Source of the DNA: Candidatus Heimdallarchaeota archaeon
GTDB lineage: Archaea; Asgardarchaeota; Heimdallarchaeia; Heimdallarchaeales; Heimdallarchaeaceae
Direction: 5' to 3'
DNA: 64,000 bases
NCBI GenBank assembly: GCA_016839875.1
Contig: JAEOTK010000002.1
Coordinates: forward strand, 1 to 64,000
The position numbers were made by a program, and so were the translations under genes. The notes beneath the pieces were generated by a model that saw only the letters and a program-made list of their open reading frames with translations, did not search any database and was not told where the DNA came from. This document shows positions 1-64,000 of the stretch, in pieces; within the stretch, counting starts at the first letter, position 1, and the number at the start of each line of letters is the position of its first letter.

Positions 1-431
1 ATCATATACAAAGCAGGAGTACGATATTTTCGAAAAATTGGGTCGTCCCAAGTAAGAAAGAATGCCGCAAGAAATGCAAAAACTAACCCAATTGGGACAA
101 GTAGATTCGAAGGAAAGTCAAAGAATAGAATCCTTACTGTTTCTTCATTCCTATGTCCTTCAAACATGATATAGAAGTAAACAACAAATGCTACTAAAAC
201 AAGAGAGAATGAATACCTGAAGATTCTGTTCTTGAAAGGAGAAAGAATAGGTTGTATTTTTTCTCCAAAGGATTCTAGTTTAGTTTCTAGATTTTTTCTC
301 CAGATAGAAAGTGATTTTTCTGATTCCATTGTTGAAGAATTGATTTCTAGAGAGTCATCTGATATATCTTTCATTGATTTCTTAAGATTTGCAGATTCCT
401 CTTTATCCTCCTTCTTCAAGTTCTCATCCAT
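1..431 (-). CDS. Membrane protein, 3' part cut off by the window edge
   Basis: Reading the minus strand from an ATG at 431 gives about 143 codons without a stop up to the window edge, so the C-terminus is missing. The first 65 residues are charged and rich in Ser, Glu and Lys, as in a cytoplasmic tail. Two hydrophobic segments follow at about residues 73-90 and 108-125, separated by a short polar loop. I do not recognise a family. The plus-strand reading frame over the same bases is low in complexity and looks like its shadow. Confidence 0.55.
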   Translation of the reverse strand, partial: MDENLKKEDKEESANLKKSMKDISDDSLEINSSTMESEKSLSIWRKNLETKLESFGEKIQPILSPFKNRIFRYSFSLVLVAFVVYFYIMFEGHRNEETVRILFFDFPSNLLVPIGLVFAFLAAFFLTWDDPIFRKYRTPALYM

Positions 432-585
432 TTGTTCTCACACTATTCAGATCTTTGTTTTCGAATATCTCTCTATAAGAAATCTATTGGGATTAGAAAT
501 GTTCCAGTTTAATACTCTTTCTCTCCCCATTTGTTAAATATAACGCTTATCCAAAATAAAGTGGAAATTTGAAGAGACTTATTTA

Positions 586-795
586 TTAGTCGTCTTCAAA
601 AATGACATTATTGTATGCAAATTCCACATTAGGAAAACGGAAGTCTGTAGACTGCTTTGTAGCATAATGCTCTCTATAAAAATCACGTAAAGCTAGTCTT
701 ATTGCTTCTGATCTTGATGCATATTTCCCCTGCAGAACCATTTCATCCAGAATTTCTACGAACTCACTCGGAAGCCTTATTGATATTAGATTCAC
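586..795 (-). CDS. Ribbon-helix-helix (CopG/Arc-type) DNA-binding protein
   Basis: A 69-residue protein whose N-terminus (NLISIRLPSEF) is the beta strand of a ribbon-helix-helix fold, followed by helix A (about 11-20) and helix B (SRSEAIRLALRDF, about 27-39). Such proteins bind DNA as dimers through the paired N-terminal strands. The C-terminal 25 residues are acidic and aromatic and could be an interaction tail. An earlier GTG at 813 would add six residues, but the GTG at 795 has a GGTGA-like ribosome site five bases upstream and starts exactly at the strand. The target is unknown. The gene stands alone between two short intergenic gaps. Confidence 0.75.
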   Translation of the reverse strand: MNLISIRLPSEFVEILDEMVLQGKYASRSEAIRLALRDFYREHYATKQSTDFRFPNVEFAYNNVIFEDD

Positions 796-973
796 TTGTT
801 CACCCCAATTCACAAATTCCTATACTGAATCATTAAAATTATGTGCTTTTTCACATTTATATTTTTGTAACACAGATGCATACATAGGACTAAGTTGAGT
901 GACTCGTTACAAGTTGTTATTTAAGGTTTGTCAAAGATTTTGCAGTATCGTAGACTAACAGATAATTTTTCTT

Positions 974-987
974 ATTCTTAGAAGAAT
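974..987 (-). terminator. Small inverted repeat after the acetyltransferase gene
   Basis: A perfect 6-bp inverted repeat with a 2-base centre abuts the stop codon of the acetyltransferase gene (988). On the minus strand it is followed by an A/T-rich stretch. It could act as a weak hairpin at the transcript end. The loop is tight, so the real stem would be shorter. This is a structural guess only. Confidence 0.25.
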
Positions 988-1557
988 CTAAAGGTTGATT
1001 TCTTTGTTACATTTATCACATTTCAAGATAGTTCCTGAGGGTAGGGGGTCCTTAGCTTTGGCTATAACATCACCACAATAGCAAACATATCCTTGTAGTT
1101 TTGCAGGATTACCAAAAACGAGAGCAAAGGGATTAACATCTTTTGTAACTACACTTCCTGCACCAATCATAGAAAATTCTCCTACTGTTATTCCACATAT
1201 TATGGTCGAGTTAGCACCTAGTGATGCTCCTTTCTTTACTAAAGTTTCAATTAATTCCCAATCAACATTAGTAGCTCTTGGGAGAAAATCATTTGTAAAA
1301 CATACATGTGGTCCAACAAAAACATCGTCTTCAATTGTAACGCCATGATAAATTGAAACAAGATTCTGTATCTTTACATTATTACCTATTGAAACACCAA
1401 AGTCTATGAAAACAGATTTACCAATGATACAATTCTTTCCTAAATTGGCTCCAGTTCTAACTTGAACTTGATGCCAAATTTTTGTTCCTTCACCGATAAT
1501 AACATTGTCTTCTACAAAGGCTGAAGGGTGTACAAAGAATTTACTCTCTTTATTCAT
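988..1557 (-). CDS. Hexapeptide-repeat acyltransferase (WbpD/WlbB-like) with Zn-ribbon-like tail
   Basis: A left-handed beta-helix acyltransferase of 189 residues. Repeated hexapeptide-type turns (VIIGEG, CIIGKS, VSIGNN, VTIEDD, TIICGITVGE, SMIGAGSVV) run from about residue 15 to 145, followed by the usual FGNPAKLQGYV closure. It most resembles the N-acetyltransferases that acetylate the 3-amino group of UDP-2-acetamido-3-amino-glucuronate (WbpD/WlbB). The last 35 residues carry two Cys pairs (CYC and CDKC), as in WbpD relatives with a small zinc site. It is the last gene of an operon with a Gfo/Idh oxidoreductase and a DUF362 protein, which fits modified amino-sugar synthesis for a surface glycan. 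The exact substrate is inferred. Confidence 0.8.
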   Translation of the reverse strand: MNKESKFFVHPSAFVEDNVIIGEGTKIWHQVQVRTGANLGKNCIIGKSVFIDFGVSIGNNVKIQNLVSIYHGVTIEDDVFVGPHVCFTNDFLPRATNVDWELIETLVKKGASLGANSTIICGITVGEFSMIGAGSVVTKDVNPFALVFGNPAKLQGYVCYCGDVIAKAKDPLPSGTILKCDKCNKEINL

Positions 1558-1609
1558 GTTTTTTTGAAGGAGTGAGGAAATAAAAAAGTTTACATCTATT
1601 TTCTAGATA

Positions 1610-2674
1610 TCACAATCCCTTAATTCTTAATTTAAGCTGAACAAAAGGTCGTTTCAACATTCCTTTCACAACTCTCCAAAAAATAGTCCTGTCAATTATT
1701 CCTGATTGAAGAGTGTTGTATTTACCTTGCTTTAGAACAATAAAACCAGCAGCAACATCTGATAGAAAAGCAGCTCTTACTTTTCTCCTTTCGTATCTCT
1801 TTGAAGCTCTTTTATGAATTCTAAATCCCCATCTTCGAACAATATATGAATACCAAGGTATCTGTTTGAAATGAAGTTTCGGAATTGATCCAACAAGTTC
1901 ATATTCAAGTTTACTTATACCCATTTTCTTTGCTGCTCGAATTACAGGTACAGACTTAGGATTTATCCCCATAACTCGTGCGGCTACACAATCAGTAACT
2001 ATGGGTTCAGTGCCAGAGATAATCAGGTTTGTTTCTAATCTATCGCCATCTGAAGGTCCAGATACTTCCATTGCGGATATTCCTTCTATAATTGAGATGT
2101 TTGGAGGAAAGAGTTCCATTAGATCAAGCATAACTTCATTCAAAAAAGGATGATAACGTTTCTTTGAGCGTCTTGATATTAAACCAAATTGGTTTTTTAG
2201 AACACATGTAATTCGATGCTGAGTATGAGTTTTGAGTTTAGCTACATTGATGTATTTTGTCATTTTGAGTAAAGTTTCGGAAATAGTTAGTTCTTGGAAA
2301 TAATAGCCATTTATCTCTAATCTATGTTTATTATCTGTTGAGAGATTTATTAATTCCACATTCTCAAACTGATCTTTAATATATTCATATCCCATTCTTG
2401 CAAATTCTTCATCCGCAGTTGCTAAAAAGTGGTCACTCTCAACAATTGCTATTGGACAAGAGGTCTGCTTCCTGACATATTTGATTATTGCTTCAACAAC
2501 AATTGGGTCTGTTGTACCACCTTGCTCTGGTGGCCTAAAATCGCAAAGATTAGGTTTTATCACAAGATAATCGTTTTCAGTAACAGAAAATCTGAATTTA
2601 TCTAGTATCTCAAAAATGATTTTCTCAACGTTTTCTTTGTTAACACTTTCTGAAACAATAACGATTGGTAACAT
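1610..2674 (-). CDS. DUF362 family protein
   Basis: A 354-residue protein of the DUF362 family, seen from the N-terminal motif YLVIKPNLCDFRPPEQGGTT, the central NVAKLKTHTQHRITCVLKNQFGL and the SGPSDGDRL segment. Some family members carry extra ferredoxin domains; this one has no CxxCxxC cluster and ends in a basic Lys/Arg-rich tail. The biochemical role of the family is not settled. A longer frame opens at 2731, but ATG 2674 follows the upstream stop codon by one base and has GGAGG six to seven bases ahead, so it is the better start. It is translationally coupled to the Gfo/Idh oxidoreductase gene. Confidence 0.8.
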   Translation of the reverse strand: MLPIVIVSESVNKENVEKIIFEILDKFRFSVTENDYLVIKPNLCDFRPPEQGGTTDPIVVEAIIKYVRKQTSCPIAIVESDHFLATADEEFARMGYEYIKDQFENVELINLSTDNKHRLEINGYYFQELTISETLLKMTKYINVAKLKTHTQHRITCVLKNQFGLISRRSKKRYHPFLNEVMLDLMELFPPNISIIEGISAMEVSGPSDGDRLETNLIISGTEPIVTDCVAARVMGINPKSVPVIRAAKKMGISKLEYELVGSIPKLHFKQIPWYSYIVRRWGFRIHKRASKRYERRKVRAAFLSDVAAGFIVLKQGKYNTLQSGIIDRTIFWRVVKGMLKRPFVQLKLRIKGL

Positions 2675-2675
2675 T

Positions 2676-3677
2676 CTAATCCTCCAAGAAAATTGTTTTT
2701 GGTTCCGAATCTTGGAGATAAGCTTTCTCAAGAATCTTTGAGTTTTGGATCAATTCTTCTTTCTTTGTTATGGGGGTTTCTTTTCCTTGAACAATGTTGT
2801 AGAAATGTAATAATTCATCATGAAAAGGTGAGATTGTATTATTTGGCTTAATCACTAAAGGAGGTTGAGCCAGAAAATCTTTTGCGTGGTAATGAATTTT
2901 CTTACTATCAGATAAAGCTCTAGCATATCCTTCAGTTCCAAAAATTGTGAAAGAATTTACCGTCAATCTATTCCATCCAATATTCAAAGAAACATGAACA
3001 TCATTTTCGAAATTTAATGAGAGATATGCTGTATCATCCACAGGAGATTTTTTCTCTTTTGTTGATATTCTTGACTGTAATGAGATTGCTTTTCCGAAAT
3101 ACCAAGTAGCAAGGTCAACAAAATGCATCATTTCGAATAATGCCCCTCCTCCCTTTTGTTTATCTTGTTGGAACATAGTAACACTTGGCCATTTTAGAGC
3201 ATTTGCAAAATGCAAACCATGACCTCCTATTATCTGACCAAACATTTTCTTCTTAATCATCTCTTTTAGTTTGGAGTACTTCCCATCAAACCTCATTTGA
3301 TATCCAACAAGTAGTTGAACATTGTTTGATTTACAGATATCCAAAATCTCTTCAGTTTCCTCTACGTTCATTGCCAATGGTTTTTCACAGAATAGATGTT
3401 TGTTTCTTTGAGCAGATTGAATAATGAGTTCTTTGTGAGAAGAGGGGGGGGTAAGTATTAGCAGTGCATCTAAATCTTCATCATCCAATATTACTTTTGT
3501 ATCGGTCTTAATAGAAGCTTTTAATCTGAAAAAATCCTTTAGATGTGTTGCACGTTGTTCTTGTGAATCAACTAGATACTTTATGTTGAATTCTGGCATT
3601 CTCTGTAAAACAGGTAAGTGATAATACTCTGCAACAGCTCCACACCCAATTATTGCAAGATTGACCATTTCCTTCAT
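2676..3677 (-). CDS. Gfo/Idh/MocA family NAD(P)-dependent oxidoreductase
   Basis: A 333-residue sugar or sugar-nucleotide dehydrogenase. The N-terminal Rossmann motif is IIGCGAVAEYYHLPV (about 8-22), followed by the EKPLAMN motif (about 98-104) with the catalytic Lys and by a GGGALFEMMHFVDLATW segment (about 177-193) with the conserved His of the C-terminal Gfo/Idh domain. The next two genes are DUF362 and a WbpD-like acetyltransferase. By analogy with WbpB/WlbA this enzyme may oxidise the 3-position of a UDP-sugar before amination and acetylation, though no aminotransferase lies in the window. An ATG nine bases further in (MVNLAIIG) is an equally good start. Confidence 0.85.
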   Translation of the reverse strand: MKEMVNLAIIGCGAVAEYYHLPVLQRMPEFNIKYLVDSQEQRATHLKDFFRLKASIKTDTKVILDDEDLDALLILTPPSSHKELIIQSAQRNKHLFCEKPLAMNVEETEEILDICKSNNVQLLVGYQMRFDGKYSKLKEMIKKKMFGQIIGGHGLHFANALKWPSVTMFQQDKQKGGGALFEMMHFVDLATWYFGKAISLQSRISTKEKKSPVDDTAYLSLNFENDVHVSLNIGWNRLTVNSFTIFGTEGYARALSDSKKIHYHAKDFLAQPPLVIKPNNTISPFHDELLHFYNIVQGKETPITKKEELIQNSKILEKAYLQDSEPKTIFLED

Positions 3678-3728
3678 TCTAATATAATTTCTATCCTATC
3701 GCTTTAAAAATTATCTCAATATGGAATT

Positions 3729-4400
3729 TTATATTAAATATGAAAAAATCATTGAAGCAACAAATGCCATAATACCAACGATAATACCAATTAGAGCTGG
3801 AACCTTATGCTCTGAACTTAGTCCTACTCCAGCAATGATGTTAGCATACAAAGAGGTTATCGGAAAGATGATGTTGTTCGCTAAATTATATCCATAAAAC
3901 GCACTACCAAATCCTTGAAAAATCTCGAAATCAACAATTGATGTCTGAATTGTTGCAGGGGGTTGCCCTAAAGATACAAACAGTAACACAAGCAAACCGA
4001 TTACAACTGGAATTTGAGCAATGCTGTAAATGGAAACGGATCGGAGAAATTTTCCTTTACCTCCCAACAACAGCATTAAACCATATATCAATACTGACCA
4101 CACTATCACTTGAGGTATAGCAGATAGTGAAATTCCTATGTAATTACTCTGTTTGAATGATGCTACTTGATCAGCTGCAAATGGAACAAAAGAAACTTTA
4201 CTTACTAATAGAGCAAAGATACCTATTCTTAAGGCCATTAGAACCATTAAAACAACAGTCGGAACAACGATTAAGTAAGTTTTAGATAAATAAAGAAAAC
4301 TATACGAATCAAACAAATGGTGATTTACAATCCTTTTTAGAGGAGTCCCCTTGTAAAAATCTTCAAAGGTTTCATCTGTTTGAGTCTCATCTTGTTCCAT
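3729..4400 (-). CDS. Yip1-family integral membrane protein
   Basis: A 223-residue protein with an acidic cytoplasmic N-terminus (about 40 residues) and five hydrophobic segments (about 43-65, 88-113, 121-145, 175-195 and 202-223). The GGKGKFLRSVSIYSIAQIP segment between the second and third segments is typical of prokaryotic Yip1-domain proteins. Eukaryotic Yip1 proteins act with Rab GTPases in vesicle traffic; the archaeal function is unknown. A second Yip1-type protein lies at 33365-34189. An earlier TTG at 4409 is in frame, but the ATG at 4400 is preferred. Confidence 0.7.
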   Translation of the reverse strand: MEQDETQTDETFEDFYKGTPLKRIVNHHLFDSYSFLYLSKTYLIVVPTVVLMVLMALRIGIFALLVSKVSFVPFAADQVASFKQSNYIGISLSAIPQVIVWSVLIYGLMLLLGGKGKFLRSVSIYSIAQIPVVIGLLVLLFVSLGQPPATIQTSIVDFEIFQGFGSAFYGYNLANNIIFPITSLYANIIAGVGLSSEHKVPALIGIIVGIMAFVASMIFSYLI

Positions 4401-4493
4401 ATAAATCAATTATCATCATTAGTTGCGCTTTTTAAACAATGTTTTCTAGCCAAAATATTCTAAAGCCGAACATTAGAGATTAGTAATAAAAAT

Positions 4494-5246
4494 CTACTTT
4501 GAACAAGTAATACACTTCTCATCTTTTTCTACTTCAAAGGTTTCAAAAGTGTTGTACAAGATATCAGCATAAAGAATCTTATTCACCAATAATTTCTCTT
4601 TATCCCTAAAAATCAAAAATTTGATGGCTTCATTAGCTTCAATTATACCAAAAAAACCTGCAGTTGTTCCCATCACACCTTCTTCAGTTGTTGTTGGGTA
4701 GGAACCTCTTTCAGGAATCTCTTTGAATACACACCTGTAGCATGCAGTTTCATTTGGTATTACTGTTATTAATTGTCCTTCAAACTGATGAACCCCTCCT
4801 ATTACAAAAGGTATCTTGAGTTTTGTACATGTGTCATTTACTAGAAATTTCGTCTCGAAGTTATCACTGGCTTCAATAACAAAATCGTAACCAGTGAGAA
4901 TTTCTTCAATATTACTTGAGGATAAGTTATCTTTAATTTCCTTCAACTGTAAATCTGGATTCAGTTTTTGTAATTTTTCGTGAGCTGAAGAAGTTTTAGA
5001 TTTAGAAATATCAAACTCATTGTGCAATATTTGTCTATTAAGGTTAGATAATTCAACTTCATCTTTATCGACTATACTTATATGACCCACTCCAGCACTC
5101 GCTAGATAGTATAATGCCCCTGATCCTAAACCTCCCAGACCGATCACAATGATTTTACTATCCTTTAATACCAGTTGTCCTTCTAAACCGATATTCGGTA
5201 TAATCAATTGACGATTATACTTTTCTTTTTCTTTCTCAGTTAGCAT
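4494..5246 (-). CDS. ThiF/MoeB/HesA-family E1-like adenylyltransferase
   Basis: A 250-residue E1-like enzyme that would adenylate the C-terminus of a ubiquitin-like sulfur carrier (MoaD/ThiS/SAMP type). Visible features are RQLIIPNIGLEGQ at the start, the nucleotide-binding GLGGLGSGALYYLASAGVG, DKDEVELSNLNRQ and DFVIEASDNFETK. Two CxxC pairs (CYRC and CITC) form the usual structural zinc site. The usual conserved Cys region reads MGTTAG, so no obvious catalytic Cys is present at that place. The start at 5246 has AAGGT at good spacing; ATG 5252 is an alternative. No ubiquitin-like partner gene is adjacent. Confidence 0.85.
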   Translation of the reverse strand: MLTEKEKEKYNRQLIIPNIGLEGQLVLKDSKIIVIGLGGLGSGALYYLASAGVGHISIVDKDEVELSNLNRQILHNEFDISKSKTSSAHEKLQKLNPDLQLKEIKDNLSSSNIEEILTGYDFVIEASDNFETKFLVNDTCTKLKIPFVIGGVHQFEGQLITVIPNETACYRCVFKEIPERGSYPTTTEEGVMGTTAGFFGIIEANEAIKFLIFRDKEKLLVNKILYADILYNTFETFEVEKDEKCITCSK

Positions 5247-5320
5247 TCTCATTACCTTCAGTCTAATGGAGGAAAATACATCAATCTTTGATTTTCAGTT
5301 AGAATTTGTTTTTCAAGATA

Positions 5321-5725
5321 TTAAATGCTTGCTACATAGTCTTTTTCTATTAACTTCCTAAATTCTTCTATTTTCTTTAACACTTTTTTTGCTTCATTTG
5401 AAACTTTATCTGGAAGTTTAGCGAAATTTAATGCTTTTTCATAGCATTTTGAAAAATAATTCAACTGAAAAACAAGTTGCACTACCCGTGCATATTGAAA
5501 AACTTGCTCTGGATCAACCACTAAAGCTACTTTAAGTGATATTTCATTTTGCTCTTCTGGTGTTAAATCTATGTTCAATTCATCTCTGTTACAAAGATCA
5601 AATAATTTGTTTAATAGAAGCCTTCCTTGCTTTAAAACTTGAACTAATTCTTCTGCAATATCTGCAAGACCAGGAACTTCTCTTCCTATTACTTCCGCAT
5701 TTCCAGTAATACTATTAAGATGCAT
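5321..5725 (-). CDS. Hypothetical alpha-helical protein
   Basis: A 134-residue protein that I do not recognise. It is predicted to be mainly helical and soluble, with heptad-like stretches near residues 20-45 (IAEELVQVLKQGRLLLNKL) and at the C-terminus (VLKKIEEFRKLIEK). It has two Cys residues but no metal motif. The longer frame starts with GTG at 5734, and ATG 5725 is preferred. It lies between the E1-like gene and the ribophorin I homologue, all on the same strand but with 75- to 105-base gaps, so shared transcription is uncertain. Confidence 0.55.
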   Translation of the reverse strand: MHLNSITGNAEVIGREVPGLADIAEELVQVLKQGRLLLNKLFDLCNRDELNIDLTPEEQNEISLKVALVVDPEQVFQYARVVQLVFQLNYFSKCYEKALNFAKLPDKVSNEAKKVLKKIEEFRKLIEKDYVASI

Positions 5726-5830
5726 GTTGAACACAGATGGTTTGTATGAAAAAATTCGCTAGTGTTCTTATAAGTCTTTTCAGATTTCTAGATAGAAAAA
5801 ATTAGGAAAAAAAGAAAGAGAGTGTGAATT

Positions 5831-7930
5831 TTATGGTTCTAATAACATTCTTAAGCTAACCAAAATTCCATCAATTTCATTTTTCAGTTTTTCAATGGTT
5901 TGTTGTCTTTCGCGGAAAAGTTTTACATAAGATTCTTTTGTCATACTCTTTTTAACTCGATACTCTTGTTGCAGAGTTCTAAGATTGCGTCTTTCTTCGT
6001 ATAACTTCCTTTCTGCAATTTCAATTTTCTGAACTGAATCTTTATATCTTCCACCTTTTTCGACTAGATTTTGTTTAGTCTTCTTTAGAACTTCTTCTTC
6101 AGCTCGTAAACGTTTCTCAAGTTTTGTTCGCAAATCTTTTCCTTCTTTTGCTTTCATTTTCTTAGCAGCAATCTTTGCCCTAGTTTCTCTCAAACGTTCT
6201 CTAATTGAAAGGATTTCCTCATATTGCTTAACGAATTCTTCTATCTCACTTATTGGAATGAATTCTTTTTCTACTTCAACTCCAGCAACATCCTTAACTC
6301 GCTTTGATGACCATCTTATTCCTAAATAGATTGCGAAGATTAAACCAATACCTATAACTTGTAAGAAGTATGTCAACCATAAGTTAAAGGTTGAATAGTT
6401 ATACCTGATAACTAATGGTGCATTATCACTACCTGAGAATTCGTAAGTAGTATATTGAAGTATTCTCTTAAATCCTAAACCTAGAAAGCTAAATTCCTTT
6501 CTGTAATTCATCGACATATCCTGATAGGGATCAGGATTTCTATAATCTGATGAAACAAAAACAGCACCTTTAGGTAGAACAACATCTAAAACTAATTCAT
6601 CAATTGTCCAATTTATAACAGAGCAAGGTTCTAAATTCAATTCATATCTAATTGTTCCTTGTTCTTTTGAAAGAAAGGTATTGAGAGGTGTTTCATATTC
6701 AATTGTGAACGTTAGTTCATCTCCATTAAACAAAGGATAACGCGGAAATATTGCTAAACCTGGATGAAATGGAAAGATACTATCTCTGAGATTGTAAGAA
6801 CCTGCCTCAAATGCTTGTCCTGTTTCATCCTTTTGATAGTCTAAGTTTAGTGAACCTACATTATCTTTTAATGATGTTACTGTTGAATTTGGAGGTAAAA
6901 CTATAGTAAAAGCGTTGAGCGCATATAACTTGAAACTATCCAAGTAATAATTTTCTGGAGCTTCAGGCCCAAGAAAAACTAAATCTTGTTGCTCTGTAAT
7001 CTTTATTATTCCATAAGGATTTACTTCTAACCTACGATAAATCTTTGTTGCTTTAAACAAGACAGCGTTGGTTGCTTCTTCTATTGCTTCATAGGTACTT
7101 ACAGAAGAAGTATAAACATTCATCAATAAATCATCAGCATATGATTGACTATAATTAAAGGCGGCTCTAGAAATATTAGACCATTGCAATGTATCTTGCG
7201 CTGGTTGTAGTAAGAAAGTCAAACCTTCTGTTGCATTTGTAGGTGTTATTGGTCGTTCTTCTGAATCTGAGAACTGATCATTCCCTTGTTTTAAGACAGT
7301 AGTTGTACTATTTACAATTGGAACATTATTGATTAGAGGGTACAATAGTTCCTTATAATGAAGTAGTTGTTCTTGATTTTCAAGAGAAACATTATATGGC
7401 ATAGAGAATTCCAAATACGCACTAATATAGAACAGATCATCTCTTTCTAAACTTGCTAGTGTCTTATTGAAAGGTACGACATATGTTGTATAGTTTAGCA
7501 TTTTGTTAAAAGTATATGTTCTTACTGCGTGAGATTCTAATAATCCTCCAAAAGAATTATTCGATGCCCTAAATGCGACAAAACGCAATTTTTCTATGTT
7601 GATATTAGGTAAAGTATAGTTGAAATATGTGATCGTTTCATTCCCAATAACTTTGAACTCAATGTTATCATGCAATGTTACTATACCATAATGTTCTAAG
7701 ATTATTGTTCTGTTATAAGAAACAGAAGCATTATACTCATAAGCTTCATCAGTGATGTCAGAAAAGCTAAAATCACCTATAGGATTTATGGATTCATCAT
7801 TTATATTCAGTTGTTCATTCTGTTGAAATGTATTTGCATTGCTCTGAGCTATACTAAACACTGCTAAAAAGGATAAACTAACAACAGCTAATAAAGCTAC
7901 AGCAAATATGGTATGTTTGTTTTTTTGCAT
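5831..7930 (-). CDS. Ribophorin I (OST1)-like membrane protein
   Basis: A 699-residue protein with a signal peptide (about 1-30), a large beta-rich ectodomain with many NxS/T sequons, one transmembrane helix (about 516-538) and a long basic coiled-coil cytoplasmic tail. The ectodomain and tail match human ribophorin I by recall: RRLEVNPYGIIKITEQQDL, FPRYPLFNGDELTFTIEY, WTIDELVLDVVLPKGA and LVIRYNYSTFNLWL before the membrane helix, and an ending (ESYVKLFRERQQTIEKLKNEID) that parallels the ribophorin C-terminus. In eukaryotes ribophorin I belongs to the oligosaccharyltransferase complex. Homologues are reported in Asgard archaea. No STT3/AglB gene is present here. A GTG at 7936 is an alternative start. 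Confidence 0.72.
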   Translation of the reverse strand: MQKNKHTIFAVALLAVVSLSFLAVFSIAQSNANTFQQNEQLNINDESINPIGDFSFSDITDEAYEYNASVSYNRTIILEHYGIVTLHDNIEFKVIGNETITYFNYTLPNINIEKLRFVAFRASNNSFGGLLESHAVRTYTFNKMLNYTTYVVPFNKTLASLERDDLFYISAYLEFSMPYNVSLENQEQLLHYKELLYPLINNVPIVNSTTTVLKQGNDQFSDSEERPITPTNATEGLTFLLQPAQDTLQWSNISRAAFNYSQSYADDLLMNVYTSSVSTYEAIEEATNAVLFKATKIYRRLEVNPYGIIKITEQQDLVFLGPEAPENYYLDSFKLYALNAFTIVLPPNSTVTSLKDNVGSLNLDYQKDETGQAFEAGSYNLRDSIFPFHPGLAIFPRYPLFNGDELTFTIEYETPLNTFLSKEQGTIRYELNLEPCSVINWTIDELVLDVVLPKGAVFVSSDYRNPDPYQDMSMNYRKEFSFLGLGFKRILQYTTYEFSGSDNAPLVIRYNYSTFNLWLTYFLQVIGIGLIFAIYLGIRWSSKRVKDVAGVEVEKEFIPISEIEEFVKQYEEILSIRERLRETRAKIAAKKMKAKEGKDLRTKLEKRLRAEEEVLKKTKQNLVEKGGRYKDSVQKIEIAERKLYEERRNLRTLQQEYRVKKSMTKESYVKLFRERQQTIEKLKNEIDGILVSLRMLLEP

Positions 7931-8083
7931 GCTCACAAACCTCGTCTTTTCTAATCTTTGTCTGGAAGAGGAGGAACGATTTTAAATATTTTGGCTTTAA
8001 ATACATTTTATGCTTTTATCAGAATCTGATAGAAAAATAAGATATTTCTGAAATCAAGTAACAGAGATATGCTTTAGTATTGG

Positions 8084-8093
8084 TTATTTAAAA
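8084..8093 (+). promoter_or_regulatory. TATA-like box upstream of deoC-mutS-mutL
   Basis: The sequence TTATTTAAAA lies about 70 bases before the GTG start of deoC, placing a transcript start near 8115 and leaving a short leader. It resembles archaeal TATA boxes elsewhere in the window. No experimental support. Confidence 0.4.
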
Positions 8094-8120
8094 ATTCACA
8101 GAATCGTGTATTTGCACCAC

Positions 8121-8133
8121 ACATTCGGAATGT
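8121..8133. repeat. 6-bp inverted repeat, possible operator
   Basis: ACATTC and GAATGT flank a single base, giving a perfect 6-bp dyad between the TATA-like box and the start codon of deoC. It is placed where a repressor could block initiation. A second short palindrome (CACTATAGTG, 8153-8162) overlaps the start codon itself. Confidence 0.35.
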
Positions 8134-8161
8134 TTTTGTATTTTTAATACTTCACTATAGT

Positions 8162-8977
8162 GTGTATTCCCTAAAAATATCTCCTGAAAAACTTGCTAGT
8201 ATGATTGACCACACAAACCTGAAGCCTTTTGCTACAAAGAAAGACATTAACAAATTATGCGAAGAAGCTCTTAACCATAATTTTGCTGCTGTTTGTGTTA
8301 ACTCTGAACATATTTCATTTTGCAAAGAGATTCTAAAAGGTTCAGAGGTTGATATTGCTGCAGTTGTTGGATTTCCTTTGGGAGCTTCAACACCACAAAC
8401 TAAAGCAACAGAAACAGCTGAAGCAATAAATTATGGAGCTAATGAAATTGATATGGTAATGGATATCGGAAGCTTTAGAGAAGGGAATTACTTCGCAGTA
8501 GGTAAAGACATAGGAAAGGTCGTTCAGGCAGCTGATGGAGCGATTGTTAAAGTTATACTGGAAACAGGATTTTTAACAGATGAACAAATCACTAAAGCGA
8601 GCCAGATTTCTAAAGATTCAGGAGCACATTATGTTAAGACTTCAACTGGTTTTGGTCCAATGGGTGCTTTCATTGATCACATACAATTGATGAGACAAGC
8701 TGTTGGAAAAGATCTAGGTGTAAAAGCAGCTGGTGGAATTAAAACAGCAAGAACTGCAGTAAGACTTGTAAACGCAAGTGCTGATAGATTGGGAGCTAGC
8801 GCAGGAGTTGCAATTGTTAAACAACTAGCTAAACTTATTGAAGAGGGAGGATGGTTCTACTCAAGTGAAGATAAACCTGAAGAAATATACTCATGGGGAG
8901 CCGCTGATCATAAGAAACAACCCAAGGATATCTATGATTTTTATATTAAAAAGAAAGAAGAATTTAAGAGAAGATAA
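8162..8977 (+). CDS. deoC: Deoxyribose-phosphate aldolase
   Basis: A 271-residue DeoC that splits 2-deoxyribose-5-phosphate into glyceraldehyde-3-phosphate and acetaldehyde. The class I aldolase residues are present: the Schiff-base Lys in VKTSTGF (about K159), the relay Lys in VKAAGGIK (about K188) and Asp in MVMDIG (about D101). The phosphate-binding GASAGVAIV closes the barrel. About 45 C-terminal residues (EEIYSWGAADHKKQP) extend past the usual length. The start is GTG; no ATG lies nearby. mutS begins only 18 bases downstream, so salvage of deoxynucleosides and mismatch repair share a transcript. Confidence 0.92.
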   Translation: MYSLKISPEKLASMIDHTNLKPFATKKDINKLCEEALNHNFAAVCVNSEHISFCKEILKGSEVDIAAVVGFPLGASTPQTKATETAEAINYGANEIDMVMDIGSFREGNYFAVGKDIGKVVQAADGAIVKVILETGFLTDEQITKASQISKDSGAHYVKTSTGFGPMGAFIDHIQLMRQAVGKDLGVKAAGGIKTARTAVRLVNASADRLGASAGVAIVKQLAKLIEEGGWFYSSEDKPEEIYSWGAADHKKQPKDIYDFYIKKKEEFKRR

Positions 8978-8995
8978 CCAAAGAGAGTAGAAATA

Positions 8996-11650
8996 ATGAA
9001 GCGTTTTGATGATAGAAAACTTAAGCCAAAATTCACCCCCATGATGCAACAGTGGCAGGATATAAAGAAAGAATATCCAGATTACATACTTTTCTTCAGA
9101 GCTGGTGATTTCTATGAGTGTTTTAATGAAGATGCTAAAACAGCTTCAAAAGTTCTAAACATAACTCTAACAGCTAGAACCTTAGGAGAGAGAAAATTTC
9201 CCCTAGCTGGAGTACCATATCATGCAGTTGACGCATATATCGCGAAAATGGTTGAAAATGGTTACAGAGTAGCTGTTGTTGAACAATTAGAAGATCCTAA
9301 GGTTGCAAAGAAAGTTGTAAAACGAGGAGTTGTGCAACTTGTAACTAAAGGAACAATTACTTTACCTGAATCTCTTTCCAAAGGTCAAAATAATTATCTT
9401 TCTTCAATTTATAAGGAAGGAGACATACTTGGATTTGCAGCTCTTGATTTGTCTACAGGGGAGTTTATTGTTACAGATTTTGAAGGTGAATCAGCTCAGA
9501 ACCTATTAGAGGTTGAATTAACAAGGTTGAATCCATCAGAAATTATCGTCCAAGAACACATATGGACTCAGCTTGGAATTTATCATAATTATCAGAAATG
9601 TACACTAACATTTAGAGACGACTACTATTTTGATATTGAACAAGGACAACAAGAACTTCGTAGGCTCTTTGATGTTTTAAGCTTGGATGGATATGGTGTA
9701 AATGAATTCAATCCATCTATTGGAGCTGCAGGGTCAATTCTTCGTTATATCAAAGAAACGCAAATGAGAGAGAGTTTTCCCAATATCACAAAAATTAGTC
9801 AAATAAGAAGTCAAGATTTCATGGTTCTAGATTTTAGCACTATCAGAAATCTCGAACTTGTAGAGAATTTAAGAGACAGAACAGAATATGGAACTTTACG
9901 GCAGATATTAGATAATACTAAAACACCAAATGGTTCCAGATTATTAACATCCTGGATTCTGAGACCTAGTTTGAATTTGATAACTATTCAAGATAGAATT
10001 TCAGCAACAGAAGAATTAGTTAATGAAACAGTTTCTAGAGAAGAGCTTAGAAACATTCTAGGGAGAATGAATGATATTGAACGCATTACTGGAAGAATAT
10101 GTCTTGGTAGAGGAAAACCTAGAGATCTTATTGCTCTAAGAAACTCTCTGGAATTAATACCAAATATTCGAACTGTTATTTCTAAAACTAAAACATCACT
10201 TCTAAAAGAAGTACATAAGAATCTCAATCCATTGAAAGAAGTAGTTAGTATTATTTTAACAGGAATAGAGGATGAAGTGCCAGCGAGTATCAAGGATGGT
10301 AATGTTATTCGAGATGGTTATAATTCCGAATTAGATGACTTAAGGAAAATTCAGAGAAATGGGAAGTCTTTTCTTACTTCTTTGGAAGCTAGAGAGAAAG
10401 TTAAAACAGGGATAAAAACACTCAAGGTTCGCTTCAACAAGGTTTTTGGTTATTATATTGAAATTCCAAAAGCATCCTCAGAAAATGTTCCCGATGATTA
10501 TGAAAGAAAACAAACATTAGTAAACGCAGAGAGATTCATTACATCAGAACTTAAAGACTATGAAGAAAAGATTCTAAACGCAGAGGAGAAAATCGAGAAA
10601 TTAGAAGAAGAATTATTCATCAATATCATGATTGAAATCGCTCAGTATGCCACAGATATTCAACAAGATGCATATTACATCGCAATTTTGGATGTAATAG
10701 CTACTTTTTCTCAAAATGCATCATATTTCAATTATTCAAAACCAGAGATTACTGAAGATAATTTTATAGAAATAAAAGAAGGTCGCCACCCAGTTGTGGA
10801 AAGATTATTGGCGGAAACATCTTTTATACCAAATGATATAATAATCAAAAAAGATGCAGAAAGAATACTGATTATTACTGGACCCAATATGGGAGGTAAG
10901 AGTACTCTACTCCGACAAGTTGCATTGATAGTTCTTATGGCTCAAATTGGTAGTTTTGTACCCGCAAGTTCAGCTACAATTGGTTTAACTGATAGAATAT
11001 TCACAAGAATTGGTGCTCATGATGTACTTGTAGAACATAGATCTACATTCATGGTTGAGATGTATGAATGTGCTAATATTCTGAATAATGCAACAGAGAA
11101 AAGCCTTGTAATCTTGGACGAAGTTGGTAGAGGAACTTCCACTTATGATGGGGTCGCAATAGCATGGTCAATCACAGAGTACCTCCATAACCATATAGGT
11201 AAAGTTGGTCCTAGAACTCTATTTGCTACACATTATCACGAATTAATAGAATTAGAAGATAGACTCTCTCAAGTTAAGAACTATCATGTTTCTGTGAAAA
11301 ATGTAAACGGGGAAATTCATTTCCTTTACAAACTCAAAGAAGGAGGAATTAGTGAGAGTTTTGGTATTCACGTTGCTTCATTAGCAGGTTTGCCTAAAGA
11401 CGTAATTGATAATGCAGATGAAATGATGGCATTATTACACAAAGGAGAATTGGAAAATGAAATTTCACTGAAGAAAGATACAAAAGAACAAGTAGCTGCT
11501 AAAGCTCAAACCTCTGTTGCAATCAAAAAATACGAAAAGTTTTTTGATGAAATAAAAGAGTTAGATTTAGAAGCAATAACTCCTATTGATGCTATGAATA
11601 TTCTTAACGAACTTGTTAAGAAAAGTAAAAAAGTTCTGAAAGATAAATAG
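8996..11650 (+). CDS. mutS: DNA mismatch repair protein MutS (bacterial MutS1 type)
   Basis: A full-length 884-residue MutS. The N-terminal mismatch-reading domain carries GDFYECF, with the Phe-x-Glu pair at about F39 and E41 that inserts at a mismatch. Connector, lever and clamp domains follow. The ATPase domain has Walker A TGPNMGGKST (about 628-637), LVILDEVGRGTS (Walker B and signature) and the FATHYHEL motif. This is the repair-type MutS1, not the MutS2/MutS5 family found in many archaea. Most archaea lack it, so lateral acquisition from bacteria is likely. It is followed by mutL after 49 bases. Confidence 0.95.
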   Translation: MKRFDDRKLKPKFTPMMQQWQDIKKEYPDYILFFRAGDFYECFNEDAKTASKVLNITLTARTLGERKFPLAGVPYHAVDAYIAKMVENGYRVAVVEQLEDPKVAKKVVKRGVVQLVTKGTITLPESLSKGQNNYLSSIYKEGDILGFAALDLSTGEFIVTDFEGESAQNLLEVELTRLNPSEIIVQEHIWTQLGIYHNYQKCTLTFRDDYYFDIEQGQQELRRLFDVLSLDGYGVNEFNPSIGAAGSILRYIKETQMRESFPNITKISQIRSQDFMVLDFSTIRNLELVENLRDRTEYGTLRQILDNTKTPNGSRLLTSWILRPSLNLITIQDRISATEELVNETVSREELRNILGRMNDIERITGRICLGRGKPRDLIALRNSLELIPNIRTVISKTKTSLLKEVHKNLNPLKEVVSIILTGIEDEVPASIKDGNVIRDGYNSELDDLRKIQRNGKSFLTSLEAREKVKTGIKTLKVRFNKVFGYYIEIPKASSENVPDDYERKQTLVNAERFITSELKDYEEKILNAEEKIEKLEEELFINIMIEIAQYATDIQQDAYYIAILDVIATFSQNASYFNYSKPEITEDNFIEIKEGRHPVVERLLAETSFIPNDIIIKKDAERILIITGPNMGGKSTLLRQVALIVLMAQIGSFVPASSATIGLTDRIFTRIGAHDVLVEHRSTFMVEMYECANILNNATEKSLVILDEVGRGTSTYDGVAIAWSITEYLHNHIGKVGPRTLFATHYHELIELEDRLSQVKNYHVSVKNVNGEIHFLYKLKEGGISESFGIHVASLAGLPKDVIDNADEMMALLHKGELENEISLKKDTKEQVAAKAQTSVAIKKYEKFFDEIKELDLEAITPIDAMNILNELVKKSKKVLKDK

Positions 11651-11699
11651 TAATAAGTACTATAAGAGTTTCAGGAAATTATAAATTGTCTGTGATTTT

Positions 11700-13523
11700 A
11701 TGAATTCAAAGATAATTAAGTTAGATAAACTTACAATCAACAAAATTGCAGCTGGAGAGGTTATTGAACGTCCAGCCTCAGTTGTAAAAGAATTAGTTGA
11801 AAATTCTATTGATGCTGGAAGTAGCAGTATCTTCATCAATATTCAGGAAGGAGGAACTAAACTAATCGAAATTATAGACGATGGTGCAGGGATGAATCAG
11901 GATGAGGCACTACTTTCAATTAATAGATACACTACAAGTAAATTAGGAAACGCAGATGATCTTTTTTCAATACAAAGCTTAGGATTTCGAGGAGAAGCTT
12001 TAGCTAGTATAGTCAGTGTTGCTCAAACTGAGATAATCACAAAAACACCCAATCAAGAACTTGGAACCCACTTGATCATTGAAGGTGGAGAAATCCAACT
12101 AAATGAACAAATATCTTCCCCTAATGGGACCAAAGTTTTGGTAAGAAATCTCTTCTTCAATGTTCCAGTAAGAAGGAAATTTCTTAAAACAACAACTACT
12201 GAGGTAAATCACATCACAGAGTATGTAACAAAACTAGCTCTTTCAAATCCTACAATATCCTTTTCTCTAAAGCACAATGATAAAAATCTTCTAACTGCAC
12301 CTAAAGGAGACTTGATTTCTAAAATTACAGCCATTTTTGGAGAAAACATAGCTAAAGCTTGCATTCCTATAGAAATGAACGAAAATGGATATGAGGTTAC
12401 TGGATTTATTACAAAACCAGAGTTTTCAAGAAAATCTAGAGATTATCTTTATACTTTTGTTAATTTTAGAGCTGTACAAAATAAAACAATATCTGATGCT
12501 GTATTAAGAGGATACGGGACTTCAGTTCCCCATGGCAGATTTCCAATCATTTTCCTCTATCTGAATTTACCTTCAAATGAAGTAGATGTTAATGTTCATC
12601 CTACAAAGAAAGAAATCAGATTTAGCAATGATTCCAAAGTATTTACTTTGATCGAAACTTCAGTAAGAGAAGCATTAGAAAATAGTGGTTTGAAAATTTT
12701 CGAGAAAACTGCTGAAACAAGATATAAACCTACAACATTAGAATCTAGATATACAAGCAAAACTAAAGTAGAAACTGGAAAATCAACTCCAGCACCAACC
12801 GAATCAAAACTACCTCTGAAAACAGATTTTCAAGTAATAAGAAGTAGAGAACAGAGCATAGATAAATTCCTTCCAGAAAGCTCCAAAAGCACATTACAGA
12901 TAGACGAAACGTTGGAAAGAAAGAAACGTATATCAGTTTTGGGAATCATAAAAGACACATATATTATCGCTGAGACTGAAGAAGGGTTATTTCTATGTGA
13001 CCAACATGCAGCTCATGAAAAGATAAACTATGTTAAATATGTTGAACAGCTGAAACGAAAGAAAGTTAACATTCAGCAACTGCTTGGACCGATATCTATT
13101 TCTCTTAAACCTTCAGAGTTTGAGCTAATAGAGGAACTTAAAGAAATCTTGAAATCATATGGGTTTGAAATTGAAGTTTTTGGGAAAAACGAGATTGTAA
13201 TAAGATCAATACCATCAATCATGGGAGTTACAATCGAATATAAATTAGCAAGAGATATAATCGATATCTTCAAAGAAAATGTTTCAGAGATAAAGGAAAA
13301 ACTAGAAATTGAAGATTTGAATTTCATTAAAGACATAATATCAATATTTGCCTGTAGAAGGTCAATAAAAGCTGGTGATAAGATAACAAAGGAACAAGCA
13401 GAGGAATTATTGAAAGATCTCTTAGCTCTTAAAGATCCCTTTACCTGCCCTCATGGTCGTCCAACTATTATTATATTAAACGATGATTATATAGAAGAGT
13501 TGTTTCAAAGAGATTACAGATAG
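11700..13523 (+). CDS. mutL: DNA mismatch repair protein MutL (endonuclease-type C-terminus)
   Basis: A 607-residue MutL. The GHKL ATPase motifs are intact: ELVENSIDAG, DDGAGM and GFRGEAL in the first 110 residues. A variable linker spans about 335-410. The C-terminal domain has DQHAAHE (about D434-E440), ACRRSIKAGD (about 551) and CPHGRP (about 583-588), which are the motifs of nicking MutL proteins. The usual second Glu of the DQHA(x)2E(x)4E motif is Val here (V445), so metal binding may differ. It works with MutS to nick the mispaired strand. The two genes are adjacent and co-oriented. Confidence 0.95.
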   Translation: MNSKIIKLDKLTINKIAAGEVIERPASVVKELVENSIDAGSSSIFINIQEGGTKLIEIIDDGAGMNQDEALLSINRYTTSKLGNADDLFSIQSLGFRGEALASIVSVAQTEIITKTPNQELGTHLIIEGGEIQLNEQISSPNGTKVLVRNLFFNVPVRRKFLKTTTTEVNHITEYVTKLALSNPTISFSLKHNDKNLLTAPKGDLISKITAIFGENIAKACIPIEMNENGYEVTGFITKPEFSRKSRDYLYTFVNFRAVQNKTISDAVLRGYGTSVPHGRFPIIFLYLNLPSNEVDVNVHPTKKEIRFSNDSKVFTLIETSVREALENSGLKIFEKTAETRYKPTTLESRYTSKTKVETGKSTPAPTESKLPLKTDFQVIRSREQSIDKFLPESSKSTLQIDETLERKKRISVLGIIKDTYIIAETEEGLFLCDQHAAHEKINYVKYVEQLKRKKVNIQQLLGPISISLKPSEFELIEELKEILKSYGFEIEVFGKNEIVIRSIPSIMGVTIEYKLARDIIDIFKENVSEIKEKLEIEDLNFIKDIISIFACRRSIKAGDKITKEQAEELLKDLLALKDPFTCPHGRPTIIILNDDYIEELFQRDYR

Positions 13524-13537
13524 GAGATAATGTATAT

Positions 13538-13825
13538 ATGTCAAAGGATACCAAAACAAAAGAAAAGAAACATTTTCAATTACTGGATCAAGCTACCATT
13601 GTCCAGCTTCTTATGATACTTCTAACTTTGATAGTTTATGCTGTATTTTTGTCTATTCAACAGTTTTTGTTTGATTTTGAAGATTTCAGAAATAAAATAA
13701 TAATAATTAACGTGCTTCTGTGTGCAGGAATAGGATTGGAAATAGGATATTTTGTTTGGAGAATCTATAAACGCAAAAAAAGAAGCGAGAAGAAAGAAGA
13801 AAAAATACAGAATTCAGAAAACTAA
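13538..13825 (+). CDS. Small two-helix membrane protein
   Basis: A 95-residue protein starting 14 bases after mutL. It has a charged N-terminus (KDTKTKEKKHF), two hydrophobic segments (about 22-42 and 53-73) and a strongly basic and acidic Lys/Glu C-terminal tail. Both ends are probably cytoplasmic. I do not recognise it. Its position suggests co-transcription with mutL, but no functional tie to repair is visible. Confidence 0.6.
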   Translation: MSKDTKTKEKKHFQLLDQATIVQLLMILLTLIVYAVFLSIQQFLFDFEDFRNKIIIINVLLCAGIGLEIGYFVWRIYKRKKRSEKKEEKIQNSEN

Positions 13826-13848
13826 TCAGATTCTATTTTCCAATTGAA

Positions 13849-14232
13849 TTAACCATAGATTTCTTTGATTTGCTCAGGAGTAAGCATGATGGGAATGCCT
13901 TCTTTTATATTATAAGAATGAGACTTTTCACTATTTGGGCAGTGTAAAGTTCCTTTTTGTATTTCTATTTGGAAGCATTCTTTGCAATCATCAAGAGTTA
14001 CAGATTTTGCAATTTCATCACTCGCTTTAATTTCCTCAGAACCATCTTTGCTTATTTTAACAAGAAGTGCGTTTTTGAAATTACAATAATAGTTGCAAAT
14101 AACCTTAGTTTGTGGATTTTCTACTGGTAATAAAATTTCTTCGATTTCCTTTTTCTCCTCAATGATTTCTAATTTCAAAGGCCATTTTTTGTCTAAGGGA
14201 CATGCTAGTAAATCCATTAATCTATGTTTCAT
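13849..14232 (-). CDS. Trm112-like zinc protein
   Basis: A 127-residue protein beginning MKHRLMDLLACPLDK, the usual N-terminus of Trm112/YcaR proteins. The second half has CKEC, GTLHCPNSEKSHSYNIKEGIPIML, which also fits Trm112. In eukaryotes and archaea Trm112 is a small partner that stabilises several methyltransferases acting on tRNA, rRNA and release factor. The central insertion (about 35-85) includes two more Cys residues. An upstream GTG (14241) is possible; the ATG at 14232 has GTGAG ahead of it. It is convergent with the mutL operon. Confidence 0.75.
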   Translation of the reverse strand: MKHRLMDLLACPLDKKWPLKLEIIEEKKEIEEILLPVENPQTKVICNYYCNFKNALLVKISKDGSEEIKASDEIAKSVTLDDCKECFQIEIQKGTLHCPNSEKSHSYNIKEGIPIMLTPEQIKEIYG

Positions 14233-14286
14233 CAGTCTCACTTCTCAAATAATAGATAATAAAGTTTCCTTACATAAAATTTCAGA

Positions 14287-15018
14287 TTATTTCTTCATGA
14301 GTTCTGTGATTTTTTCATTATCGATTTTTTCATATCTTTCAATAGATCCAATATCCTCCCAATAACAATCTTCAGGAGTATAAGCCATCATTTCTTCTTT
14401 CTCAACAAATTCTGGGAATATGTCTCTGGATAAATCTATACCCTTACTTGGATCAAATTTCTTCAGATAGTCAAATACAATAGGTTCTAGAATGCTAATT
14501 CCAGTATTAACATGGAGAGGTAAAGTTGGTTTTTCTACAAATTTCTTTACTAGGTTTTTTTCACCTACTTCTGCAGTTCCAACTCTAATTTTCCATCCTT
14601 TTGTTGTTAAAATCGTCGCCCACTTCTTATGGTCTAAATGGTATTTGATCATATCAGAGAAATCTACATTTGTAATAATATCTGAATAAAAAATAATCAT
14701 TCGTTTTCCAGCCAGATGTTCTTTAGCATTCAAGAGTGCAGTCCCAGTACCCGCTGGGCCGACCTTGTCGGGGACATATGTGAGTTTCATCCCCCATCTT
14801 TCTCCACCACCAAAGTATCCTTTAATTTGCTCTTTCTTGTAGTTGACTAATAAAACCAAATTATCTATTCCATGTTTCTTAAAATGTTTAATAACATATT
14901 CTAAAATTGGAAGCTGGTCAGTTCCAATGGGCATCATTACTTTTTGCATATAATAGGTTAATGGACGCATTCTAGTACCTTCACCACCGCAAAAAAGAAC
15001 TCCAACTGTTTCAGTCAT
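14287..15018 (-). CDS. NDP-sugar pyrophosphorylase (nucleotidyltransferase)
   Basis: A 243-residue nucleotidyltransferase of the RmlA/GCD1 type. The signature FCGGEGTRMRPLT near the N-terminus, KVMMPIGTDQLPILEYVI, VGPAGTGTALLNA and FYSDIIT (metal-binding Asp) are in the correct order. It would condense a sugar 1-phosphate with an NTP to give an NDP-sugar. The length covers the catalytic domain only, without a beta-helix tail. The sugar cannot be told from sequence. ATG 15018 is preferred over a TTG at 15024. About 55 bases separate it from the Trm112-like gene on the same strand. Confidence 0.85.
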   Translation of the reverse strand: MTETVGVLFCGGEGTRMRPLTYYMQKVMMPIGTDQLPILEYVIKHFKKHGIDNLVLLVNYKKEQIKGYFGGGERWGMKLTYVPDKVGPAGTGTALLNAKEHLAGKRMIIFYSDIITNVDFSDMIKYHLDHKKWATILTTKGWKIRVGTAEVGEKNLVKKFVEKPTLPLHVNTGISILEPIVFDYLKKFDPSKGIDLSRDIFPEFVEKEEMMAYTPEDCYWEDIGSIERYEKIDNEKITELMKK

Positions 15019-15148
15019 TTTCAATAAAACTATTCTTAATGCTATATAATTATTTATGCCTAAGCAAAATGATATGTGTTCTATGTTATGGCTTTTCAGT
15101 TTTCATATTAAGAAATTCTTATTAACTTGGAAATTATGAATCTTTAAT

Positions 15149-15805
15149 ATGGAAACTACAAAAACATCCACTCTAGATGAAATCACTGAAAAACTAAAAG
15201 ATAATTTAGATGGTTCTTTTTGGAAGGGCAGAGGAAATAGAGAGATGTTCAGAGAAGCTGTTAAGAAGCTTGTAGCTTCAGAAATTCTAACAAAAGATGA
15301 ATATAACTATCTTTTGAAGAACGAAAGAAGAGTATTGGTTAAAACACAATTAATCCACTTGATACCAGAATTACAGGCTCAAGAAACAGTAGAAACGACA
15401 GTTAAACATTTATCAAGTGTCATTTTTGAGAAAAAATATAGAGAAGCAGAAACTAGAAAGGAAGATGTTGAGAGACAGATTTTGAAGCAAATTTCAGACC
15501 ACCTTAGTTCAACTTTTCATCCAAAAGTCCAATCTGTAGAAGATGCTTTTTCACACATTTACCAGTTAATTGAAGAAAGTCCTGACATCTCAAAAGAATT
15601 TCTGAAAATATCTAATCAACTTATAGAAATAAGAGATGGACTTCTTGAACAAGGACACACACCGATGTTGTTACATGAAATTGAAAGACTTTCAACTAAG
15701 CTTGTCTTCGCTGCCAAAAGTAATAAACCAGAAGATATCCCTTCAAAAGAAACGATTTTGGAATGGGTAAATGAAATCAAATCAAACTCTGTTATTAAAG
15801 AATAA
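15149..15805 (+). CDS. Hypothetical alpha-helical protein
   Basis: A 218-residue, mostly helical, charged soluble protein with no Cys and no membrane segment. It starts with STLDEITEKLKDNLDGSFW and contains long amphipathic stretches (about 85-130 and 145-185). I do not recognise a family. It is transcribed alone, divergent from the pyrophosphorylase gene and about 113 bases before metK. Coding bias and length make it a credible gene. Confidence 0.55.
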   Translation: METTKTSTLDEITEKLKDNLDGSFWKGRGNREMFREAVKKLVASEILTKDEYNYLLKNERRVLVKTQLIHLIPELQAQETVETTVKHLSSVIFEKKYREAETRKEDVERQILKQISDHLSSTFHPKVQSVEDAFSHIYQLIEESPDISKEFLKISNQLIEIRDGLLEQGHTPMLLHEIERLSTKLVFAAKSNKPEDIPSKETILEWVNEIKSNSVIKE

Positions 15806-15918
15806 AATCAAAAACAGAGTTTGCTCGAATATTTTTCTGAAAACATTGGAATAGTAATAATTTTATAATCTTTATTGCGACTATTTGTGAAAAGATTATT
15901 TATTGGAGAGGTTAAAAG

Positions 15919-17091
15919 TTGGTTTCACGGAAAATTATTGCATCTGAATCAGTTACTGAAGGTCATCCTGATAAAATTTGTGATCAAATTTCTGATGCCA
16001 TTCTAGATGCTATTATTGAGAAAGATCCAGATGCTCATGTTGCATGTGAATGCTTCGTAACAACAGGTCTTGTTCTGGTTGGAGGAGAGATAACGACCAC
16101 CAAACTGATCAATCTAGACTATGATGACATTGTTCGGAATACAATAAAGGAAATTGGTTATGACGATTCAAAGATAGGTTTTGATTACAGAGGATGTGCA
16201 GTAATAAATACTATTCACTCCCAATCACCAGATATCGCTCAAGGAGTAAAACGAGGAGAACTGGAAGAACAAGGAGCTGGAGATCAAGGAATTATGTACG
16301 GTTTTGCAACAAATGAATCCTCAGAATTTATGCCAATGCCTATTGTATTAGCTCATAAATTAACAATGAAATTAACTGAAGTTCGTAAAAAAGGAATTTT
16401 GCCTTTTCTTAGACCAGATGGAAAATCTCTGGTTGCTGTTGAATATGAAGACGACAAACCTTTTCGAATAGAAGCTGTAGTTATTGCTGCACAACATACT
16501 GAAGATGTTTCCTACGAAACAATCGTAAAAGGAATTAAAGAAGAGGTGCTTGACACTGTTCTCCCACCTGAATTCATTGATGATAAAACTAAAATAATCA
16601 TAAACAGAACAGGTCGATTTGTAACTGGAGGACCTCATGGAGATGCTGGTCTTACAGGAAGAAAAATCATTGTAGATACTTATGGTGGCGTTGATTCACA
16701 CGGAGGAGGAGCATTCTCAGGCAAAGATCCTTCCAAGGTAGATAGATCGGCTTCCTATGCTGCCAGATATGCTGCAAAAAACGTTGTAGCTGCTGAACTT
16801 GCAGATAAATGTGAGATACAGGTTTCATATGCAATAGGAGAACCAAATCCCCTTGCTGTAAATATTGAGTGTTTTGATACAGAAAAAGTGGATATTGAAA
16901 AACTAAGAACTGCTGTGATGAAAGTTTTTGATTTCAGACCTGGATCAATAATTAATTACTTAGATTTGAAAAAACCCATCTATAAGAAAACCTCTTGTTA
17001 TGGTCATTTTGGAAGAGAACTTCCCGAATTTACATGGGAAAAAACTGATAAAGTTGAAGAATTGAAGAAAACCATTGATGAATTGACTTAG
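15919..17091 (+). CDS. metK: S-adenosylmethionine synthetase, bacterial/eukaryotic type
   Basis: A 390-residue methionine adenosyltransferase that makes AdoMet from methionine and ATP. It carries the bacterial MetK motifs: [34 protein letters not shown], the [23 protein letters not shown] loop and the GHFGRE end. Archaea normally use the unrelated-looking archaeal MAT family, so this points to gene acquisition. The start is TTG, read from GGAGAG about eight bases upstream and the conserved SRKIIASES onset; no ATG lies nearby. The enzyme would feed the several methyltransferases encoded in this window. Confidence 0.95.
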
Positions 17092-17143
17092 TCAATTTTT
17101 ATCTTCTTTTTATCAAAAACATTTTATTATTGCTATGTAAGTA

Positions 17144-17806
17144 ATGTTTGAAGATATGACAAGAACCATTGCACCAGATGTTAGAAAGATTATCAAGAAA
17201 ATCCTAACAGAAGAGAAGCCTAAAACAGTTAGGGAACTTGTACAGAAAACTGTTGAAACCACAGGTAAAGAAGAGGAAGAAGTCTTTCAAATCATCAAAA
17301 CTCTTGAACAAGAAAAAAGCATCCGATTAGGACCAGCTAAAATAGACAGAGCCTTACCGTCTACTGTTTATGGTTATTTCTTGAAAATTCATTATTATTC
17401 TCTAGAATTTTGGATTATTTTCATTTTAACTTGTATCTTCTTTCCAATTATAATTTTCATTGGAACGGATTCTCCAGTATTATTTCTAAGAATCATATTT
17501 GGTGTTTTATTTGGTGTATTCATTCCTGGGTGGACAATTACTAATCTAATATTTCCTAGAATTGCTGAAACTATTGATCAGTTTGAGAGAATTCTTCTAG
17601 CCATAGGAATTAATATTGGAATATCCATATTTACTGGTTTGTTACTGAATCAAGTTTGGATTATAGATTCAATGCCGTTTACAGTATCTATTGGTGCAAT
17701 AACATTTGTTGCTCTTATCTTATCAGCTACATTGAGGATTCTAATTGGTGGAGAGAAAATAAAATTCAGAATTCCTAAAATCAAATTGTTCAAAAGAAAG
17801 AAGTGA
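17144..17806 (+). CDS. DUF1616-like membrane protein with N-terminal helical domain
   Basis: A 220-residue protein. Residues 1-70 look like a small winged-helix or helical domain (RKIIKKILTEEKPKTVRELV, EEEVFQIIKTLEQEKSI). Four hydrophobic segments follow (about 88-108, 114-135, 153-175, 182-203). FGVLFGVFIPGWTITNLIFP and ERILLAIGINIGISIFTGLLLN match the pattern of DUF1616 membrane proteins. The function of that family is unknown. It heads a tight three-gene set; the next start is five bases downstream. Confidence 0.6.
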   Translation: MFEDMTRTIAPDVRKIIKKILTEEKPKTVRELVQKTVETTGKEEEEVFQIIKTLEQEKSIRLGPAKIDRALPSTVYGYFLKIHYYSLEFWIIFILTCIFFPIIIFIGTDSPVLFLRIIFGVLFGVFIPGWTITNLIFPRIAETIDQFERILLAIGINIGISIFTGLLLNQVWIIDSMPFTVSIGAITFVALILSATLRILIGGEKIKFRIPKIKLFKRKK

Positions 17807-17811
17807 AGTAA

Positions 17812-18336
17812 ATGAGAGCATTCCTCAGAAGTAACAAAATTATTGGAATTGCAATGCTTTTCTTACTACTTCTTATTCAAAGTTCTCCTACTCATGCTCA
17901 ATCGGAAGGTGAAGCTCTGAGTATCATACAGCAGGCTGAAGACAAACTTATAGATGTGCTCAAATTGCTAGAAGATGCGTTCGAAAAGAATATTCCATTA
18001 ATAGATTTAGTTCAGGAAACAGATAATGCACGAATTCAAATCAAAGTAGCAAAAAGTCAATTTGGTCTTGGGAATTTTTCACAAGCATATCAAACAGCAA
18101 ATGATGCTATTGAAGAACTCGATAGTGTTCTACTTGAAATGGATCAAAGAATGAGTCAGAAGAAGCAGAATTTCAGAATTCTTTACTCTATAGTAGGAGT
18201 TCTAGCTGCCATTTTCACAATTCTTTTTGTTTTCGTCTTTATTAAAAAAATCCAACCATGGTTTAAAACAAAGCAACTTGAAGAATATGGAAAATTAGAA
18301 ATTAAATACGAGAATGAAGGGAAACTTGAGGAATAG
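17812..18336 (+). CDS. Exported helical protein with C-terminal membrane anchor
   Basis: A 174-residue protein with a signal peptide (basic RSNK, then hydrophobic stretch about 11-23, likely cleavage after THAQ near residue 30). The outside domain is helical (about 33-115, AEDKLIDVLKLLEDAFEK and AYQTANDAIEELDSVL). A transmembrane segment (about 122-143) and a charged cytoplasmic tail follow. I do not recognise the fold. It is packed between the DUF1616-like gene and another anchored protein, so the three probably form one envelope complex. Confidence 0.55.
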   Translation: MRAFLRSNKIIGIAMLFLLLLIQSSPTHAQSEGEALSIIQQAEDKLIDVLKLLEDAFEKNIPLIDLVQETDNARIQIKVAKSQFGLGNFSQAYQTANDAIEELDSVLLEMDQRMSQKKQNFRILYSIVGVLAAIFTILFVFVFIKKIQPWFKTKQLEEYGKLEIKYENEGKLEE

Positions 18337-18338
18337 AA

Positions 18339-18980
18339 ATGAAAGAAGCTAAGAAGAAACCAATAAGCAAAGGGAAGAAGCAGCTGTTTCTTTCCAAATT
18401 AAACAAAAATAGATTATACGGGCTTGTAATTACCTGTATAGTAATTGGTTCCGTTATAGCTATTTTCTCAGTAACATTCTTTCCAACAAGTAAAAATGGT
18501 TTTTCTGAATTGATGTTGTTAACCTATGATCCCATAGAAGAAGAATACGAAGCAGAAGCTTATCCTTTCTTCATTTACAGAGTACATAATATATCGATTT
18601 ATTTTGTGGTGAAGAACTTCGAGAATAAAGTGACATACTATCAACTTCAGGTTAAGGCGACAAAACTATCACAGAATATCAGTACAGTTACTCCACTTTC
18701 AACTAATTTCTGCTATATCATGTATCAGAATAATACTTTCGAAAAAATCTTATCACCTGCATCTAATGCAGAGAAAAAAGAATCAGGAACATTAGATGGT
18801 GAATATATATGGGATCCAACAAGCATTGAACTCTATCTTAATGGATTTATTGACATAGTAATAGAGTGGGAAAGTGATTTGAAAATTGTGTTTGAATTAT
18901 GGAAATTTGATACACTAACAGAGAATTTTCAGTATACAGGTATTTTTACATTCTTAGAACTACGCATAAGATGGAGCTAA
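18339..18980 (+). CDS. Membrane-anchored extracytoplasmic protein
   Basis: A 213-residue protein with a basic N-terminus, one signal-anchor helix (about 29-51) and a beta-rich outer domain of about 160 residues containing several N-glycosylation-type sequons. No cysteines form a motif and no family is recognised. It is the third gene of the DUF1616-like operon, with a two-base gap, and its end overlaps the first codons of the phosphoesterase gene. Confidence 0.5.
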   Translation: MKEAKKKPISKGKKQLFLSKLNKNRLYGLVITCIVIGSVIAIFSVTFFPTSKNGFSELMLLTYDPIEEEYEAEAYPFFIYRVHNISIYFVVKNFENKVTYYQLQVKATKLSQNISTVTPLSTNFCYIMYQNNTFEKILSPASNAEKKESGTLDGEYIWDPTSIELYLNGFIDIVIEWESDLKIVFELWKFDTLTENFQYTGIFTFLELRIRWS

Positions 18981-19639
18981 GAGTAATGCCAATAAAATTC
19001 CTAGTACTATCAGACATTCATAATCAAGAGGTTACTCTTCAAAATATCATAAAAGTTGTTCTAGATTTCGAAGTTCCTCCAACCATTTGTATAGTAGCGG
19101 GGGATATCACTAATTTTGGTACCATTGATGACTTAAATAAAATGCTAAATGTAATTACACCAAATTTTAATGAGACAATATTTATAGCTGGCAATTGTGA
19201 TCCATATTTCAAATTAAACGAATTAGAAACAACAGCAAAACATATTGAATCCAGACCACACAAGATAGATTCTTTCACAGCAATAGGATTTGGAAGACAA
19301 GACCCTCTTATTAACCAAAGGATTTTAAGGAAATTAAGTAGAGCAAAGGAAAAAGTATGTTTGCTAACACATGCACCTCCGTATGGAACAGCAGCAGATA
19401 AAGTTTCTTTCGATAGACATGCAGGTTCAAAAGAACTAGCGTATACAATTGAGAAGTATCCTAACATATTTCTATCTATTTCTGGTCACATACATGATTC
19501 TCCAGCTATTGATTCATTAAATGGTTGTACCATTGTAAATCCTGGTCCAATCACAAGAGGGAACTTTGCTATAGTATGTGTTGAAGAGGATTTCAAAGTA
19601 ACAGGAAACATATACAACATAAATGAAATGGGAAGATAG
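18971..19639 (+). CDS. Calcineurin-like metallophosphoesterase
   Basis: A 222-residue phosphoesterase with all five metal motifs in order: LSDIHNQ (DxH), VAGDITN (GD), IAGNCDP (GNxD/E variant), LLTHAPP and SGHIHDSP (GHxH). It should be a dinuclear metal hydrolase; the substrate could be a nucleotide or a phosphoprotein and is not evident. The start overlaps the upstream stop by ten bases; ATG 18986 (MPIKFLVLSDIH) is an alternative. The HD-domain gene begins immediately after its stop codon, so the two hydrolases are coupled. Confidence 0.85.
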   Translation: MELRVMPIKFLVLSDIHNQEVTLQNIIKVVLDFEVPPTICIVAGDITNFGTIDDLNKMLNVITPNFNETIFIAGNCDPYFKLNELETTAKHIESRPHKIDSFTAIGFGRQDPLINQRILRKLSRAKEKVCLLTHAPPYGTAADKVSFDRHAGSKELAYTIEKYPNIFLSISGHIHDSPAIDSLNGCTIVNPGPITRGNFAIVCVEEDFKVTGNIYNINEMGR

Positions 19640-20314
19640 ATGAAAGAAGTAGAAAAGAGTTTGAAATATTTTGAGAATGTTGATGAGTTTGATAGTTTTC
19701 TTATTGAAGTGTACGAGTTTGTGAGACAACAATTTCTCATCTATGAAAGTAAAGCCTCTCATTCGTTAGAACACACTATTAGAGTAGCCAACTTGTGTTT
19801 AGAGCTTGCACTTCAGCTTGAAGCTGCAGTGGATGTTATTCTTATTGCAGCGTTGTTTCATGATGTAGGAAGGCCAGTTGAAGAATTGACTGGAAGATGT
19901 CATGCTGAAGTAAGTTCAGAGAAAGCTATGGAATTTCTGAAATCTATTACAAAAGAAAATCTTGTTTTCGATGTTTGTTCAGCAATAGAATCTCATAGAT
20001 TCAGCAAAGGAATTGAAGCAATAACAAAGGAAGGGAAGATACTGAAAGATGCTGATGCTCTAGATGCATTAGGTGTTATTGGCATTTATAGAACAATTAG
20101 CTACAGTACAGAAAAGGGGTTAAATCTAGAAGAAGCCAGAAAGCACTTTGATGATAAACTCTTGAAACTTCCATCGCTGATGCATTTTCCATTAACAAAG
20201 GAAATTGCGGAAAGAGAGTGTATTGTATTGAAAGAATTCGCTAAAGAAATGGATTCAGGGATTAGTAAATCTAAGTTTAAATTATTGTTAAATAGACTCT
20301 CTGAAAGAAACTAG
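19640..20314 (+). CDS. HD-domain phosphohydrolase
   Basis: A 224-residue HD-superfamily protein. The metal ligands are visible in SHSLEHTIRVANL, ALFHDVGRP (the HD pair), CSAIESHRFS and DADALDALG, which is the usual H...HD...H...D set. Relatives hydrolyse nucleotides or other phosphate esters. The start codon directly follows the stop of the phosphoesterase gene with no gap. The C-terminal 60 residues are helical and end in a basic stretch. Confidence 0.85.
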   Translation: MKEVEKSLKYFENVDEFDSFLIEVYEFVRQQFLIYESKASHSLEHTIRVANLCLELALQLEAAVDVILIAALFHDVGRPVEELTGRCHAEVSSEKAMEFLKSITKENLVFDVCSAIESHRFSKGIEAITKEGKILKDADALDALGVIGIYRTISYSTEKGLNLEEARKHFDDKLLKLPSLMHFPLTKEIAERECIVLKEFAKEMDSGISKSKFKLLLNRLSERN

Positions 20315-20327
20315 TAAAAAAGCAGAA

Positions 20328-20336
20328 TTTTAAATA
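20328..20336 (+). promoter_or_regulatory. TATA-like box of the FKBP gene
   Basis: TTTTAAATA lies 50 bases before the ATG, so transcription would start near 20360. A strong AGGGTGA ribosome site (20375-20381) precedes the ATG at 20386 by about five bases. Confidence 0.4.
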
Positions 20337-20385
20337 CGATAATCTATAACTCTCTATTTGACGATTAAAATACTAGGGTGATTCG

Positions 20386-21081
20386 ATGTCTAATCTGAGA
20401 TCAGGTGATATGGTAAATCTAAACTATACAGTAAGAAAAATTGAAGACGGCAAAGTATTTGACACAACATTTGAGGATATTGCTAAAAAAGAAGATATCT
20501 TTGACGAAAAAGTCATTTATCGACCATTTACCTTAATTATTGGGAAAAAATGGCTACCAGAAGGATTGGAAGAAGAAATTATAGGTATGAAAGAAGGGGA
20601 GAAAAAAACTATTGAGGTTGAAGCCAAGAAAGGATTTGGTTTAAGAGATCGATCGAAAATAAGACTAATACAGAGAAGAGAATTTCAAAGACATCAGATA
20701 AAACCAAAAGAAGACATGAAGGTTGAAATAGGGGGACAAGAGGGTAGAATTCTTAAAGTTTCAAGTAGCAGAGTCAAGGTTGATTTTAATCATGATCTTG
20801 CTGGACATGATCTGAAATATAATGTCGAGATTGTGAAGAAAATCACCGATATAAAAGAACAGTTTGTTTGTTTATTAGAAAAGCGACTACCAGGTGTAGA
20901 TTTTTCCAATACTAAGATAGAACTAAAAGATAAGGCAATATCAGTAGAGCTTCCAAAAAATACAAGATTTATGGAATACATCCAGTTTATAAGAAATGGC
21001 GTTACAAGAGATTTGGGAGAGATTACTGATAAATACAAAACAGTAACTTTTATTGAACATTATGAAATTGAAAAGAAATGA
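20386..21081 (+). CDS. FKBP-type peptidyl-prolyl isomerase, long archaeal form
   Basis: A 231-residue FKBP of the SlyD-like archaeal long type. The N-terminal isomerase domain shows GDMVNLNYTVRKIEDGKVFDTT, FTLIIGKKWLPEGLEEEIIGMKEGEKK and the insert-in-flap segment, followed by HDLAGHDLKYNVEIVK. The last 85 residues form an extra alpha/beta domain found in the long archaeal members. It would catalyse proline isomerisation and act as a chaperone in the cytoplasm. It is transcribed alone. Confidence 0.88.
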   Translation: MSNLRSGDMVNLNYTVRKIEDGKVFDTTFEDIAKKEDIFDEKVIYRPFTLIIGKKWLPEGLEEEIIGMKEGEKKTIEVEAKKGFGLRDRSKIRLIQRREFQRHQIKPKEDMKVEIGGQEGRILKVSSSRVKVDFNHDLAGHDLKYNVEIVKKITDIKEQFVCLLEKRLPGVDFSNTKIELKDKAISVELPKNTRFMEYIQFIRNGVTRDLGEITDKYKTVTFIEHYEIEKK

Positions 21082-21098
21082 TTCTTTTCTACTTCATA

Positions 21099-21536
21099 TC
21101 ATTTCTCAACTTTTTTTACTTCTGCAAGTACTAGATGGTAATTAAGGGGACAATCTATCTTTTTGATTGTTTTAAGTATCTTAATTTTGGTTTTTTGCTG
21201 ATAACTTGGATTCAAACAATACTCATAATTTTCGCAAAGAATTTCATTGCATTCTAGTGGAGACCGATTTAAAATGATATTTTCAAGGAATTTTTGATCT
21301 TCAACAGTAATAACACTACTTGTTTCTTCAACCTCACAAACAACCATCACTTGATTTTCAATTAAGCATGTATGTTCATTCTCTCTTACTTCTGTTATAA
21401 TATAGGATTTATTTTTCTCCAAAGAATCAACACACACTTTGTTTAATGGGCATTTTTTACAGATTTTGGTTCCTCCTAAGTGTGTAAACTTATACCCAAC
21501 AGAAGCAATGCTTTTTTCTAGTAGAGTTATAACCAT
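21099..21536 (-). CDS. UPF0179 family cysteine-rich protein
   Basis: A 145-residue protein of the archaeal UPF0179 family, seen from SIASVGYKFTHLGGTKICKKCPLNKVC and VRENEHTCLIENQVMVV. Ten Cys residues, including the CKKCPLNKVC cluster and a CNEILCENYEYC cluster, suggest bound zinc or an Fe-S centre. The function is unknown. It is convergent with the FKBP gene (17-base gap) and directly downstream of the glycerol-1-phosphate dehydrogenase gene. Confidence 0.75.
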   Translation of the reverse strand: MVITLLEKSIASVGYKFTHLGGTKICKKCPLNKVCVDSLEKNKSYIITEVRENEHTCLIENQVMVVCEVEETSSVITVEDQKFLENIILNRSPLECNEILCENYEYCLNPSYQQKTKIKILKTIKKIDCPLNYHLVLAEVKKVEK

Positions 21537-21584
21537 TTCTTGAAAATCTAATAATTTGCCTTTTTTAATTTTGGTAATAGTGTC

Positions 21585-22655
21585 TTAATTAATTACACCT
21601 GTTTTTGTTGCTACTCTAATCGCTGCTTCAGAACTCAAACCGTCTTTTCCTAAAATAGTGTATCTTTCTGGTCTAATTGTATGAGCAGTTTCTAAGGCTT
21701 TTATTATATCTTCATCTTTTATTCCTAAATCTTTAGCTTTAGTGGATAGGCCAATTTCTTCCATTACTAATTTGATTCTCTCCCAATCAAGATCATGCAG
21801 AAAAGCCATCATAATTGAGCCTATTGCACACTGCTCCCCATGTAAAGCTGGTTTCTCCGAGATGGTGTCTAATGCATGGCTAAACATATGTTCTGAACCA
21901 CTTCCTGGGCGAGATGAACCAGCTACACACATTGCTAAAGAACTAGCAATTAATGAATTCATAACAATCCTACTATACCCTTCAGATTTGTTTTTTATTA
22001 AATCAGCATTCTGCGAAACTAGATCTACAGTCATATTTGCTAGAGCTATTGAAGTGGGTGAAATCATTTCGTTTTTTAATCGATGTGCAAGCAACCAATC
22101 TTTAATCGAGGTTTTTTTAGCTAATATATCTCCACATCCAGCACATGTGAATTTGTATGGGGATTTATCTAAAATTGTTGTATCAGCAACAACAGCTATA
22201 GGTGGTCTTGCTTGGATAGAGTGTCTCTCATCTATTCCTCTCAAAGAAGCTCTTGAGCTAGCAATTCCATCATGACTGGCAATAGTGGGGACTGAAATAA
22301 ACCTTTGATTTGCTTTATATGATGTTAGTTTAGCAACATCAATTGGTCTTCCCCCTCCTAATCCAATTACAAATTCTGATTTTATTTCTTTAAGGAGATT
22401 TAGTTGTTTATCTACTTCTGCTAATGTACTATCTTCAATAGCAGACAGATGGATTTCGATACCTCCAGTATCTAACAAAATCTGTTCTATATCCTTGGCA
22501 TATCTGTTGATCAAGAAATTATCTGTAATAAGGAGACAACTTTTACCTATTGATAGTTTATCTATAATTTCTGGTAGACTTTGAAACATGTTTGACCCTA
22601 AAGAGAGCATCTGAGGCATCTCAATGTGCTTGAATTCATTAATAACGTCAGTCAT
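21585..22655 (-). CDS. egsA: sn-Glycerol-1-phosphate dehydrogenase
   Basis: A 356-residue enzyme reducing dihydroxyacetone phosphate to sn-glycerol-1-phosphate, the stereo-specific backbone of archaeal ether lipids. Characteristic segments are GLGGGRPIDVAKLTSY, VPTIASHDGIASSRASL, CAGCGDILAKKTSIKDW and SGSEHMFSHALD with the zinc-binding residues, then HGEQCAIGS. It acts in the cytoplasm with NAD(P)H. This gene is a strong marker for an archaeal genome. Length and motifs are standard. Confidence 0.95.
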   Translation of the reverse strand: MTDVINEFKHIEMPQMLSLGSNMFQSLPEIIDKLSIGKSCLLITDNFLINRYAKDIEQILLDTGGIEIHLSAIEDSTLAEVDKQLNLLKEIKSEFVIGLGGGRPIDVAKLTSYKANQRFISVPTIASHDGIASSRASLRGIDERHSIQARPPIAVVADTTILDKSPYKFTCAGCGDILAKKTSIKDWLLAHRLKNEMISPTSIALANMTVDLVSQNADLIKNKSEGYSRIVMNSLIASSLAMCVAGSSRPGSGSEHMFSHALDTISEKPALHGEQCAIGSIMMAFLHDLDWERIKLVMEEIGLSTKAKDLGIKDEDIIKALETAHTIRPERYTILGKDGLSSEAAIRVATKTGVIN

Positions 22656-22767
22656 TTCTATCAGAATCAGATATAGCTTATATTAAAGGAATTCTTCCTT
22701 TTCTCCCCATATAATTCCTAAAAAATAAGAAATAAAACGAAAAAGGAAATGAAAGATAGAGATGATT

Positions 22768-23571
22768 TTATTTTTTCTTCGGAAACCATGGAATCAGTGC
22801 GTTCGTTTTTTGTTTGTAATCTTGATATTCTGCATTTTTTTCAAATCTTTTTTCTGCTAAGGGTAATCCTGTTACATAAATCAGTAGTAATGCGATAACA
22901 ATAGGGCTGATAATGGAAGCGAAATTCCAAGCTTTAAGTTCATAAAGAGCTATGAAAAATAATCCAAACCACATAGTTATCTCTCCGAAATAGTTGGGGT
23001 GTCGTGAGAATTTCCAAAGACCTTTTGTCATTATTTTTCCCTTATTTTCTGGTTTTTTCTTGAACAAATGCATTTGAAGATCTGCAGTAAACTCAAATAA
23101 GAATCCCAATACCCAAATACCTATTCCAACATAATCAAGTACCCAGAAAGGTCTATCAATAGATGTGTTTGCTGTTACAACAAGCATTGGTAATCCAATA
23201 ATAATTACTAGAAAAACTTGTGATAAATAAACCTGAAGAAAACCTTTCCACCAAAGAGTTTTACCCCATTGATCACGAAATGTTTTAAATCGTCTATCTT
23301 CACCTGTATCTTCATCTTTTCCGAATTTCCTCAAAGTTAAAAACACAGCTATTCGAACGCCCCATAGTATTACCAATCCTGTAACTAAGATTTTTCTTCC
23401 TATGAGAAAATCACTTCCACTTGATATCCATGAGACAATAGCGATTAAAATAAAACCCGCTCCATATGCAATATCAACAGTATTGAAACTTCTTTGATAT
23501 AATCCTATGAAATAAAACATAAGGAACAATCCAAAAGCAGCGAGTAAACTCCATAATATAGGTATAATCAT
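22768..23571 (-). CDS. DUF1295 / steroid 5-alpha-reductase-like membrane protein
   Basis: A 267-residue integral membrane protein with six or seven hydrophobic segments. The C-terminal GLWKFSRHPNYFGEITMWFGLF motif is the signature of the DUF1295 and isoprenylcysteine methyltransferase/steroid reductase superfamily. DKRFKT-like and LPMLVV segments also fit DUF1295. The enzymatic role is unknown; a lipid-modifying reductase or methyltransferase is the usual suggestion. It lies directly upstream of the G1P dehydrogenase gene on the same strand with a 112-base gap. Confidence 0.82.
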   Translation of the reverse strand: MIIPILWSLLAAFGLFLMFYFIGLYQRSFNTVDIAYGAGFILIAIVSWISSGSDFLIGRKILVTGLVILWGVRIAVFLTLRKFGKDEDTGEDRRFKTFRDQWGKTLWWKGFLQVYLSQVFLVIIIGLPMLVVTANTSIDRPFWVLDYVGIGIWVLGFLFEFTADLQMHLFKKKPENKGKIMTKGLWKFSRHPNYFGEITMWFGLFFIALYELKAWNFASIISPIVIALLLIYVTGLPLAEKRFEKNAEYQDYKQKTNALIPWFPKKK

Positions 23572-23673
23572 GATAATTATCGTTATTTAGCTAACTTATA
23601 TTTATTTTTTGTAATGTCAAAAATACAAATCTAACGCAATAATTATTATTACTAGCAACTATTACAGTTTAGA

Positions 23674-24636
23674 ATGAATTCAATCGATTCCAGAGCTAGT
23701 GTTTATAGTTTTGGAAGAAAATTCGGGTATCTTCCTTATATGATAGAAAGATATATGGAGATACTTGGAGAGGAAGAAACTTCGAAAATACTTCATTTTT
23801 ATGAAACAAAACTTCCTAAGGTAATTAGATTAAATTCATTAAGATCGTCTTATTCTGAAATAACAAAGTTGCTAACAGAAAAAAAAGTAGAATTAAAAGA
23901 TATACCAGACATCGAAGAAGGAAAGGAAATAATTAATTCCCCTATTCCTATTGGAGCAACACCTGAATATTTGAATGGCTATTATATGCTTCAAGGTAAG
24001 AACTCGATGTATCCTTCTAAGGTTCTAGAACCAAAGGAAGGAGAAGTAGTTGGTGACTTTGCTGCAGCTCCTGGAGGGAAAACCACTCATTTAGCTCAAT
24101 TGATGAAGAACAAGGGAAATATCATTGCTCTAGAAATAAGTGCAAATCGCTGTAGGAGTTTGAAGTCAAACCTAGCTCGAATGGGAGTAAAAAATGTAAC
24201 AACTCTTCGAATGGACACAAGGAATGCTACTTCTTTAGATATCGAATTTGATAAGATATTATTAGATGCACCTTGTTCTGGATCAGGAATAATTGCTTCA
24301 GATCCTACTAGAAAGAGTTCGAAAATTTTGCAAGATATCAAAGAGTATCATGATTATCAGGTTACACTTCTAGAGGAATCAGTTAAATCTCTGAAAAAAG
24401 AAGGAGAAATAGTTTACTGTACATGCTCATTAGAACCTGAAGAAAATGAATTGGTGATATCAGAGATTCTTAAGAAATTCGATTTGAGTTTAGTCAAATT
24501 AAACATACCAGGAGAACCTGCTTTATCTCAGTTTAAGGATCACAAGTTTCATCCTGAAGTAAATCTAGCAAAAAGACTGTACCCACACAAAACAAACGGT
24601 GAAGGATTCTTCATCGCTAAAATGGTGAAAATATAA
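23674..24636 (+). CDS. NOL1/NOP2/Sun-family RNA (cytosine-5) methyltransferase
   Basis: A 320-residue AdoMet-dependent methyltransferase. The AdoMet site is FAAAPGGKTTHL (about 129-140), followed by ALEISANRCRSL, LLDAPCSGSG (about C201) and VYCTCSLEPEENE (about C251). The two cysteines are the release and catalytic residues of m5C enzymes. It would methylate C5 of cytosine in tRNA or rRNA. Its stop overlaps the start of a PUA-domain gene by one base (TAATG), suggesting that the separate PUA protein supplies RNA binding. Confidence 0.9.
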   Translation: MNSIDSRASVYSFGRKFGYLPYMIERYMEILGEEETSKILHFYETKLPKVIRLNSLRSSYSEITKLLTEKKVELKDIPDIEEGKEIINSPIPIGATPEYLNGYYMLQGKNSMYPSKVLEPKEGEVVGDFAAAPGGKTTHLAQLMKNKGNIIALEISANRCRSLKSNLARMGVKNVTTLRMDTRNATSLDIEFDKILLDAPCSGSGIIASDPTRKSSKILQDIKEYHDYQVTLLEESVKSLKKEGEIVYCTCSLEPEENELVISEILKKFDLSLVKLNIPGEPALSQFKDHKFHPEVNLAKRLYPHKTNGEGFFIAKMVKI

Positions 24637-25184
24637 TGACAGAGAATCATCCTATATTTCGATGTGTAAGTGAAGGAGAGGAGAAAATAATTTTATCTTC
24701 ATTATGCGAATCCTTCGGTGAATCAGTACTAGATGCTTTAGATAAATATCAATTCTGGTTGAAAGAAGGTAAAATTAAGGAAGTGTTTGCAGTTCCCCAA
24801 AAAGACACACACATTCTTGAGAGAATTTCTCAGAATGTGTATTCTGCAGGAATTCCTTTTGGAAGCATATGGAATTCTGAATTTCAGTTAGAAATTGAAG
24901 GTGCCAGTTTATTATCTTCATTCATAAACAACGTAATTCATATCAAAACAGATCAGTTTCTTTTTGGAAAACCCATTTTTATCGAAAATATTGAAAAGAT
25001 CGATGCTGATTTTCAAAAGGGAGATCTTCTACTCATTTATGGAAAGAAAGGATTACATTATGGAATTGGAAAAGCAGTTTTAGATTCAGTAAAAATACTT
25101 ACTTCAAAATCAAATACTGTTGTTATTAGAGGTTATAAAAATAAGCCATTTGATAGAGGTTGGTATTTGAGAGAAGGAAATTAA
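24636..25184 (+). CDS. PUA-domain RNA-binding protein
   Basis: A 182-residue protein. The C-terminal third has a PUA-type pattern (QLEIEGASLLSSFINN, FQKGDLLLIYGKKGLHYGIGKAVLDS, VVIRGYKNKPFDRGWYLREG). The N-terminal half resembles the pre-PUA region of NIP7-like or tRNA-modifying proteins. It is translationally coupled to the NSUN methyltransferase, which lacks its own PUA domain, so a two-subunit RNA methyltransferase is the simplest reading. The specific family is not certain. Confidence 0.7.
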   Translation: MTENHPIFRCVSEGEEKIILSSLCESFGESVLDALDKYQFWLKEGKIKEVFAVPQKDTHILERISQNVYSAGIPFGSIWNSEFQLEIEGASLLSSFINNVIHIKTDQFLFGKPIFIENIEKIDADFQKGDLLLIYGKKGLHYGIGKAVLDSVKILTSKSNTVVIRGYKNKPFDRGWYLREGN

Positions 25185-25266
25185 ATAGAATCAAATCAAA
25201 ATCTCTCTCAAATCTTGAAAATGCTATAATCAGCAATCCCAGACAGTAACAAGAAGAATCAAAAAG

Positions 25267-25274
25267 TATTTAAA
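25267..25274 (+). promoter_or_regulatory. TATA-like box of the aCPSF1 gene
   Basis: TATTTAAA lies about 100 bases ahead of the TTG start of the RNase gene. The implied transcript would begin near 25297 and carry a leader of roughly 70 bases. Confidence 0.35.
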
Positions 25275-25367
25275 CTCTGTTTGAGGAGTTAAATTAGTTT
25301 TAACTACATTTATTTCGTTAAATAAGAACTTATTCTACGAAGCTGTATTTAGATAAACTACGAAGAG

Positions 25368-27287
25368 TTGGACATCTTGAGTTATAAAGAAGTATTAGAA
25401 GAAACATCTCGAGAGATACATGAAGAATTACCTAAAAATTCTGAAATTTCTCGAATAGAATTTGAAGGTCCAGAAGTTGCAGTTTACTCTCGTAATCCTA
25501 AGGTGTTAGTGGATGATGAGACAATTATTAAGGAACTTGCAAAGAAACTACGAAAACGAATAGTAATTCGTTCAGATCCTGAGGTTAGATTACCAAAGGA
25601 TGAGACAATATACACGATTAATGAGTTGGTTGGTGAAGAAGGTGAGATTACTTCAATCGATTTTGATGAGCTTGTCGGTGAAGTTATTATAGAAGCACTA
25701 AAACCTGGAGTCATTATCGGTAAAGCTGGAGAAATGTTAAGAACAATAATTTCCAAAACTTTATGGCGTCCAAGGGTTATGCGAACCCCACCTATTGAAT
25801 CCAGAGTGATAAAAACAATAAGACACCTGTATCAAGAACATTCTAAAAGAAGACAAGAAATTCTTCGAACTATTGGAAAGAGAATCCATAGGCCTGTTAT
25901 ATATAGAGATGATACCATTCGAGTAACAGCACTAGGTGGTTTTGCAGAAGTTGGAAGAAGCTGTGCTATGATACAAACAGGTGAAAGTAGAGTACTAATT
26001 GACTGTGGGATAAATGTAGGAAGTAATACCCCAAATAACACTTTTCCACGTTTTGATTTACCTGAATTCGATATTGATCAGTTAGAAGCTGTAGTAATAT
26101 CGCACGCACATCTTGACCATTCAGGATTTGTTCCCTATCTTTTCAAATATGGTTACAAAGGTGCCATTTATGCAACACGCCCAACACGTGATTTAATGAC
26201 AATGTTACAGATTGATTACTTAGATGTTGCAAAGAAAGAAGGAAAGATGTTGCCATATGAACAAAAGGATATCAGGGAAACAGTTCTACATACGGTAGTT
26301 CTAGATTATGGTGAAGTAACAGATATTTCACCAGACATTCGATTAACTTTTCACAATGCTGGGCATATTGTTGGAAGCGCAATTCCACATCTACATATAG
26401 GTGAGGGGATTTACAATCTCGCATTTGCTCAAGATATTAAATTTGCTAAATCAAATCTATTAGATCCAGCAAACATAAGATTCCCCAGACTTGAAACCTT
26501 ATTTATAGAATCTACATATGGGAAACCTCAAGATATTCTTCCCCCAAGGCAAGAGTGTGAAAAACTGCTAAGAAATATTATCTACGACACGATTAAGAAA
26601 GGAGGAAAAGTTCTCATACCCGTATTAGCAGTTGGAAGAGCTCAAGAAGTTCTAGTTGTTATAGAGACTCTAATGAGAAATGGTGAGCTTCCAAATATCC
26701 CAGTCTATACAGATGGGATGATTAGAGAAGCATCTGCAATTACAACTGCACATCCTGAGTTCCTATCAAAGAATCTTCGAGAAAGGATTTTTCATGTAGG
26801 TCAAAATCCATTTCTTGCAGAACAGATAAAGCAAGTTGCTTCTAGTGAAGAAAGGGAATTGATACTTCAAGGAGATCCTGCAATTATTGTTGCAACCAGT
26901 GGAATGCTCAACGGTGGCCCCAGTGTTTTGTATTTCAAGGAATTATGTAGTGATCCGAATAATGCACTAATTTTCGTCAGTTATCAAGGCAAAGGTACTC
27001 TAGGGAGTAAGATTCAAAAAGGAATTACAGAAATTCAGATGGTTGAAGATCGAAAAACTGTGATGTATCACATTGAAATGGGTGTTCATAGTATAACTGG
27101 TTTTACAGGACATAGTGATAGAAGAGAACTAGAAAACTATATTCTCAAAGTAACACCAAAACCAGAGAGAGTTGTGGTTATTCATGGAGAGGAATCTAAA
27201 ACCAACAAGTTTGCATCATGGGTTTACAAAACTACAAAAAGAGAAAGTCTTTCCCCTCCAAACGGTACTACAATTAGGTTAAGATAA
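25368..27287 (+). CDS. aCPSF1/FttA, archaeal transcription termination ribonuclease
   Basis: A 639-residue beta-CASP nuclease related to eukaryotic CPSF73. Two KH-type domains occupy the first 150 residues (GVIIGKAGE, about 114-122). The metallo-beta-lactamase core has HAHLDHSG (about 246-253) and GHIVGSA; the beta-CASP part has the SGMLNGGPS, SYQGKGTLG and GFTGHSDR segments, then a C-terminal VIHGEESK motif. In archaea this enzyme cleaves nascent RNA at U-tracts and ends transcription. The start is TTG, fixed by the conserved N-terminus. It is universally conserved in archaea. Confidence 0.93.
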   Translation: MDILSYKEVLEETSREIHEELPKNSEISRIEFEGPEVAVYSRNPKVLVDDETIIKELAKKLRKRIVIRSDPEVRLPKDETIYTINELVGEEGEITSIDFDELVGEVIIEALKPGVIIGKAGEMLRTIISKTLWRPRVMRTPPIESRVIKTIRHLYQEHSKRRQEILRTIGKRIHRPVIYRDDTIRVTALGGFAEVGRSCAMIQTGESRVLIDCGINVGSNTPNNTFPRFDLPEFDIDQLEAVVISHAHLDHSGFVPYLFKYGYKGAIYATRPTRDLMTMLQIDYLDVAKKEGKMLPYEQKDIRETVLHTVVLDYGEVTDISPDIRLTFHNAGHIVGSAIPHLHIGEGIYNLAFAQDIKFAKSNLLDPANIRFPRLETLFIESTYGKPQDILPPRQECEKLLRNIIYDTIKKGGKVLIPVLAVGRAQEVLVVIETLMRNGELPNIPVYTDGMIREASAITTAHPEFLSKNLRERIFHVGQNPFLAEQIKQVASSEERELILQGDPAIIVATSGMLNGGPSVLYFKELCSDPNNALIFVSYQGKGTLGSKIQKGITEIQMVEDRKTVMYHIEMGVHSITGFTGHSDRRELENYILKVTPKPERVVVIHGEESKTNKFASWVYKTTKRESLSPPNGTTIRLR

Positions 27288-27289
27288 AA

Positions 27290-27781
27290 CTACAGTTGGA
27301 AACTCCAAACCTTATCTTTGAGATGATGAATAAGCTTAACAACCTTCCCTTTTTGAGATTTGTCAAAATCTTCAGAATTGATTAGTGAATAGCCTATACC
27401 AATAATTGAATTTGCTTTTTCTTCTCTTATTACAACAAGGGTTCCCTTGCGTATTTCTTTATTGAAGAGGACTACACCAGGTGACATAACATCTGCACCA
27501 TTTGTAATGAATCTAATAGCTCCTATATCCACTACAATTTCAGGGAGTTCGAAATTTGTTTCTCGCAGAAAATAGATTGAAGGTAATAAACGATCTTCAA
27601 GATGAAAGAACCAGATTTTCCCATTTTTTGTAAAGAGTGTTCCTTCATCGGTTGTTACTTCTTCCAGCATCGTAGATAATTCAATATAGGAAGAAATTAT
27701 TTCTCCATACTCTTTTGATAAATTGTCAAGAAATTGTTTTTTTTCCTTTTTAGACAAAATTTTCCGTTTTTTGGTCAACAT
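27290..27781 (-). CDS. MCT-1/Tma20-like PUA-domain protein
   Basis: A 163-residue protein with an N-terminal basic helical domain (KKRKILSKKEKKQFLDNL) and a C-terminal PUA domain (IVVDIGAIRFITNGADVMSPGVV, KGTLVVIREEKANSIIGIGYSL). This layout matches the archaeal homologues of MCT-1/MCTS1, which in eukaryotes help ribosome recycling and re-initiation with DENR. The tRNA or ribosome-binding role here is inferred. ATG 27781 is preferred, with GGAAAG upstream; a TTG at 27805 would add eight residues. It is convergent with aCPSF1, three bases apart. Confidence 0.8.
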   Translation of the reverse strand: MLTKKRKILSKKEKKQFLDNLSKEYGEIISSYIELSTMLEEVTTDEGTLFTKNGKIWFFHLEDRLLPSIYFLRETNFELPEIVVDIGAIRFITNGADVMSPGVVLFNKEIRKGTLVVIREEKANSIIGIGYSLINSEDFDKSQKGKVVKLIHHLKDKVWSFQL

Positions 27782-27808
27782 TTTCTTTCTTTCCAAATTT
27801 TGCAACTA

Positions 27809-28237
27809 TTATTTTAGTTTCTCGAGAATAGAGTTATAAGATTCTTTAATAGCTTCATATCTTTCCTTTGAAGACATCCCTAAGAGATACATCTGCTCTT
27901 CGTTTTCTAATCTTCTTGTATAGTCCTCTCTTAAAGAAGTAATGAATTGATCAATAGAATCTTGAACGTTTGATAGTAAATCAATACCTGGGGAAGGAAT
28001 TGTGTATATGTATTTTAGTGTAGGATACGTATCTGCTCTACGCTCAATTAATCCAATATCTAACATTTGTTTTAGATGTTTTTCTACAGCAGGTCTTGAA
28101 ATTTTCAACTCATTTGTAAGTTCATCAGCTGTTAATTTCATATTGCTAAGAAGAGATAAGATTTTTCTTCTAGTACCATCTCTGAAAATTGAATAAATTA
28201 CATCAACCACTGGAGATTCGTCATCTTTGGGAGGCAT
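27809..28237 (-). CDS. ArsR-like winged-helix transcription regulator
   Basis: A 142-residue protein. The first half is a winged helix (DGTRRKILSLLSNMKLTADELTNELKISRPAVEKHLKQMLDIGLIER), the second half an amphipathic helical region (about 85-142) for dimerisation. No metal-binding Cys pairs are seen, so it may sense something else or be constitutive. It is divergently placed to the bactofilin-like gene, with a 213-base shared upstream region, and is followed directly by the MCT-1-like gene. Confidence 0.78.
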   Translation of the reverse strand: MPPKDDESPVVDVIYSIFRDGTRRKILSLLSNMKLTADELTNELKISRPAVEKHLKQMLDIGLIERRADTYPTLKYIYTIPSPGIDLLSNVQDSIDQFITSLREDYTRRLENEEQMYLLGMSSKERYEAIKESYNSILEKLK

Positions 28238-28409
28238 GAGCAATTTCAAAAAGGTCTTACTTCTTTAAATCATTGTCGGTTAAACTCCAATGATGTGGAT
28301 TTAATAAGTTATAAATATCTTCTATGGAATCTTATAAGATATATTAAACCATTCAGCTAAAGCTTCAAACTAACTAATTAGAGGCATGTCCTTGTTGATT
28401 TAAACAAAC

Positions 28410-28418
28410 ATTAAATAA
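28410..28418 (+). promoter_or_regulatory. TATA-like box of the bactofilin-like gene
   Basis: ATTAAATAA lies about 33 bases before the GTG start, with a GGTGA ribosome site at 28441-28445. It sits in the divergent region shared with the winged-helix regulator gene, which could control both. Confidence 0.4.
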
Positions 28419-28450
28419 ATTGATGTTTAGTATTGATTAAGGTGAAATAA

Positions 28451-29353
28451 GTGAGTAAAAATGAAATACAGATGTACAAAGAATTACTTGAGCTTCTAGA
28501 ACAAAGATTTGATAACGGGGAAATTGACAAAGAAAGTTATCGAGAACTCAAAGAAAGGTACACTATGAAGTTGGAGGGAGTTAGAGAGGATCTAGAACTT
28601 CTCAAAGATGCACCACAGATTAAAGTTTCAGGTGCACAATCTCTCACTAAAGACACAGTAACAGTAGCAGGTTCTGCAAAGATAACAGGAGGGAAAGTCA
28701 TGAGAAATATCAGAATTTCAGGATCAGGAATTATTGATGGAGATATCGAATGTAATGATTTGAAATGTTCAGGATCTGTAAAATCACAAGGAAGTATAAT
28801 TGCACATGGTGAGATAAAGTGTTCAGGTTCTTTCAAAAGCGAAGGTTTTGTTCATGGAGACAAAAATGCTTCATTCAGCGGATCTGCTAAAATCGGCAAT
28901 GAGCTGGTTATTCAAGGATCATTATCTGCTTCAGGTTCTTATAAAACCGAGGGAAATACTCAAGCAAAACAAGGTGTTTCAATAAAAGGTTCTTCCCACA
29001 TCTATGGAAGTATTTTATCGCAAGATACAATTAAAATTGGTGGAAAATCAAATATTGAGAAAGATATTGTTTGTGAAAATCTAGTTGTGGAAGGAAGAAG
29101 AACTGTTTTTGAATCATGGTTCTTTAGAAAACAAAAGAAATTAGTTCATGTGTATGGCAATGTAGTTGCACAAAATGAGATTGATGTTCAAGATATTGCA
29201 GTTGAAAGAGATGTTAAAGGTCGGGTAATAAAGCTCGGTCCAAATACTATGATTTATGGAACAGTATATTATGTTGAAGACCTCTTTCTATCAGATGGAG
29301 TAAAACTAGAAAACGAACCTGTAAAAATAGATTTACAGGATTTGAAGCTCTAG
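28451..29353 (+). CDS. Bactofilin-like polymer-forming protein with N-terminal SHOCT-like helix
   Basis: A 300-residue protein. Residues 5-50 form a SHOCT-like helical hairpin (LLEQRFDNGEIDKESYRELKERY). A repetitive beta-helix follows (about 55-210), made of short repeats such as ISGSGIIDGDI, CSGSVKSQGSI, CSGSFKSEGFV and GSSHIYGSI, each a turn of a bactofilin/DUF583-type right-handed helix. The last 90 residues include another set of turns. Bactofilins polymerise without nucleotides and scaffold cell shape in bacteria; archaeal relatives are little studied. The start is GTG, well spaced from GGTGA. Confidence 0.72.
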   Translation: MSKNEIQMYKELLELLEQRFDNGEIDKESYRELKERYTMKLEGVREDLELLKDAPQIKVSGAQSLTKDTVTVAGSAKITGGKVMRNIRISGSGIIDGDIECNDLKCSGSVKSQGSIIAHGEIKCSGSFKSEGFVHGDKNASFSGSAKIGNELVIQGSLSASGSYKTEGNTQAKQGVSIKGSSHIYGSILSQDTIKIGGKSNIEKDIVCENLVVEGRRTVFESWFFRKQKKLVHVYGNVVAQNEIDVQDIAVERDVKGRVIKLGPNTMIYGTVYYVEDLFLSDGVKLENEPVKIDLQDLKL

Positions 29354-29370
29354 TTTCTTCTATTCTTGTT

Positions 29371-30909
29371 TTAGAGCCCATAAAGTGGGGAGAATTTTTC
29401 TTTAAGATATTCTATATGATATTTAGGTGTAAGATCTTCTCCTGTGATACTTCTTACCATATCAAGACAATCGAGCGTACCCCCTTTCTGATGTACATTA
29501 ACTTCAAGCCATTCACGAATTTGGGTGAATTTACCATTTTGTAATTTTGTTCTCCATTCAGGAAAGTCTTTAGACATTTTAGTAGTAATTTGAGATGAAA
29601 TCAAATCACCCATTGCATATCCAAAGAAGTAGCCATAATATTGGCTGTACCAATGCAGATCTTGCATCACTCCGAGTGTGTCATTTGGAACATCTACTCC
29701 CAGATATTGTTTGTATTTCTCATTCCATACTTGTGGTAAATCTTTTACATCTATCTTTCCAGCAAACCAATCTCTTTCTATCTCAAAACGGATTATGATG
29801 TGCAAGATATAGGTTACTTCATCAGCTTGAATTCTGATGAAACCTGGATTTACAGCATTCAACGCGAAGAAGAAGTCCTCAATAGATACATCGTTAAATT
29901 TTCCATTAGTGTCTTTCTGAAATCTAGGGTAATAATAAGTCCAAAATTCTTTTGAACTTGCAATAATGTTTTCAAAGAATCTAGACTGTGATTCACCAAA
30001 ACTTGGTGATGACATACCATAAATTGGTTGATTGTACCATTCGTCTTTTCCTTGTAAACTGTCAATTGCATGACCACACTCATGTGCTCCAGCAAGAAAA
30101 GCTGCCAGCACATTCTCTTCATGATATTTTACAGTGACTCTAATGTCTTTAAAACCGCAACCTATAGTTAAAGGATGTTCCACTTCATCTATATTTCCAA
30201 CAGCATTGTCTGAGTGAAAATCATATTCCAGGAATTTAGCTAGATTTTCCACCATCCCAACTTGAGTTGATCGTGGAACAGTTCTTGAAAGAAAGGATCT
30301 ATCTGGTTTTGTGTCTGATTCTCTGCATTTCTTAATAAATGGTACAAGGAATGATTTTACCTCATCGAAATACTTAGTCAGTAAGCTTACACTAAATCCC
30401 TTGTCTCTTACATCAATCAAAGCATTGAATGGATCATTCATGTTTTTCGATTTAGCCAATAATTCTGCTGCTTCCAATTGGAGAGGAAATAATTTTTCTA
30501 AATCGGGTAAAACCATTTGAAAATCAGCTTTTGCTTTTGCTTTCTTCCAAACTTCTAAAGTCTTATTAGATTGAGCTGCTAGTTTTCCAACTAATTCAGG
30601 TGGAAATACTGTATTAATATCATATGACCTTCTCAATAACTCTACATTCCTTTTCTGAAGATTATCTAGAGATTCATCTTTTTCACATAAATCTAATAGT
30701 TTACTTCTTTCAGGAGAAGTATTCAAACTGTGTACTTTTTGACTGATATATTGAAATTGCTTTGCTCTATGTCCAACAGCAGCTGGAGGCATGTACGTAT
30801 TGAGATCCCAATAAAGAACTCCACTAATTGAGTTAAGCATGCGAATTTCGTTATAATTTTCTAGCAATTGATCATAATGGGTTTCCATTTGATTCCATGC
30901 ATCTTTCAT
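29371..30909 (-). CDS. M32 family metallocarboxypeptidase (carboxypeptidase Taq)
   Basis: A 512-residue zinc carboxypeptidase. The catalytic motif HECGH lies at about 276-280 (AGAHECGHAIDS), with the DxRxT-type segment FKDIRVTVKY ahead of it, the MSSPSFGESQSRFFEN motif and IQADEVTYILHIIIRFEIE behind. It removes C-terminal residues from peptides in the cytoplasm. Length and motif order are standard for the family. It is convergent with the bactofilin-like gene. Confidence 0.93.
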   Translation of the reverse strand: MKDAWNQMETHYDQLLENYNEIRMLNSISGVLYWDLNTYMPPAAVGHRAKQFQYISQKVHSLNTSPERSKLLDLCEKDESLDNLQKRNVELLRRSYDINTVFPPELVGKLAAQSNKTLEVWKKAKAKADFQMVLPDLEKLFPLQLEAAELLAKSKNMNDPFNALIDVRDKGFSVSLLTKYFDEVKSFLVPFIKKCRESDTKPDRSFLSRTVPRSTQVGMVENLAKFLEYDFHSDNAVGNIDEVEHPLTIGCGFKDIRVTVKYHEENVLAAFLAGAHECGHAIDSLQGKDEWYNQPIYGMSSPSFGESQSRFFENIIASSKEFWTYYYPRFQKDTNGKFNDVSIEDFFFALNAVNPGFIRIQADEVTYILHIIIRFEIERDWFAGKIDVKDLPQVWNEKYKQYLGVDVPNDTLGVMQDLHWYSQYYGYFFGYAMGDLISSQITTKMSKDFPEWRTKLQNGKFTQIREWLEVNVHQKGGTLDCLDMVRSITGEDLTPKYHIEYLKEKFSPLYGL

Positions 30910-30968
30910 TATTCATATTGAAAAAGTTAACCCAAATAAAATAAGAAAAATGAAGAAAATAAAAAAAT

Positions 30969-32219
30969 CTATTTTGTTCCTAGATATTTCGCTTTGCTTC
31001 CTAATTGCTCTTCAATTCTTAAAAACTGATTATACTTTGCTGTGCGTTCTCCTCTTGCTGGAGCACCAGTCTTTATTCTTTCAGCACTCATTGCTACTGC
31101 TAAATCTGCAATGAAAGTATCTTCTGTTTCACCAGATCTATGTGAGATATTTATTCCCCATCCATCACTTCTTGCTAGTTCAGCTGCTTGATAGGATTCA
31201 GTTAGAGTACCAATTTGATTTACCTTTAACAATAAGTAATTTGCTGCTTTTTGATCAATTGCCATTTGAATACGCTTGGGATTTGTAACTGTTAAATCAT
31301 CAGCCACAATTGATAATTTCGGAAGCTTCGAAAGGAGTTCTGCAAAAGATGTAAAATCATTTTCATCAAAAGGATCTTCAAAGGAGATAATTGGAAAATC
31401 TCTAGCCAAATCAACATAATAATCTACTAAATCTCCACCATTTAATTTCCTTCCATCTACTTCATAGAAATCGTTTTCAAAGAATTCAGATGCAGCAGAA
31501 TCCAAACCAATAGAGATTTGCTTACCTGGTGCATAATTAGCATCGTTAATTGCTTCTACTAGCATAGTAAGTGCTTCAGGAGCAGTGTCTACAGGACTTC
31601 CAAAACCACCTTCATCGCCAAGATTTATAGCAGAAGGACCAAATTTCTTTAAATTGTTTCTGAGGATTTGATAAACCTCACATGCAGCTCTTAATGCATC
31701 ACTGTACCTATTAAATCCATGTGGAATAAGCATAAATTCTTGAATCCTCAAATTCCCTCCAGCATGTTCTCCTCCGTTAATAACATTTAACATAGGAACG
31801 GGAAGGTTTGTCGCTTCATTATTAAGATAAGCATAAATTGGTAGATTTAATCCATCAGCTGCTGCTTTACAAACTGCAAGAGATACCCCAAGCATTGCAT
31901 TTGCACCAAGGTTGGACTTATTTTCTGTTCCATCTAAATCTAGCATCATTTGATCAATAGCTTTCTGATCAACAGAATCTTCTCCAATTAACTTTGGAGC
32001 AATTTTCTCTTTGATATTGTTACAAGCTTTCAAGACACCCTTTCCAATAAAACGACTGTCTTTATCTCTAAGTTCTAACGCTTCATGTTCTCCTGTCGAC
32101 GCTCCAGAAGGAACTAGTGCACGACCAAAACCATTAGATGTTTGTACATCAACTTCAACTGTAGGGTTACCCCTTGAATCAATAATTTCTCTGGCTACTA
32201 TGCTCTTAATCTTTGACAT
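30969..32219 (-). CDS. eno: Enolase
   Basis: A 416-residue enolase converting 2-phosphoglycerate to phosphoenolpyruvate. The active-site segments are intact: SRGNPTVEVDV, SGASTGEHEALELRD, NVINGGEHAGGNLRIQEFM, IGLDSAASEFF, ISFEDPFDENDF, ADDLTVTNPKRIQ, LLKVNQIGT and ISHRSGETED. The ATG at 32219 is the usual enolase start; a TTG nine bases upstream is also in frame. It acts in glycolysis or gluconeogenesis. It lies 48 bases downstream of thiL on the same strand. Confidence 0.96.
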   Translation of the reverse strand: MSKIKSIVAREIIDSRGNPTVEVDVQTSNGFGRALVPSGASTGEHEALELRDKDSRFIGKGVLKACNNIKEKIAPKLIGEDSVDQKAIDQMMLDLDGTENKSNLGANAMLGVSLAVCKAAADGLNLPIYAYLNNEATNLPVPMLNVINGGEHAGGNLRIQEFMLIPHGFNRYSDALRAACEVYQILRNNLKKFGPSAINLGDEGGFGSPVDTAPEALTMLVEAINDANYAPGKQISIGLDSAASEFFENDFYEVDGRKLNGGDLVDYYVDLARDFPIISFEDPFDENDFTSFAELLSKLPKLSIVADDLTVTNPKRIQMAIDQKAANYLLLKVNQIGTLTESYQAAELARSDGWGINISHRSGETEDTFIADLAVAMSAERIKTGAPARGERTAKYNQFLRIEEQLGSKAKYLGTK

Positions 32220-32276
32220 AATAATCAAGAATAAATTTTTATGAACGGTTCTTAAGGATTTATGTATCTAGTTGTC

Positions 32277-33272
32277 TCATTTGAAATGTTCAAAGCCATC
32301 TTGTGGTAAATCATATTGCTGATACTTTTCATCAACAACAACAATGCTATCATGCTTTTCATCAAAAAACCCAATTTGATAAATATCTAGATCTAATTTC
32401 CTTGCAGCTGTAAGTAACTCTGTTTTTTTATCTGGAGATATTGAAAATATTAACTCAAATTCCTCTCCACCTTTAAATGCTAAATCTAAAGGATTTAATT
32501 CAGAAGAAATGGCGAAATCATTAATAACATCAGGAAGAGGAACGTTGGTAATATTTATTCCTAGGTTATTCAATTTAGATAACTCTGATAAAGTTACAAG
32601 AAGTCCATCGGAGCTATCCATGCATATTTTAATTGGAAATTCTGCTAATAACTTCTGAAATTCTATCATAGCTTTTGGTTCATAAACCGAGGATAAGACT
32701 GTTTGTTTGATCTCATCTGGTATTGAATGATTTTCAAGTAAATTTATAAAACCCAATGATGTATAACCAAACAATCCAGAGGAGTAAATCAAGTCTCCTT
32801 TTTCAGCACCTTTTCTGGGAATGACATTTTTTCCCTTACTTATGCCGAAAGAAACTACATCTACAATGATGTCTGAACTTTCATTCAGATCACCACCAAG
32901 AAAAAGAGCATTGTATTTATCACATTGGTCTTTTACCCCGAATAGTACTTCTTTTGCCATTTTGACTTCTGTTTCAGCAGGAAAACCAACACTAACAAGA
33001 CAACCTAAGGGCTTTACCCCTTTTGCAATTATATCACTAACCGCCATTGTAACAGCTTTCTTTCCAACCTGTCTTGAAGACATTCCTGGCAGAACGTCTG
33101 TTTTGTAGACTAACATATCAACATTCAGAACCAACAAATCACCAGAAGGTAGTTCATATGTTGAGGCGTCATCATTGAAATCTAATGTAGTAACATCAAC
33201 CAGATGAGATATTTTTGACAGAAAATTTCTTTCTCCTAAATCTTTCATCAACTTCTTTGAAGATTCTTCCAT
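32277..33272 (-). CDS. thiL: Thiamine-monophosphate kinase
   Basis: A 331-residue ThiL, which phosphorylates thiamine monophosphate to the active diphosphate. The AIR-synthase-like fold motifs are visible: DDASTYELPSGDLLVLNVDML, GKKAVTMAVSDIIAKGVKP, FLGGDLNESSDIIVDV, KGDLIYSSGLFG and CMDSSDGLLVTLSEL. It pairs with a thiamine synthesis or salvage route encoded elsewhere. Gene length is normal. It heads the same-strand pair thiL-eno. Confidence 0.9.
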   Translation of the reverse strand: MEESSKKLMKDLGERNFLSKISHLVDVTTLDFNDDASTYELPSGDLLVLNVDMLVYKTDVLPGMSSRQVGKKAVTMAVSDIIAKGVKPLGCLVSVGFPAETEVKMAKEVLFGVKDQCDKYNALFLGGDLNESSDIIVDVVSFGISKGKNVIPRKGAEKGDLIYSSGLFGYTSLGFINLLENHSIPDEIKQTVLSSVYEPKAMIEFQKLLAEFPIKICMDSSDGLLVTLSELSKLNNLGINITNVPLPDVINDFAISSELNPLDLAFKGGEEFELIFSISPDKKTELLTAARKLDLDIYQIGFFDEKHDSIVVVDEKYQQYDLPQDGFEHFK

Positions 33273-33364
33273 CAGTTCTCCTCAAAAAAGTATCTTCTTA
33301 TCCTTCATATAAGTTTTCTAAATATACTATTGAAAATATGATGAAAAATACAAATTGAAGGAAA

Positions 33365-34189
33365 TTATCCTCCAAACATACCAAACAGATAGAAGAAATA
33401 AACAAATAGACCGATTGGTACAACAATAGCTAATACCGCAGTAATCCAAGACATTCTACCTACAGTTCTTAGACCAATAGAAGCGTATACGATAACAGCT
33501 ACCCACATTATCACCATTAGAATTCTAAAAACAAACATTATCGGAGAAGAATAGAAATTGTCAAGAAAAGTTGCAAAAGCTTGAAAAGATAACCCATCTG
33601 CTGAACCTAGGTTCCCCCTTGGACCCATTAGTGTTAGAAGAATTCCTATAAATTCGCCTACAGCAACCGGAGCAATAGAATAACTGATAATAGTACGAAA
33701 TTGCTTAGTGGAAGCATTTGATCCTAGCATAGCTGCGAATTTAGCTATCAACCAGGTTCCTATTGAGAATAGAAGTTTGTATATAATCCAAATTACAAGT
33801 GGCATTAATAACAAAGTAACAAAAAACAATAGAAGTTTCATAGAGATATGGATATTAAAACCTTCTGGGTTTCCCAAGATTATCACGAAGGTATAATCCA
33901 AACCAGCTTTGAACATTACGAAATAGAATCTTAAAGAAAGGAACAATGAAAATATTAGCAAGATTAGATTTCCTCCTTTTGATTCTGTAGCAACTCCTAA
34001 TTCTTCACTTGTTTTGAATGGATAGCGGAAGAAATTGTACAATCTAATGAAAACTTCTTTGAAGGAAGGTTTGAAAGCAAATTTCTTTAATTCATATTCT
34101 AGAAGTCCAAAGCCACAGAATGGACAAACGGAATATTCCAGTGGAACGGATTCAGTACAACTAGGACATTTTTGTGTGCTTTCACTCAT
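33365..34189 (-). CDS. Zinc-ribbon Yip1-domain membrane protein
   Basis: A 274-residue protein with an N-terminal zinc ribbon (CPSC and CPFC, about residues 8-25) and a cytoplasmic linker, followed by five or six hydrophobic segments from about 75 to 270. The membrane part has the GTWLIAKFAAMLGSNASTKQFRT and SYSIAPVAVGEF pattern of Yip1 proteins. The zinc ribbon would face the cytoplasm. A second Yip1-type protein without zinc ribbon is at 3729-4400. ATG 34189 is preferred to a TTG at 34198. Function unknown. Confidence 0.72.
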   Translation of the reverse strand: MSESTQKCPSCTESVPLEYSVCPFCGFGLLEYELKKFAFKPSFKEVFIRLYNFFRYPFKTSEELGVATESKGGNLILLIFSLFLSLRFYFVMFKAGLDYTFVIILGNPEGFNIHISMKLLLFFVTLLLMPLVIWIIYKLLFSIGTWLIAKFAAMLGSNASTKQFRTIISYSIAPVAVGEFIGILLTLMGPRGNLGSADGLSFQAFATFLDNFYSSPIMFVFRILMVIMWVAVIVYASIGLRTVGRMSWITAVLAIVVPIGLFVYFFYLFGMFGG

Positions 34190-34284
34190 ACTGCTCAAAT
34201 CATTATACTGGATTAGGTTTAATATTTGTTGTGGCTAGTTAATGAAAACTTTTGTGTTAAATGTAATAGGAGAGAGGATAAAAA

Positions 34285-35028
34285 TTAACTTCGCTTTTTC
34301 ATTAGAATATATATTGCTGTAATTGTCAAAATGGGAAAGATTGTAACTATCAAACTAGTTGTTACAGATTCTGAATAAACTTCTAGCACCAGATTTGATG
34401 TGCTGAGTGAAATTTCTAATTCATATAATCCAAATGAAGAAAATGCTTTGAGTAGTATGCCACTGCTCTTATGATAAAACAAACTGGAATATTGACCATA
34501 GTAATTAGTTGTATTGAAATGAACGACTGAATATGCTTCTTGTTCTCCTTCATATGTACAAGTGTAATTATCTATGTGTGTAACTGTTGTATTGGTTCCC
34601 TCTATTGATTGAATAATATTATCCCAATCGGTTGAGTTAGCAAGAAAACCTCCATTCCACGGATAGATTCCTAACCCTAAACCAAATGAGGTATCAATGT
34701 TTCTAACATTGCTAAAGGTTACATTTTCCAACTCATTACCAAAGAAAAGTGTTCCATTGATTACTCCATCCTCAACAGATGTGATATTGAAATGAACATT
34801 ATCGTCTACTACAACTGACCATGCCCCGTAATAGGTTCCTGGTGGAAAAACACCATAGAAGTCATTTACAGTATCACTTGCTGATACAACTTCATAGGAT
34901 AACCAATCACCAGCATTAACTTCAAGATTTGCAGAAGTATTGTTATTACTTAGGATTAATATCAGAAAATAAATCATTATGTAAACAACAAGTTTCCATC
35001 TTTTTGGTTTTATGCGATTAATATTCAA
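34285..35028 (-). CDS. Exported glycoprotein-like protein with C-terminal anchor
   Basis: A 247-residue protein with a basic start (RIKPKRWK), a hydrophobic signal segment (about 13-31), a beta-rich outer domain with many NxT/S sequons and a C-terminal transmembrane helix (about 222-242) ending in KKRS. The topology is that of an archaeal surface protein. No family is recognised. The start is TTG at 35028, chosen for the basic n-region; ATG 34977 would leave a shorter signal. It ends the strand next to tRNA-Arg. Confidence 0.5.
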   Translation of the reverse strand: MNINRIKPKRWKLVVYIMIYFLILILSNNNTSANLEVNAGDWLSYEVVSASDTVNDFYGVFPPGTYYGAWSVVVDDNVHFNITSVEDGVINGTLFFGNELENVTFSNVRNIDTSFGLGLGIYPWNGGFLANSTDWDNIIQSIEGTNTTVTHIDNYTCTYEGEQEAYSVVHFNTTNYYGQYSSLFYHKSSGILLKAFSSFGLYELEISLSTSNLVLEVYSESVTTSLIVTIFPILTITAIYILMKKRS

Positions 35029-35049
35029 TCGATACCACTTAGATTTTTA

Positions 35050-35143
35050 TGGCGGACCAGGCAGGATTTGAACCTGCGACCTCCGACTGTCTTCAGCATT
35101 GCTTCCGAAGGCCGGCGCCTTATCCATACTAGACTACTGGTCC
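35050..35143 (-). tRNA. tRNA-Arg (anticodon TCG) with 16-base intron and encoded CCA
   Basis: On the minus strand the acceptor stem GGACCAG pairs with CTGGTCC, followed by the discriminator G and an encoded CCA. The D stem is GTCT/AGGC, the anticodon stem CCGGC/GTCGG and the T stem GCAGG/CCTGC with loop TTCAAAT. Spliced, the anticodon loop reads CTTCGGA, giving anticodon TCG (Arg, codon CGA). The unspliced loop holds 16 extra bases with a bulge-helix-bulge shape. It lies between an exported protein and a large helical protein gene. Confidence 0.93.
35089..35104 (-). other. tRNA intron with bulge-helix-bulge splice motif
   Basis: The 16-base intron sits between positions 37 and 38. CTTC in the anticodon loop pairs with GAAG near the intron end (four base pairs). 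Three-base bulges GGA and ACA flank this helix, with the anticodon stem outside and an AGC/GCT hairpin inside. Cutting after the second base of each bulge leaves the correct seven-base loop. This is the canonical substrate of the archaeal splicing endonuclease. Confidence 0.88.
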
Positions 35144-35274
35144 AACATGTGTATGTCGTTCTTTTTCTTTTTATTTTTATTTCTTCTGTTAACAGTTAGT
35201 AATTTAAAAAAACAAACATTCCATGTAATTTTGTATTAAAATGAAATAGATCTATTACTTCTTTACCATAGCAA

Positions 35275-36501
35275 TTATCGTGGTAAACCGTTTTCTATCC
35301 AAGAAGTAATCAATCTTTCAAATTCTTTTTTCTTCTTTAATGTTTGAGTTTGGTAGGCATAAATCTGAGACATTGCTAATCCCCCTAGTTCAATATATGC
35401 TTCATCCATATCGCATATTGCTGATATTCTTGCTTTCCAATTCTCATCTGAATCTGCTTGACCTGCATAAGAAATGAACAACCTAAGTATCTTTTCAGTC
35501 TTAGCAGAAACTTCTTTTTCATCAGTTTTGGGTTTTGCATCAACCTTTACTTTCTTTGGAGGGTCTTCATCTGGCTCGGGTCTGGGTTTGGGTTTTGGTG
35601 CAGGTTTAGATTCTGGTTTGGGTTCGGGTTTAGTTTCTACAACTGGCTCCTCTGCAGCTGCAGACTCTTCAATCTCCTCAGGTTCATCAAATATTTTCTC
35701 TTTAATTACTGGAGCTGAAGACGAAGGAGGAGTTGCTATAACGAGGGGGGCTTTCTTCTCAGGTTCCACTGTTTCTGTTTCTTCTGTAGCTGATGATGGA
35801 GTTACAAACTTTGCTTGATCTGGAGAAATAGTTTCATTAGCATCAGCTGCAACACTTATTTCCTTCTTAACAGGAGTGGTTCCAGGTCTTGTTTCAGCGA
35901 CAGAAGTATCACCAGAAACTGAAAATGTTGTATCTGTTGGTATTTGTCGAGCTTCAATAACTGCAACTAAGCTCTTTTCTATATCATGAATCAAAGATCG
36001 CAGATTTGGTGTTTCGGAACCTACTTTCAGAATTCGTTCTTTGAGTGTTTGAGCGCCAGCTGTCATTATGCTGATTTTCTTTTTCAGATCTTGATTCTCT
36101 ACTTGTATTTGCTCTCCTCCTTCCCCTGCTTCAGTTTCAATTGTATCTATTGAATCCATCAAAGCATGCATTTGTAGTTTAAGTTCTTCACGTTCTGCAT
36201 TAAACAAATCTTGCTGAAGCCTTGTATCTTCTATCTCTTTATCCAATTCGACTTTCTCTGTTTGAAGATCTTCAACAACTTTTGATAAATGGTCCAACTC
36301 TGATGTCAATTCTTTTACCTTATCATCTGATTGTGCTTGTTCCATTTTCTCTTGCAGTTTTTCAAATAATTTGATTCTTCTCATTGCTAATTGAGGAGAA
36401 ATATTTTCTTTCTGCATAAAATTTAGAATATACTCTAAATCATGAGGTTGAATATTGTATTTCTTAAGTAGCTCCTCAACTGAACTAGGTGTTTCTGTCA
36501 T
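35275..36501 (-). CDS. Large helical protein with coiled coil and Pro/Glu linker
   Basis: A 408-residue protein. Residues 1-50 hold a small helical domain (SVEELLKKYNIQPHDLEYIL), residues about 50-180 a long coiled coil, and residues about 195-325 a Pro/Glu/Ala/Lys-rich disordered linker (repeated PEP/KPKP units). The C-terminal domain, about 330-408, is helical (NWKARISAICDMDEAYIEL, KKKKEFERLITSWIENGL). No family is recognised. The layout suggests a scaffold or cytoskeletal adaptor. ATG 36501, after GAGGGTT, is preferred to a TTG at 36513. Confidence 0.55.
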   Translation of the reverse strand: MTETPSSVEELLKKYNIQPHDLEYILNFMQKENISPQLAMRRIKLFEKLQEKMEQAQSDDKVKELTSELDHLSKVVEDLQTEKVELDKEIEDTRLQQDLFNAEREELKLQMHALMDSIDTIETEAGEGGEQIQVENQDLKKKISIMTAGAQTLKERILKVGSETPNLRSLIHDIEKSLVAVIEARQIPTDTTFSVSGDTSVAETRPGTTPVKKEISVAADANETISPDQAKFVTPSSATEETETVEPEKKAPLVIATPPSSSAPVIKEKIFDEPEEIEESAAAEEPVVETKPEPKPESKPAPKPKPRPEPDEDPPKKVKVDAKPKTDEKEVSAKTEKILRLFISYAGQADSDENWKARISAICDMDEAYIELGGLAMSQIYAYQTQTLKKKKEFERLITSWIENGLPR

Positions 36502-36632
36502 AACCCTCAACAATTAATAGATAGATTTTATTTAATAAAGTTTAGATTGAGTTAATGGAAAAGAAAAGGTTTTTTTAATACGGATACCATAATTCGAGCT
36601 AGGTGTAATAGTTGGTAGAGCTTAGAGGATTA

Positions 36633-37643
36633 ATGATTAATAGGCTTATAGTTCTTTTACAAGTGTTTATTTTTCCAGTGTATTTCTACTTGTGGGCGTG
36701 GTTAGGCCCATATCCAGATAGTCTAGCTGGCTTTTTCTTCTGGAGAGCATCAGATATCAGTCCATTTGGAACAACAGGAGATATGGTTATTCTAAAAATA
36801 GTAGCACCTTTAATTTTTGCCTTACCTTTTACACTTGCATCATTAGTGAGAGCAACTAGAATTGCAAATTCTTATGAATTAATGTGGAGAGCTTTAGGAA
36901 AAGTTAGAATCGATACAAAGATTTTCTACTTCGTAAATGCGATATTTTGTTTGTTTTTCTTCATACTTCCATTTGGATCACCAATCATTGCTGTGTTTGG
37001 TGCATTTTTCGCAGTAAAGCTAATTCTGTACGCTTTTGGTGTTAAGAAGAATGTTCCTGCTCTCCTTATTGTTATTCCTGGATTATTTCTAGCAGCAATT
37101 CCTTTGATGGTAACTATTGCATTTTACAGCGAATTTACTTCAGTCATTGCACCCATCTGGACGACTTGGGTACAATTTGCACCTATTTTCTATGGAGTGG
37201 TTCTGTGCTTAGCTTGTGCTATTGCAATAGGTAACTTTTTGGTTCTTCTTAGAGAGGGTGCATCACAAGTTTCCTATACAAAAGAGATTACAGATAGAAT
37301 TGGTTTGGTAATTAGACTTGTTCTATTTGGAGGTTTTCTAGCACTTTTTGCCACTGTAGATCAATGGAATTCAGCAGGAACTGCAATGTTCATAATTAAC
37401 ATCGCTGCAGTTGTACTGAGTGGTATTGAAGCTTTAATTAGATGGAGAAAGAAACTCTCAAAAGAAAGTGGTGGAGGAGGAAGACTCATGGTCTTAATCT
37501 TTATTGCAGTCAATTTCGTTGTAAGATATGTCGCAAAACCAGAAGCTGCTATTACAGCAATAGTTGCTTTGTCAGCTTGTGTGTTCTTCGTTCTCTTCGT
37601 ACTAGCTTATAGATATGCAGAAGATGAAACACTTTTTGAGTGA
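36633..37643 (+). CDS. Polytopic membrane protein of unknown function
   Basis: A protein of about 336 residues with eight or nine hydrophobic segments and very short loops. The longest loops are near residues 30-50 (YPDSLAGFFFWRASDISPF) and 275-285 (SKESGGGGR). No transporter signature is visible. A TTG at 36612 would add seven residues; the ATG has GAGG five bases ahead. It lies upstream of the ATPase subunit E gene with about 90 bases between. Confidence 0.55.
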   Translation: MINRLIVLLQVFIFPVYFYLWAWLGPYPDSLAGFFFWRASDISPFGTTGDMVILKIVAPLIFALPFTLASLVRATRIANSYELMWRALGKVRIDTKIFYFVNAIFCLFFFILPFGSPIIAVFGAFFAVKLILYAFGVKKNVPALLIVIPGLFLAAIPLMVTIAFYSEFTSVIAPIWTTWVQFAPIFYGVVLCLACAIAIGNFLVLLREGASQVSYTKEITDRIGLVIRLVLFGGFLALFATVDQWNSAGTAMFIINIAAVVLSGIEALIRWRKKLSKESGGGGRLMVLIFIAVNFVVRYVAKPEAAITAIVALSACVFFVLFVLAYRYAEDETLFE

Positions 37644-37680
37644 ATCTTCTTTCTTTTTTCTACTAAATTCCTAACCATAA

Positions 37681-37690
37681 TTTTTATAAG
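37681..37690 (+). promoter_or_regulatory. TATA-like box of the ATPase subunit E gene
   Basis: TTTTTATAAG lies about 45 bases before the ATG at 37733, placing the transcript start near 37711. This supports independent transcription of the gene rather than readthrough from the membrane protein upstream. Confidence 0.35.
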
Positions 37691-37732
37691 CCAATTTTTT
37701 AAGACCTTCACAAATTCCCTAATCACTCAGAG

Positions 37733-38377
37733 ATGTTGCCAATGAATGATGAACATTCTAACCCTGAAATTACAAAGAAAATAGAACAAAATACAGCTAA
37801 AATAATCAAGAAAATCTTAGCTGAACAAAAAGAAGCAATAAATGATATTACTAAGGATACTGAAGGAAAAATAAGCGAAATTACACAAAATATCATTGAA
37901 GTAGCTAAGAAAAATGCTGATGCTGAATTTCTAAAAGAAAGGGCAAAACAAGATTTAGATTTGCGTCTTAAAATAACAAAATTCAGAGATGAACTTGTTG
38001 AAGGTTTCATTGAAAAAGCTACTGAAAAAATTAAATCATTAACAGGTACAAAAGAGTATTCAGCCAGTTTAGAAAAAACTATTGCAGAAGCAGCGTTAAC
38101 CCTTAAACAACCAAATTTGTTACTTTATTGTCGCAAAGAAGATAAAGACATTTTATCTAAACAATTTCTTGATGGAATTTCAGGCAAACTGAAGAAAGAC
38201 AATAATCTAGATGTTAAATTCAATGTTTCTAGCAATTATATCAATTGCATGGGAGGAACAATATTAGAAACTGCTGATGGAAAAATCAGCATTAACAACA
38301 CTTATGAGAAGCGTATAGAAAGGTCTTTAGTAGATTTGAAAAGGGAACTTTCTCTGCTACTAACACAAGAAGGATGA
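37733..38377 (+). CDS. atpE: V/A-type ATP synthase subunit E
   Basis: A 214-residue peripheral-stalk subunit. The N-terminal 110 residues form a long charged helix (KIIKKILAEQKEAINDITKD), and the C-terminal domain carries the conserved GGTILETADGKISINNTYEKRIER signature. In the A-type ATP synthase it pairs with subunit H and holds the A3B3 head. In other archaea it is encoded within the ATPase operon; here neither neighbour is an ATPase gene. An ATG nine bases further in is an alternative start. The subunit call is firm; the orphan position is notable. Confidence 0.85.
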   Translation: MLPMNDEHSNPEITKKIEQNTAKIIKKILAEQKEAINDITKDTEGKISEITQNIIEVAKKNADAEFLKERAKQDLDLRLKITKFRDELVEGFIEKATEKIKSLTGTKEYSASLEKTIAEAALTLKQPNLLLYCRKEDKDILSKQFLDGISGKLKKDNNLDVKFNVSSNYINCMGGTILETADGKISINNTYEKRIERSLVDLKRELSLLLTQEG

Positions 38378-38382
38378 TTATC

Positions 38383-39024
38383 ATGAAAAAGAATCTTAGG
38401 ATAAAAACAGGAACTTCCATTTTGTTTATTCTCGTACTTACAGTTTCTGTATTTAGCCTTTCAATCGCCAAAGCAAATAATGTAGAACAAGAGCTTCCTA
38501 TACTACAACAGTCTATTGACCAGATTCAAGTATACAATGGTAGAATTTCATCCACTTATGTTGAAAGAGGAGAAATAGTGTATGTCTTTGCAACTATTAT
38601 AAACTTAGGAGATCAAGTTGTACCGGTTGTATCACTAAATGCAAATTTCTCACATGTAGGGAATACTACAGCTTTGAATCAAGTTTATACAGTTACTATT
38701 GATTATGATCATAGAGATCTTGAACCCGGTGAAACATTCACAGGTACTCTTATGGTAGAAATTATAAATCCAGAAGCCAGATATAATGTAGAAATATTCT
38801 TCCAGGCAGAAGATGTTTATGATCCAAATACTGGCCCAGTTGGAGGGGCACCAGCATTCCCATTTTACGCAGCAGAAATTTTTGAAGTCCATGTTGTTGA
38901 TTATGGAGGTGCTTCAAGTGTGGTTGTAGGTATTGGATTAGCAATTGCTGGTGTAGTTGTAGCTATCGTGCTGTTCATCTTGTATGGCTGGCTAAAAGAG
39001 AAATTACAGAAGAGAAAATACTAA
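38383..39024 (+). CDS. Exported Ig-like protein with C-terminal membrane anchor
   Basis: A 213-residue protein with a signal peptide (about 1-30, after KKNLRIKTG), a beta-sandwich-like ectodomain (VERGEIVYVFATIINLGDQVVPVVSLNANF, DLEPGETFTGTLMVEI) typical of CARDB/Ig-like folds, a transmembrane helix (about 180-203) and a short basic tail. It could be a surface or secretion-accessory protein. ATG 38383 has AAGGATGAT ahead of it; ATG 38374 overlaps the ATPase E stop. The overlap makes co-expression with subunit E likely. Confidence 0.55.
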   Translation: MKKNLRIKTGTSILFILVLTVSVFSLSIAKANNVEQELPILQQSIDQIQVYNGRISSTYVERGEIVYVFATIINLGDQVVPVVSLNANFSHVGNTTALNQVYTVTIDYDHRDLEPGETFTGTLMVEIINPEARYNVEIFFQAEDVYDPNTGPVGGAPAFPFYAAEIFEVHVVDYGGASSVVVGIGLAIAGVVVAIVLFILYGWLKEKLQKRKY

Positions 39025-39036
39025 TCTATCATCAAC

Positions 39037-39504
39037 TCAAATTAAGTATATCAACCATCCTTTGGGTTGATATATCAAACCTTCCTTTTTCATCTGAATA
39101 AGAATTTTCTCTAATTTCTGTGAAGATATATCGAAAATAGAACAATTGAGTATTAATTCATCAATGGAATTTTTTGTATTCTTCAAAATTAACAATACTG
39201 TTTCCGCGATTGTTGCAGCAGGAATATCTAATAGTTCAATTTCTTTATCTTTATGACTATGAATAATTTCAGATATTCTGTCTTTATCCAAATCAGCTTG
39301 CTTAAAGAAATCTTCTGCAAGCTTCTGAGAAAGTTTCTTTGCATTTAAGAAACGATCACAGAATCCAGATAGATTATCACAAACAATTGATTCACCTAAC
39401 TGGTAAGTTATTATTTTACCACAATTTGTGCACAATCTATGTTGATAATTTGCAGGGATTTCGTTAATTGTTTCACAATTATAACATCTGAAAACAATCT
39501 GCAC
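39037..39504 (-). CDS. Zinc-ribbon (DUF1922-like) protein with winged-helix C-terminus
   Basis: A 155-residue protein. The N-terminal zinc ribbon (RCYNCETINEI, RLCTNCGK, plus C at about 42 and 49) resembles archaeal DUF1922. A helix rich in Ala/Lys (about 53-70) follows. The C-terminal part (ISSQKLEKILIQMKKEGLIYQPKGW) looks like a winged helix. It may be a nucleic-acid-binding factor. The start is GTG, overlapping the stop of the tRNA methyltransferase gene by one base after a GGTGA site, so the two are coupled. Confidence 0.55.
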   Translation of the reverse strand: MQIVFRCYNCETINEIPANYQHRLCTNCGKIITYQLGESIVCDNLSGFCDRFLNAKKLSQKLAEDFFKQADLDKDRISEIIHSHKDKEIELLDIPAATIAETVLLILKNTKNSIDELILNCSIFDISSQKLEKILIQMKKEGLIYQPKGWLIYLI

Positions 39505-40301
39505 TACTCTTCACCTTTTGCTAATTTTCTTGCAAATATCATGAAACCAGTATGACCAATCATCCTTGTATTGGGTCTAATTGCGTTAATTTTTAGCTGT
39601 ATATCTCTAAGGATAAGTTCTAATGCTTGAATATCTCCAAAATTAAATTCTCTTAGTGTTTGATACACCTTATCTACCTGATTATACGTTGGTAAAAACA
39701 AGGTAATTACTCCACTCGGTTTTAATGAATCGAACGCATGAGGAATTATTTCACATGGATCTCCTAAATCTAAAATTACAGCATCAACTTCCTTTTCATC
39801 AAAACCTGAGGATACATCTTTCAATTTAAAGGAAACTCTTGATTCCAATCCTAATCTGGATAAGTTCTTCTTGGCAGTATTATAGGCAACTTCTCTATTC
39901 TCATAAGTATAGACATGACCATTTTCACCAACATAATTTGCTAGAATTGAAGTAAGTGCTCCACTACCAGTTCCTGCTTCTAGAACTATACTTCCTGATG
40001 ATATTCCCCCATTTATCAGTATTAATCCTGCATCTTTAGGATAAATAATTTGAGAACTATGAGGGATCTGCCTTAAGAAATCACTAGGAATTGGTTTGTA
40101 GATAGTTATTGTAGTATTTTTACTTGTTTTAACTCGAATTCCATAGGATTTTCCTATAATTGAATCAAAATCAAAAAAACCTTTGTGACAGTGAAACTGT
40201 TTTCCACTAACGGCCTTAGTGAGCCATCTTTTTCTAGTATCAAGTACTATTAAAATATCCGAACCATCGGAAATTATATTAGCTGATGCTGTTTTACTCA
40301 T
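39504..40301 (-). CDS. trmI: tRNA (adenine-N1)-methyltransferase TrmI
   Basis: A 265-residue AdoMet-dependent methyltransferase. Motif I (IVLEAGTGSGALTSIL, about 105-120), the Asp/Glu-containing VYTYENREVAY, DAVILDLGDPCE (motif IV) and the C-terminal TRMIGHTGFMIFARKL match archaeal TrmI, which makes m1A at tRNA positions 57 and 58. The N-terminal beta-barrel region (about 1-75) is present. It is translationally coupled to a zinc-ribbon protein gene downstream. Confidence 0.9.
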   Translation of the reverse strand: MSKTASANIISDGSDILIVLDTRKRWLTKAVSGKQFHCHKGFFDFDSIIGKSYGIRVKTSKNTTITIYKPIPSDFLRQIPHSSQIIYPKDAGLILINGGISSGSIVLEAGTGSGALTSILANYVGENGHVYTYENREVAYNTAKKNLSRLGLESRVSFKLKDVSSGFDEKEVDAVILDLGDPCEIIPHAFDSLKPSGVITLFLPTYNQVDKVYQTLREFNFGDIQALELILRDIQLKINAIRPNTRMIGHTGFMIFARKLAKGEE

Positions 40302-40402
40302 TCGATTTCACATTAGGATGATATAGAATAAATATAAAACTTGTTTTCTAATTAGAAATTCCTGAAAATAAAAAATAAGTAAAAAAATAGAAAAAGGAGA
40401 TA

Positions 40403-41728
40403 CTATAGAAAACCTCTTTCTTTTAGTATATCGATAAGTTTAGGATAACCTATTTCCTCCAATTCATACTTAACCCTTGCAATTGGCTTATTTACTTTTA
40501 TTAGACGAGTGATATCAATAGGAGTTGCAGAAACCACAATATCACATTCAGTATTGTTTATTGTTGCTTCTAGGTCCTCTAGTTGTTGTTCAAAATACCC
40601 CATTGCAGGAAGAAGTGTTCCAATATCTGGATAGTTTTCAAAAGTTTCTTTCATGCTACCTACAAGGTAAGGACGAGGATCAACTAGTTCTTTAGCACCA
40701 TAACGTCTAGCAGCAACAACCCCAGCTCCGTATTTCATTTCTCCATGGGTTAGAGTTGGTCCATCTTCAATAACCAATACTCTTTTTCCTTTCACTAATT
40801 CTGGTTTATCCACAAATATGGGAGATGAAGCTTCAATAATAGTTGCGTTGGGGTTAACTTCTCTAATATTCTCTTCTAATTGCATAACATTCTTGTAATC
40901 AGTTGTGGTGATTTTGTTAACTACAACTACATCTGCTAGATTCAGAGTAGTTTCTCCTGGATGATAGCGAAGTTCATGCCCAACTCTGTGAGGATCTGCG
41001 ACAACTATCTGCAAATCGGGTTTGTAAAAGGAGAAATCATTATTTCCCCCGTCCCAGAGTATAACATCAGCTTCCTTCTCTGCTTCTCGTAGAATTGCTT
41101 CATAATCAACTCCAGAATAAATTACTAAACCTTTATCGATATATGGTTCATACTCTTCTCTTTCTTCTATTGTTGTTTCATGCTTATCTAAATCAGAATA
41201 CTCCGCGAATCTTTGAACAGCTTGTTTTACTAAATCACCATACGGCATAGGATGACGAATAGCAACTACTTTCTTTCCAGCATCATGTAGAAGTTGAACA
41301 ATTTTCCTTGATGTTTGTGACTTTCCACTCCCTGTTCTAACCGCACAAACACTAATTAGCGGTTTAGTGCTTTTGATCATTGTTCCCTTAGTACCAAGAA
41401 GAGAGAAAGCTGGACCACAAGCATTAACTAAAGAAGCTTTATGCATGACATATTCGTGAGACACATCAGAATAGGAAAAAACAACTTCATCAACATTCAA
41501 TTTCTCTAGTAGTTCTTCTAATTCACTCTCATCATGAATTGGAATGCCTTCTGGATATAACTCACCTGAAAGTTCAGAAGGATATTTACGGTCTACAATG
41601 TCTGGGATTTGGGTAGCAGTAAATGCTACAACTTCATATTGTTCATTATTTCTATAGTAAGTATTGAAATTATGAAAATCCCTACCTGCAGCACCCATGA
41701 TTAGTATTTTTCTTCGATTTGAGTTCAT
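40403..41728 (-). CDS. Cyclic 2,3-diphosphoglycerate synthetase-like P-loop protein
   Basis: A 441-residue protein of the COG2403-type family related to cyclic 2,3-diphosphoglycerate synthetase. It begins with a Rossmann-like IMGAAGRDFHNFN segment and has a P-loop at RTGSGKSQTSRKIV (about 154) with IRHPMPYGDL and WDGGNNDFSFYKPD downstream. The ending ARVKYELEEIGYPKLIDILKERGFL is typical. Members are annotated as GTPases or as cDPG synthetases; the true substrate here is not shown by sequence. The gene stands alone on its strand. Confidence 0.8.
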   Translation of the reverse strand: MNSNRRKILIMGAAGRDFHNFNTYYRNNEQYEVVAFTATQIPDIVDRKYPSELSGELYPEGIPIHDESELEELLEKLNVDEVVFSYSDVSHEYVMHKASLVNACGPAFSLLGTKGTMIKSTKPLISVCAVRTGSGKSQTSRKIVQLLHDAGKKVVAIRHPMPYGDLVKQAVQRFAEYSDLDKHETTIEEREEYEPYIDKGLVIYSGVDYEAILREAEKEADVILWDGGNNDFSFYKPDLQIVVADPHRVGHELRYHPGETTLNLADVVVVNKITTTDYKNVMQLEENIREVNPNATIIEASSPIFVDKPELVKGKRVLVIEDGPTLTHGEMKYGAGVVAARRYGAKELVDPRPYLVGSMKETFENYPDIGTLLPAMGYFEQQLEDLEATINNTECDIVVSATPIDITRLIKVNKPIARVKYELEEIGYPKLIDILKERGFL

Positions 41729-41836
41729 TTTTTGCCCTCGGTATATTATATTTCGAGCTAATTTCAGAGTTTTAAAAAATTTATGCTTTACACAGCAAAA
41801 TAAAAAAATGGTGAATTGTTCTTAAAATAATTAATA

Positions 41837-42100
41837 TTAATCCTCATTTTCATTATCTGAACTATCTTCATTCAATCCTTGGTTTTTGTTAATATATCTC
41901 TGTACAAGAAAAATAGAACCAATAGCGGTGATTAATCCAAGAAATGTTGCTACAATTAATGCTATCATTCTAATTCGTTGTGGAGAATTAGTAGTTGCAA
42001 AATATGCTATAATCATTCCTCCTACACTAAATAGAAAAGGAGCAGTAAATCCAAAAGCTAACATCTTTTTAGATACAATTGATTGTTTTTCTTCACTCAT
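41837..42100 (-). CDS. Small two-helix membrane protein
   Basis: An 87-residue protein with two hydrophobic segments (about 12-31 and 40-66) and an acidic C-terminal tail rich in Glu and Asp. Both termini likely face the cytoplasm. I do not recognise it. It sits between the cDPG-synthetase-like gene and trmY with gaps of about 65-108 bases. Confidence 0.5.
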   Translation of the reverse strand: MSEEKQSIVSKKMLAFGFTAPFLFSVGGMIIAYFATTNSPQRIRMIALIVATFLGLITAIGSIFLVQRYINKNQGLNEDSSDNENED

Positions 42101-42165
42101 CCTTATCCAACATATTAATTTTAGAATTAAAGTTTTGTTGAAAACACTTAATTTTAATTATTCTT

Positions 42166-42747
42166 TCATGAACCAATTAACGAGTACAATTTGTAGCATA
42201 CTATGGTTATAACATGAGAAGCTAGATAGTTCTGTTTTCCAAGGCTTATAGGAATAGTGTCAAAATCAGTAAGAGTTTTCTCCTGATTTTGCATTAAATC
42301 ATGCTGACTCCCAAGTATAAAGCACACCCCACTTTCATTCATTTTATCTCCTAATTCATCGATATGAATCCCATCTGGAGTTAGATAATAAAATTGATAG
42401 TTTTCTGTCAGTGATTTTAATAATGCTTCAAAACCAATCTTTTCAGTTTTAACTCTTGGTTCTTCTATATCAGAAATTATCTTCAAAAACATATTAGTTG
42501 AATCCACTTCGTTTTCTAGAATATCCTTAACATTTGAATGAGGAATTGTTATAGCTAATTGCTCATCTGGATGGGATAAAAAGATGATTAAGGTAAGATT
42601 AGCATTGATTTTATTCTTCCACCTATGAATGTTAAGAAAACATCGAGAGAGAACATCCAATCTTTCTTGACCACCAACTATCGATCTAATGGATTTTTTT
42701 GAGTTAAATCGCAAAGTTTTGGATGATACTAAGAAAGCTACTTCCAT
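42166..42747 (-). CDS. trmY: tRNA pseudouridine-54 N1-methyltransferase TrmY
   Basis: A 193-residue SPOUT-class methyltransferase of the archaeal TrmY (DUF358) family. Visible features are the GGQERLDVLSRCFLNI segment, TLIIFLSHPDEQLAITI, GVCFILGSQHDL and the terminal SLGKQNYLASHVITIV, which forms the knotted AdoMet-binding end. It converts pseudouridine at position 54 of tRNA to m1-pseudouridine in archaea. It lies 43 bases downstream of the eS26 gene. Confidence 0.85.
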   Translation of the reverse strand: MEVAFLVSSKTLRFNSKKSIRSIVGGQERLDVLSRCFLNIHRWKNKINANLTLIIFLSHPDEQLAITIPHSNVKDILENEVDSTNMFLKIISDIEEPRVKTEKIGFEALLKSLTENYQFYYLTPDGIHIDELGDKMNESGVCFILGSQHDLMQNQEKTLTDFDTIPISLGKQNYLASHVITIVCYKLYSLIGS

Positions 42748-42790
42748 ATTCTTCCCTCAAAAAGAAAATTAAAAGAGAAAAGGATAGTTA

Positions 42791-43066
42791 CTAGTCGCCA
42801 CGTCTATCGCCTTTTGCGCGTATGTGTGTTCTACCCCTATGAATTGAACATGATATGCAATAATAGGCTATTTTCTTATTTCGTGGGATGTGGGCCCCTT
42901 CATCTCTAAGTTCTTTGGCTAAACGATAGTCTACAGCACTACTGTATACTGTAAATTTCTTTGCTTTGTCTGTAGGAACTAATTTACCACAAGAATGGCA
43001 TGTTTTCATCGTGGCTCGACCACGCTTTCCTCCAGATCTTCCACCCGATTTACGCTTCTTAGGCAT
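42791..43066 (-). CDS. rps26e: Ribosomal protein eS26
   Basis: A 91-residue ribosomal small-subunit protein with a basic N-terminus (MPKKRKSGGRSGGKRGRA), CHSCGKLVPTDKAKKF, YYCISCSIH and the basic ending RGRTHIRAKGDRRGD. The two CxxC pairs bind zinc. eS26 is present in eukaryotes and in the TACK/Asgard archaea but not in Euryarchaeota, which supports the lineage assignment. The ATG at 43066 has a GGTGA site about seven bases upstream; a longer frame from 43090 is less likely. Confidence 0.94.
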   Translation of the reverse strand: MPKKRKSGGRSGGKRGRATMKTCHSCGKLVPTDKAKKFTVYSSAVDYRLAKELRDEGAHIPRNKKIAYYCISCSIHRGRTHIRAKGDRRGD

Positions 43067-43158
43067 TAAAATATCACCTTCATAAATCAAAACACCTTAG
43101 TTATCAGATGTTAGTCTTTGAACTTTTAAGTTTGTTGAAAAAAGAGAAAGCGTTTTAT

Positions 43159-43539
43159 TTACAATTTAGTTGAGGGAAAAAGCTTCGAATAGGTTTCTCT
43201 CAAATACTCATTTGCCTCTTCCAGAAGTTTTTCACCAAGTTCTGTTATTTCATAATATTTCCTATCTATACGCTCAACATCATTTCTCATTTCTGTTTTT
43301 CTAACGATACCTTCATCTTTCAGAAGATACAGTATAGTATAATTCGTAACAGTTGCTGGACTGAAACCATATCGTTTTTCTATTTCATTTCTTAATTCAT
43401 AAGCATATTTTGGTCCTTCCTTGAGTAGACTCAAAACCCATATCCACAACAAGTCTTTTGTGAGATTTTGTTCTAGCCTCTGGAATGCTTTTGAATTTCT
43501 AGCAAGTTTGGATAAATCTTCTTGAGTAGGAAAGCTCAT
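43159..43539 (-). CDS. PadR-family winged-helix transcription regulator
   Basis: A 126-residue regulator. The PadR pattern is clear: LLWIWVLSLLKEGPKYAYELRNEIEKRYGFSPATVTNYTILYLLKDEGIVRK, followed by a beta wing (YYEITELGEKLLEEANEYLRET) and a C-terminal dimerisation helix. The effector and target are unknown. It is located between the uS19 and eS26 genes, all on the minus strand, with 55-92 base gaps. Confidence 0.85.
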   Translation of the reverse strand: MSFPTQEDLSKLARNSKAFQRLEQNLTKDLLWIWVLSLLKEGPKYAYELRNEIEKRYGFSPATVTNYTILYLLKDEGIVRKTEMRNDVERIDRKYYEITELGEKLLEEANEYLRETYSKLFPSTKL

Positions 43540-43594
43540 TAGATAAATAACAAAACAGCTTGTTTAAAAAAATTTCAGTAGAAAATAGTATGAA

Positions 43595-44008
43595 CTATTT
43601 TAGTGGAACATAAAGAGAAGACCTAGTTGCTCCTATTCCTGGGGCACCATGTCTAACTATCTTTGTTGATGGGGAGAATTCTCCTAACAGGTGTCCTATC
43701 ATTTGAGGTTTTATTTCAACTTCTATGAACTCACTTCCATTATAAACACCTACTGTAGCACCAACCATTTCAGGGAGTATAGTCATATCTCTTACATGAG
43801 TTCTAACAACAATTTTATCTCCTTTTTCTTGAGATTCCATTGCACTCCTGATATCCTCTAATAATTTCTTTCTTCGAGGTGTCCAGAATTCTTGACGGGA
43901 TAAGCTCCTTCTTCTTCTTGAAGGGAGTAAGTCAAGTATTTCATCCATAGACATTTGTTTTAATTCTTCGATTGTGTATCCTCTATATCTAAACTTTCGC
44001 GATGACAC
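43595..44008 (-). CDS. rps19: Ribosomal protein uS19
   Basis: A ribosomal small-subunit head protein of 137 residues. The conserved end of the protein is visible: IGHLLGEFSPSTKIVRHGAPGIGATRSSL, with VRTHVRDMTILPEMVGATVGVYNG ahead. The archaeal extension at the N-terminus (FRYRGYTIEELKQMSMDEILDLLPSRRRRS) is present. A GTG at 44008 has GGTTGA five bases upstream; a TTG at 44017 would add three residues. In most archaea this gene lies inside the S10-spc operon; here no other member of that operon is adjacent. Confidence 0.93.
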   Translation of the reverse strand: MSSRKFRYRGYTIEELKQMSMDEILDLLPSRRRRSLSRQEFWTPRRKKLLEDIRSAMESQEKGDKIVVRTHVRDMTILPEMVGATVGVYNGSEFIEVEIKPQMIGHLLGEFSPSTKIVRHGAPGIGATRSSLYVPLK

Positions 44009-44082
44009 TGTTTTCAACCGAGCTATATGCCCTTACAACTTGTTTTAAACCTTTTGATTTTTGTTAAAGGATTGGCGATTGT

Positions 44083-45003
44083 TTAATTAGTAACTCCCAA
44101 AAAGAAGTGTATAATTAACCATCCTATTCCAAAGAGAAACAAGGAAAGAAATATAGGAAATGGCAATCCTGGAAACTTCTTGTATCTATAGAGCATCTTT
44201 TCAGTAATTTTAATTCCTGCAACTATTCCGATGATTGAACATGCACCTAGAATGAGACCATAATTGCTTGATATAAAAACAACTAATGCAGAATAAAAAG
44301 CGAAATCTCCAATACCAATTCCAACTAACCTTTCTTCACTAATATAATTCTGAGGAGCTATTGAAATATTTGTTCTTTTGAGAATCTTACTTATTGGACC
44401 TCTAAAAACAGAATAAATATCAAACAACGATATGAGAATTATCAAAGTAAAGAATGTAGCAGATTGTAAAATTAAACCGAAAAGGGACCCTACAGCTATT
44501 CCTAGAACAAATACTATGGTATTTTTCAAAAGTAAGTTTCCCTTGTTAAGGATGAAGATTAGAAAGGAAAGAATTCCTACAATAAGCCCAATTATTGCTA
44601 GTATCAACTCTATCCATTTAACAACTGTAAAAAATGGTGTGGATTCTGCTAGTGATTTTGAGTAGCTAATATTGATTAGAAAACCATGCAGCCAAAAAAC
44701 TCCTACCGAGGAAAGGAAAAGTCCAATAGAAAAGAAAATCTTAAGAATTTTCTCAAGTCGTTTTTTGATCGCAATAACTATCAAAATGCCACTTAATACT
44801 GCAATAACTACAAGTATAATACCTTCTAGAAATTGTATTGGTTGAGTGCTTTCTCCAGGTATGAACAAATTCATCTCAAACGTTGTATTCTGGTGAAACC
44901 AACCCAATAGATAGCTAAGTATTAGAAGCGGAATTAAGGCTAGAAGGATAGGTTTCGTTGTTAGAAAAGTTATTAACAAAAATCTAGGAGACGTTTCTTC
45001 CAT
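44083..45003 (-). CDS. Presenilin/signal-peptide-peptidase-like intramembrane aspartyl protease
   Basis: A 306-residue protein with about nine hydrophobic segments. The catalytic motif candidates of the A22 family are present: LFDIYSV (D about 195), GIGIGDFAFYSAL (GxGD, D about 233) and GLPFP near the C-terminus (about 279-283), in the right order and spacing for archaeal DUF1119/presenilin homologues. These proteases cut substrate helices within the membrane. ATG 45003 is chosen; the longer frame from 45177 overlaps the DUF4430 gene. It follows that gene by 31 bases. Confidence 0.68.
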   Translation of the reverse strand: MEETSPRFLLITFLTTKPILLALIPLLILSYLLGWFHQNTTFEMNLFIPGESTQPIQFLEGIILVVIAVLSGILIVIAIKKRLEKILKIFFSIGLFLSSVGVFWLHGFLINISYSKSLAESTPFFTVVKWIELILAIIGLIVGILSFLIFILNKGNLLLKNTIVFVLGIAVGSLFGLILQSATFFTLIILISLFDIYSVFRGPISKILKRTNISIAPQNYISEERLVGIGIGDFAFYSALVVFISSNYGLILGACSIIGIVAGIKITEKMLYRYKKFPGLPFPIFLSLFLFGIGWLIIHFFLGVTN

Positions 45004-45034
45004 TTTATAACACTTTATTTTTACAGATTCATGT

Positions 45035-45454
45035 TTAGTTTGTATATTGGAGCTTAATTTTGTCACTTGATTCAACAAGGAAATTACTAACACCAAATTC
45101 AGAATAAACCCATAGCTGTTCTTCATTATTAAAGTAATAAAACGCCCAATAATTGGATCCTTGTTCAATGTATCCATTTACTCCTTTGATATAAACTCCA
45201 AATGAGTAGTTTAACAAATCTAATTCTGCTACTTTTGAAAACGCTTGAAGAGCTGTACTCCCTGAAGCTATGGACACATTATATTCTTCAATATTATTTT
45301 GCTTTAAGGAACCATAGTTAATTATTGTTAGTATAGTAATATCTACTCCATTTGAATTCGGTTTATAATTTCTTAAATAAACCACGAGAGCTGTGCTCAT
45401 GCTTGCAGAAAGGATTATTGCAATGAGGAGGAATACGATTTTAGATTTTTTCAT
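45035..45454 (-). CDS. Exported DUF4430 (transcobalamin-like) domain protein
   Basis: A 139-residue protein with a signal-anchor (about 5-28) and an outer domain of DUF4430 type: TALQAFSKVAELDLL, FGVYIKGVNGYIEQGSNYWAFYYFN and GVSNFLVESSDKIKLQY. This domain is related to the C-terminal part of transcobalamin, and its genes often accompany ECF transporters, suggesting it binds a cobalamin or similar ligand outside the cell. Its start overlaps the end of the ECF S-component gene by four bases, so they are coupled. Confidence 0.72.
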   Translation of the reverse strand: MKKSKIVFLLIAIILSASMSTALVVYLRNYKPNSNGVDITILTIINYGSLKQNNIEEYNVSIASGSTALQAFSKVAELDLLNYSFGVYIKGVNGYIEQGSNYWAFYYFNNEEQLWVYSEFGVSNFLVESSDKIKLQYTN

Positions 45455-46149
45455 TGAACCTCACCTTCAGAATCGCTAACAGATTTTTGTTTGTATCCTA
45501 CTATAAAGGAGTCTACCATTAACATCTTTACTCCACGGTATTTGAATGCAGCTATAATCCAATTTACCATTGTTTTAGATAAACCAAATAATACAAAATT
45601 ACTGATAACATGTATAATTGTCATTGGGATACCGACTATCATGAGTGTGATGAAAACAGAAAAAGAAATTTCAGCAGGTAGATTTTGCTGAACGTTTGTA
45701 ATGGTAATTACTACTAATTGACCAAAAGTAGTTACAATGTCATAAAATAGAGCAAATAGACTACCAATTATCCCCAACTCCCAAAAAGACAGTTTGACTA
45801 GTCGTTTTCTATTTAGTCCAACTACAATGGCAAGACTAAGGTAGCAGAAGAGTTTAAACAGTATTAATAATCCCGAAGCGCCATATATTGGAGTAACTAG
45901 AAATTCGTAAATTAGAGAAATAGCAATAGCTGCTGCAGACCCATAATAACTACCAAATAATAATGAAATTAGAAATATAGTTACTGAAATAAACTCAAAA
46001 TTCGGTATTAAGACAACAATAGAGGAGAGGATTATTCCTAAACTGGCAAGGATTGCGGTAATTGACATTTTAAGAATAGTTCGAATCAAATCTTCTTCTT
46101 TTTGATTCTTCTTCCTACTTTCTTTCATCTGATTTGATTGATTGATCAT
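45451..46149 (-). CDS. ECF transporter S component-like membrane protein
   Basis: A 232-residue protein with six hydrophobic segments between about 25 and 200, including SITAILASLGIILSSIVVLIPNFE, LLFGSYYGSAAAIAISLIYEFL and LFALFYDIVTTFGQLV. The pattern fits the substrate-binding S component of energy-coupling-factor uptake systems. Coupled to a DUF4430 protein gene, it probably imports cobalamin or a similar vitamin. The ATPase and T subunits are not in the window. The charged Lys/Glu N-terminus is cytoplasmic. Confidence 0.68.
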   Translation of the reverse strand: MINQSNQMKESRKKNQKEEDLIRTILKMSITAILASLGIILSSIVVLIPNFEFISVTIFLISLLFGSYYGSAAAIAISLIYEFLVTPIYGASGLLILFKLFCYLSLAIVVGLNRKRLVKLSFWELGIIGSLFALFYDIVTTFGQLVVITITNVQQNLPAEISFSVFITLMIVGIPMTIIHVISNFVLFGLSKTMVNWIIAAFKYRGVKMLMVDSFIVGYKQKSVSDSEGEVQ

Positions 46150-46314
46150 TGTCTAATACCGTTTATCTCTTTGTTATAGAAGATGGGTGAACAAGCTTCC
46201 AATAAACTTTTTGAAGCAAGATTATATTATTTTCTTTCACAAATCTTCATAAATAAATCTGTTTCTTCTTAATACTAACTCAATCTTTTTGAATAGAAAA
46301 ATGGCTGTTGACAC

Positions 46315-46791
46315 ATGATTGGAGGTACCTCTGCTGAAAAACCTAAGCTATTCAAAGTTATACGGGTAGACGTACTTACCGCTAGTCCAGATATTTTTTC
46401 TTCAGATGAGGAAGCCAATAGGGGACAATATGCAGAAATTCCTCTTCTCAATTTTGAACTAGAGAACGGAGAGAATTTTCTAATGACCAACATCCCGGTT
46501 TCTATTGCAATAGAAATTGCTAGAAAACTAAATGGTGTTGAAGGAGGAGATTCTCGTTTAACAATCGCAGAACTAGTACCAGAGATATGTGTTGTAGATA
46601 GAGTGGTTATTGACTCAATAATTCCATATTCTAATGCATACCAAGCAACTGTAGAGATCCGTTTAGAAGGATTTTCAGAGCTCCAACACTTTCAAATGAT
46701 ACCTAGCCATGCAACTTTGCTAGCATTAATAGCAGGAGCAGAGATTTACGTATCAAATAGTGTGATTCGGGCTTCAGATGTGACTACATAA
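46315..46791 (+). CDS. Bifunctional-nuclease (BFN/DUF151) family protein
   Basis: A 158-residue protein. FLMTNIPVSIAIEIARKLNGVEGGDSRLTIAELVPEI, RVVIDSIIPY and MIPSHATLLALIAGAEIYVSNSVI match the DUF151/BFN family, described as nucleases in plants and found in bacteria and archaea. The archaeal role is unknown. It is a free-standing gene, divergent from the ECF operon. Confidence 0.75.
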   Translation: MIGGTSAEKPKLFKVIRVDVLTASPDIFSSDEEANRGQYAEIPLLNFELENGENFLMTNIPVSIAIEIARKLNGVEGGDSRLTIAELVPEICVVDRVVIDSIIPYSNAYQATVEIRLEGFSELQHFQMIPSHATLLALIAGAEIYVSNSVIRASDVTT

Positions 46792-46902
46792 TACATAGCA
46801 TGATCTGTTGAAAATTTAAAATTTAAAACAAAAAATTTAAGATAAGGTTTATTGCTGAATGAACAAAAGAAAATCTTTATTCTTAATATACAGGTAATGG
46901 GA

Positions 46903-47067
46903 ATGTCAGAAGAAAACAATCAAGATTTGCCAAAGGAAGAAGAAGAGGAAATAAAAAACGAAGATGAAGAAGAGTATGAAGGAAGGGATTGGGGAAAACT
47001 ATTTTTAGGAATTCTTTTCATATTTGTTGTTGTTATTATCTGGTATGTAATCCAAGCTTTAACCTAA
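46903..47067 (+). CDS. Small acidic tail-anchored protein
   Basis: A 54-residue protein. The first 30 residues are almost all Glu, Asp, Asn and Lys (KEEEEEIKNEDEEEYEGRDW), followed by one hydrophobic helix (about 33-51) at the very end. That is the layout of a tail-anchored membrane protein. The ATG at 46903 is preceded by AGGT; a longer frame begins at 46852. The strongly charged N-terminus is not a known domain. Confidence 0.5.
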   Translation: MSEENNQDLPKEEEEEIKNEDEEEYEGRDWGKLFLGILFIFVVVIIWYVIQALT

Positions 47068-47114
47068 CAAAAGCAAAATCATTTAAATGTCTGGACTATG
47101 ACATGATTAGTCTC

Positions 47115-47864
47115 ATGACTGAAATTATAATCTCCGCTGATAATTTGATCAAAACCTATTCTTCCAGAGCTGAAGAATTGATGGTATTACGAGGTATTAG
47201 CTTTAATGTTTCTAAAGGAGATGTTATTTGCTTACTTGGTACATCGGGTTCTGGTAAGACAACAACTTTGAATATCTTAGCTGGTCTAGATAAACCTACC
47301 GCGGGAAAAATATTCTATGGCGGTCAAGATATCCACAGTTGGCCAATAAGTCAATTATCTGAATACCGATTAAATGAGATAGGTTTTATTTTTCAAGAAT
47401 TCTATTTACTTAGTCATCTAACAGCTTTAGAAAATGTAATGGTTCCAATAATCTTGAAAGATGAAAGTGAAGAAGATGCAAGAGAGATTGCTCTAGAGCT
47501 CCTTGAACAAGTTGGTTTAGGTCATAAAGCAATGAATCATCCAGAAGAACTCAGTTCGGGTGAAAAACAAAGAGTCTGTGTAGCTAGAGCGATAGCTAAT
47601 TATCCATCAATTCTCATTGCTGATGAACCTACAGGAACTCTGGATAGCAAAACTGGTGATGGGATAATGAGTTTACTTATGGATTTAGCGAAGAAAAAGC
47701 AAATGTCAGTTATCTATACAACCCATGACCCATTTCTAACTAGATTAGCAACAAGATTGTTCGTAATCCAGAAAGGCATAATTCATGAAAACGAAACAAC
47801 AGATATCTCTGATATTGACTATGATAACATTATCTTCGAGTTTAAAGGAAAGGGTGATAATTGA
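47115..47864 (+). CDS. ABC transporter ATP-binding protein (MacB/LolD type)
   Basis: A 249-residue ATPase. Walker A GTSGSGKTTTL, the Q-loop FIFQEFYLL, signature SSGEKQRVC, Walker B LIADEPTGTLD and TTHDP (H-loop) are all present. The signature begins SSGEKQ rather than LSGGQ, as in MacB-type proteins. It powers the FtsX-like permease encoded directly downstream. The start at 47115 begins at the first beta strand (MTEIIISADNL); ATG 47103 is also possible, while a longer frame runs into the tail-anchored gene. The stop overlaps the permease ATG. Confidence 0.93.
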   Translation: MTEIIISADNLIKTYSSRAEELMVLRGISFNVSKGDVICLLGTSGSGKTTTLNILAGLDKPTAGKIFYGGQDIHSWPISQLSEYRLNEIGFIFQEFYLLSHLTALENVMVPIILKDESEEDAREIALELLEQVGLGHKAMNHPEELSSGEKQRVCVARAIANYPSILIADEPTGTLDSKTGDGIMSLLMDLAKKKQMSVIYTTHDPFLTRLATRLFVIQKGIIHENETTDISDIDYDNIIFEFKGKGDN

Positions 47865-50773
47865 TGGCAGATATTGAGAAATTTGTAGCTCCTGAAGAGA
47901 AGAGTTCTGTCTATCGTAATGTTCTACAAGCAATATCATTCAATCTACGGTTAATTCTAAAGAATATCCGAAATAGAAAACGAAGCACATTAATTGTCAT
48001 GATGGGTTTGATATTCGCATTATCTATTCTATTCACTTCTTCTATTTGGACACAAACTTCCCAAAAAATTATAGCTGATGATTATATTGAAACTCTTGAT
48101 TATGAGATGTATATTTCTACATTTCGAATGAATGCCATGGAACCCGTATCCGTCTTTGCTTTAGCTGATTCTACCGTTCGTCAGGTTGATTGGTTCTTTC
48201 CAACAATTGCCTTGTTTAATTATGAAGACAAAGCACCAGACTATAGATGGTACCCTGAAGAAAGTCAAGACAATATGTCAAATCCAGTATCTCTAACTAA
48301 TTCTTTTGTAATATCCTCTAGAGCTATTGAGAGAATAAAGATGAATTTTGAGATCGAAGGAAATGCTAGTTTGAATTCTGGGGAAATAATGATGAGCTAT
48401 ACTCAAGCAGCACAATTGAGTGCTGTATACAATGAACCTGTTGTCCCAGGATACATGCTGAATGTAGCTGTTACTAGGAGAATTCCAAATACAGACATTG
48501 GTGAACATTCAATGCAATACTATGACATATCTGAAACCTCTTTTGAGAATTATACAGTTGCAGGGATTTACAAGTACATTGGTCATAATTCTGTTATAGA
48601 CAGGTTAATTGGAGGGAGTACATCAAGCGGTCAAGGCATTGTTCTTGATTCTATATTCTTCCCAATAGAAGATATGACAGAAGTAGATCAATCCATAATG
48701 GATTCGAATGGTATTTTACCAAGATTACTTGTTAAAACTGATGCTCAACAGCTCAGAATCAATGGGATAGAGGGGATGCCGGATAATCTGCTAGCATTGA
48801 AGGAAAGAATAGAAATTCGTTTTTATCATTCTTACTGTTACATTTTGGATCAACAAATTCAGACAATGACTGACGAATACAGAAGAACATTTGGTTCTCT
48901 TGCATTGTTTGTACCAACTCTTGTAGCTTCTGTTTTCCTTACAATACTTTCCACGCAAATGACTGTTAAAAAAAGAAGAGAAGAAATAGCATTTTTAAGA
49001 TCGAGAGGAGCAGTTAGCGGTCAAATAGTAGGTATGTTCTTTGGAGAGTTCTTGTTAATCAGTGTTATTTCACTTCTGATTAGCATTGGAGTAGGAATAG
49101 TACTGTCTGCATTAATTCCTTCATTTGGACAGAACCAGTTCTTTAATTCTACCCTTTTCTTTAGGTATTTTCAATATCTGGAAATATCACCCTATGATAT
49201 AGAAATCTATTCTCTAATAGTATTAGGAATTTATTTAGGAATGACTTTGATAAATGTAATAACATATGTAAGAAAAGACATTCAAGAATCAATGTTAGTC
49301 ACCAGAAAAGGACAACAACTTCTAAGTTTAGGCTTGAAAGTAGGTGCATTTGTTTTAACAATTGCAGGATTCATATTTTTGTATCTCGAGTATAGAAAAA
49401 CAGCAGCAATTAGTTATACATATGGATTCAATATGATCTCTGCAAGTACTAAAACACTGTTTATCTTTATTGTGATAATATTTTTCATTTGTTATTTTGT
49501 CGCTATGGGCATTAATTACTTACTACGAAATGCAGAAAGATTCTTTGGCAAAATCCTTAGAAAAGGCAGGTTTCTGATATCACGAAATATTAAAAGATAT
49601 AACAAGAGTTTCACCGAACTCACCTTCTTTCTGATTCTTATAATTTGTTTATTAACCACATTTTTGACTATACGTTCAACTACTATCAACAATATTTCCT
49701 TGGAAGAAGATTATAGAAATGGAGCGGATCTTCGAATCCAGACAATGGTACCTGTAAATATTACAGATTTTGAACAAACAATCGAGGAAATCCCAGGAAT
49801 CAAAAACATAACAGGATTCTACTCATCTATAGCTTCCATAGGACTGCAGGAAATTGAGATTTTCGGAATAGACCCACTTGAATACTTAAGTATTGGGAGG
49901 TGGACGCAAGGTAGCTTTGTTGACATGAGTGCCACCAATGCAATTACAGCACTAGCGAATAATGAATCAGGTGTCATTCTAAGTGATTTTATTGCCGAGA
50001 GACTGGGATTTACTGTTGGTAGAGAAATGTACATCACAGATTTTAGAGGTGGTCCTTTTCAGATTAAGTTGAATGTTTCTGCAATAGTAAGCTCTGCTCC
50101 AGGACTAGGTGTAGCACATGGTTATGATCCAAAAATGAATAGAGGTACTGGTGAATGGGCTCTAATAACAAGAGAGATGTTTATTGATAGAGTAGGAGAT
50201 TCAAATGGAACACTATTTCTTGCATCAATTGAACAAGGTGCGGATATAGATCAAATTACTGCGCAAATTAAAGCTTTAGATCCTTTAATCATAGTGAATC
50301 CAGAACAGATCAATCCAGATTACATAGGATATTTCATTATTGAGTATATACCCCATGTAACCATAACCTTGCTCATAGGAGCTATCTTCCTAAACGTAAT
50401 CGGTGTAGTTTACATAATTATATCAACAGATTTCATACTAGAACAAAGAAGAAGAGAAAATGCTGTATTATTAGCCTTAGGGGGGAGACAAACGAAAATT
50501 CAGAAACTACTATTAAGTGAGTTGTTTATCTTTCTCTCAACAACATTCATCTTTGGTATTCCATTAGGTATTCTTACAACACTTTCTTTGTTAGCTTTCT
50601 CAAAACCTTTGCTTATATCACGAGAAATATTACCGATGGGGATTCATGTGGATGTCGTAGCATTGGTAATTATGATAGGTACATTGTTACTTGCAGCGGC
50701 TATTGGTATTATACCAATAATCAGAAAACAAATGAAGTATGAAATTGTACATGAATTACGTGCTATAGTTTGA
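47864..50773 (+). CDS. FtsX-like ABC transporter permease with two FtsX domains
   Basis: A 969-residue permease. A first transmembrane helix (about 41-61) is followed by an outer domain (about 65-345), three helices (about 350-470), a further pair (about 490-545), a second outer domain (about 605-840) and three C-terminal helices. The QMTVKKRREEIAFLRSRGA and DFILEQRRRENAVLLALGG segments are the FtsX coupling motifs, and occur twice. Such MacB-type exporters move lipids or peptides, or act as mechanotransmitters. The start overlaps the ATPase stop (TGATG), so the two proteins are coupled. Confidence 0.88.
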   Translation: MADIEKFVAPEEKSSVYRNVLQAISFNLRLILKNIRNRKRSTLIVMMGLIFALSILFTSSIWTQTSQKIIADDYIETLDYEMYISTFRMNAMEPVSVFALADSTVRQVDWFFPTIALFNYEDKAPDYRWYPEESQDNMSNPVSLTNSFVISSRAIERIKMNFEIEGNASLNSGEIMMSYTQAAQLSAVYNEPVVPGYMLNVAVTRRIPNTDIGEHSMQYYDISETSFENYTVAGIYKYIGHNSVIDRLIGGSTSSGQGIVLDSIFFPIEDMTEVDQSIMDSNGILPRLLVKTDAQQLRINGIEGMPDNLLALKERIEIRFYHSYCYILDQQIQTMTDEYRRTFGSLALFVPTLVASVFLTILSTQMTVKKRREEIAFLRSRGAVSGQIVGMFFGEFLLISVISLLISIGVGIVLSALIPSFGQNQFFNSTLFFRYFQYLEISPYDIEIYSLIVLGIYLGMTLINVITYVRKDIQESMLVTRKGQQLLSLGLKVGAFVLTIAGFIFLYLEYRKTAAISYTYGFNMISASTKTLFIFIVIIFFICYFVAMGINYLLRNAERFFGKILRKGRFLISRNIKRYNKSFTELTFFLILIICLLTTFLTIRSTTINNISLEEDYRNGADLRIQTMVPVNITDFEQTIEEIPGIKNITGFYSSIASIGLQEIEIFGIDPLEYLSIGRWTQGSFVDMSATNAITALANNESGVILSDFIAERLGFTVGREMYITDFRGGPFQIKLNVSAIVSSAPGLGVAHGYDPKMNRGTGEWALITREMFIDRVGDSNGTLFLASIEQGADIDQITAQIKALDPLIIVNPEQINPDYIGYFIIEYIPHVTITLLIGAIFLNVIGVVYIIISTDFILEQRRRENAVLLALGGRQTKIQKLLLSELFIFLSTTFIFGIPLGILTTLSLLAFSKPLLISREILPMGIHVDVVALVIMIGTLLLAAAIGIIPIIRKQMKYEIVHELRAIV

Positions 50774-50817
50774 TTAATTATAGCCATACTTTCTTCTGAT
50801 TTCTTAACTACATTTAA

Positions 50818-51951
50818 CTAAGCAAGAATAAGTTCGCCTCTTGCTTTCTCCAAAATCTGGTCAATCATATATTCGTCTGAATCTATCCATGATTGGTCAA
50901 TGAATGAATAATTATCTGGATTGAAGGGTTTTGTTACAGTTGTCTGAGGGTCTAGCATCATTATTTGTAAATCTGGAAACAGAGACCATAATAGGTTAAT
51001 TAAGTCTAATTTATCTTTAGGTGGTAGGAGAATTTTCCATAAAAATCCTGTTTCTGTATCTCGAAAATCTGATTCAAAAGGCAAAGGAAGATTCTGTAAC
51101 AAGTAAATAACCTTGGTCATTGCTCTTTGACTGCAAATTGATTTGAAAATCAGTTCATCTTCAAGACCAAAAAACGATCTGTTAAACTCTACTAAATAAT
51201 TTCTAATTACATGTTTGCTTAAAAACTTCTTATGTCTTGAAATAGTATAAGGCGGTGCTCCTAGTTGTTTGGATAAATTTGCATACTTTTGAGTTGGATC
51301 ACGCACCAATTCCTCAAGTAACTGAAAATCTAGATGTCGTAGTTGTTTCAAGACATTCTTGGGTTTTTCTCTAGATATTCGTTGAAAATAATCGAATTGA
51401 GGAACATAATCTACGCTGTCAATATTCTTCTTCCAAATGTCCCAATTGAAAGACCATTTTCCATTAGTTGGATTCCAGTAAGATAAATCAATCCGTGTTT
51501 TAATTCCTCTACCTATAGTAGTTGAATGAACAATTTCAGTAATCAGATTATTGTCTTTTAAATGATTTAGAAGACTTACAAATTTACTTATTGAACCGAT
51601 TGGAATATGCACTTTCAGAAAGATACCTGTTATTCCTCCATAACACCTTTGACGTACAACTAGATATGGATGATAATCAATAATTCTTTCAACTATCAAA
51701 TATTTATCTATGGAATCTACACTTAACAAAAAGATATGACTCTCTAATCCCATTGACTCTGGGTGATACTCTGCATGAAAACTTGTTATAACATTTTCAC
51801 CTACAAGACCTTCTATTCTTTTCTTAACAGTAGGGGAGGAGAGTTTTGTTTTTTCTGAAAGCCTAATTTCCTCCGCAAGTCTACTATAAGGTATTAATGG
51901 TTCTTGCAGTATATGGGATAGAATTAGATATTCTTCTCGTTTAAGACTCAA
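50818..51951 (-). CDS. Lrp/AsnC-like regulator with two helix-turn-helix domains
   Basis: A 377-residue protein. The N-terminal winged helix (about 5-58: LILSHILQEPLIPYSRLAEEIRLS, SSPTVKKRIEGLVGENVI) and a following alpha/beta region resemble an Lrp-type sensor. A second HTH (about 205-262: FQLLEELVRDPTQKYANLSKQLGAPPYTISRHKKFL) is present, then a C-terminal alpha/beta region. The result is a tandem Lrp-like arrangement. The start is TTG. It is convergent with the ABC exporter and may control it, though this is inference. Confidence 0.7.
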   Translation of the reverse strand: MSLKREEYLILSHILQEPLIPYSRLAEEIRLSEKTKLSSPTVKKRIEGLVGENVITSFHAEYHPESMGLESHIFLLSVDSIDKYLIVERIIDYHPYLVVRQRCYGGITGIFLKVHIPIGSISKFVSLLNHLKDNNLITEIVHSTTIGRGIKTRIDLSYWNPTNGKWSFNWDIWKKNIDSVDYVPQFDYFQRISREKPKNVLKQLRHLDFQLLEELVRDPTQKYANLSKQLGAPPYTISRHKKFLSKHVIRNYLVEFNRSFFGLEDELIFKSICSQRAMTKVIYLLQNLPLPFESDFRDTETGFLWKILLPPKDKLDLINLLWSLFPDLQIMMLDPQTTVTKPFNPDNYSFIDQSWIDSDEYMIDQILEKARGELILA

Positions 51952-52009
51952 GTTCCTTCAAAGATGATTCAAAAAGAGACTTAAAAAAAGTTTGTACTGA
52001 AAAAAAAGA

Positions 52010-52888
52010 TTAGAGAGAGCGTTTTCTCTTTCTTAATATCAACGCCCCAAAAGCAATAACAGTTATTATTGGAACTAACCACGGATAGAAGTTTTCCTCA
52101 GTTGGAGTAGGAGTAGTTGGAGTTGTAGGAGGTGGAGGGATATATAATCCATAAACCGCATCTACATTAAATGGTTCAAAATATCCAGGAGCAATTTCTC
52201 CTTGAGAACGTAATTTTATTGTAAAACCATTAAACAATCCTGTTGTTACATTATAGTTTACTGTAGCATTTAGCTTGAAATCTGTAAAATTACTTGGAAA
52301 AGTGAAACCACCCATGTCACCCGTATCCATTGAGTCAAATAGTACTGATGCATTGACTTCTACTGCAAATAGATCAAAATACATATGAAGATAATTTTCA
52401 TTCAAAACGGAATGTGTATCCATGTATGTAACATTTGCATAATCTGTTATATTTGCTAAAATCTCATCAACAAATAGAAAAGAAGTTGTTTGATTCATAA
52501 TTTGTCCAAAATATTCAAGATAATCTGGAATTGTTCCTAATGACAATGGAAGTGCTATTGGTAGTCCAACAGGCATTGTATAGAACACTCCTGGTTCTAC
52601 TTCTGTTTCAACAAAATTTGTTGAGTTAGATGATACCCCACCTGTGGAGTTATATGAGTCATAAGTATATCCAGTACTATTGAATTCTGTAAAGATAATG
52701 TTCATTGAAACATTGTCTTTCAGTAAGATTGAAAGATCTGAACCGAACATATTCAGAGTCTTAAGTTCGTATTTGTATGTCGTTTCAGTGTCTACACCCC
52801 AGCTTGTTGCAGCATTTAATGGAGAAATAACTGATACAGACAGGATTACAAACAGAACCCCGCAAGCCATAAACAAACCTTTTTTCAT
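52010..52888 (-). CDS. Surface protein with signal peptide and C-terminal membrane anchor
   Basis: A 292-residue protein. A signal peptide (about 1-27, KKGLFMACGVLFVILS) precedes a beta-rich ectodomain with many NxT/S sequons. A PPPPTTPTTPTPTEEN linker, a transmembrane segment (about 268-284) and a RKRKRSL tail follow. This is a typical archaeal surface-anchoring layout, with Pro/Thr spacer and short basic anchor end. The ectodomain is not recognised. It is transcribed downstream of the TTG-started regulator's upstream region, alone on its strand. Confidence 0.6.
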   Translation of the reverse strand: MKKGLFMACGVLFVILSVSVISPLNAATSWGVDTETTYKYELKTLNMFGSDLSILLKDNVSMNIIFTEFNSTGYTYDSYNSTGGVSSNSTNFVETEVEPGVFYTMPVGLPIALPLSLGTIPDYLEYFGQIMNQTTSFLFVDEILANITDYANVTYMDTHSVLNENYLHMYFDLFAVEVNASVLFDSMDTGDMGGFTFPSNFTDFKLNATVNYNVTTGLFNGFTIKLRSQGEIAPGYFEPFNVDAVYGLYIPPPPTTPTTPTPTEENFYPWLVPIITVIAFGALILRKRKRSL

Positions 52889-52936
52889 TTATTTATTCAC
52901 CATTTAAGATGTTAACATAATTACTTTTATATCTAT

Positions 52937-54742
52937 TTATTCTCGGAAAAATGGCTTACGAATATTTTTCTTTGCCAGCTCAACAATTTTATTTGCGATT
53001 TCTTCGTTAACTGAAAGAAGCTTCTGTATATCTTCAACAGAAGCAGTTGAAATATTATTAACGTCTTTGAACTCTTGGAAAAGAAGCTGAACTTTCGCTT
53101 TACCAATACCTTTGATATTTTCAAATATTGAGCTTTTCATTGATTTCAATCTCAATAATTTGTGATAATTTATTGCAAATCTATGTGATTCATCTCTTAC
53201 ATACTGAATCAGATGTAATATTGGCGAATCCCGCTCAAAGATTAAAGGATCTTCAGACCATTCAACAAATACTTCTTCATTCTTCTTTGCTATGCTTATA
53301 ACAGGGAATGATAATTGCAATTTTTCAAAAACTTGTTTTGCTACATTGAGCTGCCCTTTTCCTCCATCAATAATGACTAAATCAGGTAGAGGATCGTTCT
53401 TTAAAACATCTGATTTGTATCGTCTAGATACAACCTCTTCCATCATAGCATAATCATCAGGATCTGAATAAGATTTCCTTATTCTAAATCGTCTATATAA
53501 TTTCTTTTGTGGTTTTCCTTCTTCAAAAACAACACAAGAACCTACAGAAAATTGTCCCTTAAGTGTTGAAATATCAAATCCATGGATAATATTTGGATTA
53601 TTAGGTAGCTGTAAATCTTCTTTCATCTCTTCTAATACTACTTCTGAGCTTTCTTTGTACTGTTTATCTCGTAGAAGTTTCATTAATTCATTGCAAGCAT
53701 TTTTCTCTGCTACTTTAACTAAAATCTCATCAGTTTCTTCTTCAATTTGAAGAATCGAAATACCTTCGGTTGATTTGAATCTTCTTGAGAAACTATCATT
53801 TGATAGAACACCATATTCGGGTATTTCTTGACCATATACCAGAGTAAAAACTTCCCCTACTGTGGTAATTGATTCTTCTTCTGTGTAGACATGATTCTTG
53901 ATGTTCTGAACTCTGTGATTGCGTATTTCTAATTTACAAATTACTATATCGTGTTCTTCTTCATTATACCCCAATATATCGATATTTTTCTTAGTGGAGT
54001 GTATATCCTCTTGAATATTCAAAATTGTTCTTACAGCTTGAACTAAATCACGAAGCATTGAAGCTTTCTCGAAATTCGATTCTTCGGAAGCTATCCACAT
54101 TTCTTTTTCTAGATTATCCAACAAATTAGCGACATCGCCATTGAGGAAAGAAATCACATTTCTTGCAGTTTTTCTGTATTCTCTTGATGTAATATCGTTT
54201 TTACATGGAGCTAAACATCTTCCTAATCTTTCTCGCATACACCTTACTTTGGTTCCTCTTTTTCGCATAAGTTCAACATTTTTACCACAATTACACAGTG
54301 GAAAAAGCCTAAGTGCCAATTTAGCAGTTTGTCTTAACATTGTATTATTTGTAAAAGGACCGAAATAGACACTCTTTTCATTTCTTGGATCAGTTTCTCT
54401 AACAATCAATAGCTGTGGGTATTTCTCCTCCATGGTTATTCGGATGAGAAGATGAGATTTATCATCCTTTAACATACTATTTAGTTTTGGAGATAGTTGA
54501 TGGATGAGTTTCTTTTCAAGAATTAGTGCTTCTGATTCATTTCTTGTTAAAATCCAATCCACTCTTGTTGCTAATTCTTGTAGTTTATCTTCCTTAGGAT
54601 GTGCAGTACTTTGAAAATGTTGTCTCACGCGATTTTTCAGATTTTTAGCTTTACCCACGTAAACTACTTTATCATCTTTATCTTTGACAAGATAGACTCC
54701 AGGTTCATTTGGCAAATCCTCTAAATCTGATAGAAGACTCAT
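52937..54742 (-). CDS. uvrC: Excinuclease ABC subunit C
   Basis: A 601-residue UvrC. The GIY-YIG nuclease domain opens the protein (EPGVYLVKDKDDKVVYVGKAKNLKNRVRQHF). The central UvrB-binding domain (EKASMLRDL) and an RNase-H-like endonuclease with HGFDISTL and VIIDGGKGQLN follow. A C-terminal tandem helix-hairpin-helix (NIKGIGKAKVQLL, about 555-598) ends it. It makes both incisions in nucleotide-excision repair. The ATG at 54742 follows the uvrB stop by one base; a longer frame overlaps uvrB. No uvrA is in the window. Confidence 0.93.
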   Translation of the reverse strand: MSLLSDLEDLPNEPGVYLVKDKDDKVVYVGKAKNLKNRVRQHFQSTAHPKEDKLQELATRVDWILTRNESEALILEKKLIHQLSPKLNSMLKDDKSHLLIRITMEEKYPQLLIVRETDPRNEKSVYFGPFTNNTMLRQTAKLALRLFPLCNCGKNVELMRKRGTKVRCMRERLGRCLAPCKNDITSREYRKTARNVISFLNGDVANLLDNLEKEMWIASEESNFEKASMLRDLVQAVRTILNIQEDIHSTKKNIDILGYNEEEHDIVICKLEIRNHRVQNIKNHVYTEEESITTVGEVFTLVYGQEIPEYGVLSNDSFSRRFKSTEGISILQIEEETDEILVKVAEKNACNELMKLLRDKQYKESSEVVLEEMKEDLQLPNNPNIIHGFDISTLKGQFSVGSCVVFEEGKPQKKLYRRFRIRKSYSDPDDYAMMEEVVSRRYKSDVLKNDPLPDLVIIDGGKGQLNVAKQVFEKLQLSFPVISIAKKNEEVFVEWSEDPLIFERDSPILHLIQYVRDESHRFAINYHKLLRLKSMKSSIFENIKGIGKAKVQLLFQEFKDVNNISTASVEDIQKLLSVNEEIANKIVELAKKNIRKPFFRE

Positions 54743-54743
54743 T

Positions 54744-56714
54744 TCATTCCACCATTTTTTCAAGTTCTTTTATTTTATCTCGATAGATTGCAGCTTTCTC
54801 AAAATCCAGTGTACCTGCTGCTTCTGCCATTTTTGTTTTGAGATCTTCTATAACATAGAAAATATCTTCTTTGGTCAGATCTTCAGGTACTACGATTTTT
54901 TCTTCTTCTTTGGGTGCTACTTGCATCAAATGCTCTACTATTGATTTAACTTCCTTCCTTATTGTTGTAGGAGTAATTCCGTGTTTTGTGTTGTAATCTT
55001 GTTGAATTCTTCTCCTTCGATTATTCTCATTGATAGCGTTTTTCATTGAATCTGTTAGACTATCAGCATAAAGTATAACGCTTCCATGAACATTTCGACT
55101 AGCTCTCCCCATCAATTGAATAAGAGATGTTCTAGATCTAAGAAAGCCTTCCTTATCCGCATCTAATACAGCTACAAGAGCCACTTCTGGAAGATCTAAA
55201 CCTTCTCTTAAAAGATTGATTCCTACAACCACATCATATTTTCCTAATCTCAAATCCTTTAGTATATCAATTCTATCTAATGTATCTACTTCGTGATGTA
55301 AATATACTGACTTTATCTGCATATCAAGAAGGTAATCTGATAGCATCTCTGCACTTTGCTTAGTTAATGTGGTTACTAAGACTCTTTCACCTTTGTTTAC
55401 CCGCTGATTAATCTCACTTACTAAACCAGTAATTTGTCCATCAGTATTTCTAATTTCAATTTTAGGATCAATCAATCCTGTAGGACGAATGATTTGTTCA
55501 ACAATCTGATCTGAGAATTCATGTTCATAAGGACCAGGAGTTGCACTAGTGAAAATTACTGCTCTCATATATTTCTCAGTTTCCTCAAATCTGAAAGGTC
55601 TATTATCGAAAGCAGAAGGCAGCCTGAAACCATAATCAATTAGATTCTTCTTTCTTGAATAATCTCCAGCATACATTCCTCTCAATTGTGGAAGAGTTAA
55701 ATGAGATTCATCAACAAAAAGCAAGAAATCTTCAGGAAAATGATCAAGCAGAGTGTATGGTTTTTCTCCCTGTTTTCTTCTATCTAGGTGACGAGAATAA
55801 TTCTCTATTCCAGTACAACCACCCGTCTCTCTTAATAATTCTAAATCATAAAGAGTCCTTTGTCTTAATCTATGCCTTTCGACAACCTTGTTTTCTTTCT
55901 CTAGTTCAGCTAAACGCATATCTAGTTCTATTTTGATATCTTCAAGAGCTGATTCAAAGAAAGCGTCATTTGCGAGATACTGAGTTCCAGGATAGATAGA
56001 TAGATGCTCATATTCTTTTATCTTTTCAACAGTAACCTGATGACGAGCAGTTATTCTTTCAATTTCATCTCCAAAGAACTCAACACGATAGATATAATCA
56101 CCATATAAGGGGAAGATGTCAATAGAATCACCCCTTACTCTGAAGCACCTACGTTCGAGAGCAACATCATTTCTCTGATATTGATTCTTAACTAATTCTA
56201 ACATCATATCTTGTCTATCAAGTGTGTCTCCAATGGTTAAGCCAATCTTTTTTGATCTGTACATCTCAGGAGAGCCTGTGCCATAAATACATGATACAGT
56301 AGCACAGACTATAACATCATCACGTGTAGATAGAGCTTCTAAAGCTGTGTGCCGTAAGCGTTCAATTTCCCGGTTTATATCTACATCTTTCTCTATGTAT
56401 AAATCCTTAGACGGCAGATAAGCTTCAGGCTGATAATAATCATAAAAACTAACATAATAATTAACACTAGCTGAAGGAAAGAGTGTTTTGAACTCCCCAA
56501 AAAGTTGAGCCACCAATGTTTTATTTGGTCCTATAATCAACGTGGGTTTTTTGATGCCATCTATTACATTAGCCATTGTAACAGTTTTTCCACTGCCTGT
56601 AACACCAAGAAGCGTTTGTTTTTTATGTCCTTTCTTAATTCCCTCTATCAATTGCTTTATCGCTTTAGGCTGATCTCCTCTTGGTTTTAGAATTGTATCA
56701 ATATCTAAGGGCAT
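54744..56714 (-). CDS. uvrB: Excinuclease ABC subunit B
   Basis: A 656-residue UvrB helicase-like damage-verifying subunit. Walker A GVTGSGKTVT, the YVSFYDYYQPEAYLPS beta-hairpin region, VDESHLTLPQLRGMY, GINLLREGLDLPEVALV and LMGRASRNVHGSVILYAD are in order. The C-terminal UVR motif (LDFEKAAIYRDKIKELEKM) binds UvrC. It acts with UvrA (elsewhere) and UvrC. Only some archaea carry UvrABC, generally by transfer from bacteria. The upstream region has a long inverted repeat. Confidence 0.95.
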   Translation of the reverse strand: MPLDIDTILKPRGDQPKAIKQLIEGIKKGHKKQTLLGVTGSGKTVTMANVIDGIKKPTLIIGPNKTLVAQLFGEFKTLFPSASVNYYVSFYDYYQPEAYLPSKDLYIEKDVDINREIERLRHTALEALSTRDDVIVCATVSCIYGTGSPEMYRSKKIGLTIGDTLDRQDMMLELVKNQYQRNDVALERRCFRVRGDSIDIFPLYGDYIYRVEFFGDEIERITARHQVTVEKIKEYEHLSIYPGTQYLANDAFFESALEDIKIELDMRLAELEKENKVVERHRLRQRTLYDLELLRETGGCTGIENYSRHLDRRKQGEKPYTLLDHFPEDFLLFVDESHLTLPQLRGMYAGDYSRKKNLIDYGFRLPSAFDNRPFRFEETEKYMRAVIFTSATPGPYEHEFSDQIVEQIIRPTGLIDPKIEIRNTDGQITGLVSEINQRVNKGERVLVTTLTKQSAEMLSDYLLDMQIKSVYLHHEVDTLDRIDILKDLRLGKYDVVVGINLLREGLDLPEVALVAVLDADKEGFLRSRTSLIQLMGRASRNVHGSVILYADSLTDSMKNAINENNRRRRIQQDYNTKHGITPTTIRKEVKSIVEHLMQVAPKEEEKIVVPEDLTKEDIFYVIEDLKTKMAEAAGTLDFEKAAIYRDKIKELEKMVE

Positions 56715-56730
56715 TATTGTTTCACCTATC

Positions 56731-56765
56731 TTCTGACAATTAAAAAGTATGTTTATCTGTCAGAA
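56731..56765. promoter_or_regulatory. Promoter of uvrB-uvrC framed by an 8-bp inverted repeat
   Basis: Arms TTCTGACA (56731-56738) and TGTCAGAA (56758-56765) form a perfect 8-bp dyad with a 19-base centre. On the minus strand the centre carries a TATA-like ACTTTTTAAT element, which would set the transcript start only a few bases before the uvrB ATG. A dimeric repressor binding here would cover the promoter. The dyad is seen; the function is inferred. Confidence 0.5.
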
Positions 56766-56849
56766 AGATTTCACAATAAAAACTAATTAACTTCTCCAAA
56801 TAACTAGGAATCTAGTCGATTTATTCCATAGGTTGAATTTTCTTGCATT

Positions 56850-56857
56850 CTTAAATA
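56850..56857 (+). promoter_or_regulatory. TATA-like box before a small gene
   Basis: CTTAAATA lies 29 bases before the ATG at 56886, so a transcript would start about 5-10 bases before the start codon. It has the same form as the box on the opposite strand at 63107-63116. Confidence 0.4.
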
Positions 56858-56885
56858 CTGAAATATTGTAGTTTATGTCGGGAAT

Positions 56886-57152
56886 ATGGCTATATCAACA
56901 AGAACCGGACAAATACAGCTCATTATACAGGATAATAAACCCCTTCACAAAAGGAGAGCTCTAAATTTAATTGAATCAACAAAAATTAAAGATAGAATGA
57001 TGGGATATGCTCTTCTAACTACTTGTTTCTACTATTGCTCATACGATACTCAAAATTATATACGCAAAAAATGGAAAGAAGAAACAAATCTAAAGAAAAT
57101 GAAAAAGAGTTTTTTAAATCACTGCTCAAAAATTTTTCTTCAACATTATTGA
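56886..57152 (+). CDS. Small hypothetical protein, convergent with HEAT gene
   Basis: An 88-residue helical protein (HKRRALNLIESTKIKDRMMGYALLTTC) with basic C-terminal half. It has a TATA-like box at proper distance and overlaps the stop of the HEAT-repeat gene tail to tail by seven bases. I do not recognise it. The rest of the interval has no better frame. It could be a small partner of the adjacent operon or a chance frame. Confidence 0.35.
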   Translation: MAISTRTGQIQLIIQDNKPLHKRRALNLIESTKIKDRMMGYALLTTCFYYCSYDTQNYIRKKWKEETNLKKMKKSFLNHCSKIFLQHY

Positions 57153-57922
57153 TCTAATTCAACATCTATAGGAAAATAGAGAGGGAATATTAATCGTGCA
57201 AAATTTTGGTATATTTCAGCACTATAATCCTTCTTCTCAATCAACCCTTCTAGTTTTACTATTTCTGATTCATTATATCCTTTCATTTTAGGAAATGAAG
57301 TAGAATCACCATAATCAAGGATTTTACAAATTTGTTCTCCTAGTGCTTTTAACTCAAGATAGGCTTCTATAATTATATGAATGTGAGGTGTTAATTCTTC
57401 CAATTCTTTTTCTTTATTAATGGAATTTGATATACGGATTACAGAAAGAATTGCAGCTCGTCTTGTTATGTAGTCCTTTGCATAAACCACATTTTTTAGA
57501 GGATATAACACATCAGAATCATCGAGATATCCAATTGCTCTAATTGCGGCATATTGTAAATCATAATCACTTTCTTCCAATATCTTAACTAGATATGGTT
57601 TAGATGCATAATCTTTCAGATGTCCCAAAACTTCCAGAATTGATAATTTGATAGCTAATGATCGTTTTTCCAGTAAATCATGTAAATGGGTTAAAGTTTT
57701 GTCTTTAATCTCTGGAAATCTATTGTTGAGATTTATAATTGCAGAAGCTGCAGCATTTCTAACATTCCAATCTGGATCCTCAATAAGAGGATAGATTTTT
57801 GCAAGGTCTTTAGCTTTCCCTGTTCGTTCTGTAAAAATTGAATAATAAGCACGCTCTAGAGGATCGTCACTTTTTGCTTTTTTTCCAATAGAAAGCTTTC
57901 GAAAGAAATCTAATAAACTCAT
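57146..57922 (-). CDS. HEAT-repeat protein
   Basis: A 258-residue protein. From about 40 to 175 it holds four HEAT-type helix pairs (DPDWNVRNAAASAIINL, KRSLAIKLSILEVLGHL, ESDYDLQYAAIRAIGYL, KDYITRRAAILSVIRI), each about 32-38 residues and carrying the usual D-x-x-VR/A-x-x-A pattern. The tail (about 180-258) is helical but not repeated. HEAT arrays bind proteins or nucleic acids as scaffolds. It is the last gene of the operon, overlapping the 524-residue protein gene by four bases. Confidence 0.8.
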   Translation of the reverse strand: MSLLDFFRKLSIGKKAKSDDPLERAYYSIFTERTGKAKDLAKIYPLIEDPDWNVRNAAASAIINLNNRFPEIKDKTLTHLHDLLEKRSLAIKLSILEVLGHLKDYASKPYLVKILEESDYDLQYAAIRAIGYLDDSDVLYPLKNVVYAKDYITRRAAILSVIRISNSINKEKELEELTPHIHIIIEAYLELKALGEQICKILDYGDSTSFPKMKGYNESEIVKLEGLIEKKDYSAEIYQNFARLIFPLYFPIDVELDQ

Positions 57923-59493
57923 AATTCATACATCCCTTCTTTTATTAAGTAGGCAATTGCTCTTCTCTGAGGTTGAGTGAGTTTTTTTAGGAAAGTATAA
58001 TCAACCATACTTACATCAAATTTCTCTTCTTTTTCTTCATCTAAATCAAATTTGTATGCATCCTTTCTTTTTGTAACCTGAACTGCTCGTGTTATTACCG
58101 GAATGTTGTACGGGGAGAGAGGTTGATGTTTAGTTTTATGAACAGCAAACAAAGTCGAAACATGAATTCCGCCTATTTTTTTGAATATGATTACATCAGC
58201 GAAAGCTGGTAAAATAGTCTTGAAATCATCTCTATAAAGAGCCATATGATTGTGAAGTATTAGAAGCTGATCAATTCCAACACCATAATCATTGACTTCG
58301 AAAACATATACTTTCTTTTCATCAACTTTGACATACCCTTTACTAGAAATTCTAGGCTTGTCATCTAATAATTGACCAAAAGTCGAATACTTTCTTCTAT
58401 ATACTTTTCTAGTATATTCTTCAATTAATCGCCAACCATAAGCGTAAACTGACCATATATCAGTCCATCTACTATTTGATGAATGCCATGTCTCTACAAC
58501 ACTTTCAGAATGAAGATTCTTATTTACAGCTAGTAATTCTTTGACTTCATCCCAAGAAAGCTCCTCTAACATCTCATAATCAGATTTGTAGGAGAATAAT
58601 TTTTCGAATAACTCGTTTTCATTTTCATATTTAGTAACTAACTTATTCATTACAGCAAGACCAAACTCACCAATTGGTGGAGCCATAAAAGCTTTCAAAT
58701 CATCCGGAAATATGGGAGCTTTATCTTCATCCTTCTTTGGTAAAGTATATTCCTTAGTCTCGAGGAGATAGTCAATTTCTTTTCTTTGAATATAATGTGC
58801 AAAACTTTCATCAATCAAATCATGAAGATGCTTTCTTCGGGCTACTTTAGCTCTTTCTCTTATTAGAGTGATGGCTTCTATTGAGAAGTTGTTGAACAAA
58901 GTATATTTTCTGGCTTCTTCTGGAGGAGTATAGAAATCTTCTACACCTGCTTCAGAAAATAATCTAATAACACCAATTAAGTCCTGAAAATACTGCCAAG
59001 CCCATACATGCTGGTTGGTAGATGTCTTATTTAATTTGTAGACATTGTTTGTCATCAGTTCTTTTAGAATAACATCCAATTGGTATAATTTGGATAAGGT
59101 TGCTACAGAATTAGATTCAGTTTTTTCATTCATGAGTGCATGAGCGAGAGCATGAACAAACATAACTCGTAAAGTAAACTCTTGTTCTTTAGATAACTCA
59201 TAAGATGGAACAGAAAGATAGATCAACGTTGGAAGTGAGTTATAAACTGTTTCTTTCCCTGTTGGAAGAAAATCACTTATTCTAGCAGATTTCAGGTTAG
59301 TAATTTGCTCAGAAGTAAGAATGGCTTGAGGTGTTCCAGTCATTTCTACAACTCGATTAACTGAAACATGCATTTCTGGATTAACAAAAAGTAATATTCT
59401 GTAATTCTCAGGAGTTGTACCAACTAGCTTTTGGAAATCCTCTCTGGATTTTTTATAAACTTCAATTACTTCTGTTAGCTCTTCTTTAAGCAT
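57919..59493 (-). CDS. Large protein with degenerate zincin-like motif (HALAH)
   Basis: A 524-residue protein with no recognised family. A zincin-like pattern MFVHALAHAL lies at residues 111-120, with the HExxH Glu replaced by Ala (H114, H118). LIDESFAHYIQRKEIDYLL lies downstream. Long helices with heptad-type patterns fill about 125-330. The C-terminal part (about 380-500) is alpha/beta. It would not be a working zinc protease by this motif. Its stop and start overlap neighbours by four and eight bases, so it is translated with VWA and HEAT proteins. Confidence 0.7.
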   Translation of the reverse strand: MLKEELTEVIEVYKKSREDFQKLVGTTPENYRILLFVNPEMHVSVNRVVEMTGTPQAILTSEQITNLKSARISDFLPTGKETVYNSLPTLIYLSVPSYELSKEQEFTLRVMFVHALAHALMNEKTESNSVATLSKLYQLDVILKELMTNNVYKLNKTSTNQHVWAWQYFQDLIGVIRLFSEAGVEDFYTPPEEARKYTLFNNFSIEAITLIRERAKVARRKHLHDLIDESFAHYIQRKEIDYLLETKEYTLPKKDEDKAPIFPDDLKAFMAPPIGEFGLAVMNKLVTKYENENELFEKLFSYKSDYEMLEELSWDEVKELLAVNKNLHSESVVETWHSSNSRWTDIWSVYAYGWRLIEEYTRKVYRRKYSTFGQLLDDKPRISSKGYVKVDEKKVYVFEVNDYGVGIDQLLILHNHMALYRDDFKTILPAFADVIIFKKIGGIHVSTLFAVHKTKHQPLSPYNIPVITRAVQVTKRKDAYKFDLDEEKEEKFDVSMVDYTFLKKLTQPQRRAIAYLIKEGMYEL

Positions 59494-60871
59494 ATAGAAT
59501 ACTCTCCCTTAATATCTGCTCGCCCAGTTTATTGATTTGAGCAGGATCAATTAGTATAGGTTTCGTTATTCCTTTCAGCATTCTTTTGGTATGACTGTAC
59601 AATTCTTTCTTTCGTAAAGCTTCTGTACCCATAAGGAAGTAAGAGATATTCCAATTTCGAGACTTATCATTCTTCAAACTACTGAAAATACCATTCAATT
59701 GAACCAAACACTCAATAGTGTCAGGTTTAGTCTTTGTATCTATCTCATCAAAATATTTCTTTAAATCTTTACTAGTTTTGTAACTCAAAGGTAGAGCTGG
59801 AACATTTGGCATCCCATCAGTAATAATGGTAAATTGGACATCTATATCTTTATCTAAGTGTTGTTTTTTCGCATGTTCTATTGCGGTTAACACACTTTGT
59901 ACCATATAGGTCTTACCTCTTGCATCAGCTGTCAGAAGTAATTGTTCCATTTTTTTGTCATCGTCAATAACACTAGGACCTTTTCTAATAGGAACAACGG
60001 CAAGCTTGAACATGTCATATCTTTTTCGTTTCCTTCTGTTCAGCATTTTGAAATAATAGTATAGACTTAAACTGGTTAATAAAGCACCATCTAACCTAGA
60101 CATTTTTCCTTCAAAAACAGTTTTACTCATTGATTGACTCATATCTACAATAAGGTAGACTAAAGATCTACGATCTTTCTTAACTCGGACAATATCTTCT
60201 TGTCTTACTGCAGTTGGAGGAACTGTTTGAGAACCAAGTATCGCACTTCTGTAAGTTTCTTTTAGTCTAATTGTACCACTTAATCTCTTCTGAACTTCAT
60301 CTATTGGAGCCACAGAAATTTGCTTCATCAGATATCTACCAAGTATTTTACCTAGAAGATCCATGACATTTTCACGAGAAATTCTTTTCTTTCTACCAAA
60401 AGCATCTGTAATTTCAATGTCTACTATATCTTTTAGTTGATTAAGTCTCTCTGCCAATTGTTGTAAATCAATAGTACCTTCATATTTTAATTCCCTAAGG
60501 AGTTCTTGGATGTACTTTAGTATATCTTCAACCGTCTGAAGTTCATTACGATTTACTCGTTCTAAAACATCAGGTAAAATATGATCTCCAATGAATCGAA
60601 GAAGCTTCAACTCATTTACTAATCGCTCCTCTTCTTCAGCTGTTAAATAAGTATTCATAATTTTCTGAAGTATATTGTCTATGGCTACAGCATTCTTTGA
60701 AGCAATAGAAATTACTGCACCCTCTCGAGAACTTCGTCCTAGATGAGGATTCCTCCATAGTCGCAATACTTGCGCAGCATCCTCAAAATCTAGTACGAAT
60801 TCGACATCACCATAATGTTGTAGAGGATCAGTGAATTCTGTTTCTGTTATGAAGAATATTCGATGTGGCAT
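59486..60871 (-). CDS. VWA-domain protein (CoxE/YeaH-like) with intact MIDAS
   Basis: A 461-residue protein. The N-terminal half (about 1-230) is helical, with a variable charged region. The VWA domain spans about 235-445, with MIDAS motif DMSQS (about D243), a downstream Thr in ARGKTY (about T321) and ITDGMPN (about D352), all present. These residues bind a divalent metal and a partner acid. VWA proteins are the usual partners of MoxR-type AAA+ ATPases; its gene follows one here with a 37-base gap. The exact partner of the MIDAS is unknown. Confidence 0.85.
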   Translation of the reverse strand: MPHRIFFITETEFTDPLQHYGDVEFVLDFEDAAQVLRLWRNPHLGRSSREGAVISIASKNAVAIDNILQKIMNTYLTAEEEERLVNELKLLRFIGDHILPDVLERVNRNELQTVEDILKYIQELLRELKYEGTIDLQQLAERLNQLKDIVDIEITDAFGRKKRISRENVMDLLGKILGRYLMKQISVAPIDEVQKRLSGTIRLKETYRSAILGSQTVPPTAVRQEDIVRVKKDRRSLVYLIVDMSQSMSKTVFEGKMSRLDGALLTSLSLYYYFKMLNRRKRKRYDMFKLAVVPIRKGPSVIDDDKKMEQLLLTADARGKTYMVQSVLTAIEHAKKQHLDKDIDVQFTIITDGMPNVPALPLSYKTSKDLKKYFDEIDTKTKPDTIECLVQLNGIFSSLKNDKSRNWNISYFLMGTEALRKKELYSHTKRMLKGITKPILIDPAQINKLGEQILRESILYA

Positions 60872-60908
60872 ATTATCAACTCATCTGAGAGGGTTTTGTT
60901 GTTCAAAC

Positions 60909-62459
60909 TTAGATGTAATCTACTTTGAGTAACTGTTCATATGAAGGTTTGAGCTCTTCAACGATTTTTGCTCTAAGGTCTTCTTTGATTTTATCCAGTC
61001 CTTCGAATCGAACTATCAATTGAGTTAGTTCTTCATCACTTAGTGCTTTCATTTTTGAGATGTCTTCAGAGATATCTTGAACGCTAATAGATACTTCAGA
61101 TTCTTTAATTGATGTTCTCAACAAAATCTTAATCTGTTGAAGGGCATCATTTAACATTGAAACTGGAATATCATACGCATTCATTGTGTTTCTCATTCTC
61201 TCTAATGTGATCACATTAATGCCATCTTCTACTGCTTCTCTAGTTTGAAGTATTACTGTTTCTCCAATTATGTTATTCATCGTACGAAGATCGATATGTG
61301 GATTTCTTTGTGGATCATGAATTTCATCAAGACCTGAATAAAAATCATTTCTCTCCACACGGCTTTCTGAACGCATTCCTTTAGTTTTCAAAGTTCCTGG
61401 TAAAGAATTATTCCCCAAGAAAGCTAGAAAGTCAACTGCTAAGCGACTCACAAAGTCAGTTACTTCTTTTTCTAGTTCATGTAATTGAATGATTGAAGGA
61501 TTAGCAGTTATTTTCTTACTAGAAAGCACTATTTGTTCTTCAAACATATCTCTAATAATTTGTTCTCTGCTCTCAACTGAACGTGCAGGCCAAAGTACTT
61601 CAGGGATACGGTTAATAATTGGCTGGCTTTCCTCACCAAATACTGTCAAAGGGGCATTTGAAGTGAATAGAACTGCTCCATCTATGTATACAGGTTCTCC
61701 TTGGATGTTGTATTTAATTACCATTGGTTCTTCAAGAAAACCCATTAAGGATTCAAGAAGCGTTAATGGCAATCTTTGAATTTCGTTAACTACAATGAAA
61801 CCATGAGAAAGGACTCCCACTTTGTGTGATGTTGCTGCATATGTTGTAGAGGTGCCTTTACCGAAGAGTTCTTCTAAGTTTTCAACTCCTGCTAAGAGCA
61901 TAGAAAGACTCTCAGGGTCTGTTCTTGGATCTAATTGAGATCTACGAACAAGAGTTTTTTGTGATTTAAGCTTTCCTAATCGATTAGCAATCTCTTTTGG
62001 AGGTATAGCTAAAATACTATTAGTATTATCAAGTTGTACTTGATTGTTATCTTCAGATAAAATTTTCTCAATATTTTCTCTACAATATGGACATAGAGAT
62101 TGCATTACTCTAATACCAGCAAAAGGATTTGCAGCAAATTGGTTAATTACATCAACGATGTATCCTGCATCTTCTAGGAAGGGACAGCCATCAATATGGT
62201 ATTTGAAATTGTTTATCTCTCTAACAACGTGATCTAAAAGTATTCGAGCAAATAGAGTTTTAGCTTCACCAGTTGGTCCTGTAAGTAGAACTTTTCCTCC
62301 TACAGCTAATTTATCCATTACTAGATTCTTACCAACTTGGTTTCCTCTAACACTTACATCTTGTAAAACTCTCGCGCGAAATTCTTCGTTCATTAGGATG
62401 GAACGTACAGAAAAACCGTCATATCCATCTTTCATTAATTTTTGTATTGTGAGTGTCAT
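60909..62459 (-). CDS. AAA+ ATPase of the PrkA/MoxR type with Zn-ligand insertion
   Basis: A 516-residue AAA+ ATPase. Walker A is GPTGEAKT (about 61-68). A cysteine insertion follows (C92 in DGCPF, C123 and C126 in CPYC), like the zinc-binding insertion of PrkA (YeaG). Walker B is GFIVVNEIQRL, with Asn225 in place of the usual Asp and Glu226 kept, then LFTSN as sensor 1 (about N268). The kinase domain of PrkA is absent. It likely remodels a partner bound by the VWA protein. The gene lies 29 bases after the pseudo-GTPase gene. Confidence 0.82.
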   Translation of the reverse strand: MTLTIQKLMKDGYDGFSVRSILMNEEFRARVLQDVSVRGNQVGKNLVMDKLAVGGKVLLTGPTGEAKTLFARILLDHVVREINNFKYHIDGCPFLEDAGYIVDVINQFAANPFAGIRVMQSLCPYCRENIEKILSEDNNQVQLDNTNSILAIPPKEIANRLGKLKSQKTLVRRSQLDPRTDPESLSMLLAGVENLEELFGKGTSTTYAATSHKVGVLSHGFIVVNEIQRLPLTLLESLMGFLEEPMVIKYNIQGEPVYIDGAVLFTSNAPLTVFGEESQPIINRIPEVLWPARSVESREQIIRDMFEEQIVLSSKKITANPSIIQLHELEKEVTDFVSRLAVDFLAFLGNNSLPGTLKTKGMRSESRVERNDFYSGLDEIHDPQRNPHIDLRTMNNIIGETVILQTREAVEDGINVITLERMRNTMNAYDIPVSMLNDALQQIKILLRTSIKESEVSISVQDISEDISKMKALSDEELTQLIVRFEGLDKIKEDLRAKIVEELKPSYEQLLKVDYI

Positions 62460-62488
62460 AGTTCGACCTCTTTTATTTTTATTCTACT

Positions 62489-63079
62489 TTATGTTGTCGT
62501 TTCTGAAACTATTTGAACTTGTTTTTTTCTTACTTTTTCTAATAGTTTTTCTTTTTCTTCCCAAGACTTAACATATCCCATATGAACTACTCGTTTAATC
62601 CACTTCATTGCGGTTGTTAAATCACCAACTTCAGGTGTTTCAAATAAACTCCAAAGTCTATCTGTAAGACGAATTAGAGAAAGATTTTCAATTAATTCAC
62701 CTCGTGTTAAAGCTCCTTGAAGATTCGAATTGTATGCGCAGACAGCTATTGGTAAATTGGCAGTTTCCTTGTCCCAGATTATTTTTTCCCAGAAATAGTT
62801 TCTTTCATGTTTAATCATATCTTCTTCAGTTGCGTCTATAAGGTAAAGAATACCTTCAAATGGAACAAACTGATTTGGCTTGAATTTAAATTTAGTAGAG
62901 TATGGTAATTCAACGAGTAAATCATCTATGATGAATTCATCAAGAGATGTATTTGATCTTATTAACAGAACTCGGTTGCGTGTAGCGGGATTATTGTTAC
63001 CCATAATTAGCATTGATACCTCTGGGTAACCTAGTTTTCTACGAATGGAGTGGATAAAGTTCTGAACAAAGTTAGTCAT
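62489..63079 (-). CDS. Arf-like small-GTPase-fold protein without nucleotide-binding motifs
   Basis: A 196-residue protein. Residues 110-165 align by eye with Arf GTPases: LPIAVCAYNSNLQGAL stands where Arf has a NKQDL-GA motif, ENLSLIRLTDRLWSL matches the following helix, and TTAMKWIKRV the final helix; FVPFEGILYLIDATEED matches the strand after switch II. The P-loop position (GNNNPATRNR, about 27-36) has lost GKT, the Asp of NKxD is Asn and the switch II DxxG is not seen. It is probably a pseudo-GTPase. It heads a five-gene operon. Confidence 0.68.
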   Translation of the reverse strand: MTNFVQNFIHSIRRKLGYPEVSMLIMGNNNPATRNRVLLIRSNTSLDEFIIDDLLVELPYSTKFKFKPNQFVPFEGILYLIDATEEDMIKHERNYFWEKIIWDKETANLPIAVCAYNSNLQGALTRGELIENLSLIRLTDRLWSLFETPEVGDLTTAMKWIKRVVHMGYVKSWEEKEKLLEKVRKKQVQIVSETTT

Positions 63080-63106
63080 TGGGGTTCGCTAAGGAGCATC
63101 TTTTTG

Positions 63107-63116
63107 AATATTTAAG
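63107..63116 (-). promoter_or_regulatory. TATA-like box of the pseudo-GTPase/AAA+/VWA operon
   Basis: On the minus strand CTTAAATATT lies about 28-37 bases ahead of the ATG at 63079, so the transcript would start within about ten bases of the start codon. No Shine-Dalgarno-like sequence precedes the ATG, consistent with a leaderless or very short-leader message. The promoter would drive all five genes. Confidence 0.45.
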
Positions 63117-63184
63117 AGTTTTATGACGTTGAAGAATAATTCATATGAGTAAAAGTTAAAGAACATAAATCCAATGCAAAATAC

Positions 63185-63682
63185 ATGAGTCAGAATAGGA
63201 TTCTTACAGTTGTTGTTGCTGGTATTAAAAAGAAAAATGAATGGTTACTAATAAAGAGAAAACGGGGAGATTACCAGAATAAGTGGGCTTTAGTTGGTGG
63301 AAAGATGCAATTCAATGAGAGTATTCAAGAGGCAATACTTAGGGAAATCTTCGAAGAAACAGGTTTGAAGGTAGAAATGAAGGGGATAAAAGCCATTTTG
63401 AATGAAAAATTAGAAAAAATGGAAACAAGAGAAACAATAAAGCACTTCTTAATCTTTCTTTGTAAAACAGAGTTTAATGAAGGAGAACTTAGGGATACAG
63501 AAGAAGGAGAATTAAGATGGTTTTCCAAAAATGAAATTCATAATTTTAAGCAAGATATTATTCCTTCAGATTATTATATGTTGAATGTTCTGTTAGAAAG
63601 AGAGAATTTAAACTCAATTATTGAAATTGAATTAATAGAAAGCAGGGATAAGCTAGAAATAGGTTTACTGGAGGAATACTAA
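63185..63682 (+). CDS. Nudix hydrolase
   Basis: A 165-residue Nudix protein. The Nudix box GKMQFNESIQEAILREIFEETGL (about 39-61) matches Gx5Ex7REUxEExGU fully. The preceding GDYQNKWALVGG is typical of MutT/ADP-ribose-type family members. It would hydrolyse a nucleoside diphosphate linked to another moiety; the substrate is not evident. It is divergent from the pseudo-GTPase operon and convergent with the threonine dehydratase gene. Confidence 0.9.
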   Translation: MSQNRILTVVVAGIKKKNEWLLIKRKRGDYQNKWALVGGKMQFNESIQEAILREIFEETGLKVEMKGIKAILNEKLEKMETRETIKHFLIFLCKTEFNEGELRDTEEGELRWFSKNEIHNFKQDIIPSDYYMLNVLLERENLNSIIEIELIESRDKLEIGLLEEY

Positions 63683-63683
63683 C

Positions 63684-64000
63684 TTAACATATAATTTCCT
63701 TCAATTTGTCAATGCTTATTCTGCTTCCACTTAGGATAAGAATAATATTTTTCCCTTTGAATTCATCTTTTCTTTTAACAAATGATGCAATTGATAAAGC
63801 AGCAGCTCCCTCAATTAGTTGTGAATGTTTCTCCATAACTAGTATAATTCCTTTTGCAATTTCATCCTCTTCAACGATAATGAAATCATCTACATACTTT
63901 GTGCAAATATCAAAGGTGATTGAATCTTCTTCAATTCCACCAGCTGTACCGTCAGAAATAGTTTTCTTCGATTCCATTTCAATAATATGTCCAACTTTAA
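63684..64000 (-). CDS. Threonine/serine dehydratase, C-terminal part, cut by window edge
   Basis: About 105 residues up to the stop at 63684, with the frame open at the right edge and no true start inside the window. The sequence KTISDGTAGGIEEDSITFDICTKYVDDFIIVEEDEIAKGI and HSQLIEGAAALSIASFV match the C-terminal end of PLP-dependent threonine ammonia-lyases. The N-terminal part with the PLP lysine lies outside. The full enzyme would deaminate threonine to 2-oxobutanoate. The direction and stop are certain; the substrate choice between threonine and serine is not. Confidence 0.8.
   Translation of the reverse strand, partial: KVGHIIEMESKKTISDGTAGGIEEDSITFDICTKYVDDFIIVEEDEIAKGIILVMEKHSQLIEGAAALSIASFVKRKDEFKGKNIILILSGSRISIDKLKEIIC

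Follow-up and report, generated by a model that had tools for sequence, protein, structure and literature searches.

Five consecutive genes in the window (the whole 64-kb stretch of DNA analysed here) form an operon, which we are inclined to read as a diverged PrkA-YeaH-SpoVR triad joined by a pseudo-Arf and a HEAT protein, together working as an ATP-driven remodeller that most sampled genomes of one Asgard class carry. All five ORFs lay on the minus strand between positions 57146 and 63079 (Table 1). From 5' to 3' along the operon, the genes were separated by gaps of 29 and 37 bases and then overlapped by 8 and 4 bases, in agreement with the original prediction. The TATA-like promoter proposed before the first gene was also located (TTAAATATT), and boxes resembling it were seen by eye before the pseudo-Arf gene in several of 16 relatives. 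A NUDIX gene on the upstream side is divergent and a small ORF on the downstream side convergent, indicating that the five genes form one directon. No tRNA was found within the 64 kb.

Table 1. Genes, promoter element and motifs of the operon, with positions in the window.
Feature	Position	Strand	Remarks
TATA-like box TTAAATATT	63107..63115	-	28-36 bases before first ATG
Pseudo-Arf, first gene	62489..63079	-	196 aa
AAA+ ATPase, second gene	60909..62459	-	516 aa
Presumed Walker A GPTGEAKT (AAA residues 61-68)	62256..62279	-	alignment of 28 sequences
Zinc-ribbon-like cysteines C92, C123, C126 (AAA)	62082..62186	-	each at least 90% conserved, 28 sequences
VWA protein, third gene	59486..60871	-	461 aa
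MIDAS DxSxS (D243, S245, S247)	60131..60145	-	alignment of 22 sequences
P4 (most likely a SpoVR-like pseudo-gluzincin), fourth gene	57919..59493	-	524 aa
HALAH (P4 residues 114-118)	59140..59154	-	HExxH-like, Ala for catalytic Glu; aligns with SpoVR AHxxxH stretch
DESFA (P4 residues 228-232)	58798..58812	-	counterpart of SpoVR NEGWA and gluzincin NEGFA
HEAT-repeat protein, fifth gene	57146..57922	-	258 aa

A genome scan yielded 40 loci with the operon AAA gene. The gene was present in 40 of the 58 genomes of the Heimdallarchaeum endolithica class and in 40 of the 227 genomes of the phylum, and therefore in none of the other 169 phylum genomes. As 18 of the 58 class genomes lacked it, a class-wide claim for the operon was dropped. 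Each of the 40 genomes carried a single copy (one of them split across two contigs). In the phylum scan, the VWA gene occurred in exactly the same 40 genomes, and P4 in these 40 with three weak partial matches outside (E about 1e-4). The loci were labelled Heimdallarchaeota, with one Kariarchaeota and some named no more closely than 'archaeon' or 'Asgard group archaeon'. Protein searches returned 30 relatives of P4 and at least 105 of the AAA protein; those carrying a label were Heimdall-type or other Asgard archaea, including one Thorarchaeota match for P4, and one Thorarchaeota and three Hodarchaeota or Promethearchaeota matches for AAA.

Linkage was counted only at loci with enough contig. 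The pseudo-Arf gene lay directly upstream of AAA in 32 of 39 such loci, and downstream of AAA the VWA gene (39/39), P4 (33/33) and the HEAT gene (31/31) were found throughout. The seven exceptional genomes all kept pseudo-Arf elsewhere, within about 10 kb in four and on another contig in three. This conservation over the 40 loci indicates that the operon is not a chance arrangement; it is real and old. The expectation that the five genes would co-occur and stay together in Asgard genomes was thus borne out. Neither of the two tests named beforehand, whether the five genes keep together in related genomes and whether the first has an Arf fold, refuted the original prediction. All five genes showed dN/dS values of 0.02-0.12, that is, strong purifying selection, these being rough estimates with several dS above 1 (four pairs each for pseudo-Arf, AAA and VWA, three each for P4 and HEAT). 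The commonest neighbours outside the core were a NUDIX gene (20/40 loci) and uvrB and uvrC (13/40 each), which did not extend to all clades.

The first gene is Arf-derived. Its product matched the Pfam Arf family (E 4e-6), its profile matched Plasmodium Arf1 in the PDB (E 1.8e-12), and structure comparison gave an Arf fold, so that both fold and sequence are those of an Arf/Ras G domain, with the likeness to Arf/Arl proteins strongest in the second half. It has the fold, the sequence likeness and, in the window's family, the N-terminal helix in common with Arf/Arl GTPases, including the Asgard ArfR proteins HodArfR1 and GerdArfR1; structures of active Asgard Arf proteins have been solved. It differs from these GTPases in its lost GTP motifs, as had been predicted. 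None of the 29 pseudo-Arf sequences, which represent 27 distinct genes, contained the P-loop GxxxxGK[ST], and in the alignment, judged by eye, other residues stood in place of DxxG and NKxD. Searching for the bare NKxD string matched 4/29 sequences elsewhere in the chain; because this pattern gives false matches, the alignment was used instead. Pseudo-Arf is also shortened before the fourth strand, and the interswitch toggle has therefore probably been lost. In the window's family, the protein begins with a basic N-terminal helix (residues 2-15), whose moment beat about 68-98% of shuffles in 12 sequences, compared with only about half for a genuine Asgard Arf in the same test. The pseudo-Arf of one clade (L032-L038) has no such helix. 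Membrane anchoring through an amphipathic N-terminal helix is only suggestive.

The second gene encodes a PrkA/MoxR-type AAA+ ATPase, as expected, with matches to both PrkA and zinc-ribbon AAA profiles. K67, E226 and N268 were invariant in 28 sequences, and in what we take to be the Walker B motif the Asp was replaced by Asn225 in all 28. A CP...CPxC insertion was conserved, as in archaeal zinc-ribbon AAA proteins. With hhalign, the protein reached 97.1% (E 4.9e-11) against the archaeal zinc-ribbon AAA profile and 95.9%, then 96.6% with a second profile set, against PrkA, the latter values having no sound MoxR control profile beside them. A control alignment named 'mox' was set aside, since several frames from its 12 loci were probably not MoxR, and its low score was not used. 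Among the ORFs of the loci, the zinc-ribbon AAA profile ranked one non-operon ORF above the operon AAA. The PrkA family PF08298 was matched by 1 of 28 AAA members (E 0.0058), and archaeal zinc-ribbon AAA proteins match the AAA equally well. PF08298 was not found in three Heimdall genomes, and in the phylum scan it picked up other AAA genes in 9 of the 40 genomes, never the operon AAA. The C-terminal kinase-like domain of PrkA was absent from the 28 members (Pfam, 0.01), and the protein is 516 aa long compared with about 640 for PrkA. Sequence comparison supports membership of the zinc-ribbon MoxR/PrkA clade.

The third protein consists of a conserved N-terminal region and a C-terminal VWA domain. 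D243, S245, S247, T321 and D352 were invariant in 22 sequences, showing that the MIDAS is intact and that the predicted VWA metal site is present. Pfam VWA_2 was found in 16 of 22 members, the window's own protein not among them, and VWA_CoxE in 4 of 22 (best E 1.9e-4); DUF444 was absent among the best 25 of 26 Pfam families matching the 22 members at E<=1. The best triad profile for this protein was YeaH, yet at only 25.6%, then 55.4% (hhalign); the second YeaH set contained three phage genes that are YeaH-like at E 1.7e-44 or better.

The fourth protein, P4, had been predicted to be zincin-like and degenerate. It carries HALAH at residues 114-118 and has gluzincin-type structure matches, and the catalytic Glu after His114 was present in 0/34 sequences. 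Within DESFA, E229 is the probable third metal ligand. The full set of His114, His118 and Glu229 was found in 23 of 34 sequences and was incomplete in 11; the same number (11/34) lacked His118, and 10 of these 11 also lacked Glu229. Because the sequences concerned are related, this co-loss does not count as a statistical test. The pattern fits a single metal site whose ligands may have been lost together in some branches and which would be non-catalytic here. By eye, no link was seen between ligand loss and relocation of the pseudo-Arf gene.

In all likelihood P4 is a SpoVR that has diverged strongly. The two share remote profile homology with His-x3/4-His and NEG[WF]A in register, at 4.6 to 77.9% depending on the alignment used, which we regard as moderate. 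In profile-profile comparison, SpoVR was the best of the three triad profiles for P4 (22.0%). Against SpoVR combined with Asgard gluzincin-motif proteins, P4 reached 77.9% with a score of 50.1, a value that did not exceed 23.6 in any of 60 column shuffles, and SpoVR itself matched Asgard proteins with intact gluzincin motifs at 96.8% (E 2.2e-10). SpoVR also lacks the catalytic Glu, and the SpoVR proteins of Thermomicrobium and Pontibacillus have the HxxxH spacing of P4. When the P4 structure model was compared with PDB chains, gluzincin-type peptidases ranked highest (M32, M1, collagenase and M61), and in BFVD the sole match below 1e-3 was a 617-residue protein, the length of the Thermus phage phiLo SpoVR. 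Other searches were negative. Pfam SpoVR (PF04293) had no match at E<=1 in 15 P4 members, and a PF04293 search detected SpoVR in none of the 40 operon genomes. A plain sequence search found no relative outside Heimdall-labelled or other Asgard archaea, where labelled; a word-limited protein search with the P4 alignment gave no further relatives, tblastn against phages gave nothing meaningful, and no useful match came from searching PDB sequences with profiles of AAA, VWA or P4.

The original prediction had treated the HALAH protein as a new, unrecognised addition to the YeaG-YeaH-YcgB set and knew of no described system of this composition. Since P4 most likely corresponds to SpoVR/YcgB, the operon has three of its five genes in common with the known triad, and neither claim is supported for this core. 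The real additions are pseudo-Arf and the HEAT protein, in which the predicted HEAT repeats were detected. In an open test, bacterial and phage triad profiles were run against 1316 ORFs of the 40 loci, and the cognate gene ranked first for two of the three profiles. The PrkA profile hit the operon AAA in 39 of 47 matches at E<=1 (best 1.7e-8), and all 20 matches of the SpoVR profile were to P4 (best 0.001). The best triad profile for each protein in profile-profile comparison was PrkA for AAA (96.6%), YeaH for VWA (55.4%) and SpoVR for P4, at the value given above. When single sequences were compared by hhalign with E. coli YeaG, RavA, YehL, YeaH, ViaA, YehP, YcgB, YehM and YehQ, the matches were too weak for a decision, with AAA-RavA best at 34%.

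The order AAA-VWA-third gene is also that of prkA-yeaH/yhbH-spoVR in annotated records from five bacteria (Sinorhizobium, Legionella, Mesorhizobium, Thermomicrobium and Pontibacillus). A third place for spoVR behind PrkA-type and VWA genes is common, not universal, and P4 occupies it. PrkA and SpoVR also occur in Haloferax and in phages. The Heimdall operon thus resembles the PrkA/YeaG-YeaH/YhbH-SpoVR/YcgB triad in gene order, strand, a third gene of about 500 aa and the His-x3-His and NEG(W/F)A motifs of SpoVR, whereas its AAA has no kinase-like C-terminus, P4 lies below Pfam SpoVR detection, and the pseudo-Arf and HEAT genes are extra.

Other systems were similar in part. NorQ-NorD, CbbQ-CbbO, RavA-ViaA and CoxD-CoxE have the same motor-adaptor logic and a C-terminal VWA domain with MIDAS, the CoxE match being weak; the Heimdall set differs from them by its third to fifth subunits and the zinc-ribbon-like AAA insertion. 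Excerpts of two papers describe how in NorQ-NorD a MoxR motor turns its VWA partner through a finger in the pore (PMC13036017; PMC9976466), and one of them how NorQD inserts metal by twisting (PMC13036017). The dynein light intermediate chain is a pseudo-GTPase bound to an AAA+ motor, its non-switching G domain serving the machine for docking (PMC4359372, excerpt), as proposed for pseudo-Arf; it is Ras/Rab-related and eukaryotic, and we draw an analogy only, without claiming homology.

These likenesses leave several other explanations to be weighed. A chaperone dedicated to enzyme maturation, like those of the NorQD/CoxDE/CbbQO kind, whose AAA+-VWA pair would open an enzyme for a metal or cofactor while P4 carries or senses the metal, appears rather unlikely. 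The VWA_CoxE matches, the intact MIDAS, metal insertion by NorQD and the P4 ligands kept in 23/34 sequences would suit it, but no client enzyme gene common to all clades stands beside the operon (the NUDIX, uvrB and uvrC genes fall short of this), and the metal ligands are incomplete in the other 11 P4 sequences. We also know of no SpoVR-like or Arf-like part in NorQD-type systems, which counts against this reading. It is likewise unlikely that the genes, though one transcription unit, do not make up one machine, with AAA, VWA and P4 working together and pseudo-Arf and HEAT acting elsewhere. The seven of 39 loci with pseudo-Arf outside the operon, three of them with it on another contig, speak for such a split; retention of pseudo-Arf in all seven genomes and the position of HEAT directly behind P4 in all 31 evaluable loci speak against it.

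P4 could also be a zinc protein that has no kinship with SpoVR and reached a zincin fold by convergence, which we judge improbable. The nearness of its model to M32, M1, collagenase and M61 peptidases and the confinement of its labelled sequence relatives to Asgard archaea agree with this idea. Against it, P4 has no catalytic Glu in any sequence, SpoVR too is without that residue and shares the HxxxH spacing in the two bacteria named above, SpoVR profiles placed P4 first among the 1316 ORFs, and its operon place is that of spoVR. Least probable, in our view, is a system for defence or biological conflict like the MoxR-vWA ternary ones (VMAP, iSTAND and FtsH classes; Kaur et al. 2020). Such systems have the same core logic, in which a MoxR-type AAA+ and a vWA are joined by a conserved third protein (PMC7159879, excerpt), but no effector, variable module, STAND or FtsH part was seen among the five genes. 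No Pfam or PADLOC match suggested a VMAP-C domain or variable effectors, PADLOC giving weak matches only (TRIP13 at 1.4e-4 for AAA; HEAT-type at 1.1e-6 and 2.4e-4 for the HEAT protein). One AAA per genome, fixed order and low dN/dS are also unlike fast-changing conflict systems.

For the diverged triad with pseudo-Arf and HEAT, we infer by analogy a chaperone-like remodelling complex, as originally proposed, which would assemble from the five proteins and act on a client. The AAA+ ring would burn ATP and turn or pull the VWA protein, which would sit in the pore of the ring, in the fashion of NorQ-NorD, while the MIDAS metal of VWA might grip an acidic site on the client or on P4. P4 would present or recognise the client, its gluzincin-like fold possibly holding a metal and presumably unable to cut, and the HEAT protein would serve as scaffold. 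Pseudo-Arf, having no nucleotide switch, may act as a constitutive docking subunit, in the window's family perhaps at membranes through the basic helix at its N-terminus. The role would probably be target reshaping under starvation or stress, like that of YeaG-YeaH in E. coli. According to excerpts of the papers cited, YeaG and YeaH act jointly in nitrogen starvation and have been termed a metabolic brake (PMC4664914, PMC10954441), and one Bacillus PrkA showed next to no activity in vitro as a kinase or protease (PMC13001217). A bolder version, which we put forward tentatively and hold to be doubtful, is that an Arf-lineage G domain without a GTP switch became fixed as the docking subunit of an AAA+/VWA/SpoVR and HEAT machine, anchored to a membrane or a complex.

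In literature searches that covered few subscription papers, we found no paper joining Heimdallarchae- with AAA+ and VWA, nor one joining PrkA, SpoVR and YeaH. By titles and abstract openings, the operon was also not found among the papers matched for SpoVR as a zincin or metalloprotease or, among the matches listed, for Asgard MoxR/von Willebrand factor or Arf.

The proposed reading ties an orphan Asgard operon to the widespread bacterial PrkA-YeaH-SpoVR triad, itself of unknown mechanism, and points to a probable fold class for SpoVR, gluzincin-like and catalytically dead, which can now be tested. If the bolder version is true, SpoVR would also be explained as a pseudo-peptidase presenting clients to the PrkA motor, and an Arf pseudo-enzyme would be wired into a prokaryotic motor. 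Active Asgard Arf proteins attract interest because they are forerunners of vesicle traffic, and here an Arf-family protein would serve as a part that does not switch, in archaea close to the eukaryote root. Heimdall-type archaea are among the closest archaeal relatives of eukaryotes, and on the bolder version a eukaryote-type traffic module would in them have been joined to a bacterial-type stress machine.

We compared the leader preceding the pseudo-Arf gene among relatives and found it strongly conserved at loci L001, L009, L012, L017, L020 and L039, and more conserved by eye than the sequence further upstream. In Heimdallarchaeum endolithica (locus L016), an Arf-like GTPase with an intact P-loop and a long C-terminal extension was located approximately 5 kb upstream of pseudo-Arf. 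Among the repair genes, uvrB was present in 13 of the 40 operon-bearing loci, lying downstream of the operon in 12 of them.

Features in the window and at locus L016
Feature	Position	Strand	Match or note
Ribophorin I homologue (oligosaccharyltransferase subunit)	window 5831-7936	minus	E 5e-21
mutS-mutL pair, repair genes	window 8996-13523		
uvrC-uvrB pair, repair genes	window 52937-56714		
Short leader before pseudo-Arf ATG	window 63080-63094		TTTAGCGAACCCCA-like
Arf-like GTPase, 312 aa	L016:3488-4426		Pfam Arf 3.8e-35

In other Asgard genomes, zinc-ribbon AAA+ genes related to PrkA by profile were found at L090-L092, L106 and L107, with two adjoining AAA+ frames in L090-L092. Contigs binned in the Asgard-phylum genomes G055 (L081, L086, L089, L105) and G098 (L082) carried canonical SpoVR in both genomes and canonical PrkA in G055. 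G055 belongs to the same class as the operon-bearing genomes and lacks the five-gene operon. These canonical genes could be bacterial contamination or transfer.

Asgard open frames of approximately 1300 aa were identified at L083, L084, L085 and L087 (genomes G176, G177, G179). The SpoVR match lies in their C-terminal part, and the proteins carry an intact gluzincin-type signature, HExxGH ... NEGFA. These long proteins are candidate active relatives of SpoVR.
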